From positions 1-64,000 of the forward strand of contig NZ_CP037899.1 of the NCBI RefSeq assembly GCF_007475525.1: DNA of 64,000 nt. Direction: 5' to 3'. Positions within the stretch are counted from its first letter, which is position 1, and each line of letters begins with the position of its first letter. The translations under genes were made by a program, and so were the position numbers. The notes under the pieces were generated by a model. The model did not search any database and had not been told where the DNA came from. It saw only the letters and a list, made by a program, of their open reading frames with translations. The DNA comes from Methylacidiphilum kamchatkense Kam1. GTDB lineage: Bacteria; Verrucomicrobiota; Verrucomicrobiia; Methylacidiphilales; Methylacidiphilaceae. Below are positions 1 through 64,000 of this stretch, in pieces.

Positions 1-252
1 ATATTTAAAAAATTTATTTTTTTAAAATGTCAATTTTCTTGTGAGAGAAAAAAAATTAAAAAGAATAAAAAATCTATTTCAAAGAAAAACATAATGATGA
101 TGTGAATAACTTTGATTACCATTTCCACTTTTTATCATTAAGCAAATAGTTTTATTGTGAAAAAAATATTTAAATATTGATGCTTAATGAGTTATAAAAA
201 TTGATTCAAAATAGTATATCTGAAAACAAAAAAAAATAATTGTGAATAACTT
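1..252. other. oriC: Probable replication origin region (oriC)
   Basis: Very AT-rich DNA directly before dnaA. Three perfect copies of the DnaA-box sequence TGTGAATAA (reverse complement TTATTCACA) lie at 101-109, 241-249 and 252-260; the last overlaps the GTG start of dnaA. A near match TGTGAAAAA is at 156-164. Boxes, AT-rich DNA and dnaA next door are the usual bacterial origin arrangement. The box overlapping the start codon suggests DnaA also represses its own gene. The left part of the region may lie outside the window. No experiment or skew plot supports it here. Confidence 0.7.
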
Positions 253-1611
253 GTGAATAAAGTGGCTACTACTGAATATCATTCCCTTTGGGATGGCATA
301 TGTTTAGAACTTCAAAAAGTGATATCCAGAGAAGCGATTGAAAAGTGGTTTTATCCCATAGAATTGATAGGTATAGAAAATGATGTTTTAATACTGAAGG
401 CTCCTGATCCGATTTATCAATATTGGATAGAAGAAAATTATTTACCTCAGGTTATCGGTGCTTCTTCTAGAATTCTTGGCAAAAATCTGAAGGTTTCTTT
501 TTATCATGATCAAAAGCAAAAGGGGATAATAGAAAAATCTTCTAAACAGCCTTGTCAAGAAGAAAAATCAGTCATTGAATCAAAAGGATTAAATTTAAAA
601 TTTTCTTTTGAAAACTTCGTAGTAGGACCAAATTGCGAGTTTGCTGCAGCGGCTGCAAAAGCAGTAGCGGAATCTCCAGCCAAAGCTTATAATCCTCTTT
701 TTTTATATGGAAAAGTTGGCTTAGGCAAGACACATCTGATGCAGGCTATAGGCAATTATATTCTTAAAAAGAACAAGAGAATCCTTCTTCAATATGTCAC
801 CTCGGAGCAGTTTACCAACGAATTTATTGAGGCTATCCAAAAAGGAAATCTTGTGCAGTTTAGAAAAAAATATAGGCAAATCGATGTGCTTTTGATTGAT
901 GATATTCAATTTTTAGCTGGGAAAGAAAGATCACAAGAAGAATTTTTTCACACATTTAACTGCCTTTTTGATGGGAGTAAGCAGATTGTATTAAGTGGAG
1001 ATGAAGCCCCAAGTGCTCTTCAGAACCTGGAGAAAAGGCTTATATCTAGGTTTGAATGGGGATTGACAGCCGAAATACTCCCTCCTGGAATTGAAGTCAG
1101 ATTAGCTATATTAAAAAATAAATTGAAAAATTATTCCATTTCTATCGAAGAAAAAATTTTAGAATTTATTGCAGAAAGAATAAAAACAAATGTACGACAA
1201 CTGGAAGGAGCTTTAAATAGACTTTGTGCTTATATTTCTATTCATAAGCGTGAAATAGTTAGTTTAGAAGAAGTAGAATCGCTTCTCAAGGATCTTATTT
1301 CCATCCAACCATCAAAAACAATTACAATTGAAATGATTCAAAAGATGGTCTGTGAGGCTTATGATATTAGGTATTCGGATATGGTTTCAAAAAGAAGAAT
1401 ATCTTCGATAGCTTTTCCCAGAATGGTGGCTATGTATTTGGCTAGAAAGCTGACCAATTTTTCATTATCTCAGATTGGTGAAAGCTTTGGTGGAAGAGAT
1501 CATGGAACAGTCCTCCATGCACAAAGAACCATTTCAGAAAAAATGGCTCAAGATCCAGATCTAATGCAGCTCATAAAAAAAATCACCGAAAGATTAACTT
1601 CTTCTCAATAA
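253..1611 (+). CDS. dnaA: Chromosomal replication initiator protein DnaA
   Basis: DnaA binds the origin boxes as an ATP complex, melts the AT-rich DNA and loads the DnaB helicase. The 452-residue length is normal. An N-terminal DnaB-interaction domain and a variable linker (about residues 90-110) precede the AAA+ domain, with Walker A GKVGLGKTHL near 153 and Walker B LLIDDIQFL near 214. The C-terminal DNA-binding domain carries the signature GGRDHGTVLHA near 413. The usual first residues of Walker A, GG, are GK here, which should not disable the loop. The start is GTG, lying inside the third TGTGAATAA box, so autoregulation is likely (inference). dnaN follows about 200 bases later. Confidence 0.97.
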   Translation: MNKVATTEYHSLWDGICLELQKVISREAIEKWFYPIELIGIENDVLILKAPDPIYQYWIEENYLPQVIGASSRILGKNLKVSFYHDQKQKGIIEKSSKQPCQEEKSVIESKGLNLKFSFENFVVGPNCEFAAAAAKAVAESPAKAYNPLFLYGKVGLGKTHLMQAIGNYILKKNKRILLQYVTSEQFTNEFIEAIQKGNLVQFRKKYRQIDVLLIDDIQFLAGKERSQEEFFHTFNCLFDGSKQIVLSGDEAPSALQNLEKRLISRFEWGLTAEILPPGIEVRLAILKNKLKNYSISIEEKILEFIAERIKTNVRQLEGALNRLCAYISIHKREIVSLEEVESLLKDLISIQPSKTITIEMIQKMVCEAYDIRYSDMVSKRRISSIAFPRMVAMYLARKLTNFSLSQIGESFGGRDHGTVLHAQRTISEKMAQDPDLMQLIKKITERLTSSQ

Positions 1612-1816
1612 AATGTGAATGGTTGTGAAAAAAAGGGGTTTTTTTAAAAAATTTGCTTAAAGTATGAAATTATTAACAAGAATTGATAAAATATTCAAAA
1701 TAAAAGAAGGAAAAAAGTCTTTGCTTTATAAGGATTAAGAAGGTTTTTCCCTTTTTTTATTATTCTTATGAATTCTATGTATAAGAAAAACAGAGTGGTA
1801 TTATTGGAGAACAAGC
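1612..1816. other. AT-rich dnaA-dnaN spacer
   Basis: Non-coding spacer of 205 bases, rich in A and T runs. Two imperfect DnaA-box-like words, TGTGAATGG (1614-1622) and TGTGAAAAA (1624-1632), stand just after the dnaA stop, so the origin may be bipartite around dnaA. It must also hold the dnaN promoter, which I cannot place with confidence. GGAGA at 1806-1810 is the likely dnaN ribosome site. Confidence 0.35.
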
Positions 1817-2932
1817 ATGAAATTTTGTGTGGATAAAAACCAATTCATTGAATCTTTATCGCTAATTCAAAGTATTATCAACCCTAGATCGACTCTTCCA
1901 ATTCTGAGTCATTTGCATTTGACGGCGCAGATTCCTGATTTGGTTGTACTGTTTGCTACTGATCTACAAACAAGCTTAAAATTAAACCTAAAAGCAACAG
2001 TTACAGAAAGTGGAATAACCACTTTGCCCGCCCGAAGACTATTAACCATTGTCAGAGAGCTAGAGTCAAATGAACTAACTCTAGAAACGGATTCTAATCA
2101 CCTCACAACACTTTCTTCAGGCAATTGTTTATTTAAGTTAAACGGGTTGCCAGAAGATGACTATCCAAAATTCTCTCCTGGAAAGTTTAATAATTTTATG
2201 GAAATGCCCCAAAGCAAATTACGGAAGATGCTTAAAATGGTCGAGTATGCCATGGCTGACGAAAGCAGACCTGCATTAAATGGGGCGTGGTTTTCGGTAA
2301 AATCAGGTCGTTTTGAAGTGGCGGCTACCGATGGGAAAAGGTTGGCTTATGTTTTTGATGACTTTAAGACTAATGGTTTGGAAGCTGAAGGGATTGTTCC
2401 AGCCAAAGCCATCTTGGAAATTTCTAGGATACTAGAGAATTCTGACAAGGCTCTAAAGATGTTTTTGGATCCAAATAAAATTTTTTTAGAATACGACAAT
2501 ATTCTCTTTTTTTCTAAACTTATTGAAGGCAAATATCCTAATTTTAAACAGGTTATTCCTAAGGCTACCACAGAAAAAGCGGTTATTGATCGTAACACCT
2601 TTATGCATTCTATCCGTAGAGTTTCTTCCATTGCTTCTAGTGGTTCTGGATCGATTCCAATTATCCTTAATTTTGTAGGGAATCAAGAATTAGTCCTTTC
2701 TTGTCAGGCCCCAGAAATTGGACAAGCCAAAGAGACCATCAGTATAAAAGAATTTAAAGGGGAGCCATTTTCAATTCCTTTTAATCCTTTCTATCTTTTG
2801 GATCCTTTAAAAGAAATGGAAAAAGAGGATGTCATTTTAGAATTTATTAATCCGTCAACCAAAGGTAATCCCTGTCTGATAACGGAAGGGACGAATTTTG
2901 TCTATGTTTTAATGCCAATTAAAAATCAATAA
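1817..2932 (+). CDS. dnaN: DNA polymerase III beta subunit (sliding clamp)
   Basis: The clamp encircles DNA and tethers DNA polymerase III and repair proteins. The 371-residue length and the three repeated clamp folds fit the family. Recognisable segments are the N-terminal NPRSTLPILSHL, the middle ATDGKRLAYV and the C-terminal end VYVLMPIK, the typical YVLMPMR tail near the protein-binding groove. It follows dnaA in the common order, but recF and gyrB, often next, are absent here. An unknown gene starts 12 bases downstream and may be cotranscribed. Confidence 0.97.
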   Translation: MKFCVDKNQFIESLSLIQSIINPRSTLPILSHLHLTAQIPDLVVLFATDLQTSLKLNLKATVTESGITTLPARRLLTIVRELESNELTLETDSNHLTTLSSGNCLFKLNGLPEDDYPKFSPGKFNNFMEMPQSKLRKMLKMVEYAMADESRPALNGAWFSVKSGRFEVAATDGKRLAYVFDDFKTNGLEAEGIVPAKAILEISRILENSDKALKMFLDPNKIFLEYDNILFFSKLIEGKYPNFKQVIPKATTEKAVIDRNTFMHSIRRVSSIASSGSGSIPIILNFVGNQELVLSCQAPEIGQAKETISIKEFKGEPFSIPFNPFYLLDPLKEMEKEDVILEFINPSTKGNPCLITEGTNFVYVLMPIKNQ

Positions 2933-2944
2933 GAGCCTGATTTT

Positions 2945-3331
2945 ATGATACGACGAAGTGGATACATTGGTGTTTTTTTACAACCTTTTACAAAAGAAGA
3001 AATTGAGAAATTTGTGGCACATTGGTTGGAGCGTTTTGAAAGAGTTGAACAGGTAATTCCTGGACAAGGGAACTATACGTCAACCATGGTAATAGAAAAA
3101 CTGGACGATATTTTTTATGAAGAACATCCGCAATTTCGAATTATTCAGGGTGATGAATTTGCTTGGGTATATCTTTCCCATAACCGGCAGATTATAGAAA
3201 CCACTGGCTTTTTCTCCGATCACATTCCACTTAGTCTTGAAGTTCTTCTGGAATTACCGAATCTTATAGAAGTCGTAGAAGAAACCAATGAAAAAAGACT
3301 GAAGGAACTTGAAGAAGAGCATTATTTCTGA
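2945..3331 (+). CDS. Conserved-looking hypothetical protein
   Basis: A 128-residue soluble, acidic protein with no signal peptide or membrane segment. It begins only 12 bases after dnaN and in the same direction, so it is probably part of the same transcript. I do not recognise a family. Visible features are a hydrophobic N-terminal strand (GYIGVFLQPF), aromatic-rich central segments and a charged helical C-terminus with KRLKELEEEHYF. Position suggests a housekeeping role but gives no function. Confidence 0.6.
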   Translation: MIRRSGYIGVFLQPFTKEEIEKFVAHWLERFERVEQVIPGQGNYTSTMVIEKLDDIFYEEHPQFRIIQGDEFAWVYLSHNRQIIETTGFFSDHIPLSLEVLLELPNLIEVVEETNEKRLKELEEEHYF

Positions 3332-3378
3332 TTTTTTTTTTATTTTTTTTACTTTATCCCCAAATCCTATTTTTATCT

Positions 3379-3930
3379 ATGAAGGGGTCTCCATCGGCGC
3401 CACCACATTATTTATCTACCTTGAATAAAACAGAGATTTTTAAATGGTATTTATTCAAAGTCTTTTTCTTTATTCTAAACTTGAGTCTTTTTCTGTTGCT
3501 TGATTGGATAACAAAATCTTGGGTTTCTTCTTTTTTTAGAAATTCCTTTAATAAACAATTGATTCCAGGTTTTTTAGATCTTGTCTTTGTTGAAAATACA
3601 GGGATTGCTTTTGGATTATTTGCTGGAAACAATGGATTTTGGGAATATTTTACACTATTATTAATTTTAATAGGCTTTATTTTTTTTAGAAAAAAAATTT
3701 TTTCGAATTTTTTTCATATGCTTATTAGCTCTTTAATATTTGCAGGTGCCATAGGGAATTGGATAGATAGAGTGATTCATGGCCATGTGATCGATTTTAT
3801 AGATATTCATATTTTAGAATATCATTGGCCTGCTTTTAATCTAGCTGATGCGTATCTGACTATCGGTTTTATTTGTATTTTATTGGAATCGGCATTGTCT
3901 TCTAAACGAACAGTTAAAAAAACAACTTAA
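3379..3930 (+). CDS. lspA: Lipoprotein signal peptidase (SPase II)
   Basis: Inner-membrane aspartyl protease that removes signal peptides from prolipoproteins after lipid attachment. The 183 residues contain four hydrophobic helices (about 29-48, 75-95, 103-122, 149-171). The family motifs are present: VENTGIAFGLF, then GNWIDRVIHGHVIDFID with one catalytic Asp, and FNLADAYLTIG with the other. The N-terminus carries an extra polar stretch of about 20 residues before the first helix, so a later start cannot be excluded. nadA follows after 8 bases. Confidence 0.95.
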   Translation: MKGSPSAPPHYLSTLNKTEIFKWYLFKVFFFILNLSLFLLLDWITKSWVSSFFRNSFNKQLIPGFLDLVFVENTGIAFGLFAGNNGFWEYFTLLLILIGFIFFRKKIFSNFFHMLISSLIFAGAIGNWIDRVIHGHVIDFIDIHILEYHWPAFNLADAYLTIGFICILLESALSSKRTVKKTT

Positions 3931-3938
3931 AACAAAAA

Positions 3939-4865
3939 ATGGATGTAAGAGAAAAAAAAGAAACTGTTTTAAAACTTAAAAAAGAAAAGCGTGCTATTAT
4001 TTTAGCCCATAATTATCAGTTGCCTGAAATTCAGGAAGTAGCCGATTATATAGGAGATTCCCTAGGACTTTCTTTTAAAGCCAGGGATACTACGGCAGAA
4101 CGGATTGTTTTTTGTGGGGTTCATTTTATGGCTGAAACAGCCAAGATATTAAACCCAAATAGAAAAGTAATCCTTCCTGATTTGGAAGCGGGTTGTTCTC
4201 TTTCGGATACCTGTTCTTATGAAGAACTTCTTGAATACAAAATGAAGAATCCAGAGGTTTTTATTGTAGCTTATGTCAATACCTCTGCGGCGGTAAAATC
4301 ACTAAGTGATTGTATTTGTACTTCCGCTAATGCCATAAAAATCATCGAAAAAGTCCCTCTTGATAAGAAAATTCTTTTCGTTCCAGATCAAAATTTAGGT
4401 GAATGGGTACAAAGCAAGACAGGTAGACAGATGGATTTGTGGCCTGGAGAATGCTATGTGCATGTGGAATTTACGCATCAATCCCTCTTACATTTGAAAA
4501 AAAATTATCCCTCTGCTCCAATTGTGGCTCATCCAGAGTGTGAAAGAGCAGTAAGAATGCTTGCGGATGAGGTCTGTTCGACTGAACAGATGATCAGGTA
4601 TTGTAGAAACCATCCGGCTAAAACGTTTATAATTGTGACCGAAGTTGGAATGACGACTAGGCTGAAAAAAGAAATTCCAGAGAAGGATTTCATCCCGGCT
4701 TCGACACCCAGATGTGCTTGCTCTCAATGTAAATTCATGAAAAAGATCACCCTAGATAAGGTTATCTCTTCTCTTGAAAGGGATTATCCTGAAATTGATG
4801 TGCCAGTAGAAATCCGTAAAAAAGCTTTTATTCCTATTCAACAAATGTTGGAGTGGAGTGAATAA
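3939..4865 (+). CDS. nadA: Quinolinate synthase
   Basis: Condenses iminoaspartate with dihydroxyacetone phosphate to give quinolinate for NAD synthesis; cytoplasmic, with a [4Fe-4S] cluster. The 308 residues match the shorter NadA class. Conserved parts are the N-terminal ILAHNYQLPEIQEVADYIGD, GVHFMAETAKIL, the cluster cysteine in AGCSLSD, PEC near the middle and the C-terminal CSQCKFM. It starts 8 bases after lspA, so the two are likely cotranscribed. nadB and nadC are not in the window. Confidence 0.96.
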   Translation: MDVREKKETVLKLKKEKRAIILAHNYQLPEIQEVADYIGDSLGLSFKARDTTAERIVFCGVHFMAETAKILNPNRKVILPDLEAGCSLSDTCSYEELLEYKMKNPEVFIVAYVNTSAAVKSLSDCICTSANAIKIIEKVPLDKKILFVPDQNLGEWVQSKTGRQMDLWPGECYVHVEFTHQSLLHLKKNYPSAPIVAHPECERAVRMLADEVCSTEQMIRYCRNHPAKTFIIVTEVGMTTRLKKEIPEKDFIPASTPRCACSQCKFMKKITLDKVISSLERDYPEIDVPVEIRKKAFIPIQQMLEWSE

Positions 4866-4903
4866 AAAAATCAAGATAGAATGATCCTTAAGAACAGAAA
4901 AGA

Positions 4904-5512
4904 GTGAAAAAGTTTGTTCTGGATACCAGTGTCTTTACAAATCCAGATATTACGCAACAATTTGGAGAGGACGATGCAACGGTTTTTTCAAATTTTCTTT
5001 CTTTAGCGACCAAAGCCGATGCGCAATTTTTTATGCCGTCGTCTGCCTATCAAGAACTGAAAATTATGAAAGGAGCCGGTTTTTTCTCTTCCGATTTTGA
5101 ATTGACTGTCCACATTCGTTCACCTCGAAAATTTACTCTTCTGATTCCTGGTTTCGTTCTTTATGATTTCATTGAAGAAATAAGGAAAAGAATTGATCAT
5201 GGGCTAAGGATAGCTGAGGAACATTTGAAACTTGCAGGACCCAATGGAGGAAGTCCCATTCCTTTCGATCAGTTGGTAAACCGCTTAAGAAATCGTTATC
5301 GTGAAGCCTTAAGACAAGGCATCCTTGATAGCAGGGAGGATGTTGATGTCATTCTTTTAGCTTATGAATTGGAAGGGATTTTAGTAACAGCTGATGAAGG
5401 CATGAAAAAATGGGCTGATAAGATGGGCATTGAAATAATGAATGCAAAATTTTTAAGAGATTGTTTAAAAAATCTAATCAAACCGGAGGGCTCCGGAGAG
5501 CCAGTTTCTTAA
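4904..5512 (+). CDS. PIN-domain RNA ligase partner protein
   Basis: A 202-residue PIN-fold protein resembling the family called RNA ligase partner protein, normally encoded beside Pab1020/Rnl3-type RNA ligases. PIN acidic residues are visible: Asp7 in FVLDTSVF, Glu in AYQEL, Asp in [16 protein letters not shown], and VTADEGM. PIN proteins are typically metal-dependent ribonucleases, so cutting or trimming RNA ends before ligation is plausible (inference). The start is GTG at 4904. Its 3' end overlaps the ligase on the other strand by 39 bases, an unusual convergent arrangement for partners. Confidence 0.85.
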
Positions 5513-6574
5513 AGTGTCGCTAGTCGAAGGAAAAGTCTTTTCAAATTCCAAAATCCAATAGTTGTTCTCTTGGTATAATTTCTTTATGATTACATGTTCT
5601 TGATGTCCTGGAATATGTTTGAGATGTTCGATAAAATATTCAGCATTTTTTGATTCTCTAAATCGACATCGAAAAAATCTGGAGGAGCGACCATGTTCTC
5701 GCACATTTTTGAGTACTTCTTTGATTCCACAAACAAACGCTTTTCCTAGTTTTTCTTCCCAGTTGTTTTCTTCGATCAGTCCCAGTTCTGTTAAAAACAA
5801 CACATACCGTAAGATTCTATCGATAAAATAGTTAGGGCTCACGTCTAAAATCTTATGAGAAACAACGGCAATATCGTTCAAATCAGAATTTGCTGTGACG
5901 TATTTTGCGCGCCGGCCAAAAGGCTCTTCTTTAAAAACAACTCCTTCTCTGTATTCGTTGTGAAGTGATAACAAAATTTTTTTTATTTGACTCAAGTCTT
6001 TAGGTTGGTTTTCAAAAAGGCCAAAATTCTTAACCGAAGGCAATGCATATCGACTAATAAGCTCGTGTTTCTCTCGTTCAGGCAGAAATTCCATAGTAGA
6101 ATCTTTTGCAATATCAAAAATAAAAAGCTTAATATCTTCAGAAACTAATGGGGTAGGTCCCTCAATGTAGGGACTTCCAGGTCCAGTAATTTCCCCACAT
6201 AAAACGAGATTGGGATGATCGATGAAAATCTCTACATTCAGAAGATCCAATATTCTGTCCGTACTGAATGGGCAGATAAATCCTCCTCGAGTAGCACAAT
6301 AAATTTGACCTTCATGGTGAAAAATCCGGACGTTATAACCGTCGACTTTTTCTTCCATCCAAAAGGAACCAGAAAATTGTTCTCGTAGTCCGGACTCCAA
6401 GGAGTTTATTCTTCCGATTTTAGGGAAACCTGCAATGATAAGATCTTTAAAAATAATGCTTCCCTCTGGCCATCCCCCATAGGCACTCGTCAATCGAGTA
6501 TAAGTCTTTTCGTGAAACTTCCCTTGGATACCTTTTTTTTTGGCAAGAATTTCTTCAATGAATAGTTCAGACAT
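5474..6574 (-). CDS. ATP-dependent RNA ligase, Rnl3 (Pab1020) family
   Basis: Covalent nucleotidyltransferase that joins or circularises RNA, a family best known in archaea and a few thermophilic bacteria. The 366-residue length fits. Motif I is [11 protein letters not shown] with the AMP-accepting Lys at residue 76, followed by [16 protein letters not shown], a LFIFDIA strand, EGVVFKEE (motif IV) and [10 protein letters not shown] (motif V). A helical C-terminal domain typical of Rnl3 follows. It is convergent with the PIN partner and shares 39 bases at the 3' ends. The cellular substrate is unknown. Confidence 0.9.
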
Positions 6575-6815
6575 AAGAAAACTATAATAGGATGGAGCCG
6601 ATTTTTTAAGGTTAAATGCTTTCGGAGGGAATTTATTCTAGGAGAGAAATTTTTTTAAAGTTAATGGAATATAGCGGGTTTTTTAAAAATTAAAATTGCA
6701 AGATAGCCGAAAATCACTATATCGTTTTTTTGGTTTTTTTCCGCGTGTAAAAATTCACATTTAAAAAAAGCTAAAATTATCTAAGAAAGACAATAAAAGG
6801 TGTCATGGCGTGAAT

Positions 6816-6834
6816 TTTTTGTCGACGACAAAAA
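6816..6834. promoter_or_regulatory. Palindrome upstream of ugd (possible operator)
   Basis: A 19-base perfect palindrome with one central base: arms TTTTTGTCG and CGACAAAAA. It lies 38 bases before the ugd start in a 298-base spacer between divergent genes. A further CGACA copy follows at 6836-6840. Length and position suit a dimeric repressor or activator site, but the AT flanks could also form a short hairpin in RNA. No regulator is known for it. Confidence 0.35.
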
Positions 6835-6872
6835 TCGACAGTGTCCATCACATTCATTGAACAATTTAAAAA

Positions 6873-8161
6873 ATGAAAATCTCAATCATAGGTTCTGGTT
6901 ATGTGGGATTAACAACAGGAGCTTGCTTTGCTGATATTGGTCATGAAGTCATTTGCATAGACAATGATTCAAACAAAATAAAATCCCTCCTTGCAGGAAA
7001 TATTCCTATTTATGAACCTGGACTGGAAGAGCTGGTCCAAAAAATGTTAAGAAGGGAACGCTTCATTTTACTGAGAGCATAGAGGAAGGGGTTGAAAAGA
7101 GTTTAGTCATTTTCATTGCAGTCCCTACACCTCCCTTGGAAGATGGCAGTGTCGACATGACTTATATTGAAAAGGTCGCCAGACAAATTGCTGCTGTTTT
7201 AAAAGATTATAGAGTCATTGTTGATAAAAGTACTGTTCCAGTCAAAACCGGGGAAAAAGTCTATCAAACTATCAAAAGATATAATAGCCATAATAGCGAA
7301 TTTGATGTCGTGAGTAATCCTGAATTTTTGAGAGAGGGTGTTGCCATCCATGATTTGCTTTATCCTGACCGTGTTGTAATTGGTGCTACCAGTGAAAGAG
7401 CTATTAAAATAATGAAAGAAGTTTACGCTCCTTTTAAGGCTCCGATACTCATCACAGATCTAAATTCCGCAGAACTTATCAAGCATGCCTCCAATAGTTT
7501 TCTTGCTTTAAAGATTTCGTATATCAATGCCTTATCAAGGATATGCGAGGCAGCTGGAGCCAATGTGCAAATGGTGGCAGAGGGAATGGGATTGGATCAC
7601 AGAATAGGCAAGCATTTTCTTAAAGCTGGCATAGGGTGGGGAGGGTCCTGTTTCCCAAAGGATGTGGCTGCTTTTATCAAAATCTCACAGGAATTGGGCT
7701 ACGATTTTAAGCTGCTCAAAGAAGTGTCTCAAATTAATAACGACCAAAAGGAAATATTTTTACGAAAAATTCGCAATGTTCTATGGGTTTTAAAAGATAA
7801 AAGGATTGGCCTTTTGGGCTTAGCTTTTAAAAACAATACGGATGATGTAAGATGTAGTGTTGCTATGGATCTTGCACGAGTTTTTTTGAAAGAAGGAGCA
7901 ATTGTGCAAGCTTATGATCCAAAAGCAATGAGAAAGGCAGAAGAAGTACTACCTTCGATTCATTATTGTTCCTCAGCTTTAGATGTCGCTGAAGAGGCTG
8001 ACTGCATAGTTATTGCAACGGAATGGGAGGAGTTTATAAATCTAGATTGGAAATCGATGAAATCAAAAATGATCAGCCCGATCATTTTTGATGGTAGAAA
8101 TCTACTCGACAAAAAAAAGATGATCGAAATGGGTTATCATTACGTTGGGGTTGGAAACTAA
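6873..8161 (+). CDS. ugd: UDP-glucose 6-dehydrogenase (one frame break)
   Basis: Oxidises UDP-glucose to UDP-glucuronate with NAD for envelope polysaccharides. The first 57 codons give the Rossmann start [20 protein letters not shown], then the frame is lost in an A6 run at 7039-7044. Adding one A restores [15 protein letters not shown] and a continuous 429-residue protein of normal family length. Later motifs are intact: [21 protein letters not shown], the catalytic region [12 protein letters not shown], and [13 protein letters not shown] read this as one gene with a sequencing error or a very recent mutation. purA starts 10 bases downstream. Confidence 0.88.
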
Positions 8162-8171
8162 AGGCTGGATC

Positions 8172-9440
8172 ATGAATTCTGTTCTTGTTGGAGCTCAGTG
8201 GGGAGACGAAGGGAAAGGAAAAATAATTGATTTTTTAACCCAAGATGTCGATGTCGTTGTCCGATGTCAGGGAGGAGATAATGCGGGGCATACGGTAGAG
8301 GTTCATGACGAAAAGTTTGTGCTCCATCTTATCCCTTCAGGAATCTTATGGCCTGATAAGTTTTGTTTGCTGGGCAGTGGCATGGTTATTGATCCAGTGT
8401 CACTAGTTGATGAAATAAAAAATATAGAAAAAAGAGGTATTGAAATACGCAGCCGGCTATTTATTTCTGAAACAGCTCACATGGTCTTTCCTTATCATAG
8501 GATTATTGATGAACTTCTTGAAAGGAGGCGGGGAAAAGGCCGGATTGGTACAACAAAAAAGGGCATTGGACCAGCCTACGCGGATAAAGTAAGCCGAGTT
8601 GGGCTCCGTATCCTTGACCTTCTTGATAGAAAGAAATTTTCTGAAAAGCTCAAGATACTTGTTGAAGAAAAAAACCGCTATATAAATTTTCTAGGTGGAG
8701 AGCCTGTGTTATGGAATGAAATTGCTGATGCTTATTTAGCAGCAGCTGATGAAATTGCTTCAATGGTCACAAACACTACGCTTTGGCTGCATGAAGCTTC
8801 CCTTTCAAGGAAAAAAATTCTTTTTGAGAGTGCACAAGGAACATTCCTTGATATCGATTTTGGAACTTATCCTTTTGTAACCTCATCCAATACCACTGCT
8901 GGAGGCGCTATTACCGGTAGTGGATTGCCTCCACATAAAATCTCTCGAGTTATAGGTTGTATGAAAGCCTATACCACGCGGGTTGGGGAAGGCCCTTTTC
9001 CAGTAGAAAATGCTGAGCTTTCTAATATGCTCCATTCGACAGGCAGAGAGTTTGGGTCGACAACGGGTAGGGCGAGACGATGTGGTTGGTTTGACGGCGT
9101 TTTGGCTAGATATGCCTCTTTGATTAATGGCTTTCACGAAGTGGCTGTTACCAATCTCGATGGGCTTGATACTATAGAAAAGATCCCCATTTGTGTGGCT
9201 TATGAATATAAGGGAAAGATTTTAAAATATCCTCCCAATTCTGTAGAACAGTTGGAAGAGTGCATCCCTATTTATGAGGAAATGCCAGGTTGGCTCGAAT
9301 ATACTGGAGGGGTTAGATGTTTTAAAGAGTTACCTAAAGCTGCTCAAGAGTATTTGAAGAAGTTGGGAGTTCTTGTGGGAGCTCCAATTAAAATTGTGTC
9401 AGTTGGAGCCGATAGGGAACAGACTTTTTTTGTAGATTAA
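8172..9440 (+). CDS. purA: Adenylosuccinate synthetase
   Basis: Joins IMP and aspartate using GTP in the first committed step to AMP. I place the start at ATG 8172, giving 422 residues beginning MNSVLVGAQWGDEGKGK, because the family begins at this point and AAGG lies just upstream; an in-frame ATG at 8145 would overlap ugd. Motifs seen are the GDEGKGK loop, the NAGHTV region, GTTKKGIGPAY, and the GTP-specificity segment VTNLDGLD. All are intact. Confidence 0.96.
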   Translation: MNSVLVGAQWGDEGKGKIIDFLTQDVDVVVRCQGGDNAGHTVEVHDEKFVLHLIPSGILWPDKFCLLGSGMVIDPVSLVDEIKNIEKRGIEIRSRLFISETAHMVFPYHRIIDELLERRRGKGRIGTTKKGIGPAYADKVSRVGLRILDLLDRKKFSEKLKILVEEKNRYINFLGGEPVLWNEIADAYLAAADEIASMVTNTTLWLHEASLSRKKILFESAQGTFLDIDFGTYPFVTSSNTTAGGAITGSGLPPHKISRVIGCMKAYTTRVGEGPFPVENAELSNMLHSTGREFGSTTGRARRCGWFDGVLARYASLINGFHEVAVTNLDGLDTIEKIPICVAYEYKGKILKYPPNSVEQLEECIPIYEEMPGWLEYTGGVRCFKELPKAAQEYLKKLGVLVGAPIKIVSVGADREQTFFVD

Positions 9441-9579
9441 TACATCTTAAAAAAAATGAGGGCATAATTCAGAATAAATTTTTTTTCAATAAAATTCTGA
9501 GCATCTTAGTCTATAGATGTTTTATCCTTAAATTCGGGAAAAGAAAAATTGGAGAAGGAAAATTCAAACTTTTATTTAG

Positions 9580-10374
9580 ATGAATATTACAATTGAAAAC
9601 GAGCATCAAAAAAATAATGGAGTAGTCAATACAGAAATTAATTCTTATTTGCTCGATGCGAAGAATGTGCCAAACCATGTGGCAATAATCATGGACGGTA
9701 ACGGCCGATGGGCTGAAAAAAGAAATTTGCCTCGAATCGAGGGACATAAGGAAGGGTTGAATGCAGCCAAAGAAGTGGTTCAAACAGCCTTAGAAATAGG
9801 AATACAGTATTTAACTCTTTATGTCTTTTCCATTGATAACTGGAAAAGACCTTATTTTGAGATTCGAGCCTTAATGACGATGTTTCAGGATTTTCTTTTA
9901 AAAAATGAGAATGAGTTAGTAGAAAGAGGTATAAAATTATTAACGATTGGCAGAACGACCGATTTACCAAAAAGTCTCCAAAATCAGTTGATGGCTACCT
10001 GTAAAAAAACAGAAAAAAATTTCAAGCTTATCCTTACTCTTGCTTTGAGCTATGGTGCACGACTTGATATTCTCAATGCCGTGAGGGAAATAGCTAAAAA
10101 AGCTCAGTCTAAAGAAATCAACCTTAACGATATCGATGAGAAATTTTTCAAAGCGCATCTTTCTACACATTTTTCTCCGGATCCAGATTTTTTGATTCGG
10201 ACAAGTGGGGAAATGCGACTGAGTAATTTTCTTTTGTGGGAGTCCTCTTATACAGAGTTTTATTTTACAAATACCTTTTGGCCAGATTTCCGAAGAGAGG
10301 AGTTTTTAGAAGCCCTGGCGATATTTGCAAAAAGGCAGCGTAGATTCGGACAAATAACTGCAAAAAAGAGATAA
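9580..10374 (+). CDS. uppS: Isoprenyl transferase (undecaprenyl diphosphate synthase)
   Basis: cis-Prenyltransferase that builds the undecaprenyl carrier for peptidoglycan and LPS. The 264 residues include the catalytic Asp in IMDGNGRWA (about residue 39), the substrate segment GHKEGLNAAKEV, FSIDNWKRP and the C-terminal RTSGEMRLSNFLLW followed by YTEFYF, all diagnostic. An N-terminal extension of about 30 polar residues precedes the catalytic core. It heads a lipid group with cdsA, psd and pssA, all on the same strand. Confidence 0.96.
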   Translation: MNITIENEHQKNNGVVNTEINSYLLDAKNVPNHVAIIMDGNGRWAEKRNLPRIEGHKEGLNAAKEVVQTALEIGIQYLTLYVFSIDNWKRPYFEIRALMTMFQDFLLKNENELVERGIKLLTIGRTTDLPKSLQNQLMATCKKTEKNFKLILTLALSYGARLDILNAVREIAKKAQSKEINLNDIDEKFFKAHLSTHFSPDPDFLIRTSGEMRLSNFLLWESSYTEFYFTNTFWPDFRREEFLEALAIFAKRQRRFGQITAKKR

Positions 10375-10420
10375 CTGAAGCTTTTCTGTTGTCTATTCTC
10401 TCTATTTCAATTCTATCCTA

Positions 10421-11314
10421 ATGATGACTATTGAAATGTTAAAAGAAGAATCCAATTTTTATTCGAGATTACTTTCCTCTCTCGTTCTTTGGGGTGTTAT
10501 TCTTATAGCCCTATTATACAGCTTAAAAATTCTCGAAATGATCATTTTTATGTGTTTTGGGCTTATAGCTCAGGAAGAGTTTTATCGGATGCAACAAGCC
10601 AAAGGCCACAAGATATTTCGCTTGGCTGGTTTTACAGCTGCGTTCTGTCTTTACCTAGGGATATGGTTTTTTGAGAATGTTCATACTGCTGGCTACTCCT
10701 TTTATCCTTTTTTTGAACAGATCTTGTATTTTGGATTGTTAACCATTCTATTTGGTCAAGTTATTTGGAATTGGGACAAGCTAACAAATCCAATAGCATC
10801 GATAGCTCTGACTTTTTTAGGATTTTTTTATGTTGCTTTTCTCTTTAGTTTTCTTGAGCGAATCTCCTTTTGTAAAGGATTACCATTTAACGCTGATGCT
10901 GCCTTATTTTATCTAATTGCGGTAACAAAACTGAGCGATACGGGTGCTTTTCTTGTAGGGAGAAATTTTGGCAGCCATCTGCTTATTCCTCATGTTAGCC
11001 CTAAAAAGACATGGGAAGGTTTGGGAGGGGGCATTTTTTTCTCTTTTTTGGCTGGGATATTATTACCTATTGGATTTTCAAAATTTTTTGTTGGCTTTCC
11101 TTTGATCGATTCGATTCTTTTAAGTGTTGTGATTGGATTTATTGGAGCGGTAGGTGATTTAGCTAAAAGCGTGGTCAAAAGAGATGCTCATGTGAAGGAT
11201 TCAGGTCATGTCATTCCAGGTATTGGAGGACTATTGGACCTAATAGATAGTTTGCTTTTAAGCGGCCCCTTTTTTTATTTTTATTGTCTTTTTCGATACC
11301 ATATATACCCATAG
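10421..11314 (+). CDS. cdsA: Phosphatidate cytidylyltransferase
   Basis: Integral membrane enzyme making CDP-diacylglycerol from phosphatidate and CTP, the precursor of all phospholipid head groups here. The 297 residues have about seven to eight hydrophobic helices. The C-terminal signature region reads KSVVKRDAHVKDSG followed by IPGIGGLLDLIDSLL. The usual HGG is IGG in this protein. uppS-cdsA is a common bacterial order, and psd and pssA, which use CDP-diacylglycerol products, follow. Confidence 0.94.
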   Translation: MMTIEMLKEESNFYSRLLSSLVLWGVILIALLYSLKILEMIIFMCFGLIAQEEFYRMQQAKGHKIFRLAGFTAAFCLYLGIWFFENVHTAGYSFYPFFEQILYFGLLTILFGQVIWNWDKLTNPIASIALTFLGFFYVAFLFSFLERISFCKGLPFNADAALFYLIAVTKLSDTGAFLVGRNFGSHLLIPHVSPKKTWEGLGGGIFFSFLAGILLPIGFSKFFVGFPLIDSILLSVVIGFIGAVGDLAKSVVKRDAHVKDSGHVIPGIGGLLDLIDSLLLSGPFFYFYCLFRYHIYP

Positions 11315-11344
11315 CTTCTTGTCCAAACTATAAACATACCAATT

Positions 11345-11992
11345 ATGAAAGATTCCCTTCTTTTTCGTGAGGCATTTCCCATTGCTTTTGCCCTAGCGAC
11401 GCTATCTTTGATCTTCTTGCTTTTACCCTTCAAACCAGCAAAATTTGTAGGGGTCTTTTTTTTATTAGCCCTTCTTTTTCTCTTTTATTTCTTCAGAAAT
11501 CCAGAAAGAACTATCCCTACTGATCCTCATTATATTTTGGCTCCAGCAGACGGCAAAATTGTGGAAATAAAAATGGAAGAAACATCTCCTTTCTATGAGG
11601 GGAAGGCAACAAAAATATCTATATTTCTTTCTATCTTTGATGTGCATGTGAACCGTTCTCCGGTTGATGGCAAAATTATTAAGAAAGAGTACCATAAAGG
11701 GATTTTTTTGGATGCACGCAATCCAAAGGCCTCTTTATTAAACGAAAGACAGGATTGGTGGATTCAATCGACAAAAGGATGTATTGTAGGAATAAGACAG
11801 ATTGCTGGGTTTATTGCGCGCCGGTTGGTTTCTTGGAAAGAAACTGGTGAGACGATTAAAAGGGGAGAAAGAATTGGCATGATTAAGTTTGGATCTAGAA
11901 CAGAACTTTTTCTTCCAAGCGACTGTATAGTGGTAGTACATAATGGAGAGAAAGTGGAAGCTGGGAAAACGGTAGTTGCAAAATGGCCATGA
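11345..11992 (+). CDS. psd: Phosphatidylserine decarboxylase proenzyme (short type)
   Basis: Decarboxylates phosphatidylserine to phosphatidylethanolamine using a pyruvoyl group formed by self-cleavage. The 215-residue length matches the short class. Two hydrophobic segments (about 14-30 and 34-50) anchor the N-terminus; then LAPADGKIV, the metal/His region FLSIFDVHVNRSPVDGKI, and the self-cleavage motif FGSRTEL, where the Ser becomes pyruvoyl. The stop overlaps the pssA start by 10 bases, so the two are translationally coupled and act in sequence. Confidence 0.95.
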   Translation: MKDSLLFREAFPIAFALATLSLIFLLLPFKPAKFVGVFFLLALLFLFYFFRNPERTIPTDPHYILAPADGKIVEIKMEETSPFYEGKATKISIFLSIFDVHVNRSPVDGKIIKKEYHKGIFLDARNPKASLLNERQDWWIQSTKGCIVGIRQIAGFIARRLVSWKETGETIKRGERIGMIKFGSRTELFLPSDCIVVVHNGEKVEAGKTVVAKWP

Positions 11993-12891
11993 ACGAATGG
12001 GACGCAAAAAAAGAGGAAAAAATATATCTTTTGCCTAATTTGCTGACAGCGGGCAACTTGATTTGTGGGTTTCTTGCCATTCTAAAAATTCTCGAAGGAA
12101 GCATTCTACGAGACAGCGATACGGCAGGATGGATTCATACCTACGAAAATAGTTTAAATTTCATTTTAGCTGCATTTGTATTTGATGTTTTGGATGGAAG
12201 GCTCGCTCGGTTTGGAGGTAAAGAAAGCATGTTTGGAAGAGAATTTGATTCTTTGGCCGATCTTATTTCCTTTGGCGTTGCTCCAGCCTTGTTGGTCTTC
12301 GAGATAGTTCTCTATCAATTCCCTCATAAAATAGGATGGATTGTTGCTTCTATTTATTTGGTTTGCGGAGCTCTAAGGCTTGCCCGTTTCAATGTTTTAG
12401 CTACTCAGTATAAGGGATCGAATCTAGAATTTACTGGTTTTCCTATTCCTGCAGCTGCAGGACTAGTCTGCTCCATTACCTTACTGATGCTTTATTTTTA
12501 TGAAACAGATAGGGAACTTGAGAAGGGCTGGGGAAAGTACATATTGGTAGTCCTGTTGCTTTTTCTCTCTATCATGATGTTTAGTAAGAATCTTTATCCT
12601 AGCTTCAAAGGCATTACTTGGAAAACGAAGTGGACCGTTCCTAAATTTTTGTTTGTGGTTTCTATTTTAGGATTGACCATAGTTTATTATAAGTGGATGT
12701 TGGCAGTTGATTTTTTGGGATATCTTTTGTATGGCTTCTTTAGACCTTTTATTTCGAAGCCATTGAGAAAAGCGATTGAAGAAGAAGGCGAGGAAGAGGA
12801 AGAAAGGGAAGGAGAAGGAAAAGAGGAAGGAAAAAACAACCATTTGAAAATTATTCAGAAAAAGGAAAACTCTGATAGAATTTCTCTTTAA
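11983..12891 (+). CDS. pssA: CDP-diacylglycerol-serine O-phosphatidyltransferase
   Basis: Membrane enzyme that makes phosphatidylserine from CDP-diacylglycerol and serine, supplying Psd. The CDP-alcohol phosphotransferase signature is spread over DVLDGRLARFGG and GREFDSLADLISFG (about residues 67-96), followed by several hydrophobic helices. At 302 residues it is longer than many homologues because of a charged tail from about residue 264, a run of Glu, Gly, Arg and Lys that is probably disordered. It overlaps psd by 10 bases. Confidence 0.94.
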   Translation: MAMNEWDAKKEEKIYLLPNLLTAGNLICGFLAILKILEGSILRDSDTAGWIHTYENSLNFILAAFVFDVLDGRLARFGGKESMFGREFDSLADLISFGVAPALLVFEIVLYQFPHKIGWIVASIYLVCGALRLARFNVLATQYKGSNLEFTGFPIPAAAGLVCSITLLMLYFYETDRELEKGWGKYILVVLLLFLSIMMFSKNLYPSFKGITWKTKWTVPKFLFVVSILGLTIVYYKWMLAVDFLGYLLYGFFRPFISKPLRKAIEEEGEEEEEREGEGKEEGKNNHLKIIQKKENSDRISL

Positions 12892-12976
12892 AGCTTATAC
12901 TATGCTAAATATTTTATGATTGAAAAGAAGCTTGATAGAGATTGCCAATGCTGGAGGTTAGAAGTTTTTTAAAATT

Positions 12977-13059
12977 GGGCAGATACCCAAGTGGACAACG
13001 GGGGCAGACTGTAAATCTGCTGGCTTATGCCTTCGCTGGTTCGAATCCAGCTCTGCCCA
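12977..13059 (+). tRNA. tRNA-Tyr (GTA)
   Basis: Class II tRNA of 83 bases with a long variable arm. Acceptor arms GGGCAGA and TCTGCCC pair perfectly with discriminator A at 13059; no CCA is encoded. The anticodon stem GCAGA/TCTGC holds the loop CTGTAAA with anticodon GTA at 13011-13013. The T arm is GCTGG TTCGAAT CCAGC. A run of ten T from 13060 directly after the 3' end could end transcription. Confidence 0.96.
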
Positions 13060-13192
13060 TTTTTTTTTTCTTTTTATCTTTCTCTCCTTATTGACAACTA
13101 CGGTCAATTCCTTAGGCTAATAAACAAAAAATAAGGTATTTGCTTTGAGTGTTTCCCATCGAGATTTCGTTTCTCCAGGGAAGGGTTGTTGG

Positions 13193-14326
13193 ATGTCAAT
13201 ATCCGATAAAGATTGGAATGATTGGCACTGGCAGCTGAAAAATCGATTGCATTCCCTAGAGCAAATTGAAAAGCAACTAGCTCTAAGTCCAGAAGAACAG
13301 CGTGGTCTTAGATTTGCTTCAAAAGAAAAGCTTGCCTTTTCCCTTACCCCCTATTTTTTTAATCTCATCGATCCACAAAACCCTGATTGTCCCATCCGTA
13401 GGCAGGTAATACCAAGAGTCGAGGAGCTGGTTAGCTTGCCCTATGAAATGTCGGATCCTTGCGGAGAAGATAAAGATATGGTGGCTCCAGGACTGGTTCA
13501 TCGATATCCTGACAGAGTTCTTTTCCTTGTGACAGATAGATGCGCTAGTTATTGTCGATATTGTACTAGAAGCAGGATTGTCAGTGGGGTTAGTGGGCAA
13601 AAACTAGAAACCGACGACAAATTAGCTTTCGAGTATTTAAAAAACCATAGGGAAGTTAGAGATGTGCTTATTTCGGGAGGAGACCCACTTTTATTATCTG
13701 ACAGTCGGCTTGAAAGACTTCTTAGACAATTAAGAGAGATCCCTCACATTGAAATTATTAGGATTGGAACACGGATTCCCATATTCCTCCCACAAAGGAT
13801 AACGGACGGTCTTTGCAAAATGTTAAAAACTTATCATCCTTTGTGGCTCAATATCCATGCCAATCATCCAAAGGAATTGACAATAGAAGTGAAAATAGCT
13901 TTAGAAAAATTAGCGGATGCCGGTATCCCGTTGGGCAATCAATCTGTGCTTTTAAAAGGGATCAATGACGACCATCAGATAATACTGGAGTTGGTTAGAA
14001 AGCTGATCCGGTGCAGAGTTAGACCTTATTATCTTTATCAGTGCGACCTTATTCAGGGAACTGATCATTTTCGTGTGCCAATCAAAAAAGGATTGGAAAT
14101 CATGAGAAATCTAAGAGGTTTTACAACCGGTTTTGCTGTTCCGCAATATGTGGTTGATGGACCGGGAGGGGGTGGAAAGATCCCTTTGAATCCAGATTAT
14201 GTTATAGGATATTATGAAGATAAAGTACTGTTACGAAATTATGAAGGTAAAATTTACTCCTATCCAGGAGCTCAAGATACAAAACAAGACGAAAACTATG
14301 ATCGACAGTCTGGGACCTGCATGTAA
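13193..14326 (+). CDS. KamA-family radical SAM protein (lysine 2,3-aminomutase type)
   Basis: Radical SAM, PLP-dependent aminomutase family; members convert lysine to beta-lysine, or modify the lysine on EF-P. The [4Fe-4S] motif is CASYCRYC and the PLP-lysine region is GPGGGGKIPLNP. The C-terminus lacks the zinc-binding cysteines of clostridial lysine 2,3-aminomutase, so the exact substrate is open. I choose ATG 13193 (377 residues, starting MSISDKDWNDWHWQ, the usual family start) over an in-frame TTG at 13145. Neighbours give no pathway clue. Confidence 0.85.
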   Translation: MSISDKDWNDWHWQLKNRLHSLEQIEKQLALSPEEQRGLRFASKEKLAFSLTPYFFNLIDPQNPDCPIRRQVIPRVEELVSLPYEMSDPCGEDKDMVAPGLVHRYPDRVLFLVTDRCASYCRYCTRSRIVSGVSGQKLETDDKLAFEYLKNHREVRDVLISGGDPLLLSDSRLERLLRQLREIPHIEIIRIGTRIPIFLPQRITDGLCKMLKTYHPLWLNIHANHPKELTIEVKIALEKLADAGIPLGNQSVLLKGINDDHQIILELVRKLIRCRVRPYYLYQCDLIQGTDHFRVPIKKGLEIMRNLRGFTTGFAVPQYVVDGPGGGGKIPLNPDYVIGYYEDKVLLRNYEGKIYSYPGAQDTKQDENYDRQSGTCM

Positions 14327-14357
14327 AAATAAAACATAAAGACGTGGTTAAAACTGT

Positions 14358-15552
14358 ATGGAGCCATCTCCTTTTTCTGGCAAAGTCTATTTGATAAAGG
14401 AGGGAAGGCACAGAATTTTAGAAGGTCATGTCTGGGTATATCGAACAGAGATTTCCCATTTTGATGAGCATCTTCAAAATGGAGATGTTGTAGAAGTAGT
14501 TTCTGCCAATGGTCAAAATTTGGGGGTGGGAATTTGGAATAGTCAATCTCAAATTGCTGTAAGGATTTATTCGAGGGAAAGAGTTCCTCTGGATAAGAAT
14601 ATTATTTTATCCTTCCTGACCAACGCTTTTAAATATAGAGAGCAGATTTTTTTGGGCAAAAGAAGCAACGCTTATAGGTTGTTCTGGTCTGAATCAGATG
14701 GATTTCCTGGATTGGTCATAGATCGCTATGCCGATTGGTATGTTGTTCAACTGTTGACATCGGGAGCTGATCGAAAAAGAAGAGAAATTCTAGAGAGCTT
14801 ACGACAACTAACCTCTTCCACTAACATTATAGTTCGAAATGATGCTCCGGTACGGCTACTAGAAAGGATTGCCTCTAACAAAAGAATGCTTAGCGCAACA
14901 GGCTCCAGAACCCTTTTCTGTTACTTTGGATGGGGTGAGTATTTTAGTTGACGTTCTCAACGGGCAGAAAACCGGACTTTATTTGGACCAAGCTGCCAAT
15001 TATCATTTGATTGCGACTATGGCTAAAAATAGAAGAGTGCTGGATTGTTTTTCGTATCAAGGTCTTTTTTCAATATTTTGTGCTCTTCAAGGCGCAAAGC
15101 ATTGTATTGCTGTGGATCAATCTGCTGCTGCAATCGATATTGGGAAAAAAAATGCTGATTCGCTTGGCCTGCGAATAGATTGGGTATGTGAAAATGCTTT
15201 CGATTGGCTGCGGAAAAAAGAAAAAGAAAAGCAGAAATTTGATTTGATTATTCTCGATCCCCCTTCTTTTACCAAAACAAAAGTTCAAAAAGAATCGGCT
15301 TTTCGCGGCTATCATGAGATCCATTTGCGTGCCTTAAATTTGTTGGAGGTGGGAGGCTATTTAGCAAGTTTTTGTTGTTCGCATCATATTATGATGGAAG
15401 AATGGAAAGAGTTGATTGCCAAGGCTTCCTGGGAGACTCATACAAGACTTCGCTATCTGAATTGTTTGCCGCAAAGTGCTGATCACCCCATTTTATTCAA
15501 TATTCCTGAAACCGAATACCTCAAGGGAGTTTTAGCTCAAAAAATAGACTAG
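14358..15552 (+). CDS. RlmI-like class I rRNA methyltransferase (one frame break)
   Basis: PUA-domain plus SAM-dependent methyltransferase of the RlmI (23S rRNA m5C) type. The N-terminal half has the PUA segment IKEGRHRILEGHVWVYRTEI and the ESDGFPGLVIDRY stretch; the C-terminal half has QKTGLYLDQAANY, the SAM loop LDCFSYQGLFSIF and the catalytic region LDPPSFTK. The frame is lost near the AAA at 14863-14865. Removing one A gives LLEGLPLTKECLAQ and a 397-residue protein of RlmI length. This is the only break in the window repaired by removal of a base. Confidence 0.82.
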
Positions 15553-15776
15553 CATTATCTTGGCTAAAAACTCTTTTATCCGGTAAGAAAAAAGACAGGC
15601 TAGGCAAAGAAAAAAGCCTCCTTAAGTGAAGCTCTATGACCTATCTACCAAAATATGCTTAAAGAAACACAAGGGTTGTTTTTGGGAAAAGATCCCTTTA
15701 CTTTCCCACAGTGAGACAAAAGCTTCTTTTTTCTCTAATACTAAAAATAACAACTTTTACAAAAAAGAGGTGATGC

Positions 15777-18215
15777 ATGAATCCGACCCCTAATAGTCTA
15801 AAAGATAAGAAACCCTTCGTCTTATGGTTCGATCAGATCAGTCTCAAAGACATTCCTCTTGTTGGTGGCAAAAATGCTTCTCTTGGGGAAATGTATTCTC
15901 ATCTTTCTTCCAAAGGCATAAAAGTGCCAAATGGTTTTGCTACAACAGCCGAAGCGTATCGATTTTTCTTATCTGAAAACAGGCTGGAAGAAGAGATAAA
16001 AGAGTTGCTTTCAGGCTTGGATCCACATGACCTTGAGAATTTGAGGGATAGAGGTAGAAAAATTAGGGCCTTAATCATTGATTCCCCAATGCCCAAGGAA
16101 CTTGAAAATGAAATTATAAATGCCTATGCAAACCTGAATAAAGAGGCTAAACAACAGGCTGTGGATGTAGCAGTTCGCTCAAGTGCTACCGCTGAAGATC
16201 TCCCTGGTGCTAGTTTCGCTGGTCAGCAAGAAACCTATTTAAATGTTCGGGGTAAGGATAATTTACTGCATTCAATTAAAAAGTGTTTTGCTTCCTTGTT
16301 TACTGATCGAGCCATCTCTTATCGGTCGGACATGGGATTTGAGCATACAAAAGTAGCTCTTTCTGTTGGGGTTCAAAGAATGGTTAGATCGGATTTGGCT
16401 TGCTCGGGAGTGATGTTTTCTATTGATACAGAGTCAGGTTTTCGCAATGCGGTTTTAATCAATTCTTCTTATGGGCTAGGGGAAAATATCGTGCAAGGAA
16501 TCGTCAATCCTGACGAATTTTATGTTTTCAAGCCCACTTTGATGCAGGGTTTTCAGCCAATCTTACAGAAGAGATTGGGGGGCAAAGAAATGAAACTCGT
16601 CTACGATATCGGGGGAGAAAAAATTGTAAAAAATGTTCCTGTGCCCCCAGAAGAGAGGAAAAAATTTTCTTTATCCGATGAAGAGATCCTTACTCTGGCC
16701 AAGTGGGCTTGTATTGTGGAAGAACACTATTCTCAACTCCATGGTCGATTTACTCCCATGGATATGGAGTGGGCAAAAGACGGACTGAGTGGAGAACTTT
16801 TTATGCTTCAAGCTAGACCAGAAACAGTACATGGAGGGAAAGCTAGGAACGTTTTAGAATTTTATCGCCTCAAAGGCACTGGCCCTGTTCTGATTGAAGG
16901 AAGAAGCGTTGGAGAAAAAATTGTTCATGGGAAAATCAAGGTTATTAAAAGTATCCAACAGATAGATCGGTTCGAGCCAGGCGAAATTCTTGTGACTGAA
17001 AAGACTGACCCTGATTGGGAGCCTATAATGAAGAAGGCCAAGGCGATTGTGACGAATCGGGGCGGAAGGACCTGTCATGCGGCTATTGTTAGCCGAGAGT
17101 TAGGGGTACCTGCTATTGTAGGCACAGAAAGAGGGACGGAGGTTTTGAAAGATGGTATGATCGTAACGGTAAGCTGTGCAGAAGGAGAGGTGGGTAAAGT
17201 TTATAATGGAGAAATTCCTTTTGAAATTGAAAAAGTTAATTTGGAAAACATCCCACGGCCTCGGACAAAGATCATGATGAACGTAGGGAATCCTGAAGAG
17301 GCCTTTGATCTTTCTTTCCTTCCCAATGATGGGGTAGGATTAGCACGGGAAGAGTTTATTTTGACCAATTATGTCAGAATCCACCCTATGGCTTTAGTGC
17401 ATTTTGACCAGTTAAAAGAAGGGGAAGATAAAAAGAAGATTATAGAAATGACAGAAATCTATCCAAGGAAAACGGATTTTTTTGTGGAGAAACTCTCCGA
17501 AGGCATTGGGATGATTGCCGCAGCCTTTTATCCAAAGGATGTCATAGTCAGGCTTAGTGACTTTAAGACCAATGAATATGCCAATTTGATAGGTGGTCAA
17601 GACTTTGAACCTATAGAACGCAATCCGATGATTGGATTCAGGGGGGCTTCTCGTTATTATAATCCAAGGTATCAGGAAGGTTTTGCTTTGGAGTGTCAAG
17701 CTATACGGAAAGCGAGAGAAACCTTTGGCCTTTTTAATATCAAGATCATGATTCCAGTCGTAAGGACGGTAGAAGAGGGCAAGAAAGTGATAGCCGAAAT
17801 GGAGAAAAATGGTCTTAAAAAAGGCGAAAAGGGGCTTGAGATTTACATGATGTGCGAAATTCCCAGTAATGTCATTCTGGCCGAAGAGTTTTGCGAGATT
17901 TTTGATGGTTTTTCTATTGGCTCGAATGATTTGACTCAACTTGTCCTTGGAGTAGATAGGGATTCTGAAATTGTCGCTTCCCTCTATGACGAAAGAAACG
18001 AGGCGGTCAAGCGCATGATTTCTTCTGTAATAAAAACGGCAAAACAGAAACAGAAAAAGATTGGGATTTGTGGAGAAGCTCCCAGTAATTATCCTGAGTT
18101 TGCCGAGTTTCTCGTCAAAGAGGGAATAGATAGCCTCTCATTGAGTGCGGATGTCGTTATTAAAACGACTTTAAATATCTTGGAGCTTGAAAAAAACCTT
18201 TTTCAGTCCTCTTAA
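15777..18215 (+). CDS. ppsA: Phosphoenolpyruvate synthase
   Basis: Makes PEP from pyruvate and ATP for gluconeogenesis. The 812 residues show the three expected parts: N-terminal ATP-grasp domain (VGGKNASLGEM, then RSSATAEDLPGASFAGQQ), the swivelling phosphohistidine domain with GGRTCHAAIVSRELGVP, and the C-terminal PEP-utilising barrel ending GICGEAPSNYPEF with the catalytic Cys. The 224-base leader upstream shows no clear regulatory element. GAGGTGATG at 15769-15777 supplies the ribosome site. Confidence 0.96.
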   Translation: MNPTPNSLKDKKPFVLWFDQISLKDIPLVGGKNASLGEMYSHLSSKGIKVPNGFATTAEAYRFFLSENRLEEEIKELLSGLDPHDLENLRDRGRKIRALIIDSPMPKELENEIINAYANLNKEAKQQAVDVAVRSSATAEDLPGASFAGQQETYLNVRGKDNLLHSIKKCFASLFTDRAISYRSDMGFEHTKVALSVGVQRMVRSDLACSGVMFSIDTESGFRNAVLINSSYGLGENIVQGIVNPDEFYVFKPTLMQGFQPILQKRLGGKEMKLVYDIGGEKIVKNVPVPPEERKKFSLSDEEILTLAKWACIVEEHYSQLHGRFTPMDMEWAKDGLSGELFMLQARPETVHGGKARNVLEFYRLKGTGPVLIEGRSVGEKIVHGKIKVIKSIQQIDRFEPGEILVTEKTDPDWEPIMKKAKAIVTNRGGRTCHAAIVSRELGVPAIVGTERGTEVLKDGMIVTVSCAEGEVGKVYNGEIPFEIEKVNLENIPRPRTKIMMNVGNPEEAFDLSFLPNDGVGLAREEFILTNYVRIHPMALVHFDQLKEGEDKKKIIEMTEIYPRKTDFFVEKLSEGIGMIAAAFYPKDVIVRLSDFKTNEYANLIGGQDFEPIERNPMIGFRGASRYYNPRYQEGFALECQAIRKARETFGLFNIKIMIPVVRTVEEGKKVIAEMEKNGLKKGEKGLEIYMMCEIPSNVILAEEFCEIFDGFSIGSNDLTQLVLGVDRDSEIVASLYDERNEAVKRMISSVIKTAKQKQKKIGICGEAPSNYPEFAEFLVKEGIDSLSLSADVVIKTTLNILELEKNLFQSS

Positions 18216-18235
18216 ACTCAAAGATACTCTTAGCG

Positions 18236-20977
18236 ATGCAGATCAGCTCCAAACTTATTGTGGGAACTTACGGCATAAGGAATTTTCTTCCTCCCAAACG
18301 GGTAGCCCTCGTAGGTGCTTCAGAACAACCATTTTCTGTCGGAAGGGCTTTGATGGAAAATCTGATCAAATGGGGAGGCATATTGTATCCGGTGAATCCT
18401 AATCACGCGGAAATTTTTGGGAGAAAGTCTTATCCCACCATCAAAGATGTTCCCAGTTCTATTGACCTAGCGATTATCGCAACGCCGGCTATCACTGTTC
18501 CTCAGATTATAGAAGATTGTGTGCATGCCTCTGTTAAAGGAGCAGTGATTATTTCAGCCGGTTTTAAAGAGATTGGAGAGGCAGGAAGGTTGTTAGAACA
18601 AAAGGTTGTCGAAATAGCCAGGCGAGGGGGACTTAGAATCATTGGTCCTAATTGTGTAGGAATCATGCTTCCTTCGGTTCAATTCAATGGCACATTTTTA
18701 CCTCAAATGCCTAAAGTGGGGCATATCGCTTTTTTGAGTCAGAGTGGAGCCCTAGGGGCTGCTGTATTGGATTGGAGTTTAAGTCGAGACATTGGATTTA
18801 GCGCTTTTTTTTCTTTGGGTTCTTTAGCTGATGTAGATTGGGGAGACATTCTTTTTTATCTCGCTGAAGACCATTTAACCAGGGTGATCCTTATATATAT
18901 GGAATCCATTGGGGATCCAGCATCATTTCTTTCTGCTGCCAGACAACTGAATTTCCAAAAGCCTATTTTGGTATTGAAAGCTGGAAGATCAAAGGAAGGT
19001 TCTCAAGCAGCCTTATCTCATACGGGCTCAATGACAGGTAGTGATGCCGTTTTGGATGCTGCTTTTCTCCGGACGGGTGTGCTAAGGGTGGATTCTTTTT
19101 CTGAATTTTTTTCTCTGGCCTCTTTTTTCAGCCAAAGGCCTCTGCCGTTAGGTCCAAAGCTTGCCATCTTAACAAATGCAGGAGGAGCTGGCGTTTTGGC
19201 AACCGACAAGCTTGTGCTTACTGGTGGCAAACTTGCCGAACTTTCAGAGGCTACCATTCGTAAATTAGACGCTTTTCTCCCTCCAGCATGGAGTCATGCT
19301 AATCCCGTGGACATATTGGGAGATGCTGATGTGGAACGCTATCGAAAGGCTTTAGAGATCCTTTTAGAAGAGGAAAATGCCGATGGTCTGCTCGTTATTC
19401 TTACAAAACAAGCTATGACTAAACCTAAAGAAACGGCTCAAGAAGTGGCTTTGTTAGCAAAGCATTACTCTAAGCCCCTGCTTTGCTGTTGGATGGGAGG
19501 AGAATCTGTCTCTGAAAGTAGGAGGATCCTTGAAAAAGAGGGAATACCAACTTTTGATTTTCCCGAAGAAGCCGCACAGTCTTTTTCTTTTGGTTGGCTC
19601 CATAGGAAAAATTTTTCAGCGATTTATGAAACTCCTATCCTTGTTAGTTCTTCAGAAGAGATACTTAAAGCCAAAAAAAATACGCAGGAACTGCTTTCGA
19701 AATTGAAAGAAAAAAACCTCACACTTTTAACAGAGTATCAATCCAAAGAAATCCTCCGTTTTTATGGGATTGGAGTCAATGAAACTTTCCTGGCAAAAAA
19801 CGAACAGGAAGCCGTCTCTATTGCTGAAGAAATTGGTTATCCAGTGGTTGCTAAGTTAAATTCGACAAAAATTTCTCATAAGAGCGATGTAGGAGGGGTG
19901 ATCCTAGGGATATCCGATAAAGCTTCTCTGGAAAAAGCCTTTCGAAAAATTAGGGAGAATACAATAAAACATGCTTCCGAAAGTGCCTTTGAAGGTGTAT
20001 CGATTCAAAGAATGATTTCAGAAAAAGGAATTGAACTGATCTTGGGGGGAACAACTGATCCTCAGTTTGGGCCAGTCATGCTCTTTGGATCTGGAGGTAT
20101 GTTTGTAGAAATTTATAAAGACAATGCACTTGCCCTTCCGCCTCTGACTACGGCCCTTTCTTCTATTCTTATTAACCGGACTAAAATAGCGAAAGCTTTT
20201 CATGGATTTAGGGGCATTCCGCCTGTGGATATAAGAAAACTGAATGAAACTTTGGTCCGTTTCAGTGAACTCCTCGTATATGAAACCAGAATAAAAGAGA
20301 TAGATATTAATCCACTATTAGTCTACGGCTCTATGGTGATAGCTCTGGATGCAAGGATTGTTCCTCATTCATTCACAATCGATGAGAGCACTATTCGTCC
20401 TCCTGCAATTCGGCCTTATCCTTTAGAGTATATATGGAAGGAGAGGCTTTTGGATGGCACGAGCGTTTTGATTAGACCAATTAGACCGGAAGATGAACCA
20501 TTGATGATCGAATTTCATAAAGGCCTTTCTCAAGAATCAGTATATTACCGTTATTTTCAAAATCTATCCTTTGAAGAAAGAGTCGATCATTTGAGATTAT
20601 CTCGAATATGTTTTTCAGATTATAACATCGAGATTGTGCTTGTTGCTCAGATCCTTGTAGCAGACCAGCCTCGAGAAATCATTGGTGTAGGAAGACTTGG
20701 AAAATACCATGGATTTGAAGGAGCTGAATTTGCCATTATCATCCAGGATCAATGGCAGCATAAAGGACTTGGAACCCTCCTTTTACGCAAGCTTAAAGAA
20801 ATTGGTCTAAAAGAAAAGCTTGCGTGGATCATTGGCAGAATGTTGCCACTGAATGAATCGATGAAAAAAATTGCTGATAAAGAAGGTTTTGTTGTGTATT
20901 TTGATGAATCCTCTCAAGAATATATTGCGGAGTTGGATTTACGCAAAATGGATTCCCGAACCGGGGCAAATGAATAA
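18236..20977 (+). CDS. ADP-forming acyl-CoA synthetase fused to GNAT acetyltransferase (Pat-like)
   Basis: The 913-residue protein has a CoA-binding domain (PPKRVALVGASEQPFSVGRA near 20), a succinyl-CoA ligase-like core (GPNCVGIMLP, FLSQSGALGAAVLDW), an ATP-grasp domain (YPVVAKLNSTKISHKSDVGG near 540) and a C-terminal GNAT domain from about 735 (VLIRPIRPEDEPLM). This is the layout of the protein acetyltransferase Pat, in which the synthetase part senses acyl-CoA; ADP-forming acetyl-CoA synthetases without GNAT are the alternative. It begins 20 bases after ppsA, so both may be cotranscribed. Confidence 0.88.
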   Translation: MQISSKLIVGTYGIRNFLPPKRVALVGASEQPFSVGRALMENLIKWGGILYPVNPNHAEIFGRKSYPTIKDVPSSIDLAIIATPAITVPQIIEDCVHASVKGAVIISAGFKEIGEAGRLLEQKVVEIARRGGLRIIGPNCVGIMLPSVQFNGTFLPQMPKVGHIAFLSQSGALGAAVLDWSLSRDIGFSAFFSLGSLADVDWGDILFYLAEDHLTRVILIYMESIGDPASFLSAARQLNFQKPILVLKAGRSKEGSQAALSHTGSMTGSDAVLDAAFLRTGVLRVDSFSEFFSLASFFSQRPLPLGPKLAILTNAGGAGVLATDKLVLTGGKLAELSEATIRKLDAFLPPAWSHANPVDILGDADVERYRKALEILLEEENADGLLVILTKQAMTKPKETAQEVALLAKHYSKPLLCCWMGGESVSESRRILEKEGIPTFDFPEEAAQSFSFGWLHRKNFSAIYETPILVSSSEEILKAKKNTQELLSKLKEKNLTLLTEYQSKEILRFYGIGVNETFLAKNEQEAVSIAEEIGYPVVAKLNSTKISHKSDVGGVILGISDKASLEKAFRKIRENTIKHASESAFEGVSIQRMISEKGIELILGGTTDPQFGPVMLFGSGGMFVEIYKDNALALPPLTTALSSILINRTKIAKAFHGFRGIPPVDIRKLNETLVRFSELLVYETRIKEIDINPLLVYGSMVIALDARIVPHSFTIDESTIRPPAIRPYPLEYIWKERLLDGTSVLIRPIRPEDEPLMIEFHKGLSQESVYYRYFQNLSFEERVDHLRLSRICFSDYNIEIVLVAQILVADQPREIIGVGRLGKYHGFEGAEFAIIIQDQWQHKGLGTLLLRKLKEIGLKEKLAWIIGRMLPLNESMKKIADKEGFVVYFDESSQEYIAELDLRKMDSRTGANE

Positions 20978-20981
20978 ACTC

Positions 20982-21053
20982 TGCGCGGTACAGGGATTGA
21001 ACCTGTGACCTCTCGCGTGTGAAGCGAGCGCTCTACCACTAAGCTAACCGCGC
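20982..21053 (-). tRNA. tRNA-Val (CAC)
   Basis: A 72-base tRNA read on the minus strand. Acceptor arms GCGCGGT and ACCGCGC pair perfectly, discriminator A, no encoded CCA. The anticodon stem CTCGC/GCGAG holds loop TTCACAC with anticodon CAC (plus-strand 21019-21021). The T arm has GGTTCAATCC. It lies just past the end of the acyl-CoA synthetase gene on the other strand. Confidence 0.95.
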
Positions 21054-21078
21054 CATTCTGAAGGAATACTTTCAATGT

Positions 21079-21107
21079 ACTTTATTAAAAGCCTAAACAT
21101 CTTTCAA
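21079..21107 (-). promoter_or_regulatory. Possible promoter of tRNA-Val
   Basis: On the minus strand TTGAAA (21107-21102) and TAAAGT (21084-21079) are spaced by 17 bases and sit about 25 bases before the tRNA. The -35 is a good match and the -10 a weak one. Confidence 0.35.
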
Positions 21108-21211
21108 AGAAAATGTCTTTGTTCTTTATTTCTCCTTTAGTTGTTTTAAGAAAAATCTTTTTGATTTCTCTTTTCAACCTATTGAACTTGATGGAAAATA
21201 CCTAAGAAGAT

Positions 21212-22090
21212 ATGTCTAAAAGAAGCCTTGGTAAAGGTTTGAGTGACTTAATCAATACAAAATCACTTTTTTCATCGGTTCCGAGCGAAGAGCTGGGAGA
21301 AAAAATTAGTTTGATCAAGGTAGATAGCATTTCTCCTAATCCGTATCAACCTAGAAAAGTGATTCGTGAAGAAGAACTGGTAGAACTAACCGAGTCGATT
21401 AAAGAAAAGGGATTACTGCAGCCTGTAATTGTCAGGCAACAAAGTGAAAATCAATTCGAGTTGATTGCAGGAGAGAGAAGATGGAGATCAGCCATACGCG
21501 CTGGACTGGAAACTATTCCTGCGATTATCCGGACAGCCTCGGACAGAGATCTCATAGAGATTGCTTTAATGGAGAACTTGCAACGGAGCGATCTGAATCC
21601 AATCGAAGAGGCTAGAGGCTATGCCCTTATGATCGAAAAATTTGGGCTGACCCAAGAGGTAGTAGCACAGAGGCTTGGGAAAAATCGGGCGACTGTCGCT
21701 AACTCTTTGCGATTGTTGACTTTGTCCCAGCCTGTTCAGGATCTTATTGAAAAAGGCAGTTTAAGTCAGGGACATGGTAAAGTGTTGCTTGGTCTTGCAG
21801 ATAAAGAAATGCAAGAAAAAGTGGCTCAAAAAATAGTCAAGGAAGGATGGTCGGTCAGAAAAACCGAAGAATTTGTAGGAAATTATAACGAAAAGAAAAA
21901 AAAATCATTAGAAGTTCAAAAAGAAAGAGAATCAGATTTCTTGTTCTCAAACATCGAAAAAGAGCTCTGTGTAAAATTCGGTTCTCCAGTCAAAATAAAA
22001 GGGGATAAAAATTCGGGGAAAATAGAAATTACCTTTCGGTCTATTCAGGATCTTCATCGCGTTCTTGGCTTTTTGGGAATATCTTTCTAA
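21212..22090 (+). CDS. parB: Chromosome-partitioning protein ParB
   Basis: CTP-dependent DNA clamp that loads at parS sites near the origin for chromosome segregation. The 292 residues show the N-terminal CTP-binding fold with LIAGERRWRSA, the ENLQRSDLNPIEEARGY segment, and a helix-turn-helix around VAQRLGKNRATVANSLRLL. The C-terminal dimer domain is present. Position about 21 kb from the origin suits the role, but parA is not adjacent and I found no full parS palindrome in the window. Its last 50 bases overlap the convergent CAP-domain gene. Confidence 0.95.
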   Translation: MSKRSLGKGLSDLINTKSLFSSVPSEELGEKISLIKVDSISPNPYQPRKVIREEELVELTESIKEKGLLQPVIVRQQSENQFELIAGERRWRSAIRAGLETIPAIIRTASDRDLIEIALMENLQRSDLNPIEEARGYALMIEKFGLTQEVVAQRLGKNRATVANSLRLLTLSQPVQDLIEKGSLSQGHGKVLLGLADKEMQEKVAQKIVKEGWSVRKTEEFVGNYNEKKKKSLEVQKERESDFLFSNIEKELCVKFGSPVKIKGDKNSGKIEITFRSIQDLHRVLGFLGISF

Positions 22091-22643
22091 GAAAATGAGG
22101 TAATGAGGATGGCGAATTTCCATTCATTTGTTTGATTGCAGCTCCATTAAATACTACATATCCCTCATTATCTGCAAACGCTGCTCCAATTCCGGCTATC
22201 TGAATGCTTTCATCCAGTAGGTTTTTCCGATGCCCAGGACTTTTTTTCCATGCTTCAACGGTTTCTTCTGGATCCGCTCCCGCTGTTGAATAATGCAGAT
22301 TTTCATTGATTAGACTCCATCCTTCCCTTTGGGTTATTTCTTTTAAGGAGTTTAAGGACCGATGGACAAGTTTTCTTTGTTGTGCAATATGTTCAGCCCA
22401 TTGTTGACTGATTCCATTGAGTTCCGGACTTAAGCGTAGTGCAGAGAGATGTTGGTCTTTTCGGAAGCGATTAATAAGAAAAAGAGTTTTCTCTCTAAAT
22501 TCTGTGAGAGAGAAGGGTGGAGCCTCTTTGCTGGTTGGAAGCGAATTTTCCAAAGCAAATGCAGAGGGAAAAAAAATTAAAATTAAAGAGAATATCTGGA
22601 ATCTTTGCCTTAAGAAAGCTATTTTCTTTTGTTGGAAGTTCAT
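22041..22643 (-). CDS. Secreted CAP-domain (SCP/PR1, YkwD-like) protein
   Basis: A 200-residue exported protein with a hydrophobic signal segment at about residues 14-30, ending near FALEN. The CAP core is recognisable: INRFRKDQHLSALRLSPEL, the His in KLVHRS, the Glu in LINENLHYS, and the WKKSPGHRKNLLD box with its second His. Bacterial members are secreted or periplasmic proteins of mostly unknown role. The 3' end overlaps parB by 50 bases on the opposite strand. Confidence 0.85.
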   Translation of the reverse strand: MNFQQKKIAFLRQRFQIFSLILIFFPSAFALENSLPTSKEAPPFSLTEFREKTLFLINRFRKDQHLSALRLSPELNGISQQWAEHIAQQRKLVHRSLNSLKEITQREGWSLINENLHYSTAGADPEETVEAWKKSPGHRKNLLDESIQIAGIGAAFADNEGYVVFNGAAIKQMNGNSPSSLPHFLRKIFPKSQERDEDPE

Positions 22644-22708
22644 AATTAGTAAGGAAAGATAATATACAAAGACAACTCAATAATTTGAATCCTTAATAGG
22701 GATAGAGA

Positions 22709-24511
22709 ATGGGAAGGAAAATTCACATTTTGGCCGAAGAAGTCTCGAATCAGATAGCTGCAGGGGAGATTATTGAAAGGCCAGCTTCAGTCCTTAAGGA
22801 ATTGATTGAAAATTCTATTGATGCTGGAGCCACCCAAATCGATGTTGAAACCAGATCTGGAGGAATATCGTGGATAAAGGTAAAGGATGATGGCTGTGGG
22901 ATGAGTAGGGAAGATGCTTTTCTTTGTCTGGAAAGACATGCAACAAGTAAGATTGTCTCCTTGAGTGATTTTTCTAGACTTACTACTTATGGTTTCCGAG
23001 GAGAAGCCATTCCAGCCATTGCATCAGTGACTAAATTTAGTCTGGCTACCCAGGAAAAAGGAACTTCTAAAGGAATCGTTATTGAAGTCCATGGTGGAAA
23101 AATAGTTCAAGTCAATGAAACAGGTGGATTGGAGGGAACAACAATAGCTGTCAGCTCTCTTTTTTTCAATGTTCCAGCAAGACTTAAATTTTTGAAATCT
23201 CCAAGGACCGAACTACTACATCTTCAAAAGCAGCTTATTTTTTCTGCTCTATCTCATCCCGAAATAGGAATTCGATATGATCATAGTCCAGGGGGCAAAG
23301 GACGTTGGGAAAAAGGCGAAGATTTTTGGAAAAGAATTTATTCTGTTTTTGGAGAAACATGGGCAAAAGAACTTTTATGGATTGAAAAAGAAGGGGAGGG
23401 ATTCAGAATATATGGGGCCATAAGCAAACCTGGGGTAGGAAGACCTTCCAGGGAAGACATGTTCTTTTTTGTCAACAAACGGCCAGTGGAATCAAAGAGT
23501 TTCTCATTAGGAGTCATCGATGCCTACCGAAATTCCCTAATGAAAGGGCTCTATCCTCTTTGTGTTCTTTTTGCCGAAGTCAGCCCTGATGAGATTGATG
23601 TGAATGTGCATCCAACAAAAAAAGAAGTTCGTTTTAAAAGAGAATATGCTTTTAGAAAGTTTGTAAGCCAAGTGTTATTAGATGGATTGAAATTTCAAGG
23701 GATATCGGTACCTTCTTCTTTTTGTTTTGAGAAAAAAGAGCAAAATCTTCCAACTCTTCTAACTACAGATAGTACGCCTATTGGAGAAAGTTGCCTGAGC
23801 TCTGTCAATGAATCTTTATCTGAAGAAGATCTGTTTACAAATCACACCTCTTCTCTTCCCAAAGAAACTCATGAAACTAAGCTGCCAAACAATCCTTTTG
23901 AATACAAAATTGTAGGCCTTTTTTCCTCCCTTTACATTGCTGTTGAAATCAAAGAGGGGATTTTATTGATTGATCAACACGCCGCTCATGAAAGGGTATT
24001 ATTTGAGAAAATGATAGAGCAGTTTCATGCCTCTCAAAAACAGGCACAAAAGCTTTTGACTCCGATTCTTATCACCCTTTCTGCCACGGAAGCTGAAATT
24101 CTTTCAAACTCTTTGAACATTTTTGAAGATCTTGGCTTTGAAATACGCTCCCTTGGCATTTCTTCTTTTCTATTGGAGTCTGTTCCAAGTGGAATTAAAA
24201 GAACTGATTACGAAATGTTTTTGCGAGAAGTTCTCTTGGAACTTGTTGAGTTGGAAAGGCACAAAAAAACTGCCCGACTCTACTGGCAAAGAGATATTGC
24301 TTTATCGGTTTGTAAAAAAGCAGTCAAATCTGGGGATTTGCTTACTAGGGAAGAACAAGAAAAACTTGTTAGGGACCTTTTCTTTTGCAAATTCCCGCAT
24401 ACTTGCCCTCATGGGAGACCCACATGGATAAAGATTGGATTTAAAGAGCTTGAAAAACAATTTGGTAGAACAGGAGTACAAGGTTGTGAAATGAAAGGAA
24501 AAATTCTTTAA
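22709..24511 (+). CDS. mutL: DNA mismatch repair protein MutL
   Basis: Links MutS recognition to strand incision. The 600 residues carry the GHKL ATPase motifs ELIENSIDAGATQI, DDGCGM and TYGFRGEAIPAI at the N-terminus. The C-terminal domain has the metal-binding endonuclease motif DQHAAHERVLFEK and CPHGRPT, so this MutL should nick DNA itself and would not need MutH. That is known of MutL proteins in dam-less bacteria; activity here is inference. Confidence 0.96.
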   Translation: MGRKIHILAEEVSNQIAAGEIIERPASVLKELIENSIDAGATQIDVETRSGGISWIKVKDDGCGMSREDAFLCLERHATSKIVSLSDFSRLTTYGFRGEAIPAIASVTKFSLATQEKGTSKGIVIEVHGGKIVQVNETGGLEGTTIAVSSLFFNVPARLKFLKSPRTELLHLQKQLIFSALSHPEIGIRYDHSPGGKGRWEKGEDFWKRIYSVFGETWAKELLWIEKEGEGFRIYGAISKPGVGRPSREDMFFFVNKRPVESKSFSLGVIDAYRNSLMKGLYPLCVLFAEVSPDEIDVNVHPTKKEVRFKREYAFRKFVSQVLLDGLKFQGISVPSSFCFEKKEQNLPTLLTTDSTPIGESCLSSVNESLSEEDLFTNHTSSLPKETHETKLPNNPFEYKIVGLFSSLYIAVEIKEGILLIDQHAAHERVLFEKMIEQFHASQKQAQKLLTPILITLSATEAEILSNSLNIFEDLGFEIRSLGISSFLLESVPSGIKRTDYEMFLREVLLELVELERHKKTARLYWQRDIALSVCKKAVKSGDLLTREEQEKLVRDLFFCKFPHTCPHGRPTWIKIGFKELEKQFGRTGVQGCEMKGKIL

Positions 24512-24520
24512 AGGTCGGGT

Positions 24521-25621
24521 TCAAACATTGAAGCGAAATTCAACAATTTCTCCATCAGCAATAACGTAATCTTTCCCTTCTATCCTTAGTTTTCCTGCTT
24601 CTTTTGCCTTAGCAAAGGACCCGAAGAAAACAAAATCTTCGAATCGAAGACATTCGGCTGCAATAAAACCTCTTTCAAAATCCGAATGAATGACGCCAGC
24701 TGCTTTGGGAGCTGTATCGCCGGCATGGATGGTCCATGCGCGGGTTTCTTTCGGCCCAGTTGTAAAAAACGTTCGCAGTCCTAATAGCTTATAAACCTTT
24801 TGAACGAGTTGGTCACAACCAGAATCCTTTAGACCAAGTGATTGCAAGTATTCTCTTTTTTCTTCTGAATCAAGATCATTTAAATCAGATTCTAGTTGTG
24901 CCGAAAGAATGACATAGTCATAAAAAGGATGTGTTTTTATATAATCAATGACTTTATGAACGAGGGGGTTTTTTTCACCAAGACTAAGCTCATTTTCATC
25001 GACATTGCAAACAAGAAGAATAGGTTTTGTTGTTAACAAAGAAAGCCGTTTGAGTTGGTTCATTTCTTGCGGATCAAGATTTAAGGAAAAAAGAGGGATT
25101 CCTTTACCCAAGAAATGGGATGCTTTTTCTAATAGAGAAGGATCGACCAGGTTTTTGCCTTTTGCAGACGCACTCTTTTTGACTTTCTCGAACTGTTTTT
25201 CTATGGTGGAATAATCAGCTAAAGACAATTCGGTCAGAAGGATGTCTAGATCCTTCACGGGATCGACTCTACCAGTAATATGATGCACTTCTGTTCCCTC
25301 AAAACAACGGAGAATCAAAAGAATGGCATCCACTTCCCGGATGTGACCTAAAAATTGATTACCTAACCCTTCTCCTTGGCTTGCCCCTTTTACTAATCCA
25401 GCAATGTCGACAATTTCAATCGCTGCGGGAATAGTTTTTATTGATTTTGAAATTTTTGCTAGCTCCTCAAGTCTTTTGTCCGCTACCGCAATAATGCCGA
25501 TGTTTGGATCGATCGTGCAGAATGGATAATTAGCAGCCTCGGCTTTTTTGCTTTTTGTCAAGGCGTTAAAAAGAGTGCTTTTCCCTACGTTTGGTAGTCC
25601 AACTAATCCAGCTTTTAACAT
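24521..25621 (-). CDS. ychF: Redox-regulated ATPase YchF (Obg family)
   Basis: Ribosome-associated P-loop ATPase of translation and stress control. The 366-residue length is standard. Motifs: GLPNVGKSTLFN, NYPFCTIDPNIG, DIAGLVKGASQGEGLGNQFL, and NVDE in place of the GTP-specific NKxD, the hallmark that makes YchF prefer ATP. The C-terminal TGS domain ends with DYVIADGEIVEFRFNV. The 3' end is nearly abutting convergent mutL (9 bases). Confidence 0.97.
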   Translation of the reverse strand: MLKAGLVGLPNVGKSTLFNALTKSKKAEAANYPFCTIDPNIGIIAVADKRLEELAKISKSIKTIPAAIEIVDIAGLVKGASQGEGLGNQFLGHIREVDAILLILRCFEGTEVHHITGRVDPVKDLDILLTELSLADYSTIEKQFEKVKKSASAKGKNLVDPSLLEKASHFLGKGIPLFSLNLDPQEMNQLKRLSLLTTKPILLVCNVDENELSLGEKNPLVHKVIDYIKTHPFYDYVILSAQLESDLNDLDSEEKREYLQSLGLKDSGCDQLVQKVYKLLGLRTFFTTGPKETRAWTIHAGDTAPKAAGVIHSDFERGFIAAECLRFEDFVFFGSFAKAKEAGKLRIEGKDYVIADGEIVEFRFNV

Positions 25622-25647
25622 GGCAATGAAATTAACATAGAAGCTTT

Positions 25648-25676
25648 AGCACTTCTACGGAACTGGTAGAAGTGCT
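25648..25676. promoter_or_regulatory. Strong 11-bp hairpin between ychF and the NusG paralogue
   Basis: Perfect inverted repeat AGCACTTCTAC and GTAGAAGTGCT separated by the 7-base loop GGAACTG. It stands about 27 bases upstream of ychF (minus strand) and about 90 bases upstream of the NusG-like gene. A T8 run follows some 15 bases after the stem, too far for a classical intrinsic terminator. It may be an operator, or a leader hairpin of either gene. Confidence 0.5.
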
Positions 25677-25768
25677 GCTCTGGTAAGATAATGTTTTTTT
25701 TCCCTCGCGTTTTATTAAAATATAAATGAATTGTTTTCAATAGCATAGCCTAACTTTTCGGGAGAATC

Positions 25769-26320
25769 ATGGAAAAGCAATGGACGAATGAATCTTTATG
25801 GTATTGTCTTTCTGTTCACCCTAAAAAAGAAAAATTTGCTATAGAAAATTTAAAAAAGGAAAATATTGAAGTTTTTTTCCCTCAGATTCTTTACAAAAAA
25901 ATTAGAAGCAAAAAATCCTCTTTAGTTTTGGAACCTCTTTTCCCTGGGTATCTCTTTGCAAAATTTAACCTTTTATCCAAGCTAATTTTCGTTCGTTCTG
26001 CCAAAGGAGTAAGGAGCGTTGTCCATTTCGGATCCACCTATCCTGTTGTACCGGACTGTTTTATTACAGAATTAAAAACAATGTTTGGCGAGAATGGAAT
26101 TAAAATGGTTCAAGAAAAAGTCAATATTGGATCGAAGATCAATATTGCTGAAGGACCTTTTAAAGGGTTTTCATGCATTGTCTTGGGTTTTGTCCCGGCT
26201 AGAGAACGGATTAAAGTGCTATTGGAATGGTTGGGTAGAACAGTTCAAACCGAAATAAGATACGATGATATAGGGGTTAAGGATTCGGAAATTTTCAGAA
26301 AGAATTTAGAATTGGACTAA
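25769..26320 (+). CDS. NusG-family transcription antiterminator (specialised paralogue)
   Basis: A 183-residue NusG/RfaH/UpxY-type protein. The NGN domain is seen in WYCLSVHPKKEKFAIENL and PLFPGYLFAKF (about 10-75); a C-terminal KOW-like domain carries IAEGPFKGFSCIV (about 128-140). Housekeeping NusG is normally beside secE and rplK; here the gene instead precedes nucleotide-sugar genes and lptD, which suggests a paralogue dedicated to a long surface-polysaccharide transcript. Whether a separate nusG exists cannot be seen in this window. Confidence 0.85.
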   Translation: MEKQWTNESLWYCLSVHPKKEKFAIENLKKENIEVFFPQILYKKIRSKKSSLVLEPLFPGYLFAKFNLLSKLIFVRSAKGVRSVVHFGSTYPVVPDCFITELKTMFGENGIKMVQEKVNIGSKINIAEGPFKGFSCIVLGFVPARERIKVLLEWLGRTVQTEIRYDDIGVKDSEIFRKNLELD

Positions 26321-26465
26321 CACTGAATAACTTTCTTATCCTGCTTGAGAAAAGGGAGGAAAGGAACGGGGGGTGGATGGAATCCTAAGTCTTCAAGTTA
26401 TATTTCATCCTTAAGAGCCCACAATCGTTCTTGAACGCAAAATAAGGATTTCATACAAAATTATC

Positions 26466-27370
26466 ATGATAGTCTTGTTTGGATCGAGCGGGTATGTGGG
26501 CAGTTTTTATAAAAAGATGCTTCAGTCCAAAGGATTGGATTTTATTGCTCCAACCCACAAAGAAGTAGATCTGACGGACGAAAAACAACTCACTGCGTTC
26601 CTCGATAAAATTGAAGCCGATTTCATTATCAATGCTGTAGGGTATACGGGCAAACCGAATGTAGATGCATGCGAAGAAAACAAAGTTGACTGTCTTTTAG
26701 GCAATGTCATTATTCCTGGCATTCTTGCCAAGGTATGCACGAAAAAAGGAATTGTATTTGGTCAGGTCTCGTCAGGTTGTGTCTATCAGGGGGATAAGGG
26801 CATTGGACCAGATGGCCAGCGAATAGGATTTCAGGAGGAAGATCCACCAAATTTCTCTTTTAGGGCTTCTCCCTGCAGTTTCTATAGTGGCTGTAAGGCT
26901 CTTGCTGAGGAGCTTTTAGTTGGTACCTCTTGTTATATTTGGAGATTGCGTATGCCATTTCACTGGCAGGATCATCCCAAAAATTATCTTTCTAAGCTTT
27001 TGTTTTATTCCCGTTTATTGGATGCTCGGAACTCTCTTTCTGAAATCGAAGAGTTTGTAAGAGCTTCATTTGAATGTTGGGAAAAGAGACTACCCTTTGG
27101 CATCTATCACATCACCAATACAGGATCGATAACCACCAGAGAGATCGTTGAAAAAATCCTTGCTTCTCCATTAGGTAAAAAGCTCAGAAACAAAGGGAAG
27201 CAATTTCTTTTTTTGAGAACGAAAAAGAATTTTTAAAGCATGTCAAAGCTCCAAGATCAAACTGTGTGCTTGATAATTCGAAGCTACTAAGTTGTGGGAT
27301 ACAAATCAGGAACATCGAAGAAGCTTTGGAAGAAGATCTTTTGAAATGGCAAGAAAGCTCCTGCCAATAA
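26466..27370 (+). CDS. RmlD/NRS-ER-like nucleotide-sugar reductase (one frame break)
   Basis: Short-chain dehydrogenase fold resembling dTDP-4-dehydrorhamnose reductase and the plant NRS/ER enzymes. Visible are the NAD(P) loop LFGSSGYVGSFYKK, NAVGYTGKPNVDACE, SSGCVYQG, the YxxxK catalytic pair in FYSGCKALAEE, and TNTGSITTREIV. The frame is lost near GGG at 27195-27197; adding one G gives NKGEAISFFENEKEFLKHV and an end SNCVLDNSKLLSCG, a 301-residue protein of normal length. Likely substrate is a dTDP- or UDP-4-keto sugar for a surface glycan. Confidence 0.78.
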
Positions 27371-27386
27371 AAGTTGAGAGGTCAAT

Positions 27387-28626
27387 GTGGAAGAAAAAAA
27401 TAGTTGTGAAGTTCCATTCATGGATTTAAGGAGAATGCTCAGCCTTGAAAAAAAGGGCATCGAACAGGCTTTCTCTCGTGTTTTTGAAAGTGGAAGATAT
27501 ATTCTTGGTCAGGAAGTGCGGAGCTTCGAACAATCAGTTGCAAGGTATCTAAATGTAAAACATTGCATTGGAGTTTCTTCGGGAAGCGATGCTCTTTTGT
27601 TAGCGCTTATGGCTTTCGGGGTAAAGGCTGGAGATGAAGTAATATGTCCAGTCTTTACCTTTTTTGCAACAGCTAGTTCTGTTGCGAGGACTGGAGCAAA
27701 ACCAGTCTTTGCAGATGTTTGTCCAGGCTGCTTTCAGCTTTCTCCTTCCGAAACACAAGCAAGGATCAGTTCCAATACCCAGGGGATAATCCCTGTTCAC
27801 CTTTTTGGACAGTGTGCCGACATGGAAGGATTCAAAGCAATCGAAGAAAAAAAGCATCTTTTTCTTATAGAAGATAGCGCTCAGGCATTCGGTGCTTCGA
27901 TTGGTAATAAGAAAGCAGGGACTTTCGGTTCGGTAGGGTGTTTTTCTTTTTCCCTACTAAAAATTTGGCTGCTTTTGGCGAAGCTGGTTTAGTCTCTACC
28001 TCTTCAGATGACATAGCCACCAAAATCCAGGCTTTAAGAGTCCATGGTTCTTCAAAAGAGAAATATTCCCATGAATGGCTTGGCGGTAATTTCAGAATGG
28101 ATGAGATGCAAGCCGCTTTCCTCAGTGTGAGACTGGCCGCTGTCGATAGTCTTATTGCTCAAAGAATAAAAAACGCGCAATTGTATGAGAAAGCTTTCCT
28201 TTCTTCAGGAGTTGCCATAAAATGCCCCGATCCTTGTCTTTGTCAGACAAGGCAACAGGAGGAAAAATCTAGTTGGTTAGAAAAAGAGTGGGGTTATCCC
28301 ATTTTCCTGCCGAATAGGGTTCGTGGCACCCACACGTTCAACCAGTATGTCATCAGGGTAAAAAAGATAGGGACAGGCTCAGAAATTATTTGAGGGAGCA
28401 GAGGATCCAAACAGAAATCTATTATCCTATTCCTTTGCATCTGCAACCCTGTTTTTCTTTCCTTGGTTATAGGAAAGGGGATTTTCCTATAGCTGAAAAG
28501 CTTTCAGAGGAAGTTCTAGCTTTGCCTATTTTCCCCGGACTCCGTGAAGAAGAAATTGAAAGGGTTGTAGAAACCATTCGTCAGTTCTATGCTCAGAAAA
28601 AGAACAGAAAAAACGCTATAAATTAG
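27387..28626 (+). CDS. DegT/DnrJ/EryC1-family sugar aminotransferase (two frame breaks)
   Basis: PLP-dependent aminotransferase acting on nucleotide-linked keto sugars. The N-terminal part has VPFMDLRRM, GVSSGSDALLLAL and LIEDSAQAFGA. Frame is lost in a T5 run at 27947-27951, and again in an A6 run at 28360-28365. Adding one T restores CFSFFPTKNLAAFGEAG with the PLP lysine; adding one A restores VKKDRDRLRNYLREQ, then TEIYYPIPLHLQPCF. The repaired 413-residue protein is somewhat long, with an insert around TRQQEEKSS. GTG start at 27387, 16 bases after the reductase. Confidence 0.8.
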
Positions 28627-28693
28627 GTCTAAAAACAAACGTTTTGAACTTGTAAAGGAAACTTTTTTGTCATAATCATGGAACTTAAATGCC

Positions 28694-31207
28694 GTGAAAA
28701 ATCTTCTTTTGCCATTCTTTTCTTTCTTTCCAAAGCTTGTGGCAAAAATTACAAAAAAAGGGCCGTTTTTCATAGTTTTAGCAGGCCTGTTGATAACCTT
28801 TCCTCTCTCCGCTTTTGCCCAGTATTCAGATGAAACGGAAAGCGAAGAAGAACAGCAAAAGGTTCCTCCTGGACAGATTCCTGTGGAAATTACTGCTGAA
28901 GAAACACACTTTGTGGGCAACATTGCCGTTGCTAAGGGCAATGCAGTGGCACATTATGGGGCAACAGATATTTATGCAGATGAGATAAGCTATGATTCGG
29001 TAAAAAGGGAAGTCATTGCCGATGGCAATGCCAGGGTTTATACCGAAAAAAGGGTCTTTAGAGCTTCTCATATCGTCTATAATTTGGATACGAAGGCCAT
29101 AACTGCTCTAAATTGGAGCCTCTTTGATACTCCTCTTTTATCCTCCGGTCAAACACTTACCACTCCTGAAGAGGATCATTATCATGTGGAAAATGGCATG
29201 TTTACAGTAGAGAATAGAGAGCATCCCTATTTCCAAACAAAAGCCAAAACGATTGATATTTATGCGAATGATAAGATAGTGATGAAAAACGTCACGGTTT
29301 ATATGGGTAAGATTCCAGTGCTATGGCTTCCAGTTGTCAGTCAGCCTTTGAATAGTGAAGAAAGCAGTTACAATATTATCCCTGGGGAACGCTCTTATTG
29401 GGGATGGTTTGTCACTTTTACCTATAACTATAAATTTAGTGAAAAAGCGGCAGCGACTTTTCAACTTGACTATAGGTCCTTAAGAGGCCCTGCTGGTGGA
29501 GCCATTCTCAAGTTCATCCCTAGTGAAGGAGGAATGGGATTCTTGAGAACCTATTATGCCAACGATTTCGACTTTCAGCTTAATCCGACATCTATTCCAA
29601 GGTTTGATGTGGGGCCAAATCGAGGGATGTTTAATCTGGCTATGAAGATGCCTTTGACTCAAGAATTTACTCTTTCTACAGATTTAAATTATTGGACGGA
29701 TCCCTATGTACTAGAGGATTTTCTTTGGAATACCTATATGTATAATCGACAGCCTGACAATGTGGCTTGGCTGAATTATTATAATCCTAATTTTACAGCA
29801 GATCTTCTTGTCAGAGATAATTTAATGCCCTTTTTTAATTCTATAAACAGATTGCCTGAACTATCAATTTTAACGAACCGAACGCGAATTTTCAATACCC
29901 CAATTGCCTATCAATCCCGGTATAGTGTAGTCAATTTCGAGCAGCAATTTTCAAACCTGAATTTTACTCCGGGCAATATATTCGGCCTTTTTTATCCATG
30001 GCAGCCTCTTAATCGTTTTCTTTTTCCTCTAGCGAGGACTCAAACCTTAACGCCCGCCCAACTCCTGGCTCTCCCTCCGCCGTACTTTCTAAGTAATTAT
30101 GGAGGGTACCGTTGGGATACCTATCAGGAATTGAGCTATCCGAAAGAATATTTCCATTGGCTTTCAGTGACTCCAAGAATCGGATTTGAAGGGACTTATT
30201 GGAGTGATCAAAATGTGTTAAGTGCCGTTCCTACGGCTAGTCGATTGGATTTTAGTAGGGCCCTGTTTGTAGCAGGCCTTGAAAGTTCCTTTAAGCTGTC
30301 GAAAGTTTGGGAAAATGTGGACATCCCTTTACTAGGGATTCATGGGATACGACATGTCGTTCAGCCTTTTATGAATTTTCAATATATTCCCAATCCTTAT
30401 GACAATCCTTATCAAGTTTTAGGATTTGATAATTTTCTCCCAACGATTACCCCCCCTGTGATTAATCTCATGAATTATCCTTCGATTGATTCCCTTTTTG
30501 GTATGACGTATCTGAGGAGCGGAATACGGCAAAGGATTCAGACAAAAAGAGATGGGAGTACATATAATCTAGCTGAATTTACTGCCTTTGTTGATGCGAA
30601 TTGGGATAGAAAATACAATCAGCTACTCATTCCCATGAGTGATACGGTAGACGAAGTCTATGGAGTAGTGGATATTAATCCTGTACCTTGGTTTAATTTG
30701 CATTCAGATATCGCATTACCTACAGCTGATTTAGGATACACCAACTGGACGACAGCCGTAACCTATCAATTTCATAGAGCCAATGATCTGACTCTTGGCT
30801 ATTCCTATTTGAATAATGTGGAAGTTCCAGTGAGCTTTCTGACAATACCTCTTACCGCTACATTCCCTGCTGTGGGTCCCACTGGTGCTTTGAGCTTAAA
30901 CGGATCGTTGCTAAATGCCTATCAACAGGCTTTTATTGGGCAGCAAAACACCGTTTTCATTTCTGATTTTTGGCGGATCAACAAAGACTGGCAGGTCATG
31001 GGTATGTTAACCTATCAAGGAACAGGAGGATATATTCCGTTTGAAAATTTCACCATTTATAGAGATCTCCAAGATTGGGTTTTTTCCTTTAACTTTCAAA
31101 ACATCATGTTTCCTGGAAGCCCTTCCATTCAGATGTACTACATTGCTTTAACACTCAAAGCGTTCCCATCCCTGAAGGTAGATTATGGTTGGGGAAGTGG
31201 AATGTAA
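28694..31207 (+). CDS. lptD: LPS-assembly protein LptD
   Basis: Outer-membrane barrel that inserts lipopolysaccharide into the outer leaflet. The 837 residues begin with a signal segment (hydrophobic about residues 28-45, after a long charged start). The periplasmic OstA/LptA-like jellyroll follows (VAKGNAVAHYGATDIYADEI, then VIADGNARVYTEKR). The remainder is a beta-rich barrel with aromatic-rich strands. The start is GTG 28694. Its position after the sugar genes fits a surface-glycolipid group. Confidence 0.9.
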   Translation: MKNLLLPFFSFFPKLVAKITKKGPFFIVLAGLLITFPLSAFAQYSDETESEEEQQKVPPGQIPVEITAEETHFVGNIAVAKGNAVAHYGATDIYADEISYDSVKREVIADGNARVYTEKRVFRASHIVYNLDTKAITALNWSLFDTPLLSSGQTLTTPEEDHYHVENGMFTVENREHPYFQTKAKTIDIYANDKIVMKNVTVYMGKIPVLWLPVVSQPLNSEESSYNIIPGERSYWGWFVTFTYNYKFSEKAAATFQLDYRSLRGPAGGAILKFIPSEGGMGFLRTYYANDFDFQLNPTSIPRFDVGPNRGMFNLAMKMPLTQEFTLSTDLNYWTDPYVLEDFLWNTYMYNRQPDNVAWLNYYNPNFTADLLVRDNLMPFFNSINRLPELSILTNRTRIFNTPIAYQSRYSVVNFEQQFSNLNFTPGNIFGLFYPWQPLNRFLFPLARTQTLTPAQLLALPPPYFLSNYGGYRWDTYQELSYPKEYFHWLSVTPRIGFEGTYWSDQNVLSAVPTASRLDFSRALFVAGLESSFKLSKVWENVDIPLLGIHGIRHVVQPFMNFQYIPNPYDNPYQVLGFDNFLPTITPPVINLMNYPSIDSLFGMTYLRSGIRQRIQTKRDGSTYNLAEFTAFVDANWDRKYNQLLIPMSDTVDEVYGVVDINPVPWFNLHSDIALPTADLGYTNWTTAVTYQFHRANDLTLGYSYLNNVEVPVSFLTIPLTATFPAVGPTGALSLNGSLLNAYQQAFIGQQNTVFISDFWRINKDWQVMGMLTYQGTGGYIPFENFTIYRDLQDWVFSFNFQNIMFPGSPSIQMYYIALTLKAFPSLKVDYGWGSGM

Positions 31208-31533
31208 TCCTTGTGGGAAACCTAGATATGGACTCTGCTATATAAGAAAGAAATATTCCATTCTTTTAATGGCTGCAATCTACTCTTTTCACTCGCAAAG
31301 GTCAGATTTTTTTAAATGCCGATCTAATTCTCCAATCTAATATCATCTGAGCCATTCCGGCCAAGCTGAGAAAACGTTAAGGATTGTAGCAGAGTTTGCA
31401 TGTTATCTTTTCAGCCAGCAAAACTTGAAGCTAAAAAAAGCGAAATTATCCTCTAACGTTATTGCCATGGAAGACAAAATGGTAGCCTCCCTATTGAAGG
31501 ATAGCTATGGAATGAGTCCTTTTCATGCAAACT
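31208..31533. other. Gene-free stretch
   Basis: 326 bases between the convergent ends of lptD and the FMN-protein gene. Only short open frames are present, the longest a 28-codon ATG frame at 31468-31554 that runs into the next gene. I see no terminator, tRNA or repeat. Confidence 0.5.
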
Positions 31534-32124
31534 CTAGCTTTCCTGGCTGGTAGCCTCATTCCCTTTATGGACTAAAAAAGAATTGTCAGAAAATGGAGTT
31601 GGAATTCCATCGATACTTTTAGCATTTTTTTCTTTCCAGTACGTACGGATTCCATTGTCTCCCTTTTTCCTTGCCCATTGGATAAGGCTATCCCTATTTC
31701 CTTTAAATTGAAAAAGAGGAACACCAAATCCACAGGAAGTGGTCACAAGATCAATATCGACTTGAATGATTTGTCTGGAGCCTGGAAAGGAGGGAAAAAG
31801 AATAAGAAATTCTTCCCACTGAGCTTCCCACGGATGAATTACTGTTCCTTTGCCGTAAAGCCTCAAAATGAGAGGCTTACCTTCAAAAGAACAAAACATA
31901 AGGGTTATTCTTCCATCGGTGGTAAGATGAGCAGTGGTTTCGTTACCACTCCCAGTCAGGTTGAGCCAAAGAATCTTTTTAGGACTAATAATTCGAAGCG
32001 TATCTAATCCTTTGGGAGAAATGTTAATTCGGCTGGTAGCAGTGGCTGTAGCTACAAAGAAAATTTTTTGGTTTACAATAAAATCTTTTAATTCGGCAGT
32101 GATTTCTTTGTAACTTTTACCCAT
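31534..32124 (-). CDS. Pyridoxamine 5'-phosphate oxidase-family FMN protein
   Basis: A 196-residue soluble protein with the split-barrel FMN-binding fold. The pattern FFVATATATSRINISPKG, WLNLTGSGNETTAHLTTDGRITLMF and LRLYGKGTVI is typical of the pyridoxamine oxidase-related group whose substrates are mostly unknown. It is not close enough to call PdxH. It lies 12 bases downstream of kdpC and on the same strand, so it may be read from the kdp transcript. Confidence 0.82.
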   Translation of the reverse strand: MGKSYKEITAELKDFIVNQKIFFVATATATSRINISPKGLDTLRIISPKKILWLNLTGSGNETTAHLTTDGRITLMFCSFEGKPLILRLYGKGTVIHPWEAQWEEFLILFPSFPGSRQIIQVDIDLVTTSCGFGVPLFQFKGNRDSLIQWARKKGDNGIRTYWKEKNAKSIDGIPTPFSDNSFLVHKGNEATSQES

Positions 32125-32136
32125 GATCCCTATACA

Positions 32137-32721
32137 TTATGGCAGCGGATATTCCTTGTCGAGCTCAAGGTTTAATTTCAGGACATTGACATTTTTTTCA
32201 CCAAAAACATTAGCAAGAGGATTTTGAGTATTTTTCAAAATAAGATTCTCTATAGCTTTTATATCCACTTTTCTTACTTTAGCTACTCTTGGAGCTTGCA
32301 GAAGAGCATTTTTGAGGCTGATGTGCGGATCGAGCCCACTTCCAGAGGAGCAGACTGCATCAGCAGGGATAAGGCTTGAGGAGGCAATACCATTTTCTTT
32401 TCTATAGTGATCGGCTCTTTTTTTTATCGTTTCAATAAAGTCCGATGAAGAAGGAGCAAGGTTACTGCCTCCAGAGTTGAGTCCATCGTAGTTGGAAACA
32501 GAAGGTCTCGAATGAAAATATCTTGGAGAATCAAAATTCTGTCCTATGAGCAAAGAGCCACGCACATGACCTTTCGAATCAATGATTAGGCTGCCTTCTG
32601 ACTGATAAGGAAAAAAGAGTTTTCCCAAAATATATACCGTAAAGGGGTAAATGCCAGAAAGAATAAGTAGCAACAGAAGGGTTAGTTTGACGGAGAGAAC
32701 TAAGCTATGGAAGAGCTTCAT
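32137..32721 (-). CDS. kdpC: Potassium-transporting ATPase subunit KdpC
   Basis: Single-span subunit that stabilises the Kdp potassium pump. The 194 residues have one N-terminal membrane helix (about 9-32). Family parts are [32 protein letters not shown], and [17 protein letters not shown]. The reading frame is intact, unlike kdpA and kdpB. Its start overlaps no other gene and lies 10 bases after the repaired kdpB stop. Confidence 0.96.
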
Positions 32722-32731
32722 AAGTATTTTC

Positions 32732-34777
32732 TTAGGCGAGATGTAAAAAGAAAAGTAATTGGTCTATAAGTTTAATTCCTACAAAGGGGGCTATTACTCC
32801 CCTAGGCCGTAAATTAAAATGTTTTTGATTAAAAGAGTCTCTGCAGAAATTGTCTTTAGCTTCACTCCTTTCAAGGCTATAGGGATTAAGAGAATAATGA
32901 TGAGCGCATTGAAGATGACGGCACTAAGGATAGCGCTTTCGGGAGTGCGTAACTGCATAATATTCAGGGGGGATATTTCTGGAAAAGTGGACATGAGCAT
33001 CGCAGGAATAATGGCAAAATATTTAGCCACATCATTGGCTATGCTAAAAGTGGTTAAGGCCCCCCGTGTCACGAGAAGCTGTTTGCCAATTTCGACAATT
33101 TCTATCAGTTTTGTCGGATTACTATCAAGATCCACCATATTGCCAGCTTCTCTAGCAGCTTGAGTCCCTGTGTTCATTGCAACGCCAACATCCGCTTGTG
33201 CCAGTGCGGGGGCATCATTGGTGCCGTCTCCGGCCATGGCGACCAGATGACCAAGAGCTTGTTCTTGGCGGATTCTTTTTAGCTTTTGCTCAGGGGTAAC
33301 CTGAGCCATGAAATCATCGACACCTGCTTCGGCGGCGATAGCCGCAGCAGTCAGCGGATTATCTCCTGTGATCATTATTGTCCTTATGCCCATTTTTCTT
33401 AGCCTTGCAAAGCGCTCTCTAATCCCCCTTTGACAATATCCTTTAGTTCAATCACGCCAAGAACGTCTTTGCCTTCGACGACAACAAGAGGGGTCCCTCC
33501 ATTTTTAGCGACATTTTCTACTATTTCTTTTACCTTTTGGGGTAAACTTCCCCCCATCTCTTTTAAATACGCTTCGATTGCATCCATGGCCCCTTTTCGA
33601 ATCTTTCTTTCGCAACAAGATCCATCAGCAGAAAAAAAATCAACTCCACTCATCCGTGTTTTAGCACTAAAAGGGATGAATTTTGCGCGAGTATCAAGCA
33701 CTTCTCTGCCTCTTAACCCATATTTTTCTTTGGCTAGGATTACGATCGATCGTCCTTCAGGCGTTTCATCAGCTAGACTAGCAAGTTGAGCGGCATCAAC
33801 CAGCCTATAGTGATCTATACCAGGGGCAGCTATAAATTCGGTTGCCATCCGATTTCCTAAGGTAATAGTCCCCGTTTTATCCAGCAGGAGAACATCGATA
33901 TCCCCAGAAGCTTCGACAGCTCTCCCACTGGTAGCTATAACATTGTGTTGCACTAATCTGTCAATGCCTGCAATCCCAATAGCACTTAATAAGCCGCCTA
34001 TTGTTGTTGGAATCAGACAGATGGTCAAGCTCGTCAAAATGGGAATCGAAACAGGAGCCTGTGAATACTTCAAAAAGGGAACGAGCGTCACAACCACTAA
34101 TAGAAAAATGAAGGTTAAAGAGGCTAATAAAATGGTTAAGGCAATCTCATTAGGCGTTTTTTGCCTTTTGGCTCCTTCAACCATTTCGATCATCCTGTCA
34201 AGAAAAGTATTGCCCGGCTCAGCAGTAATTTTTATGACAATCCGATCACTAATGACACGCGTCCCACCCGTAACAGCACTTCTATCGCCACCACTTTCCC
34301 GTATTACTGGAGCTGATTCGCCAGTGATCGCTGATTCATCTACCGTTGCCGCTCCTTCAACCACTTCTCCATCAGAAGGTATGGTGTCACCTGCAACGCA
34401 TACCACTAGATCTCCTTTCTTTAACTCGCTGGCGTTGACAATGACTTCTTTTCCTTGGACAAGTTTCTTTGCCATCGTCACCGTCCTAGTCTGCTTTAAA
34501 CTTTCGGCTTGAGCCTTTCCCCTACTTTCGGCAATAGCTTCTGCAAAATTCGCAAAAGAACAGTAAACCAAAGCCAAAGACTAATCTGAAGAGTAAAGAA
34601 AAAGGATTCCGAAGAACGAATCAATTCGATGGTAGTAATGAAGGCACCAATTTCAGTGACAAAAATAACGGGGTTTTTCCAAAGACTTAAAGGATTGAGT
34701 TTTATAAAAGCTTCTTTTATTGCGGATGCAATAAGAGGGAAGCTCCAAAAAGAAACAACATTCTTGGAGGTTTTCAT
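32732..34777 (-). CDS. kdpB: Potassium-transporting ATPase ATP-binding subunit KdpB (three frame breaks)
   Basis: P-type ATPase subunit that powers high-affinity K+ uptake. The phosphorylation motif [25 protein letters not shown] and the hinge [18 protein letters not shown] are all present. The frame breaks at A4 34554-34557, C5 33424-33428 and C4 32799-32802 (plus-strand runs). Adding one base at each gives [28 protein letters not shown] and [14 protein letters not shown], and a 682-residue protein, the exact length of E. coli KdpB. The stop is then the TAA at 32734-32732. I treat it as one gene. Confidence 0.88.
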
Positions 34778-34782
34778 GATTT

Positions 34783-36500
34783 TTAAAACATTTTGCCCAT
34801 GCCCATCATAAGATGCTCAAGGATAGGCCCTAAGGTAAGAGCTGGGAAAAAGTTCAGAGCTCCAAGCAGGAATATAGTTGCCCCAAGGATAAAAACAAAG
34901 AGAGCACCACTGGTCGGGAAGACCGTTTGGCTAATGTAGCGTTTCTGGCAAACAAGCGAGCCAGCAATGGCAAGCACAGGGATAATGACAAAAAACGACC
35001 AAAAAACATAGCCAAGGCAAGGAAAATAGCATAGGGAAGGGAGGTAGCGGACAATCCTCCAAAAGCGCTTCCATTATTTTCGCTGGTAGAGGTAAAAGCA
35101 TAAAGAATTTCAGTCAATCCATGCGGTCCTTTGTTTCCTAGGGCTGCAGTCCCCCATGAAGAATGTATGGCCAATGCCGACATGCCTAAGATTAAAATAT
35201 ACTGGATCATTAGAGCTAGCACTGCCATTTTAATCTCGTAGGCACCGATTCTCTTTCCCAAGTAGCCTGGAGTTCGGCCTATCATAAGACCAAATAAAAA
35301 TACCGAAAGAATGACGAAAAGCAGTATTCCATATAATCCAGAGCCCACTCCCCCAAAGATGATTTCTCCTAAGCTCATATTGAACAAAGGAATCATTCCG
35401 GAGAGGGGCAAAAAAGAATCATGCATGGCATTGACTGCTCCACAGGAAGCAGCGGTTGTGACAGCAGCAAAGAGTGTCGATTCAAATATTCCAAATCTAG
35501 TTTCTTTGCCTTCCATATTGGTTAATTGTTCAATGCCATAAGGTTTAAAAAACGGGTTGCCTTTATGCTCTAACCAATAACAGCTAAGGCTAAGAACAAG
35601 AAAAAGAAGAACCATGGTTACCCAAATTGACCAGCCGTGATGCAGTTTCTTACAACTTAATCCAAAGTAATAGGTTAAAGCACTAGGGATGAGAAAAATA
35701 AGGAGCATCTCCATAAAATTGGAAAGGGGAGTAGGATTTTCATAGGGATGAGCGGAGTTGGCGTTAAAAAATCCTCCTCCATTAGTTCCAAGAAGTTTTA
35801 TCACTTCTTGAGAGGCAATAGGACCCTGAGGTATTATGCAAGCTCCTTCATGAGCTTTGTTATCTAGTGGAAGATAGCGGATGTAGGCATGAAAATTTTG
35901 AGGAACTCCTTGGGAAATCAGCAGTAAGGCACCAACAAGAGATAGAGGTAATAGAAGATAATAAGTGATTCTTACAAGATCTACCCAACAATTTCCAATA
36001 GTTTTTAACTCTGTTCGAACAATACCCCGAACGAATGCAGCGGCGACAGCAATGCCAGTAGCTGCCGAAGTAAAGTTATGGAAAGCAAGCCCAACCATTT
36101 GAGAAAAATAGGACACTTCTTTTTCTGGTATATAGGATTGCCAGTTGGTGTTTGTTCCAAAACTAATGGCCGTATTGAACGCTATATGAGGGGCCATAGG
36201 TCCAATATGCTCAGGGTTGAGGGGCAGAAAATGCTGCATTCTTAGCACGAAATACGTCAATAACATGCCTACAAAATTAAAGAGTAAAATGCCAACAGCG
36301 TATTCTATCCAGCTTTGTTCTTTTGACCTATCAATTGAGCAAATTTTATACGTTAAATGTTCCAGCGGTTTGAAGAAGACATCTAAAATAGTTTTCCCTT
36401 CTGTATCCAGTACTCTATAAATATGTATTCCCAAGGGTTTGTTCAGAACAGCAAGGATAGATATAAAAAGGCCAAGTTCTATCCAATCGGATGCTTTCAT
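34783..36500 (-). CDS. kdpA: Potassium-transporting ATPase potassium-binding subunit KdpA (one frame break)
   Basis: Membrane subunit with the K+ path of the Kdp pump. About ten to twelve helices are seen; selectivity-filter motifs include FGTNTNWQSY and LLGTNGGGFFNANSAHP. The frame is lost in a plus-strand A6 run at 34990-34995. One more base gives GRFFVIIPVLAIAGS and the ending LGALNFFPALTLGP, a 572-residue protein. Without it, translation ends at 34854 with an unrelated tail. kdpB begins 5 bases downstream. Confidence 0.9.
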
Positions 36501-36514
36501 TGTTTTTGTAAAAT

Positions 36515-36595
36515 TTAAAATTTTTCAGGCCAGAGGATGACCACCAGCAAATAAACAAGCAGTAGGAGCGAAACTAAAAATAGAACAAAAAGCAT
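36515..36595 (-). CDS. kdpF: KdpF, small subunit of the Kdp potassium pump
   Basis: A 26-residue peptide, a single membrane helix ending in YLLVVILWPEKF. The closing PEKF motif and position 14 bases before kdpA are diagnostic of KdpF, which stabilises KdpABC in the membrane. It is easily missed because of its length. Confidence 0.88.
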   Translation of the reverse strand: MLFVLFLVSLLLLVYLLVVILWPEKF

Positions 36596-36607
36596 AGGCT
36601 ACATTCT

Positions 36608-36691
36608 TCACACTTTATCGCATGCTATGCAGTAGAGCAGGCTGCAAAATAGCAAGCCAACAAAGAACAAAACATACACCGCATCGATCAT
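36608..36691 (-). CDS. Small membrane peptide preceding kdpF
   Basis: A 27-residue frame, MIDAVYVLFFVG..., with one hydrophobic helix and the ending YCIACDKV. It ends 12 bases before kdpF on the same strand. I recall similar single-helix peptides ending in a Cys-Asp/Glu-Arg-Leu-like motif in front of kdpF in other bacteria, but I cannot confirm this here. No strong ribosome site precedes it; a GAGGTGAT lies 16 bases upstream. It could be an additional Kdp subunit or a leader peptide. Confidence 0.55.
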   Translation of the reverse strand: MIDAVYVLFFVGLLFCSLLYCIACDKV

Positions 36692-36777
36692 CTTACAAAG
36701 GATATATCACCTCTTTTTTGTCTTCTATAGTTAAATATAGTGTAGAGAATATCAAAATTTTATTAATCCTTGCATTT

Positions 36778-39072
36778 TCATTTTAAAAGATCTTGAGGGT
36801 CGACATCTAATCTAATGTTGATACCCATTTCAGACTCTTTGACAAAAATCAGCTTCTTTAACTTTTGACTGATCTCCATGACTTTTTGACAGCGTATGAA
36901 TAACTGATAATGATATTTGCCTTTGATTTTGGCAATTGGGGCCTGAGTCGGTTCACCGACGATAGCATTAGAATCTTTCAATGCTTCTTTAATTTCTTTA
37001 GTGAATGCTTCTGCCATAAACTTAACTTTTTCTTCTGGATTCCCTATGAAGCGAATCAATATGGCTCTGCAGAAGGGGGGATAAAAAAGAGTTTTTCTAA
37101 ATTCTAGTTCCTGGTCAACAAAACCAAGATAATCGTGGTGCCTAGCAAATTGGATGGCTGGATGGTAGGGGGTTCGTGTCTGTACAAAGACTTCTCCTTC
37201 AACAGAACCCCTGCCTGAACGGCCTGAAACCTGTAAGAGTTGTTGGAAACTTTTCTCTGATGCTCGAAAATCAGGGAGATGAAGTAGACCATCTATGGAA
37301 ACAATTCCTACAAGGCTTACATGAGGAAAGTCTAAGCCTTTTGAAACCATCTGAGTACCGACAAGAATATCAAATTGTCGTTCTCCAAAGGCCCTTAAGG
37401 CTCTTTCCATTGCCCCCTTTTTTTTCATTGTATCTGAATCCATTCTTAAAACTCGAGCAGAGGAAAACATTTGTTGAATGGCTTCTTCTACTTTTTCTGT
37501 GCCGCTTCCCAAAAATTTAAAAGCTCCGACTGCCCGACACGTAGGACAGAAAGAAGGAACAGAAGTAGAATAATTGCATAGATGACAATTCAAAATCCCA
37601 AGGTTTTTATGGAAACTTAGGGAAATCGAACAATTTGGACATGGAAGGACATAACCACAATCTGAGCATTGCAGCGAAGAGGAATAGCCCCTGTGATTTA
37701 TATAAAGGATAATTTGCTCTTTTCTTTCCAGTCTTTTTTCTATGGCTTCTTTTAGTTCTTCTGAAACCAATTCTTCAGGCTTTAGAAAAAAACCGGTTCC
37801 TTTCTTTTCTTGTTGGGAAAGTTTCCTTTTGCGTTTTCTTAGATCGATAATGCTGACAGAAGGCAGTTTTCTTTCTTCGACCCTCTTTCTAAGTTCTATT
37901 AGTTTATATTTACCGCTAATCGCATTATAATACGATTCCAAGGAGGGAGTGGCTGAACCCAAAATAATCAGGGCTCCTTCCAGTCGAGCACGCATTACGG
38001 CCACGTCTCTGCCGTGGTAGCGCGGGCTTTCCTCTTGTTTGAAAGAGCTTTCATGTTCTTCATCCACAATGATTAACCCTAGAACGGGGAATGGAGCAAA
38101 AAGAGCCGACCTGGTGCCAACAAGAATATCAATCTTGCCATGGAGTATATCATACCAAAGCGTTGCTTTTTCACTACGGGAAATGCGGCTATGCCAGCAA
38201 CCAATAGAGGCTCCTTGTGCTGTAAATCTGGCTTTAATTCTCTCCAGGAGTTGTGGTGTTAAAGAAATTTCAGGGACTAAGAGAAGAACCTGTTTTTTTT
38301 GTGTTAAGCATTTTTCAATTGTCTGCATATAGACTTCTGTCTTCCCACTACCAGTGACTCCAAAAAGAAGAATCGGTTGAGGGAGGCCTTTATGCATTTC
38401 CTCTTCGATCAAGCGGACTGCATGGCTTTGTTCTTCTGTCAAGGATTTTGGGGCAGAATGATCAGGAACGATCGGGAAATAGATTTCCTCTTTTTTTTGA
38501 GATAATCCAACTATTAACCCTTTGCGCAAAAGATTCTTCCAGATGTTTCGTGAAATCCCAGTCTTTTTAGGAAGCTCAGAAAGCCAAGCGGGTTGCCATT
38601 TTTTGAGGAAATCCAAAGCCTCTTTTTCTTTTTTGGATCTTTTTATTTTGCTTTGAATATAAAGAGGATCTAAATGCGTAGGCAGAGATAATAGAAGGTC
38701 TTCTTTTGGTTTAATGGTTGCTCTAATGGAATCAGGCAAGGCGGTTCGTAAAGCCGAAATCAACGGGCTACAATAGTAGTCTGCAATCCACTTGCATAAT
38801 TTGAGAATATTTTGAGGGACTAATAATTCTTTATTTTCCCTACAGAGAATGGGTTTAAGCGCAGAGGTTTGTTTTTCAAGAATGTCTACGACGATTCCCT
38901 TGCCAAATCCCTTCTTAAATGGAACGCGAACGTGAGTGCCTAAAACAATTTCTTTCTCGAGGGCTTCGGGAATAGCATAGTCTAGCAGAAAGTCTCTTTT
39001 ATTATCAAGAAGCACTCGAGCGATATGGAGGGTGGGCAGAGAAGGAGGTGGGAAAAAAAATTCCTGTTCCAT
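36778..39072 (-). CDS. priA: Primosomal protein N' (replication restart helicase PriA)
   Basis: 3'-5' helicase that reloads the replisome at stalled forks. Walker A is LFGVTGSGKTEVYMQ, the DEAH-type box is IIVDEEHESSFK, and two zinc-binding clusters are seen in CSDCGYVLPCPNC and CHLC with CPTC. VGTQMVSKGLDFPHVSLVG is motif V. I start at ATG 39072 (764 residues, MEQEFFFPPPS); an upstream ATG at 39114 would add 14 residues with no family resemblance. Confidence 0.95.
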   Translation of the reverse strand: MEQEFFFPPPSLPTLHIARVLLDNKRDFLLDYAIPEALEKEIVLGTHVRVPFKKGFGKGIVVDILEKQTSALKPILCRENKELLVPQNILKLCKWIADYYCSPLISALRTALPDSIRATIKPKEDLLLSLPTHLDPLYIQSKIKRSKKEKEALDFLKKWQPAWLSELPKKTGISRNIWKNLLRKGLIVGLSQKKEEIYFPIVPDHSAPKSLTEEQSHAVRLIEEEMHKGLPQPILLFGVTGSGKTEVYMQTIEKCLTQKKQVLLLVPEISLTPQLLERIKARFTAQGASIGCWHSRISRSEKATLWYDILHGKIDILVGTRSALFAPFPVLGLIIVDEEHESSFKQEESPRYHGRDVAVMRARLEGALIILGSATPSLESYYNAISGKYKLIELRKRVEERKLPSVSIIDLRKRKRKLSQQEKKGTGFFLKPEELVSEELKEAIEKRLERKEQIILYINHRGYSSSLQCSDCGYVLPCPNCSISLSFHKNLGILNCHLCNYSTSVPSFCPTCRAVGAFKFLGSGTEKVEEAIQQMFSSARVLRMDSDTMKKKGAMERALRAFGERQFDILVGTQMVSKGLDFPHVSLVGIVSIDGLLHLPDFRASEKSFQQLLQVSGRSGRGSVEGEVFVQTRTPYHPAIQFARHHDYLGFVDQELEFRKTLFYPPFCRAILIRFIGNPEEKVKFMAEAFTKEIKEALKDSNAIVGEPTQAPIAKIKGKYHYQLFIRCQKVMEISQKLKKLIFVKESEMGINIRLDVDPQDLLK

Positions 39073-39195
39073 GTAGAACCTTTTAAAAAATAAATTAAAG
39101 CTAGGCAGAGACAAAAGAGAAATGATTTGATGCGTTGAAAGTGCTTTTATCTTGCAACATTGTGATGTAATTTGAAAGCAAAAAGGATTAATCCA

Positions 39196-39402
39196 ATGTC
39201 AGATAAAGTATATAAGATTGTTCATGTCATTGGCACTTCTACCGAAAGCATCCAACAGGCGGTTCGCAATGCTATAGAAAGAGCAAGTAAAACACTTCGT
39301 AATGTGGATTGGTTTGAGGTCAAAGAGATTCGAGGATCGGTTAATAAAGATGGAATCCTCTTTCAAGTAGAGGTAAGAATAGGCTTTAGGCTAGAAGACT
39401 AA
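39196..39402 (+). CDS. Dodecin family flavin-binding protein
   Basis: A 68-residue protein, MSDKVYKIVHVIGTS..., with the beta-alpha-beta-beta dodecin fold, including the segment VDWFEVKEIRG whose Trp stacks on the flavin in known dodecins. Dodecins form dodecamers that store or buffer flavin. A TTG at 39172 is in frame but the family starts at the chosen ATG. Confidence 0.9.
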   Translation: MSDKVYKIVHVIGTSTESIQQAVRNAIERASKTLRNVDWFEVKEIRGSVNKDGILFQVEVRIGFRLED

Positions 39403-39456
39403 CAAGAGTTGTTTTTGAATATTCCTTGACCCAAGCCTTTTGTGTTTAAATATAGG

Positions 39457-39960
39457 TCAATAAATGACTTTTAGAGGGGACTCTTCCCAGCTTTTTAAAA
39501 TAGCTAGTCCTTCTTCTCTTAATAGTTGAAAAGATTGCAGTTGTCTTTCGTTGGATGGTTTTTTAAGTTCCTCATACAATAAAACATCTCGAAAGCCAAT
39601 TTTTTGAGCATCTTCTGCAGAACAACCAAAATATATTTTGTTGATCCCAGCCCAATAAATTGCCGAAAGACACATAGGACAGGGCTCACAACTACAGTAA
39701 ATGATAGCCCCATTCAAATTGAATTTGTAAAGTTTGTTGGCTGCTCTACGAATCGCAAGAATTTCAGCATGTGCGGTTGGATCTTGAGTGGAGAGTACCT
39801 CGTTATGAGCTAAGCCAATCGCTTCTCCTTGAAGGACCACAACTGCTCCAAATGGGCCGCCTTCTCCTTGTTCTGAACCATATTTTGCTAGTTTAAATGC
39901 TAACCTCAGCCAAAACTCAGGGCTATCGCCGTTCATCGGTGGTTCGAAGATATCTGCCAT
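39457..39960 (-). CDS. Guanine deaminase (GuaD-type, CDA fold)
   Basis: A 167-residue zinc deaminase. GGPFGAVVV, the His-Glu pair in PTAHAEILAIRRA and the zinc cysteines in CEPCPMCLSAIYWA identify the cytidine-deaminase superfamily. The overall pattern, including the extended C-terminus ending in KVIY, follows Bacillus GuaD, which converts guanine to xanthine with a domain-swapped tail. tRNA adenosine deaminase is the alternative but usually ends differently. It is divergent from norC. Confidence 0.82.
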   Translation of the reverse strand: MADIFEPPMNGDSPEFWLRLAFKLAKYGSEQGEGGPFGAVVVLQGEAIGLAHNEVLSTQDPTAHAEILAIRRAANKLYKFNLNGAIIYCSCEPCPMCLSAIYWAGINKIYFGCSAEDAQKIGFRDVLLYEELKKPSNERQLQSFQLLREEGLAILKSWEESPLKVIY

Positions 39961-40117
39961 AGTTTGCCTAGTTTAGTTGTTTTCTTCAAGAACGGAAAGA
40001 ATTCACAATGAAAAATATATCTAACCATACATCCTTCCGGTTTACTATTCTCTGCTGAGAGTATCAGTCCGAAAAGGAATCTTGTCTTCTTTTGTCTGTT
40101 GTGTTAGCTCCTTTCTT

Positions 40118-40792
40118 ATGAAATTTGGGTGGTTAGAAATCACTCTTTTTTCGATTGTCCTTGTCGTAGTGATCTCAGCCATATTTGTTAGAGGGAAAAA
40201 TTGGTTAGAACCAGGTTTTTGGGGAGTGTTTGCTATCGTGAGTTCTTTGGTAATGTTTTCTGTTCTCTGGCTTTTAACTTTTGATACCTTAAAGAAAATT
40301 TCATTTGGTTCAGCTCGAGTACCGTCTCCAACCGTTATCAATCACAAAATTGGATTTGAATATGATCCAGATAAAAAGCGCTACATGCCAACAATAGGGG
40401 AAGAAGAATTGTTTTTCGGGAAAAAATGGTCAGAACAAGAAGCGACTCAACTGTTAACTAAAGGCAAATTAGTGATTCAGAGTAGAAATTGCATGGACTG
40501 TCATACTCTTTTAGGCAATGGAGCCTATTTTGCACCTGATCTTACGAAATCTTGGCTTGATCCAAAATGGCAGACAATGATCCAACCAATGATAGGGGTG
40601 GCTACAAAAGAAGAAACTATGGCTAAATGGCTGCAGAACCCTGAATATTATGGGACATGGCAAAGAAGAATGCCCAATTTGAAATTGACAGAAGAGGAGG
40701 CCAAGGCAGTTGTTGGCTATCTAAAATTCATGTCTGCTATCGATACAAACGGGTTTCCGGATCATTTTGGCAAATCAGCCGCTACTTTTTGA
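40118..40792 (+). CDS. norC: Nitric oxide reductase cytochrome c subunit (NorC-like)
   Basis: Passes electrons to NorB through haem c. The c-type haem motif is CMDCH, followed by TLLGNGAYFAPDLTK and the distal Met in RRMPNL; IDTNGFP near the end is also typical. I use ATG 40118 (224 residues, MKFGWLEI); an in-frame TTG at 40082 is less likely. It has two N-terminal membrane helices (about 5-24 and 34-57) rather than the usual one, followed by an additional 50-residue linker before the haem domain. norB starts 15 bases later. Confidence 0.9.
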   Translation: MKFGWLEITLFSIVLVVVISAIFVRGKNWLEPGFWGVFAIVSSLVMFSVLWLLTFDTLKKISFGSARVPSPTVINHKIGFEYDPDKKRYMPTIGEEELFFGKKWSEQEATQLLTKGKLVIQSRNCMDCHTLLGNGAYFAPDLTKSWLDPKWQTMIQPMIGVATKEETMAKWLQNPEYYGTWQRRMPNLKLTEEEAKAVVGYLKFMSAIDTNGFPDHFGKSAATF

Positions 40793-40807
40793 TTCCCAAA
40801 GTTAAAA

Positions 40808-42211
40808 ATGAAAGAAAGCAAGGGTCTTTATGAATCACAAAAATTAGCCATTGGCTATTGGATCGTAGCTATATGTCTTTTTGGAGTCCAACTTATCTTT
40901 GGACTGATTATTTCCTATCAATATATCCAGCCTGAATTTCTCCATAAATTCCTAAACTTCTCTATTTGTCGGCTGCTTCATATTAACTCAATGATTCTTT
41001 GGTTGCTTTTTGGTTTCATTGGGGGAATCTATTGGTTTTTACCTTTAGAAACAGAAAGAGAGGTTGTAGGCATTTTTCTTGGCAAGATCGCTTTTATAGT
41101 GCTGATAGCAGCTGTCAGTATTGTTGTGCTGGTTTTTTTGCTTGTACAAATAGGCAAAGGAGAAATGCTAACGCTTTGGTTTATTACTGAAGGCAGAGAG
41201 TATATTGAAGCGCCAAGATGGGCTGATATTGGCATAGTGGCTGTTTTTTCGATAATATTTTTTAATGTTTTTGCCTCTATCTGGAAAGCCAAGAAACTAA
41301 AGGGAATACTTTGGGTATTAATAGTGGACCTGCTTGCCATTATTGGATTTTACATTGCAGGCATGTTCTTCAGTCCCAATATCTCGGTAGATCAATTTTG
41401 GTGGTGGTGGGTGGTGCATCTTTGGGTTGAAGCAACCTGGGAAGTGCTAGTTGGAGTACTTGTTGGATGGGTGCTAATGGCTGTTCTGGGAACCCCAAGA
41501 AAAATTGTTGAAGGATGGCTTTACTTAGAAGTTTTCCTTATTTTTGGAACAGGAATTTTAGGACTAGGACATCATTATTTCTGGATAGGTGCTCCAGAAT
41601 ATTGGTTAGGCATTGGAGGCTTTTTTTCTGCCCTAGAGCCCTTGCCTCTCGTTGCAATGATCGTTCATGCAGTCTATGATGCGGGAGTCCACAGGTTAAA
41701 AACAATTAATAAACCTGCTTTTTTTTGGATTGTGGCACAAGCCTTTGGGAATTTCATCGGAGCAGGGGTATGGGGCTTTATGCATACATTGCCTCAAATC
41801 AATCTTTATAGTCATGGCACACAGTTGACAGCAGCCCATGGACATCTTGCTTTTTTTGGTGCATATGTTGCCACGAATCTTGCCATCATTTATACGGCTC
41901 TTCAAAGAATTCGGTTGCCTGAGGAATCCCTTCTTGATGGAACCCTTTGGAAATGGGTTTTTATTGGCTTGATTCTGGCTATGTTGGGCATTACTGCTCC
42001 ATTAACTGTGGCTGGGTTTGCTCAAACATTTATCGAACGAGCCGTTGGTGGTTCGACATGGCAAGCCTACATTGATGCTCAGTTGCATCCCTGGTTTAAA
42101 GAGTCCATGATCTGGCGCATGGGATTTGGAATTATGTTTTTTGTTTGTTATTTATTACTTGTCACTGATTTATTAACTATTGGTAAAAGAAAGGCCACTC
42201 ATCAGCAATAG
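40808..42211 (+). CDS. norB: Nitric oxide reductase catalytic subunit NorB
   Basis: Reduces two NO to N2O at a haem b3-FeB centre in the membrane. The 467 residues have about twelve helices. Metal ligands can be placed: LLHINSM (low-spin haem), VVHLWVEATWEV (FeB His and the Glu), GLGHHYFW (two FeB His), and AAHGHLAFFG (both haem His). This is the cytochrome c-linked form, without the N-terminal domain of quinol enzymes. With NorC it would detoxify or respire NO. Confidence 0.95.
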   Translation: MKESKGLYESQKLAIGYWIVAICLFGVQLIFGLIISYQYIQPEFLHKFLNFSICRLLHINSMILWLLFGFIGGIYWFLPLETEREVVGIFLGKIAFIVLIAAVSIVVLVFLLVQIGKGEMLTLWFITEGREYIEAPRWADIGIVAVFSIIFFNVFASIWKAKKLKGILWVLIVDLLAIIGFYIAGMFFSPNISVDQFWWWWVVHLWVEATWEVLVGVLVGWVLMAVLGTPRKIVEGWLYLEVFLIFGTGILGLGHHYFWIGAPEYWLGIGGFFSALEPLPLVAMIVHAVYDAGVHRLKTINKPAFFWIVAQAFGNFIGAGVWGFMHTLPQINLYSHGTQLTAAHGHLAFFGAYVATNLAIIYTALQRIRLPEESLLDGTLWKWVFIGLILAMLGITAPLTVAGFAQTFIERAVGGSTWQAYIDAQLHPWFKESMIWRMGFGIMFFVCYLLLVTDLLTIGKRKATHQQ

Positions 42212-42222
42212 GACCTTTTCTT

Positions 42223-42537
42223 ATGAGTGCTGACTCCGTTTTAAGGATGCTTTTGGCCAGCTTGACTTTTGTTCTTACGGCGGGCTTGTATGCATTTTTT
42301 TATGCGTTTGGAAGATTGAAAGGATCTTTCTTTTGGGAACTCTTTTCTTTTGTTTTTGCCTTAATGATGATGCTTAGCGGGTTTTTTCTTGTTTCGTGTC
42401 CTGCATTTACTCTTTTTTGGAAGTTTCTTCTGATTTTTTCTATTTTTAGCTATTTGATCATTCCAAAAGCCATGTTATGGGTTGTCAAAAAAATTCATCA
42501 AAGAGAAGAAGAAGGAAGACTAAAGACATTGAAATAG
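42223..42537 (+). CDS. Small membrane protein of the nor operon
   Basis: A 104-residue protein with three predicted membrane helices (about 7-27, 37-57, 62-82) and a charged C-terminus ending KKIHQREEEGRLKTLK. It follows norB by 11 bases on the same strand, so it is probably cotranscribed. I do not recognise a family. Its position suggests an accessory role in NorCB assembly, which is only inference. Confidence 0.65.
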   Translation: MSADSVLRMLLASLTFVLTAGLYAFFYAFGRLKGSFFWELFSFVFALMMMLSGFFLVSCPAFTLFWKFLLIFSIFSYLIIPKAMLWVVKKIHQREEEGRLKTLK

Positions 42538-42585
42538 ATAAAAAAAGCTTGTTTTAATTTATAAGAGATTATACAGAAATGATGC

Positions 42586-43103
42586 ATGCCTGATATCTCC
42601 TTGAGTGCTGTCTATCATTCGTTAGAGGATGCTGAAAAGGCTCTAAAGAGCCTGGAGCAAAATCAATTCCCTCTTACAAGGGTTTCTATTCTAGCTCAAG
42701 ATCTATCCAGTGAAAGAAAAGTTCACGGATACGTCACTGCTGGAGATATAGCCAAAACGGGTGCTACTATAGGGGTTGGGTTGGCGGACTGTTTGGGATC
42801 CTTGTAGGTGCAGCCTTTGTTTGGGTGCCTGGATTTGGTCCATTGATCGTTGCTGGTCCTCTTTCAGCAGCTTTACTTGGAGGATTAGAGGGATTGGTTG
42901 CCGGTGGAGTTGCTGGAGCAGCTCTTGGATTTTTGTCTGGCTTGGGGATAGAAAAAAAACATATTTTAAAATTTGAAGAACATCTCAAAGCTGGAAAATA
43001 TCTTCTTGTTATACGAGGCACTGAAGAAGAGATTGAACGGGCTAAAAAGATTATTGAAGCGACGCAGCCACTTGAAATGCAGGTTCATAAAGAAAACCCA
43101 TAA
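42586..43103 (+). CDS. Glycine-rich membrane protein, general-stress-protein-like (one frame break)
   Basis: The N-terminal 60 residues, with AVYHSLEDAEKALKSLEQ, resemble the soluble YflT/17M domain of general stress proteins. A glycine- and alanine-rich hydrophobic middle (GPLIVAGPLSAALLGGLEG, then VAGGVAGAALGFLSG) looks like a glycine zipper, followed by a charged KHILKFEEHLKAGKY... region. The frame is lost in a G4 run at 42772-42775; one more G gives TIGGWVGGLFGILVG and a 172-residue protein. Function unknown; a stress or membrane-quality role is a guess. Confidence 0.7.
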
Positions 43104-43542
43104 TCAGAGATTTTTGGGAGATGTTTTCTTTTATTCTTTGAGTTGACCTTGACAAAAGACTTAGGATTCAATCGATATCCTCTTCAAATTGAAAGCAGCT
43201 GATATGGAAAAAGAAAATTTGAGCTGCGCCAGAGAGTTCTCTCTTTCTATAACTTTGGTGGATTGATAGGTCATTAATGGATGCTCAACGACTCCATGCT
43301 AGCTCTTACTCTTCGGGAAGCAAGTCAAAGGCTAGGAGTTTGATAGATAAAAAGAAGCAAATGTGCAGATTGAGGTAAGTGGATTTTTGAATCAGAGGTA
43401 AGCAGCTTTATCTCTTTGTTCGTTCCTCAAATTAAAATAATACTTCCCCCTTCCCTCCAAGAATGGGAACTGAGACAATCACTGTGGTTTTCCACAAAAC
43501 AGCTAGTCCTTTGTTTATCTAATAACTATTTAAAATATAAAA
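43104..43542. other. Gene-free stretch
   Basis: 439 bases between two convergent genes. Only short frames occur, the longest plausible one a 33-codon Ser/Lys-rich frame from ATG 43277 with no ribosome site and no recognisable similarity. I see no repeat, tRNA or clear terminator. Confidence 0.5.
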
Positions 43543-44175
43543 TTACATTATAGGCAGATTCTTTTCTATCTCCTTCCAGTCAAGATTGTTAAAAAATTCT
43601 TCAATGTAACCTTCTTTGTCTGAACCAAAGTCTGGCTCATAGGCATGATCGGCAAGATCGATAGCTAGCAGAGGACTCATACCTGAAAAAGGAAAAGCAT
43701 CTTCCCTGTTAGAAGATAGATTAAAGAGTTTACCAGTATAATGATCCAAAACCAACCAGACCCAGCCTGTAGAATAAAGTGCCTTAATTTTAAAATCTAG
43801 CTTGAATCGGACTACGGAATCAAAATTGATTTCTAGAAGTTCTTTGATTTTCCCTTCACAATTTCCATTTCTGCCTAAAGAAGAGAAATACAATTCATGG
43901 CTTGCAATCTTACCATAAAGGGAAAACCATTGACCTATCTTTGAGGTGACAAGCTCTTTTTTGGAGGATTCTTCCTCTGTGTTTTGAAAAGAAGACCAGT
44001 TGTCAAGATATTGAGAAAATTCATTGGCTATGGAGTTAGCCTCTTGCAAAAGATGACCGTATAAAGCCACATGCTTATTTAAAGCGCTTGCAGAGAATTT
44101 CCCTATTCCATTTTCAAATTTTTTTAAAAAAACTTCAGACTTGTCCGTTAAAACTTTCAGTGAATCGGTAGCCAT
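43543..44175 (-). CDS. Iron/manganese superoxide dismutase-fold protein (divergent)
   Basis: A 210-residue protein that follows the Fe/Mn SOD pattern: an N-terminal helix with His35 in LNKHVALYGH, His93 in ASHELYF, STGWVWLVLDH, and Asp173-x3-His177 in AIDLADHAYEPDF, the four positions that bind the metal. Several active-site residues differ: the helix His-His-x-x-Tyr pattern is lost, and the Trp of the usual DVWEHAY is Ala. It may still bind a metal, but normal dismutase activity is uncertain. It stands downstream of recN on the same strand. Confidence 0.72.
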   Translation of the reverse strand: MATDSLKVLTDKSEVFLKKFENGIGKFSASALNKHVALYGHLLQEANSIANEFSQYLDNWSSFQNTEEESSKKELVTSKIGQWFSLYGKIASHELYFSSLGRNGNCEGKIKELLEINFDSVVRFKLDFKIKALYSTGWVWLVLDHYTGKLFNLSSNREDAFPFSGMSPLLAIDLADHAYEPDFGSDKEGYIEEFFNNLDWKEIEKNLPIM

Positions 44176-44235
44176 TCTGCATATAATAATAGGAAAATTC
44201 TTAGGTTCATGGCAAGGATTCGTTTTTTTCTCTTA

Positions 44236-45939
44236 CTATTGGAGTAATTTTTCTAGGCTCTTTTCTTCTTTGTTCCCCTTGGCTACGGAAAGTAGTTTGC
44301 GAGCAAGTCTTATTGCTTCTTCGTTTTCTCCTCCAAGCATTCTTGCAATTTCTTTCAAACGGTCATCTTCAACAAGTTCCTTCAATAGAACTCGGGTAAC
44401 ATTTTCTTCCGATTCTTTTATAACCTTGAAATGAGCATCCCCTCCGGCAGCCATGGATGGAAGATGGGTTATGCACAGTACTTGATGGTTTATTGAAAGT
44501 TCCTTCAATAAAGAACTTACTTTCCAGGCTATTTCCCCACCTATGTTAGCGTCTATTTCGTCGAAAACAAGTATTGGAATAGGATCGACTCGTGCAAAGA
44601 CTGCTTTTAGGGCCAGCATGACTCTAGCTGCTTCTCCACTTGAGGCAATTTCTTTCAATGGTTTGAATGGAATGCCTGGATTAGGGGAAAAAAGAAATTC
44701 TATTTCGTCTTGACCAGAAGGACTAACCTTTTCTTTGCTATCAAAACTTATGGAAAATCCTGACCGGGCAAAACCCAATGATTGGAGCACAGTTTGAATA
44801 GAAGCGATTAATTCATCGGCTGTTTTTTTTCTTTTGGAACTTAAATGCAAGGCTTCTTTTTGAAGTGCTTCCAAAAGTTGAAGTTCTTCTTTAGCGATAT
44901 TTCGGACCAAAGATTCCTCTTCCTCTATTTTGGCTAATTGTTCGCTAATTTTAGATTTATAATCGATTAATTCATCTATCTGCAAAGCATACCTTCTTTT
45001 TAAATGCTCTAGGAAATTTTTTCTTTGTTCTAATTTTTCGAGTGCTTCTGGATCTATTTCTATTTTAGAAAAATAATCTTCGATTAATCTATCGAGTTCT
45101 AGCAAATCATGAGCTGCTGACTGTTCCAGGGCTATTGCTAGAGAGCCTTTTTGAGGATCAAATTTCTCCAATGCGCAAAGGTGCCTATGCAGAGAAGATA
45201 ATAAAGAAAGAATAGAGGGATTGTTCTGGGAAAGCAAACCACGAATTGCTCCAAGACAATCATAAATTTTCCAGCCGGTTCTAGCTAGATTTAGCTTTTG
45301 GTCGATTACTTCTTCTTCTCCTGGAATAAGATTGGCAGCGACAATCTCCTGCAGTTGCTCGTTAAGTCTCTGTTTCTTTTTGAGCAGCTCTTCTAAAGAA
45401 AGAGAATTTTTTTTCTTCAACAGTTTTTGATGATTCTCATAAAGGGTTTTTACTCGATGGGATACCTCGTTTAAAGAGCCAAAAGTATCGAGGAGCTTTA
45501 ATTGGATTTTTTTGTCGAAAAGGGATTGATGATCGTGAGGACCAAGAACATCGATCAGATTATCTCCTAGTTCTTTTAAAAGAGAAAGCGGAATGAGTTC
45601 ACCATTAATGAATTGCCGACTCGATCCTGAAGGCCGGATTTCCCTTCTCAAAATAAAAGAAGAGCTATCTAATTCATCCAATCCTTTTTCTTTGAAAAGA
45701 TCAGAAATCCTGGTCCAGAAAGTCTCTGATAATTGAAATTCTCCTTCAACTATGCCTGGCTTTTCTTTATTTTTTAAAAAAGACGGAGAAGCTCTTTCTC
45801 CCAATAGAAACTTTAAGGAGTCGATGACTATCGATTTGCCTGCACCGGTTTCTCCAGTTAAAACATTGAGTCCCGGGACAAGGTCCCATTCTAGCTCTTC
45901 AATGAGGGCGAGGTTTTCAATCCTTAACTTGAGTAACAT
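44236..45939 (-). CDS. recN: DNA repair protein RecN
   Basis: SMC-like ATPase that holds DNA ends during double-strand break repair. The 567 residues have Walker A GETGAGKSIVIDSL near 30, long coiled-coil stretches in the middle (Lys/Glu/Leu rich) and a C-terminal half with SSGEAARVMLALK and Walker B LVFDEIDANIGGEIAWKV. Length and layout fit. It follows prfB by about 40 bases on the same strand. Confidence 0.95.
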   Translation of the reverse strand: MLLKLRIENLALIEELEWDLVPGLNVLTGETGAGKSIVIDSLKFLLGERASPSFLKNKEKPGIVEGEFQLSETFWTRISDLFKEKGLDELDSSSFILRREIRPSGSSRQFINGELIPLSLLKELGDNLIDVLGPHDHQSLFDKKIQLKLLDTFGSLNEVSHRVKTLYENHQKLLKKKNSLSLEELLKKKQRLNEQLQEIVAANLIPGEEEVIDQKLNLARTGWKIYDCLGAIRGLLSQNNPSILSLLSSLHRHLCALEKFDPQKGSLAIALEQSAAHDLLELDRLIEDYFSKIEIDPEALEKLEQRKNFLEHLKRRYALQIDELIDYKSKISEQLAKIEEEESLVRNIAKEELQLLEALQKEALHLSSKRKKTADELIASIQTVLQSLGFARSGFSISFDSKEKVSPSGQDEIEFLFSPNPGIPFKPLKEIASSGEAARVMLALKAVFARVDPIPILVFDEIDANIGGEIAWKVSSLLKELSINHQVLCITHLPSMAAGGDAHFKVIKESEENVTRVLLKELVEDDRLKEIARMLGGENEEAIRLARKLLSVAKGNKEEKSLEKLLQ

Positions 45940-45977
45940 GAAAAATCTTTATCATTTTAAAATAATCGAAACGGGGT

Positions 45978-47112
45978 TCAAGTTTCCTCTATTTCCCTTT
46001 CTTCTTGCCCCTTCTTTTTCCCTAGTAAATACGCCCAGATAAAAGAATCGAGATCGCCGTCAAGAACTTCCTCTACCTGAGACCTGCTTTCTCCAGTCCT
46101 CAGATCTTTAACCATCTTATATGGTTGTAAGACATACGATCGAATCTGCCTTCCCCAACCTATTTCTCCTTTTTGTCCGTAAATTCTTTCCATTTCGGCT
46201 CTTTTTTTGTCTTTTTCTAGTTCATAAAGCCGAGAACGTAGGATCTTTAAAGCGGTGGCTTTATTTTGTAATTGGCTGCGTTCATTCTGACATACCACAA
46301 CTAATCCAGTAGGTAAATGGGTAATCCGAACAGCCGAATCAGTTGTATTGACACCTTGACCTCCATGGCCGCTGGAGCGGAACACATCTATCTTTAAATC
46401 ACTTTCTTTGATTTCTATGTCGATGGTTTCGTCAACTTCTGCAACAACATCGACGGAAGCAAAGGAAGTTTGTCTTTTCCCTTGAGCGTTAAAAGGGGAA
46501 ATCCTGACAAGACGATGCACGCCGCGCTCTGCTTTTAAATAACCATAGGCATTATTACCCGAAACTAAGATGCTTGCGGATTTGATCCCTGCTTCTTCTC
46601 CAGGAAGAATATCGACAAGACTTACCTTATAGCCATGCCTTTCTGCATAGCGCTGATACATTCGCAAAAGCATTGCAGCCCAATCGCACGCTTCTGTCCC
46701 TCCTGCTCCAGCATGGATTGATAGAATAGCATTCTTCTGATCCAATGGATCAGAAAGAATGAGTTTGACTTCTACTGAATCGAGCAAATCAGAATAATTT
46801 TTTATTTCTCTCTCTAATTCTTCTAGAAGGGAAACTTCTCCACTTTCCTTTATAAGATCGAAGAGAGCTTCTAGATCTTTGAATCTGCTGAGGATGGTGT
46901 AATAATCGGATAGTTTTGCCTTAAGCTCTTTTGATTTAGATATCGCTTTTTCTGATTTTTCGCTTGATTGCCAAAAACCCGGTTCAGTCATTTCTTTTTC
47001 TATAGCTTGAAGTTCTGCTTCAAGCTGCGTAGGGTCAAAGAAACCCCCGTACTGAAAATAATCTCTGTTTGAGTTCGCTAAGTTGGTTCGAGAGTATATG
47101 TAAGTCAGTCAT
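45978..47112 (-). CDS. prfB: Peptide chain release factor 2 (programmed +1 frameshift)
   Basis: Releases nascent chains at UGA and UAA. The first 25 codons begin at ATG 47112 (MTDLHILSNQ) and end at an in-frame TGA at 47037-47035. A +1 shift at CTT TGA C joins them to DPTQLEAELQ and the main frame, giving 377 residues. The specificity tripeptide SPF and the catalytic GGQ in GHGGQGVNTTDS are intact. The same shift controls RF2 level in many bacteria, and this case fits it exactly. Confidence 0.96.
47034..47048 (-). promoter_or_regulatory. prfB +1 programmed frameshift site
   Basis: On the minus strand the sequence CGGGGGTTTCTTTGAC contains the slip codon CTT, the in-frame stop TGA followed by C, and a Shine-Dalgarno-like GGGGG three bases before CTT. 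This is the known RF2 autoregulatory arrangement, so the break here is functional and not an error. Confidence 0.93.
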
Positions 47113-47449
47113 ATTCAAAATTTATGAAATTTCTCTTGAAAAACAAGGCTTCTTTCTCTTCTACACCATACTGTTGTCTGCAGGGTTAATAGGTTCCAGA
47201 ACGCAAATCTTAGTCTAAATCTTAGTCTATTTCTATATTCTAAGAAGCAGTTCTGCCTTTTTTAGCTCGGCAATTTTTCTAAACGCTTAAGCTACTAACT
47301 CTTGCACCCTAGCCGCTTTGGTAGTTGGCTTCTTTGGAAAGCAGATAGATTGAGTATCAAAATATCTAAAACCTGTGGTGTTTTTCTTATTCAGTCCTGT
47401 TGGATCATTACATCCTCTTTCTAACCGTTGGGGCACTTGGGGTATACGA
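47113..47449. other. Gene-free stretch with short tandem repeat
   Basis: 337 bases between prfB and the thioredoxin-fold gene. No coding frame of note. It contains the perfect 12-base tandem duplication described separately and must hold the prfB promoter. Confidence 0.5.
47205..47228. repeat. 12-bp tandem duplication
   Basis: AAATCTTAGTCT occurs twice without spacer (47205-47216 and 47217-47228). It is upstream of prfB. Most likely a replication-slippage duplication; a pair of protein sites is possible but unsupported. Confidence 0.6.
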
Positions 47450-48127
47450 TCAAGTGGAGGAGTTGGTAAAGTGTTTTTTTTCCCTTTCTAGTTTTTGGAT
47501 CGCTTTGTGAATTCTATTTAGAGTTAGATCGATATTATCGAGATTTTTTTCAACTTGATAAAGGTTTCCAGACTTATCATAGATTAAGATTTGAGTGGCG
47601 TTTTTGGGAACTCCAAAATCATGGGTTAACATGCCGTTCATGTCGAGCACAGGGAAGGGACGAGAGTTTTCATTAAAATTTTTTTTAATGTGGGAAAGAG
47701 CTAATCCTTTAAAAAACCCTGCGTGAGAAATGTCTTCAACTAAGATCAGTGCCACATCATCAGGCAGTTTTGTTTTAGGATCCTCTCCAAGCAGTCGAGC
47801 CCATTTTTCTTGCTTTTTACCCTGAGTCATGTTGGGTACGGAAACGATAAAGACAGTGATTTTTCCTAGAAACTGATTTATGGAATGCTTTTTCCCTAAG
47901 GGATCGATCAAGGTATAAGAGGGAATATGACGAGCGTATCCATCGTAGTGAATAGAATAATTGGGGGAAGTTTTTTCAGCTGCTTGCAACAAGGAAGAAC
48001 TACACAAAAGGAGCAGTACGAATAGAACCACGTTTGGAATAATACGAATGCGATAGAATTTCTCTTTGCTCTTTACTTCTGGGATAGGTCCGATAGCCAA
48101 CAGTTTCTTTTTGCATGAAATAAGCAT
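47450..48127 (-). CDS. Thioredoxin-fold exported protein without active-site cysteines (YtfJ-like)
   Basis: A 225-residue protein with a hydrophobic N-terminal segment (about 31-50), suggesting export or anchoring. After it comes a redoxin-like layout, with IPSYTLIDPLGKKHSINQFLG, a strand VFIVSVPN at the position of a redox CxxC, and a later DKSGNLY. The CxxC is absent. It resembles the periplasmic YtfJ group in broad outline. Redox activity is therefore unlikely and the role is unknown. An in-frame shorter start after the basic leader is possible. Confidence 0.6.
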   Translation of the reverse strand: MLISCKKKLLAIGPIPEVKSKEKFYRIRIIPNVVLFVLLLLCSSSLLQAAEKTSPNYSIHYDGYARHIPSYTLIDPLGKKHSINQFLGKITVFIVSVPNMTQGKKQEKWARLLGEDPKTKLPDDVALILVEDISHAGFFKGLALSHIKKNFNENSRPFPVLDMNGMLTHDFGVPKNATQILIYDKSGNLYQVEKNLDNIDLTLNRIHKAIQKLEREKKHFTNSST

Positions 48128-48236
48128 AATGCATATTCTATGGGAAAATTTTTATTTAACTAAAAACATTTTTGGGGGTTTTGTTGTATTTAAAATAATT
48201 GAATTTCTTTCAGTTATTGAAAAAGCAGCCTGATTT

Positions 48237-48710
48237 ATGGAGCCAGCAAGCCAGGAAAGTAGAGAGTCCAGCTTTTCCCATCTCTCTCCATCAGGAGAGG
48301 CCAGAATGGTTAATGTGACGGACAAAGCTATACAAAAAAGAACGGCAATTGCTGAAGGCTTTATAACGCTTTCTCAAGAAACGATTGGCCTTTTGCGGGC
48401 TAAGGCTATGCCTAAAGGAGATGTGCTCACCGTTGCCAAGATTGCAGCGATTATGGCAGCTAAAAAAACAGGGGAACTCATACCTTTAGCCCACACTATT
48501 GGCCTTTCTTATGCGGATACACACTTTGAGATCGAAGAAAGCGGAATAAGAGTTGTCGCAAGGGCCGAATCAGTTGCGAAGACAGGGGTGGAGATGGAGG
48601 CGCTTGTTATGGTCTCAGTAGCCCTTTTGACTCTCTACGATATGTGTAAGGCGGTTGACAAATCAATGGTCATGGGTCAAATCAAACTTGTAGAGAAAAA
48701 AAAGGAATGA
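48237..48710 (+). CDS. moaC: Cyclic pyranopterin monophosphate synthase MoaC
   Basis: Second enzyme of molybdenum cofactor synthesis, forming cyclic pyranopterin from the MoaA product. The 157-residue frame shows ARMVNVTDK, AKIAAIMAAKKTGELIPLAH and GVEMEALVMVSVALLTLYDMCKAVDK; the KKTGELIPLAH stretch is diagnostic. Its last 4 bases overlap the next gene. moaA is not in the window. Confidence 0.96.
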   Translation: MEPASQESRESSFSHLSPSGEARMVNVTDKAIQKRTAIAEGFITLSQETIGLLRAKAMPKGDVLTVAKIAAIMAAKKTGELIPLAHTIGLSYADTHFEIEESGIRVVARAESVAKTGVEMEALVMVSVALLTLYDMCKAVDKSMVMGQIKLVEKKKE

Positions 48711-49210
48711 AAATTGGCCGTATTACATTAAGTGACAGAGCCTATGCGGGTATTTACAAGGATCAAAGTGGTCCTGAAATCGAAAAAGTTATCATGAGCC
48801 TATTTGCTGAACCCGTAGAATTTATTTCTGTGTTGATTCCTGATGAAAAAAATTTGCTTGTTTCCGAATTTTTGAGGCTTGTTGATGAACTGGACTGTCC
48901 TCTAGTTCTCACAACTGGAGGCACAGGGCCATCTTCAAGAGATGTTACTCCCGAAGCAACAAGGCTTGTCTTAGAGAAGGAATTGCCTGGCTTTGGCGAA
49001 ATCATGCGAATGGAGTCGTATAAGAAAGTAAAGACGGCAATATTATCAAGAGCAGTTGCTGGAATTAGAAAACGCTCCCTTATCATTAATTTACCGGGCA
49101 AGCCCTCTGCCATAGCCGAATGTTTAATGCTTCTGGGAGAAGCCATAGCCGAATGTTTAGATCATCTTCGCGGTTATAGGCCTCTTCTAGCAATTGGAGA
49201 CAAAAAATAG
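48707..49210 (+). CDS. Molybdopterin adenylyltransferase MogA/MoaB family
   Basis: Adenylylates molybdopterin before metal insertion. The 167 residues have the MoCF signature TTGGTGPSSRDVTPEAT and the GIRKRSLIINLPGKPSA region. It starts inside the moaC stop (ATGA overlap), so the pair is translationally coupled. MogA and MoaB are hard to tell apart by sequence, hence no symbol. Confidence 0.92.
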   Translation: MKIGRITLSDRAYAGIYKDQSGPEIEKVIMSLFAEPVEFISVLIPDEKNLLVSEFLRLVDELDCPLVLTTGGTGPSSRDVTPEATRLVLEKELPGFGEIMRMESYKKVKTAILSRAVAGIRKRSLIINLPGKPSAIAECLMLLGEAIAECLDHLRGYRPLLAIGDKK

Positions 49211-49317
49211 AATGCATCGAAACGTCTGACATGTATTGTTTAGAGAAAAATTAAATAGAAAACAAGTTGATCTGCTAAAACTGTAGGAATTATGGTACAA
49301 AAAAGACATAGGAGTAG

Positions 49318-49340
49318 AAACTTCGACAAAGAAGTTTTTT
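49318..49340 (+). terminator. Possible intrinsic terminator after moaC-mogA
   Basis: Inverted repeat AAACTTC and GAAGTTT around the loop GACAAA, followed by TTT then GCG. The stem is AT-rich and the U-tract short, so the call is weak, but it lies about 100 bases past the mogA stop. Confidence 0.35.
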
Positions 49341-49425
49341 GCGTTAAGATTTTTGAATAGAGTCTTGTAAAAAAAAAGGAATAACAGTTTTAATGTAAAG
49401 CTTATAAAGCGGAGTCAGTTATTCT

Positions 49426-49854
49426 ATGAAGCCAACGGTTTACGAAATTGAAGAAGGAAATAAATTATTGCCACGATTTGATCTTCATGAGTATTTGCCT
49501 TGTATCACTCTGGATGCGGAAACTGGGGAAGTGCTTATGTTAGGATACATGAATAAAGAGGCTTTGGAAAGAACAATAGAAACAGGGTTGGCAACTTATT
49601 ATAGCCGATCGCGAAAAAAAATTTGGGTCAAAGGAGAGGAATCGGGATTTTTTCAACACGTGAAGGATATTTTCATCGATGATGATCAAGATACCATACT
49701 TTTAAAAGTGAAAGTCGATGGCGGTGCCTCCTGTCATGTTGGTTATAGAAGTTGTTTTTATAGAAAGCTAAAAGCGGGAAGCAAAGAAGAACTTGAATTT
49801 ACTGAAAAACATAAAGTTTTTGATCCAAAAATTGTTTATAAACATAGCTCATGA
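49426..49854 (+). CDS. hisI: Phosphoribosyl-AMP cyclohydrolase
   Basis: Third step of histidine synthesis, opening the AMP ring. The 142 residues have the family stretch GEVLMLGYMNKEAL, the SRSRKKIWVKGE loop, and the metal-binding cysteines in GASCHVGYRSCFY. It is the single-domain form (no HisE fusion). Other his genes are not nearby, so regulation is separate. Confidence 0.96.
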   Translation: MKPTVYEIEEGNKLLPRFDLHEYLPCITLDAETGEVLMLGYMNKEALERTIETGLATYYSRSRKKIWVKGEESGFFQHVKDIFIDDDQDTILLKVKVDGGASCHVGYRSCFYRKLKAGSKEELEFTEKHKVFDPKIVYKHSS

Positions 49855-49863
49855 CTTTACATC

Positions 49864-50952
49864 CTAATTCGGGATTTCCCAGTCAACCCATCTCACTAAA
49901 TCCTCGATCCTATTCCTTCCGTCATGATGCCAAAATGCCGAAGGCTCTTGCATTTGTCCTACAGAACAAAATCTTGTGGCCCCAGCGTCAATAAAAATCC
50001 TAACAATATCATCTGGAATTGTTTCGAAAACACCTACCGTACTTATCATACCCTGGATAGGTTTCAGCCATTCCTTTAGCTTTGTTTTGTCCACACTGTC
50101 AACATAAATGGTTCGATAGCCACAAGTGGGTTCAAAACTGTTGGATCTTCTATGGATTACCGTCCAGGGATTAATCTCTGTTAGGCTACTTTCCCATACA
50201 GTCCAACCCAGGGCCTTTGAACAATCCCGGAGTTGTTTAATAGTTGCGAGTTCTTCCATATTAATATCAAAGCCTTTTTCTGAGCTTGTCTGACTCAGAC
50301 TTTCCGCAAGAGCTCCGCAAAAAGATAGAATGGTGTTGGTTGGTGTGGTCTCTTCGATGAGCATTGATTGAGGAGAAAGACAGCCTAACTGGCTAAAAAG
50401 ACTGATATCTTTAGCGCTTAGGGTTATTTTTTCTCTGTTTATGTTTTCGATTGTGCCTACCCAAATTAGGCTGACTTTATGGCCATGGCCGATAAATCGT
50501 TTGTCACTAGGAGTTAGAGCTTTGAAATGCTCAATTGTCCGATTCCCACCAAAAACAACAATGCAATCGGATTGTTCAAAGGCTTTTTGGTTGAATGCAA
50601 AACAAAGTTCGACTTGATTTTTCAACTCTTTTGGAAGGAAAGAAATAAACCTTAAGAGTGATTCTGTGACCGGTTTGGGACACTGAACAACATTGAAAGA
50701 GCCTACCAGTAGCCCAAGTAAAACACTTTGAAAACCAGCTACGTATAAGTTGGCTGCCAGTACATGATATATTTGTCGTGGAGCGATAGCCTTGGTTTTC
50801 GCTTGTCCATATTCAAAGAAGTCATCCAAAGCAGTTAAACTTTTTAATTCCAGTTCCACAAGCCGGATGAGATCCTCTTTTCCTCTGAAGCCAATTTCTG
50901 GGAAAAGTTTGCAAATTGCATCAAGCATTTCAATTCTTTCCAAAGTTTGCAT
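49864..50952 (-). CDS. LuxC-like acyl-CoA/acyl-protein reductase
   Basis: A 362-residue aldehyde-dehydrogenase-like protein of the LuxC family, which reduces activated fatty acids to aldehydes with NADPH. The middle has a hydrophobic nucleotide-binding segment (CIVVFGGNRTIEHF) and the C-terminal core has LFSQLGCLSPQSMLIEE with the catalytic Cys, then the YRTIYVDSVD and ATRFCSVGQMQEPS region. It stands 3 bases after a LuxE-like gene on the same strand; luxA, luxB and luxD are absent, so light emission is not implied. Confidence 0.85.
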   Translation of the reverse strand: MQTLERIEMLDAICKLFPEIGFRGKEDLIRLVELELKSLTALDDFFEYGQAKTKAIAPRQIYHVLAANLYVAGFQSVLLGLLVGSFNVVQCPKPVTESLLRFISFLPKELKNQVELCFAFNQKAFEQSDCIVVFGGNRTIEHFKALTPSDKRFIGHGHKVSLIWVGTIENINREKITLSAKDISLFSQLGCLSPQSMLIEETTPTNTILSFCGALAESLSQTSSEKGFDINMEELATIKQLRDCSKALGWTVWESSLTEINPWTVIHRRSNSFEPTCGYRTIYVDSVDKTKLKEWLKPIQGMISTVGVFETIPDDIVRIFIDAGATRFCSVGQMQEPSAFWHHDGRNRIEDLVRWVDWEIPN

Positions 50953-50955
50953 GTG

Positions 50956-52026
50956 CTAACGATGGGTGTTTTCAAAAAAGGCCATTTCTTCAATGCTTAA
51001 AGAACAACCCCTTGGGGGAGCATGATTAGATCTTCCTATAAGATAAAATCCTTCTTGAGTTTTTATTGCTATATCGAGAGTTTGTATGCAAAGAACAGAA
51101 TCGACATTGGCAAGATCTATCCAACGGACCAAACCTTTTTGACCGACTTGACATTCTTTTTCTGTTCTAGGATCGATAACCAAAACTTTGGCCCATGGAG
51201 GGACTAAAAATGTCCCATTAGTTCCTTTGGAATAAGCCTGACTAGATAATTCTGTCATCCCATACTCGCTGAAGATATGGTCGAGTGTGATCCCAAAGTA
51301 AGAAGATAATTTTTGATAAAATTCTTTTTTGTCGATCTCTTTATACTTTCCTTTCATCCCCCCTGTTTCAAGGATAAAAGAGCCCTGAGGAAGCGATAAA
51401 GATATAGGGTGTTTTTCCATGAGTAAAACGAAGCTGAAAGCCGTTCCACAGATTCCAACTTTTCTGCCGGCTGAAATGTCCAAACTGAGTTTTTGGAGAA
51501 AGGGATCAATGCAAAATGTTTTGTTTTGAATCCAAAAATGGGACGGGAAAGGGTTTGTTTCTGCCCAAAAAGAAAACATTGCAGAAAGGGAGCTATGAGG
51601 ATTTTCATGAGGAGATTCTGTTAGGAAATGAAGACATGCTGTATTGATAGGGATAGCAGCTTCGTTAGCTCCCTGTAAAGACATAGCCTTATAAATCAAT
51701 GGATCTAAAAAATAATGTCTTCCTTGGATTCCAGAGGTGGTGCCACTGGTAAGGTAATAGCCTGCTGCCTGTTCAACGGTGTAACAAAAGATGGTTTCTT
51801 TTTTGAAAAGTTCTTGGGGAATGGCGGGAATTTCTTTCCAAGAAGAAATGCGATTTGAAATAGTTTCCATCAAAGTTTTATAGGGAGGGCAATGTTTCCT
51901 TTGAAAATCATATAATCTAAAAGCTAATGATTCGAAATTTTGAGGATTTTCTCGAAGGCTTAATAATTGATGAATCCACCACTGCCTATTAGCTGGATCT
52001 TGAAAAAAACTTCTTTGGCCTTCCAT
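50956..52026 (-). CDS. LuxE-like acyl-protein synthetase
   Basis: ANL-fold enzyme that activates a fatty acid with ATP and transfers it to a reductase. The 356 residues include the P-loop YYLTSGTTSGIQG and the SEYGMTELSSQAYSKG segment expected of LuxE. I choose ATG 52026 (MEGQRSFF) because AAGGAAAG precedes it; an ATG at 52050 adds eight residues. With the LuxC neighbour it forms a fatty-acid reductase. The pair is divergent from two bactofilins. Confidence 0.84.
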   Translation of the reverse strand: MEGQRSFFQDPANRQWWIHQLLSLRENPQNFESLAFRLYDFQRKHCPPYKTLMETISNRISSWKEIPAIPQELFKKETIFCYTVEQAAGYYLTSGTTSGIQGRHYFLDPLIYKAMSLQGANEAAIPINTACLHFLTESPHENPHSSLSAMFSFWAETNPFPSHFWIQNKTFCIDPFLQKLSLDISAGRKVGICGTAFSFVLLMEKHPISLSLPQGSFILETGGMKGKYKEIDKKEFYQKLSSYFGITLDHIFSEYGMTELSSQAYSKGTNGTFLVPPWAKVLVIDPRTEKECQVGQKGLVRWIDLANVDSVLCIQTLDIAIKTQEGFYLIGRSNHAPPRGCSLSIEEMAFFENTHR

Positions 52027-52117
52027 AGCTTTTTCTTTCCTTTTTATCATAGCGAAATAAACTACATTAAAAATATAGCGAATTTATAAAAAAATCCCTT
52101 TTGAGTGGGAGCAAAAG

Positions 52118-52360
52118 ATGCAGACCAAAGATGACGTGACCATTTTGTCTCCGTATATTTCGCTGGAAGGAGAATTGTGGGTGAGGGATAAGGCGATTGT
52201 CAATTGTCATATTCAAGGGAAAATACGAGTTGGAGGAAAGTTGGAAATACTTTCTGAAGCGGTCATCGAAGGAGAAGTCTATGCGCAAGCCATTGAGATA
52301 GATTCGGGAGCTACAATAAATGGAAGAATAGTAATCGGAAAAAACAAGCTAAATAGTTAA
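52118..52360 (+). CDS. Bactofilin-type polymer-forming protein (small)
   Basis: An 80-residue protein made almost wholly of short beta repeats, such as ISLEGELWVRDKAIVNCHIQ and IEGEVYAQAIEIDSGATING. These short triangular-helix turns are the core of bactofilins (DUF583), which self-assemble into filaments in the cytoplasm or at membranes. It lacks the usual flanking tails. Its last base is the first base of the next gene's ATG, so the two are coupled. Confidence 0.83.
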   Translation: MQTKDDVTILSPYISLEGELWVRDKAIVNCHIQGKIRVGGKLEILSEAVIEGEVYAQAIEIDSGATINGRIVIGKNKLNS

Positions 52361-53124
52361 TGCAACCAGAGAGTTCCAAGCGATTAGATAGTAAAACGCA
52401 ACTTATTAGGTGTCCTGCTTGTGGACATTCTCAAGTTGAATCCAGATGGGCGTTGTCAACTATTTGTAAGAAATGCTACCATTATATTGGGCTTGCTACA
52501 AAAAAAGACCCCGTTTCATTTCTTCCTTCTATTCCCTCCAAGACGCGTGAAATTACCTGCCCTTACTGTCAAAACTCTCAAAAAATTTATGCTCAAGCCC
52601 TTTCTGTCGGTTGTGCTTTCTGTGGGGCCTATCTTTATGTGGAAAATCTTTGCCTAAAAGGAAAGATAAAAAGAAAAATATCGACTCTTGGAGATGTTAA
52701 TTTTGAGGCTGGATCGGAATATGCGGGACCTACTGTACAAGGAAGAAGAATAAGAATCAGGGGGATAATGCAATGTTCTTTTAAAGCCTTGGAAGAAGTG
52801 GAATTTTTCTCGCAGAGTGTTGTCAAAGGAATAGTCGTTGCGCCGCGGGTAATTGTTAATCGATTTTCTTCTGCCAAAGTAAAGGAAGTGGTTAGTTACG
52901 AGCTTATAGTTAAAGGACAACTTGAGTGTGAGACCATCATTGCCAGAGATTTTTTGAAAATTGAATCTTTCGGTAGGATTACGACAAAAAAAATGTTAAC
53001 CAATAGGCTTGTGGCTGAACTTTTTTCTCGGCTAGAAGCGGACTTCGAAACTTATTCGTTACTTACTCGAGATATCCATAAAAATGGAATAGAGCTAGGA
53101 GAAGAGAGGCTCTTTTTAACTTAA
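52360..53124 (+). CDS. Bactofilin-like protein with two N-terminal zinc ribbons
   Basis: A 254-residue protein. Two Cys4 zinc-ribbon-like motifs head it: CPACGHSQ with CKKC (about residues 18-39) and CPYCQNSQ with CAFC (about 67-87). Then follow beta repeats of bactofilin type (GDVNFEAGSEYAGPTVQGRR, SVVKGIVVAPRVIVNRFSSA and others) and a charged C-terminal tail. The layout suggests a filament that binds nucleic acid or a protein partner through the ribbons; this is inference. It is coupled to the small bactofilin. Confidence 0.75.
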   Translation: MQPESSKRLDSKTQLIRCPACGHSQVESRWALSTICKKCYHYIGLATKKDPVSFLPSIPSKTREITCPYCQNSQKIYAQALSVGCAFCGAYLYVENLCLKGKIKRKISTLGDVNFEAGSEYAGPTVQGRRIRIRGIMQCSFKALEEVEFFSQSVVKGIVVAPRVIVNRFSSAKVKEVVSYELIVKGQLECETIIARDFLKIESFGRITTKKMLTNRLVAELFSRLEADFETYSLLTRDIHKNGIELGEERLFLT

Positions 53125-53447
53125 GAGTTTTTAGTCTAATTGGTATTGTTAAGAATTTGACTTATCCTTATTCCTGCTAATGGTCTCTTTAGAATTCTTC
53201 ACGAGCAATCTCTTCATGGTTATTTCTTGACAAAAATTGATACCCTAATTATGATAAGCTCTCCTTAGGGATTCAATGGGGACTTCGTCTGAGATCAGAA
53301 ATCTAAGAGATTGAGAAGGGTACGTGAAGAACGAAGATTGGTCTAGATGAAAGTTTTTTTGGGGAGGATGTAAATCCAAAAGCAGGTCTTCTTGATCAAA
53401 CAAGAAGAATTTCTTTAATTGATAAACAAGTATAATGGGAGAGTAAG
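53125..53447. other. Intergenic region and long leader of the PVC signature gene
   Basis: 323 bases without a coding frame. The promoter at 53227-53255 would give a transcript with a leader of about 185 bases before ATG 53448. In that leader CTTCGT (53283-53288) could pair with ACGAAG (53332-53337), but I see no named riboswitch. Confidence 0.4.
53227..53255 (+). promoter_or_regulatory. Consensus-like sigma-70 promoter
   Basis: TTGACA (53227-53232) and TATGAT (53250-53255) are separated by exactly 17 bases, 11 of 12 matches to the vegetative consensus. The start would fall near 53262. It points to the small basic protein gene and implies strong expression, as expected of a ribosome-associated protein. 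Confidence 0.7.
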
Positions 53448-53600
53448 ATGTCTCAACATAGAAGCTACCGAAGTGGTTCCATGTTAGCAGCCAAAAGAAA
53501 TGTGCTTAAAAGATATGAGCGGATTAATATTTTGAAAAAGCAAGGAAAATGGAAGGAAGGGGATAGGGTTCTTGGCCTACCAAAGACCAAGCCAGTCTAA
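53448..53600 (+). CDS. Small basic protein, PVC signature family
   Basis: A 50-residue Lys/Arg-rich protein beginning MSQHRSYRSGSMLAAKRNVL and ending GLPKTKPV. It matches the small basic protein conserved in Verrucomicrobia, Chlamydiae and Planctomycetes and described as a PVC signature protein, thought to bind nucleic acid or ribosomes. The GLPKTKPV end is particularly characteristic. GGGAGAG at 53438-53444 supplies a ribosome site. It gives the clearest taxonomic clue in the window. Confidence 0.9.
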   Translation: MSQHRSYRSGSMLAAKRNVLKRYERINILKKQGKWKEGDRVLGLPKTKPV

Positions 53601-54000
53601 AGATTCCGATATTTAAAAAAAAAATAATTTCTCTCTCAGAGCATTTTAAGGATGCCTGAAGGCGTCAGGAAGGAATCATTTCCTCATTGGGCTTATTAAC
53701 TCTCCTGTTGTTCTGCTGCTTTCCAATCAGTGATTACTGACTTTAGAAAAGTAAGAAGGCTTTTGGATGCTTTACGTTTGCAAGCATATACGGCTCTATA
53801 CGGCTCTAAGAGATAGGATAGAGTGCCATGGGCATTCTTTAGGCAAGAGAGGATAGTTGTGAAATGGAAACTTAGCTAAGAACACAGCCATTTCCAATTG
53901 ATAATTGATTACACCTCTAGGCTTCCTCCAAATAGGCGTTAACATTGTTCTTTTAGCTCTATAGTTTGCCAGCAATTGGTTATACGAAAACTCTAATCCA
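53601..54000. other. Gene-free stretch with 10-bp tandem repeat
   Basis: 400 bases between convergent genes. The only structure noted is a tandem repeat of TATACGGCTC at 53787-53808 (two copies plus TA). A GTCAGGAAGGAA stretch near 53670 recalls an SRP RNA but does not fold as one. No coding frame stands out. Confidence 0.45.
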
Positions 54001-54891
54001 TCAAAACGCTAAGAGTTCAAAATAATCGGCTACGGTGGAGGGAATAAAAGAAAAGCTTTGGTGATCTAACACTAATTGCTTACTTATTTGCTGTTCTTTT
54101 TTAGAGAGCCGTAGAGGCTCTTTTGAACCAAAAAGTAGGATTCTTTGAGCAAATTGCTGTGTCAATTGAGGAATGCCAAGACCATAACGGACGTGGACCT
54201 CCCCTGTGACGACACACATGGTTCTTTTAGAACCAAGAGGAGAATTCAGAAAGCTTAGGATGTGCTTTGCCATAGAGCTTTCTCTAAGTCTTTGTGCTTC
54301 TATAGCAAAGGCAATCCTTTGTTTATCCATAAAAGCATGGACCGAAAGATAGGGAGTTAAAAATCTCCTATATAACGGGGGTATGGTGGCCAATGGGAAT
54401 GCGGCTTGTTCTTTTTTTGCTAGGGAATGATAGCCTTCCCTTGCTACTTTTGAAATAATAGAATGAGTCGTGTCTATACCGATCAGAGGTATGTGATGTT
54501 TTTGAGCAAAAAGGCAAAGTGGTTTGTAATCCAAGTAGTTAGGCCATTTCTTCTTCCATTGAATGGCTTCTGAAAATTGTTTGAAAGAGAGCTGACCATT
54601 TATAAACTGATCGATTATCTTTTGATCCTTGGCTTCGAGGGATTCCAACGCCAAAGCCAGAGGAATGTGCCTGTTGTATAGAAGTTTTAAAAGTTCAAGC
54701 TGGGCTTTATGATGGCTATGGAGAGTGTGTACTTCGCCCAAATAGAGAATTCGAGCCTTGGAAAGATCTTCTATTAGTTCTTTTTGACTTACAATTGCTC
54801 CAGTCTTTAGATCTATCCAGATCCCTTCTGCAGCATTCCCAATGCGACAAAAGCTTAAGAAAAAAATGAGTAGAATGAATATTTTTTTCAC
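54001..54891 (-). CDS. ChaN-like (DUF399) exported protein
   Basis: A 296-residue exported protein of the ChaN / haem-iron regulated group. The N-terminal signal helix (about residues 4-20) ends in a CRIGNAAEG region. Core motifs are RILYLGEVHTLHSHHKAQLE, LALALESLEAKDQ, a GIDTTHS turn, and VVTGEVHVRYGLGIPQ near the C-terminus. No lipobox is sure, though Cys15 may be one. Known relatives bind haem or metals. It follows a HAD gene. Confidence 0.82.
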   Translation of the reverse strand: MKKIFILLIFFLSFCRIGNAAEGIWIDLKTGAIVSQKELIEDLSKARILYLGEVHTLHSHHKAQLELLKLLYNRHIPLALALESLEAKDQKIIDQFINGQLSFKQFSEAIQWKKKWPNYLDYKPLCLFAQKHHIPLIGIDTTHSIISKVAREGYHSLAKKEQAAFPLATIPPLYRRFLTPYLSVHAFMDKQRIAFAIEAQRLRESSMAKHILSFLNSPLGSKRTMCVVTGEVHVRYGLGIPQLTQQFAQRILLFGSKEPLRLSKKEQQISKQLVLDHQSFSFIPSTVADYFELLAF

Positions 54892-54926
54892 AAGGATGTA
54901 TGAAATAAAAAGATGGTCGTCTCCTT

Positions 54927-55616
54927 CTATTGCTGAGAGACATCATTAAAAAGAACATCGATTGTTTCTAAAGACAAATCTTTCCAACTAGAAATTACTA
55001 GATCAGCATGTTCTAAGCTGTTTTTAGGTCTTGTAGTAGTCAAAGCGATCACTTTCATGCCAGCCTTTTTTGCAGATTCAACTCCTGCAGGGGCATCTTC
55101 GAACACTACACAGCGGCTGGGCACATAGCCCAATTTTTGAGCTGTTACTAGATAAGGGGCAGGATGAGGTTTGCCTTCCCTGACCTCTTCAGCACCCACG
55201 ATAACGGGAAAATACTCTTTGAGTCCTAGTTTTTCTAATACGAAGAAGATGTTGGTTTTTGTTGTCGAAGAACAAACAGCCATGGGAATATGCTTCTGTT
55301 TTAAACGATCCAGAAACTCTTTGACTCCATCAATAAGACAAAGGCCTTCCTCCTGTACAATTTTTTTATAAAGTTCTTCCTTTCTCTTTGAAAGTTGGGT
55401 AATTTCTTCGGGATTTTGAGTCCAGCCAAGAAACTCGGAAATGATTTTTTCATTTTTCATGCCGAATGTCTTGTTCATAAAATCTTGTGCAACTTCTTTG
55501 TGTTGTTCGGCTGCAAGCATGCGCCAACTTTTTTCATGCTGTTTGACTGAATCGACAAGGACTCCATCCCAATCAAAAATAGCAGCCCACTGGTAGTGAT
55601 TATGGTCTTTTTTCAT
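54927..55616 (-). CDS. HAD-superfamily phosphatase/phosphoglucomutase-like protein
   Basis: A 229-residue HAD enzyme with a capped fold. Motif I is FDWDGVLVDS, motif II AVCSSTTKTN, the lysine is in VREGKPHPAPY, and motif III VVFEDAPAGVESAKKAGM. This subgroup includes beta-phosphoglucomutases and sugar-phosphate phosphatases; the substrate cannot be told from sequence. It ends 35 bases before the ChaN-like gene on the same strand. Confidence 0.9.
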   Translation of the reverse strand: MKKDHNHYQWAAIFDWDGVLVDSVKQHEKSWRMLAAEQHKEVAQDFMNKTFGMKNEKIISEFLGWTQNPEEITQLSKRKEELYKKIVQEEGLCLIDGVKEFLDRLKQKHIPMAVCSSTTKTNIFFVLEKLGLKEYFPVIVGAEEVREGKPHPAPYLVTAQKLGYVPSRCVVFEDAPAGVESAKKAGMKVIALTTTRPKNSLEHADLVISSWKDLSLETIDVLFNDVSQQ

Positions 55617-55745
55617 ATAAAACTAACCGGCCTTAAAGTGTATCGATCGAAAAGATCGATTTTGCATGTAAAGAATAACAAGAAAGGGCTTTATCATCCC
55701 AATAGCAATATATTCTCAAAAAAAGGTTTATTTTCCTGGAAGGTG

Positions 55746-56894
55746 ATGACAAAGGTAGGTATTGTTATTCTTCTTTTCAAAATTTCATTCTTTCAAAATT
55801 CTTTTTGTAAAAATCTGCCAGTAAATCAAGAACAATATAAGTCTTTGGCAAGCAAAAAAGAGCTTCTAAAGGCTTACAAAGCCAGAGGATTTTTAGCTCT
55901 TTATTCGAATCGGACTAGAGAAGCCAGAAAATTTTTTCAAATGTGTTATTCTCTCTCTCCTCAGGATGCAAAGCTTTGTGAACTTTTGGCCATAGCATCT
56001 CTTAGGCAAAACGATAGAAGGGGAGCAATCTTTTGGATGCACCAAGCCCATTTGAACGATCTAGCCCGTTTTTATCTGGGGATAAAGCAACCTTTTGAGT
56101 GTGCGACTCCTTTTCAAATCGCAACCTGTCAGTTACTTGACACCTCTTATCCAGTCGTTCCGATAGAAATTGATGGCCATTTTTTTGCTTTTCTCATCGA
56201 TACAGGGACTTCGACATCTATTGTGGATAAAAAAGTGGCAGAAGCTGTTGGACTAAAAGAAGGATGCACATCGGAAGTGATTTTAAGCAATGGAAAAAGG
56301 ATTCAGGGAGCTTTGAGTACGCTCCCAATTTTATGTATCGGCTCTTTTGCAATTAAAAATGTTCCGGTAATGCTTATCGAAAAGCTAAAGCCCCTTTCCT
56401 TCGATGCAGAGAATAGCTTTCATGGAGTATTGGGAACAGATTTGCTGTCAAGATTCAATATACTCATTGATTATCAAACAAAGAAGATTGTCATTTCAAA
56501 AACGGCTATGGAGCTAGGGACTGCCTTTCTATCTGGGTCAAAATTATTGGCTGAAATTCCTTTTTTGTTTAGCCCTCAAGGACTTCTACTAGTAAAAGGA
56601 AGTATTCAGTCGAAGGAAGTTTTTTTTATTTATGACACTGGGTCAGGAGGGTACCCATTGGAATTTAATCAAAAATATAGGAGTACATTTTTTGGGTTTT
56701 CAGGAGCTGCTAGAAGCTCATTGACATTTGGTCCGGTAGCAATCAAGAAAATAAGCGAAACTTTGACTCAACTTCCATCGGCTCTAGAAGAAAGAGAAGA
56801 AATACCTATAGGTGGCATCATTGGAAATAGGCTCTTTTCTGGATACAAAGTGTTATTGAATTTCCAAAAAATGGTTTTACAGCTATATGACTAG
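55746..56894 (+). CDS. Exported two-domain retropepsin-like aspartic protease
   Basis: I start at ATG 55746 (382 residues; MTKVGIVILLFK), with GGAAGG just before it; the longer frame from 55596 overlaps the HAD gene. A signal helix is followed by a short TPR-like helical part (YSLSPQDAKLCELLAIASLR). Then come two retropepsin-like units: FLIDTGTSTSIV (Asp codon at 56199) with GVLGTDLLSRFNILID, and FIYDTGSGGYPL (Asp codon at 56634) with GIIGNRLFSGYKVLLNF. Most bacterial members carry one copy; two suggest a pepsin-like internal dimer. Confidence 0.78.
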   Translation: MTKVGIVILLFKISFFQNSFCKNLPVNQEQYKSLASKKELLKAYKARGFLALYSNRTREARKFFQMCYSLSPQDAKLCELLAIASLRQNDRRGAIFWMHQAHLNDLARFYLGIKQPFECATPFQIATCQLLDTSYPVVPIEIDGHFFAFLIDTGTSTSIVDKKVAEAVGLKEGCTSEVILSNGKRIQGALSTLPILCIGSFAIKNVPVMLIEKLKPLSFDAENSFHGVLGTDLLSRFNILIDYQTKKIVISKTAMELGTAFLSGSKLLAEIPFLFSPQGLLLVKGSIQSKEVFFIYDTGSGGYPLEFNQKYRSTFFGFSGAARSSLTFGPVAIKKISETLTQLPSALEEREEIPIGGIIGNRLFSGYKVLLNFQKMVLQLYD

Positions 56895-56908
56895 AAGAAC
56901 TAAGTCAA

Positions 56909-56980
56909 TGGGCAGACAGGGATTCGAACCCTGAACCAAGTGCTTAAAAGGCACCTGCTCTACCGTTGAGCTATCTGCCC
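56909..56980 (-). tRNA. tRNA-Lys (TTT)
   Basis: A 72-base tRNA on the minus strand. Acceptor arms GGGCAGA and TCTGCCC pair perfectly, discriminator A, no CCA encoded. The anticodon stem holds loop CTTTTAA with anticodon TTT (plus-strand 56946-56948). The T arm is GGGTTCGAATCCC. Its end is 14 bases from the convergent protease gene. Confidence 0.96.
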
Positions 56981-57134
56981 TCAGGAATTAAGAATGTATT
57001 TTTTTTTAGTGATTTGTCTAAAAAAAATTGTCCAAAAAAAAGGACGTTTTCAATCTTTCTGTTCAAATAAAAATAGTATTGCTTTGTCTATCTAAAAAAT
57101 ATACTTTTCGAAATGCCTAAAGTTTTCTACTCTT

Positions 57135-57935
57135 ATGAAAAATTCATTGTCTGCTTCTTTAGCTGATTGTCAGAGTCAACAGGATCATAGAAAAATCAAA
57201 ATACACCGAGTAGGAGTTAAAGGTCTAAGGTATCCTATAGAAGTACGAGACAAAAATTTCGAAAGCCAACATACAGTGGCTACCGTATCGCTTCTTGTGG
57301 ATCTTCCGCATCATTTTAAGGGCACACACATGAGCAGATTTGTTGAGGTGCTCAATGCGCATGGTCGGATGGTGCATGTCTGTAATGTTTTTTCGATCGT
57401 CCATGAACTCCAGAAGAAATTACATGCGGAAACTGCCCATGTAATCATGGAATTTCCTTATTTCATTGAAAAAATTGCCCCGGTGACTGGTTCAAAAGGC
57501 CTAGTTGATTATCAGGTAAGGTTTGAAGCAGCGGCCTATCTTGATGAGACGGATTTTGTTATGTGGGTTACTGTTCCCGTGACCACATTGTGTCCTTGTT
57601 CAAAAGCAATCAGTGATCGGGGAGCTCATAACCAAAGAGGGTATGTGTCGGTTGCCATTAGATTTGTTCAAACGATCTGGATTGAAGATGTCATAGAAAT
57701 GGTTGAAGCCTCGGCTAGTAGTCCGATTTATTCTCTTCTTAAAAGACCCGATGAAAAATATGTTACCGAATTGGCTTTCGATAACCCTGTGTTTGTAGAA
57801 GACTTAGTGAGGAATGTGGCTCTTAGGCTCAATGCCAATCAAGATATCCTCTGGTACCGAGTAGAAGCCGAGAATATGGAAAGCATTCATAATCATGCTG
57901 CTTACGCTTGTGTGGAAAAAGAGCTAGAAACTTAA
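57135..57935 (+). CDS. folE2: GTP cyclohydrolase FolE2
   Basis: Type IB cyclohydrolase, making dihydroneopterin triphosphate for folate and queuosine-type products without strict zinc dependence. The 266 residues include GLRYPIEVRDK, the SQHTVATVSLLVDL segment, the metal-binding Cys in TLCPCSKAISDRGAHNQRG and the closing VRVEAEN-like WYRVEAENMESIHNHAA. No classical folE is visible in the window. It is transcribed toward thiC but separated by a promoter and riboswitch. Confidence 0.95.
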   Translation: MKNSLSASLADCQSQQDHRKIKIHRVGVKGLRYPIEVRDKNFESQHTVATVSLLVDLPHHFKGTHMSRFVEVLNAHGRMVHVCNVFSIVHELQKKLHAETAHVIMEFPYFIEKIAPVTGSKGLVDYQVRFEAAAYLDETDFVMWVTVPVTTLCPCSKAISDRGAHNQRGYVSVAIRFVQTIWIEDVIEMVEASASSPIYSLLKRPDEKYVTELAFDNPVFVEDLVRNVALRLNANQDILWYRVEAENMESIHNHAAYACVEKELET

Positions 57936-57992
57936 AAAAAGAAGAATTAACTGAAGACTATCCCAAAAAAGATAAGCATAGAGGAATAACAG

Positions 57993-58020
57993 TTGATAAA
58001 AGGTTTTTTTTAGTTATAAG
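57993..58020 (+). promoter_or_regulatory. Promoter of the TPP riboswitch-thiC transcript
   Basis: TTGATA (57993-57998) and TATAAG (58015-58020) are spaced by 16 bases. A start near 58027 would begin the transcript just before the aptamer, which fits closely. Confidence 0.55.
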
Positions 58021-58033
58021 TATTAAGTGATCC

Positions 58034-58124
58034 ATGGGGAGCCTAATGGCTGAGAGGTTCTTCTCTATTGATCGAGGAGAACGACCCTATGAACCTGATC
58101 CGGATAATGCCGGCGGAGGGAAAG
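58034..58124 (+). promoter_or_regulatory. TPP (thi-box) riboswitch
   Basis: The conserved TPP aptamer elements are present: GGGGAGCC, GGCTGAGAGG, GACCC, GAACCTGATCCGGATAATGCC and GGCGGAGGGA. TPP binding would shut off thiC. This sits 64 bases before the thiC ATG, with a sequestering hairpin in between. Confidence 0.95.
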
Positions 58125-58164
58125 GATATGCACTGTTCTTATGCTCTTATCTCCTGTTCGGCTA

Positions 58165-60108
<1,944 letters not shown>

Positions 60109-60200
60109 TATTTATTTTTTTTCTTTTTTTGTTTACTAATTAATATAAGTTTTTTAAATATTGATCTTAGGTCATCCTAAAAATTTGTTTTTCTTACAGT

Positions 60201-62969
60201 ATGAGACAAAAGCCTTCTCTTTCCGTTTCTTCCATGGTTCCTTCAAACCGGAAATCCATTGGGATCGAAAATCTTGCTTTACTTGAGGAATATTACCAAC
60301 GCTGGAAAAAAGATCCGACTTCTGTCTCTGCTGATTGGAACAATTTTTTTGAAGGGTTTGAATTCGGATATGAATCCTTAAAAAATGGTCAGCTGGAAAA
60401 GAAAGTCGAAAGGCGCGCTCCAACCGATGCTTTAAAAAAGCAACGTGCCGTTTATGAACTTATTCATGCCTATCGCACCCTTGGGCATTATATAGCCAAT
60501 CTTGATCCGTTGGGATTCAATCAGTATGAATATGACGAATTGAAGCTAGAAAGATTTGGGTTAAATCAAAAAGACCTTGAAAGCTATTTTGATTCTGGAG
60601 ATCTGGCTGGAGGGGGGCGAAGAACGTTACGGGAGATATTAGAGATTCTTAAAAAATCTTATTGTTCTACGTTGACTGTTGAGTTTATGCACATGGATTC
60701 TTTTGTGCAAAGAAAATGGATCACCGAGCGGATTGAAGGAAAGTCCTTTCATGCTGGTTTCTCGAAAGAACACAAGAAGCAAATTCTTTATGATCTATTA
60801 AAAGCGGAGCTGTTTGAAGCATTTTTACATACTCGATACGTTGGACAGAAAAGATTTTCTTTGGAGGGAAGTTGTACGCTCATTCCTATGATGGATGCCC
60901 TTATAGAAGCTTGTCCAGCCCATGGGATTGAGCGGCTTGTTGTTGGAATGGCGCATCGAGGAAGGCTTAATTTTGTTGCCAATGTTTTGCAGCAGGATTA
61001 TAAGGTCATCTTTGATGAATTTTCTGAAAATTACATTCCAGAAGGGGTGTTGGGCGATGGGGATGTTCGGTATCATCTAGGGTTTGAAGCAGCTCTGAAA
61101 ACCAAAGCTGGTGCTATTGTAACAGTAGGCTTAACGCCTAACCCAAGCCATTTGGAAGCTGTTAATCCTGTGGTGGAAGGCAAAGCCAGAGCTTGGGAAA
61201 GAAGACTAAAAGATACAGAGCATAGAAAAAAAGTTTTACCTCTGCTCATTCATGGAGATGCCTCGTTTATGGGGCAAGGAGTTGTGCAGGAAACTTTGAA
61301 TCTTTCTAGGTTGGAAGGGTATACAACTGGTGGTACTCTGCATATTATTGTCAATAATCAGATTGGTTTTACAACGGTTCCTCAGGATGGGCGATCCACG
61401 CATCATTGTACGGCCGTAGCACTGATGCTAGGAATTCCTATTTTTCATGTCAACAGTGATGATCCTTTGGCAGCAGTTTTTGCTGTGCTGCTAGCTTTAG
61501 AGTACAGGCAAGTTTTTGGTCAGGATGTGGTTGTTGATCTTGTGGGCTATAGAAAGTATGGACATAACGAGGGGGACGAACCTAGTTTTACTCAACCTCT
61601 TCTTTATAAGGCAATAGCACAGCATCCTAATATCAGTGATATCTTCTTGGATCAGTTGATAAAATCAGGAGAGATGACAAGAGAAGAGGCAAATGAATAT
61701 CGAAAAATATTTGTAGCTGAGTTGAACCAAAAAATGGAGGAGTCGAAGGAATGGATTAAACAAGAAAATCCTCCCACTTTGAGGCCCAGGCTATCTTGTC
61801 CCAGGATTTTTGATCCAGTGAAAACAGCCGTTCCTTTGGAAGAATTCCTTTATGTGGGTAATGCATTGGTGAAGGAGCCTCCTGATTTCAATCTTAATCC
61901 TAAAATCCGAAAGATCCTTGAAGAAAGAAAAGCCATGGTGGAAGGCAAACAGCCCATTCTTTTACCTTTTGCTGAAACCATGGCCTTTGGCACCCTGCTC
62001 TACGAGGGAATTCCAGTGAGACTATCTGGTCAAGACAGTCGGCGTGGGACTTTCAGTCAAAGACATGCGGTACTTTATGATACTAAAGTTTCTAAGAAAT
62101 ATGTTCCCTTAGCGAATATCCATCCCAACCAGGCGATATTTTGTATCTACAACAGTCCTCTTTCTGAATATGCTGTTTTAGGTTTCGATTATGGCTATTC
62201 TCTAGATTATCCTGAGGCTTTAATTATTTGGGAAGCTCAATACGGTGATTTTGCTAACGGAGCTCAGGTTATTATAGATCTATACCTCGTTAGCTCTGAA
62301 TCGAAATGGGGGGTTACATCGAACATCGTGTTGCTATTGCCGCATGGATATGAAGGACAGGGTCCTGAGCATTCTAGCGCACGAGTGGAGAGATTCCTTC
62401 AAGCATGTGCTGAAGATAATATCGTTGTTGCTAATTGTACTACCCCAGCCAATTATTTTCATATCTTAAGAAGACAGGTTTTGCGAGGCTTTTCTAAGCC
62501 CTTAATCCTTTTCACACATAAAAGCCTTTTACGCAACCCACAATGTGCCTCTACCATTCCAGAATTTGTTCAAGGGTCTTTCGAAGAAGTCTTGGCGGAT
62601 CCTCAGGTCAATCAACCAAGCTCAAAAGTTATCTTGTGCACTGGAAAAGTCTATTATGATCTAATAGACTACAGAAGCCGGCTTGGAAGGATGGATATTC
62701 CTATTGTTCGAATCGAGCAGCTGTATCCCCTGCATGAAAAGAAGCTCAAAGAGATTGTTTTAAGGTATCAACCCAAATCCCTTGTTTGGTGTCAAGAGGA
62801 GCCAAAAAACATGGGCGCTTGGAGTTATATGTTTCCTAAACTTAACGATATTTTTTCTCTTCCTGTCCTTTATGCCGGTAGGGAGGCCTCGGCCAGCACG
62901 GCTACTGGTTCAATGGCTTACCATCGGCTTGAGCAACAAAAGCTTCTTTCAGATGCCTTTGGTAGATAA
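60201..62969 (+). CDS. sucA: 2-oxoglutarate dehydrogenase E1 component
   Basis: Decarboxylates 2-oxoglutarate with thiamine diphosphate in the TCA cycle. The 922-residue length is normal. Visible are the E1 N-terminal helix (NLALLEEYYQRWKKDPTSV), GMAHRGRLNFVANVL, the TPP segment HGDASFMGQGVVQETLNLS with VNNQIGFTT, and the C-terminal transketolase-like domain with SGQDSRRGTFSQRH. It is followed 40 bases later by the E2 gene. The cofactor is supplied by the thiC pathway just upstream, but shared control is not shown. Confidence 0.97.
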   Translation: MRQKPSLSVSSMVPSNRKSIGIENLALLEEYYQRWKKDPTSVSADWNNFFEGFEFGYESLKNGQLEKKVERRAPTDALKKQRAVYELIHAYRTLGHYIANLDPLGFNQYEYDELKLERFGLNQKDLESYFDSGDLAGGGRRTLREILEILKKSYCSTLTVEFMHMDSFVQRKWITERIEGKSFHAGFSKEHKKQILYDLLKAELFEAFLHTRYVGQKRFSLEGSCTLIPMMDALIEACPAHGIERLVVGMAHRGRLNFVANVLQQDYKVIFDEFSENYIPEGVLGDGDVRYHLGFEAALKTKAGAIVTVGLTPNPSHLEAVNPVVEGKARAWERRLKDTEHRKKVLPLLIHGDASFMGQGVVQETLNLSRLEGYTTGGTLHIIVNNQIGFTTVPQDGRSTHHCTAVALMLGIPIFHVNSDDPLAAVFAVLLALEYRQVFGQDVVVDLVGYRKYGHNEGDEPSFTQPLLYKAIAQHPNISDIFLDQLIKSGEMTREEANEYRKIFVAELNQKMEESKEWIKQENPPTLRPRLSCPRIFDPVKTAVPLEEFLYVGNALVKEPPDFNLNPKIRKILEERKAMVEGKQPILLPFAETMAFGTLLYEGIPVRLSGQDSRRGTFSQRHAVLYDTKVSKKYVPLANIHPNQAIFCIYNSPLSEYAVLGFDYGYSLDYPEALIIWEAQYGDFANGAQVIIDLYLVSSESKWGVTSNIVLLLPHGYEGQGPEHSSARVERFLQACAEDNIVVANCTTPANYFHILRRQVLRGFSKPLILFTHKSLLRNPQCASTIPEFVQGSFEEVLADPQVNQPSSKVILCTGKVYYDLIDYRSRLGRMDIPIVRIEQLYPLHEKKLKEIVLRYQPKSLVWCQEEPKNMGAWSYMFPKLNDIFSLPVLYAGREASASTATGSMAYHRLEQQKLLSDAFGR

Positions 62970-63009
62970 CCCTTATGTCAATTTGTTTTAACCTAGGAGC
63001 TAGGACACA

Positions 63010-64000
63010 ATGGATATAAAAATGCCTTCTGTTGGTGAATCGATTGAATCTGGATTGATTGGCAAATGGCTGAAAAAAGAAGGAGAAAGAGTACAATCTG
63101 GAGATGCCTTGTGTGAAATTGAAACCGAGAAGATTACTACTGAAATTTACGCTGAGAAAGAAGGAATATTGCATATTCTTGTCAAAGAAGGTTCAGAGGT
63201 GAAGGTTGGGCAAACCATTGCTCAATTAGAAGAATTGCCTTCGGAAAAGATGGAGCAAGAGCCTAGTGCAAGTATCAAAGAAAAAGAAGAACAAGAGGAA
63301 AAAACAGTTTTAGAACCGCAGAAAGAGTCAATAGAGCCAGTAAAAAAGAAAGAGGAGGAAGAAAAGGCTTCTGTAGAGGCTCCTCTGATGCGTCCTGGTA
63401 GGATAACCAAAGAGATGGCGCTACAATTGATGGAGGAAGAAAAAGAAGAAAAGGAAGAAAAAAAAGAAGAAGCAAAAGAAGTCGAGTCTTTTGCTATAGG
63501 TCCTCAAGAAAAAAGAAAACCACTGAGTCCTATCCGCAAGAAGATTGCTCAGCGTTTGCTGGAAGCCCATATTGGCACCGCTCATTTAACTACGTTCAAT
63601 GAAGTCGACATGAGTACGGTGCTAGAATTAAGAAAAAATTATGGGAAGAGATTCGAAGAGAAATATGGGGTCAAACTGGGACTGATGTCCTTTTTTGTTC
63701 GAGCGGTAGTGGAGGCTTTGAAAAAAATACCAGAGGTCGGTGCGCGGATTGAAGAGGATGAACTCGTTTATCCTTCCACTTTGGATCTAGGAATAGCTGT
63801 TGCAACAGAAAAAGGGTTGATCGTACCAGTGATTCGTAGCGCCGAAAATCTAAGTTTTGCTCAGATTGAAAAAACGATTCAAGAACTAGCTATAAAAGCC
63901 AGAAGTGGGAAAATTACACTCGAAGACATTGAAGGAGGAGTCTTTACGATAACCAATGGCGGTGTCTTTGGCTCTATGCTTTCTACGCCTATACTGAATC
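63010..64000 (+). CDS. sucB: Dihydrolipoyl succinyltransferase (E2), truncated by window end
   Basis: E2 of the 2-oxoglutarate dehydrogenase complex, next to its E1. The N-terminal lipoyl domain has the modified Lys in CEIETEKITTEI. A long Glu/Lys-rich linker follows (about 75-155) with the peripheral-subunit-binding segment (PGRITKEMALQ). Then comes the catalytic domain: PLSPIRKKIAQRLLEAH, GIAVATEKGLIVPVI, and FTITNGGVFGSMLSTPILN at the edge. The frame stays open to the last base; the catalytic His-x-x-x-Asp end lies outside. Confidence 0.94.
   Translation, partial: MDIKMPSVGESIESGLIGKWLKKEGERVQSGDALCEIETEKITTEIYAEKEGILHILVKEGSEVKVGQTIAQLEELPSEKMEQEPSASIKEKEEQEEKTVLEPQKESIEPVKKKEEEEKASVEAPLMRPGRITKEMALQLMEEEKEEKEEKKEEAKEVESFAIGPQEKRKPLSPIRKKIAQRLLEAHIGTAHLTTFNEVDMSTVLELRKNYGKRFEEKYGVKLGLMSFFVRAVVEALKKIPEVGARIEEDELVYPSTLDLGIAVATEKGLIVPVIRSAENLSFAQIEKTIQELAIKARSGKITLEDIEGGVFTITNGGVFGSMLSTPILN

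Follow-up and report, generated by a model that had tools for sequence, protein, structure and literature searches.

Introduction

What a bacterium might do with a nuclease of the PIN-domain type encoded next to an RNA ligase, and why two such genes should meet tail to tail with their ends written into the same DNA, are questions raised by a locus of Methylacidiphilum kamchatkense Kam1. The genome is a single contig of 2.2 Mb (NZ_CP037899.1), whose first 64,000 nucleotides, beginning near dnaA, form the stretch analysed here and referred to as the window. The features at issue are:

3939..4865, + strand: nadA (NF006878, 426 bits), upstream of the HARP gene on the same strand
4904..5512, + strand: putative HARP (PIN-domain protein-only RNase P family), 202 aa, beginning with GTG and closed by TAA at 5510-5512
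5474..6574, - strand: predicted Rnl3-type ATP-dependent RNA ligase, 366 aa, beginning with ATG at 6574 and closed by TAG, which appears as CTA at 5474-5476 of the + strand
5474..5512, both strands: tail-to-tail overlap of 39 bases, both stop codons included, codon registers coinciding
5483..5502, inside the overlap: GC hairpins with T-rich tails on both strands, a candidate bidirectional terminator

An original prediction, based on the letters of the window and its open reading frames, had described a convergent pair sharing 39 bases, and these coordinates bear it out. Elsewhere in the window, the UDP-glucose 6-dehydrogenase gene (6873-8161, + strand) has a frameshift near an A-run at about 7047, where three relatives are single-frame, which is either a sequencing error or a recent pseudogene, and a TPP riboswitch lies at 58025-58139 (+ strand, 66 bits).

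Identity of the two proteins

The plus-strand product is, as far as homology can tell, a HARP, a member of the protein-only RNase P family, which is characterised by removal of the 5' leaders of pre-tRNAs and by assembly into dodecamers. It exceeds the cut-offs of two models, TIGR03875 or "RNA ligase partner" (199 bits; cut-off 95.3) and NF003344 (297 bits; cut-off 241), with a full-length match, and solved HARP structures, 53-56% identical to it, are recovered at E-values from 3e-64 to 7e-39 (7og5, 3e-64; 8ssf, 5e-64; 7f3e, 6e-60). The original prediction had correctly placed the PIN gene in the known partner family of the ligase but missed both its HARP identity, despite such close solved structures, and the already published link between HARP and Rnl3 (Seshadri and Gopalan, mBio 2025, PMC12153264). 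The catalytic aspartates D7, D142, D146 and D164 (reference positions D7, D138, D142 and D160/161 in Aq880) are all kept and are invariant among six aligned HARPs, while R129 and R133 of the spike helix, equivalent to the Aq880 residues R125 and R129 required for activity (PMC8266387), occur in every one of the 80 HARPs that could be aligned. These aspartates and arginines are shared with the Aquifex aeolicus HARP itself (Aq880; 7f3e, 8kd9), which is 53% identical to the window protein and needs its C-terminus for full RNase P activity (PMC8266387). According to the account given in PMC12153264, the M. infernorum HARP formed oligomers and did not cleave pre-tRNA in vitro, though recombinant HARPs may have been misfolded (PMC10941002).

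The minus-strand gene is predicted to encode an Rnl3-type RNA ligase, in agreement with the original assignment and its placing of the motif I lysine at K76. The protein matches TIGR01209 over residues 7-364 (310 bits; cut-off 136.9), and its structural matches are 3qwu (molecule named DNA ligase; E = 3e-90), PAB1020 (2vug, 5e-59) and 5d1o (1e-36). K76 sits in EEKVDGYN (KxDG) and, with E210-G211, K215 and K224 (motifs I and IV/V), is invariant in an alignment of 71 ligases; so is the final aspartate (D366 here), whether or not the ligase is linked to a HARP, and the length of the C-terminus is constant. Motifs are held in common with the Rnl3 ligases PAB1020 and MthRnl, the former matched over nearly the whole length, whereas the window ligase is nearest to 3qwu, ends in the aspartate invariant among bacterial ligases and is encoded beside a HARP. 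As a family, Rnl3 ligases are characterised by circularising RNA with ATP while acting as homodimers. Overall ligation by MthRnl needs its C-terminal 17 residues (PMC3514331), and archaeal Rnl3 circularises RNAs (PMC12153264). The window genome also encodes RtcB, which ligates RNA ends of a different chemistry. Identity between the HARPs of the window and of Methylacidiphilum sp. Yel is 98%, and against other Methylacidiphilum species, where synonymous sites are unsaturated, dN/dS is 0.04-0.17 for both genes, purifying selection that marks both as genuine.

Co-occurrence and the other RNase P

Co-occurrence of the two families, which the original prediction presupposed, is close to complete. 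Both score above cut-off in the same six of 387 Verrucomicrobiota genomes, all Methylacidiphilaceae, and the ligase is present in 13 of 13 genomes of that family. Across bacteria it was found in 77 of 80 HARP genomes, beside HARP in 61 and elsewhere in 16 of the remaining 19 (in one of these below cut-off). Some HARP contigs among the 19 are short, so that a few pairs may in reality be linked; the 16 unlinked pairs nevertheless indicate that adjacency is dispensable.

The window genome also has the ordinary enzyme, with rnpA and rnpB (rnpB, 234.8 bits). RNase P RNA was detected in 32 of the 49 genomes searched, Methylacidiphilum included, and in none of the sampled Aquificaceae among them, which sets the window HARP apart from that of Aquifex in its genomic setting. 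The rnpA/rnpB enzyme very probably matures tRNAs in this lineage, which would leave HARP free for some other RNA. The published candidate substrate is C/D-box sRNA (PMC12153264), an idea that needs fibrillarin. Among the same 49 genomes none had fibrillarin above cut-off, and there were weak sub-threshold matches only; C/D-box machinery was therefore rejected for these genomes, the idea does not fit bacteria, and such a substrate is unlikely here.

Orientation and overlap across genomes

A survey of gene-pair orientation, suggested with the original prediction as a way of checking it, gave a uniform result. All 61 linked bacterial pairs are convergent, with no tandem or divergent arrangement, although the 61 are not independent events. 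In 42 the genes overlap and in 17 they are separated by 8-88 nt; the other two (L074 and L078), still convergent, have gaps of 839 and 1070 nt. The overlaps occur in all three phases. At seven loci (L027, L055, L035, L031, L047, L053 and L042) the HARP frame continues antisense through 105-1077 nt of the ligase gene, well beyond its usual end, the phase-0 antisense frame staying open. Within Methylacidiphilaceae the pair is convergent in 13 of 13 genomes with overlaps of 39, 42 or 54 nt, so the 39 bases shared in the window are not a chance arrangement; moreover, these bases show two differences from each of two diverged congeners, against 22-25% in the rest of HARP (P = 0.005 and 0.001). Surroundings are far less stable: a flanking gene within 4 kb is held in common in 56 of 1515 comparisons of loci between lineages (11 of 21 within Methylacidiphilaceae and 114 of 276 within Aquificota). 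Since neighbours change while the pair persists, HARP and ligase constitute a conserved unit. Archaeal orientation was read from just two pairs, both on haloarchaeal megaplasmids (L122, 3286-3408; L123, 3309-3408), which are unlike the bacterial ones in being divergent, with starts about 100-120 nt apart. A mobile or viral origin was rejected, as HARP relatives are absent from viral contigs and plasmid matches are haloarchaeal only.

A shared position of overlap

In 31 genomes (30 loci and the window) a single homologous HARP codon, Leu191 (CTA) in the window, reads on the opposite strand as the ligase stop. The codon is CTA in 22, TTA in eight and TCA (Ser) in one; a pair locked in this manner must carry one of these three, so the evidence lies in the fixed alignment position and not in the codon itself. 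Of the 50 HARPs without this lock, a single one has TTA or CTA at the position: L054, on a contig that stops shortly after HARP. Genomes with the lock come from Verrucomicrobiota, Aquificota and Proteobacteria, plus one Tectomicrobia bin, and some of them are metagenome bins with uncertain labels. On alignment the position of overlap is homologous across lineages. Because the ligase ends in Asp whether linked or not, it is the HARP tail that runs into the ligase gene. The locked state requires at least five changes on the HARP tree (unlinked rows ignored) and at least four on the ligase tree; many deep forks are open in these trees, which leaves room either for a single origin followed by losses or for more than one origin. 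For the overlap itself we infer common descent.

The published description of the HARP-Rnl3 pair concerns these two families as well, in bacteria mostly as neighbours on opposite strands ("typically bidirectional"), but its main text mentions neither an overlap, nor a constant tail-to-tail direction, nor a codon position in common (PMC12153264). As far as the literature examined shows, the uniform convergence, the 42 overlaps and the stop position shared at Leu191 are new, and an earlier report is possible.

Transcription at the locus

The candidate terminator within the overlap seems limited to the window and its nearest relatives, the only places where overlap hairpins are present, and on the HARP strand the hairpin does not exceed shuffles; the scan count is at chance level (three found, 2.8 expected). 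A bidirectional terminator as a general feature was rejected, being near chance over 57 loci and not conserved in other lineages. On the upstream side, 38 nt separate the nadA stop from the start of HARP, both genes lying on one strand in what looks like an lspA-nadA-HARP run retained within Methylacidiphilum; the nadA-HARP order holds in species of this genus but is absent from the family's other two genera. HARP may hence be co-transcribed with nadA as the last gene of the run, which casts doubt on the earlier assertion that the two convergent genes would each be regulated separately. The ends of the HARP and ligase transcripts would overlap as antisense.

A cut-and-join model and its alternatives

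RNase P cleavage, and with it that by HARP, yields 5'-phosphate and 3'-OH termini, the very ends that Rnl3 ligases join. End processing by the nuclease followed by joining fits this chemistry and, as a fair inference, is the simplest reading of the pair. HARP, as a PIN metallonuclease, would cut structured, tRNA-like RNA to 5'-phosphate and 3'-OH ends, which the Rnl3 ligase would join with ATP, mostly intramolecularly, yielding circular or resealed RNA. In this lineage HARP would act on RNA other than tRNA, with rnpA/rnpB covering the tRNAs, and bacteria would have retained the two genes tail to tail as one unit dating from one or a few ancestral events, locked where functional C-termini share DNA. 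We consider that cutting by HARP and joining or circularising by Rnl3, in a pair kept tail to tail in this way, has somewhat better than even chances of being right. Joint action of the two proteins would be its core, and several points weigh against it. The ligase is retained even in Aquificaceae, which rely on HARP as their sole RNase P, so the pair need not have a dedicated task outside tRNA; shared selection could produce the common distribution with no direct cooperation; and both the in vitro inactivity of the M. infernorum HARP on pre-tRNA and the 16 unlinked pairs tell in the same direction. A stronger version, in which the pair is a cut-and-join system dedicated to an RNA class outside the C/D-box sRNAs, and in which selection on expression, and not history alone, holds the tail-to-tail layout with its overlap at one homologous codon in different phyla, strikes us as decidedly unlikely.

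Shared selection is the essence of the rival in which HARP stands in as RNase P under stress or as a backup, and the ligase independently mends broken RNA, both kept for the same harsh conditions and not necessarily for the same molecule. Retention of every RNase P residue in HARP agrees with it, as do the 16 genomes with unlinked genes and the HARP knockouts in two archaea that left growth unaffected (PMC12153264; PMC10941002). The near-complete co-occurrence, the adjacency that outlasts changing neighbours and the matching end chemistry speak for a closer connection, and two separate jobs are in our judgement rather unlikely. A toxin-antitoxin-like pair, in which the ligase mends RNA damaged by HARP, was raised in PMC12153264 and draws on the PIN/VapC-like fold of HARP, but the total lack of tandem operons among the linked pairs, of viral contig matches and of plasmid matches beyond haloarchaeal replicons, together with the normal growth of a Thermococcus kodakarensis ligase knockout (PMC12153264), renders it scarcely credible.

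For the layout taken by itself, it is probable that the convergent overlap is a historical lock without a regulatory role, in which the genes came to lie tail to tail, each C-terminus has a function and any break in the shared DNA would impair both proteins. The constant length and invariant final Asp of the ligase C-terminus, linked or not, point this way, as do the want of a conserved terminator and a minimum of only four to five changes of the locked state on the trees; such a lock is compatible with the cut-and-join model. Nonetheless, the gapped pairs, up to the two widest, are still convergent and overlaps occur in every phase, so the lock alone fails to explain orientation. Antisense control would add that the 3' ends of the convergent transcripts pair and that nuclease and ligase mRNAs limit each other, balancing cutting with joining. 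Universal convergence and tight spacing speak for it, but gapped pairs exist, the two haloarchaeal pairs are divergent and terminator structure is not conserved, which makes such control very unlikely.

Implications

These observations bear on the reasons for which prokaryotes retain a protein-only RNase P alongside the ribozyme form. A ligase suited to precisely those ends that HARP-type cleavage produces, held in one fixed layout across bacterial phyla that are without C/D-box machinery, points to a bacterial answer other than the published C/D-box model. Methylacidiphilaceae, which hold both types of RNase P, are suited to testing it where HARP is probably non-essential for tRNAs.
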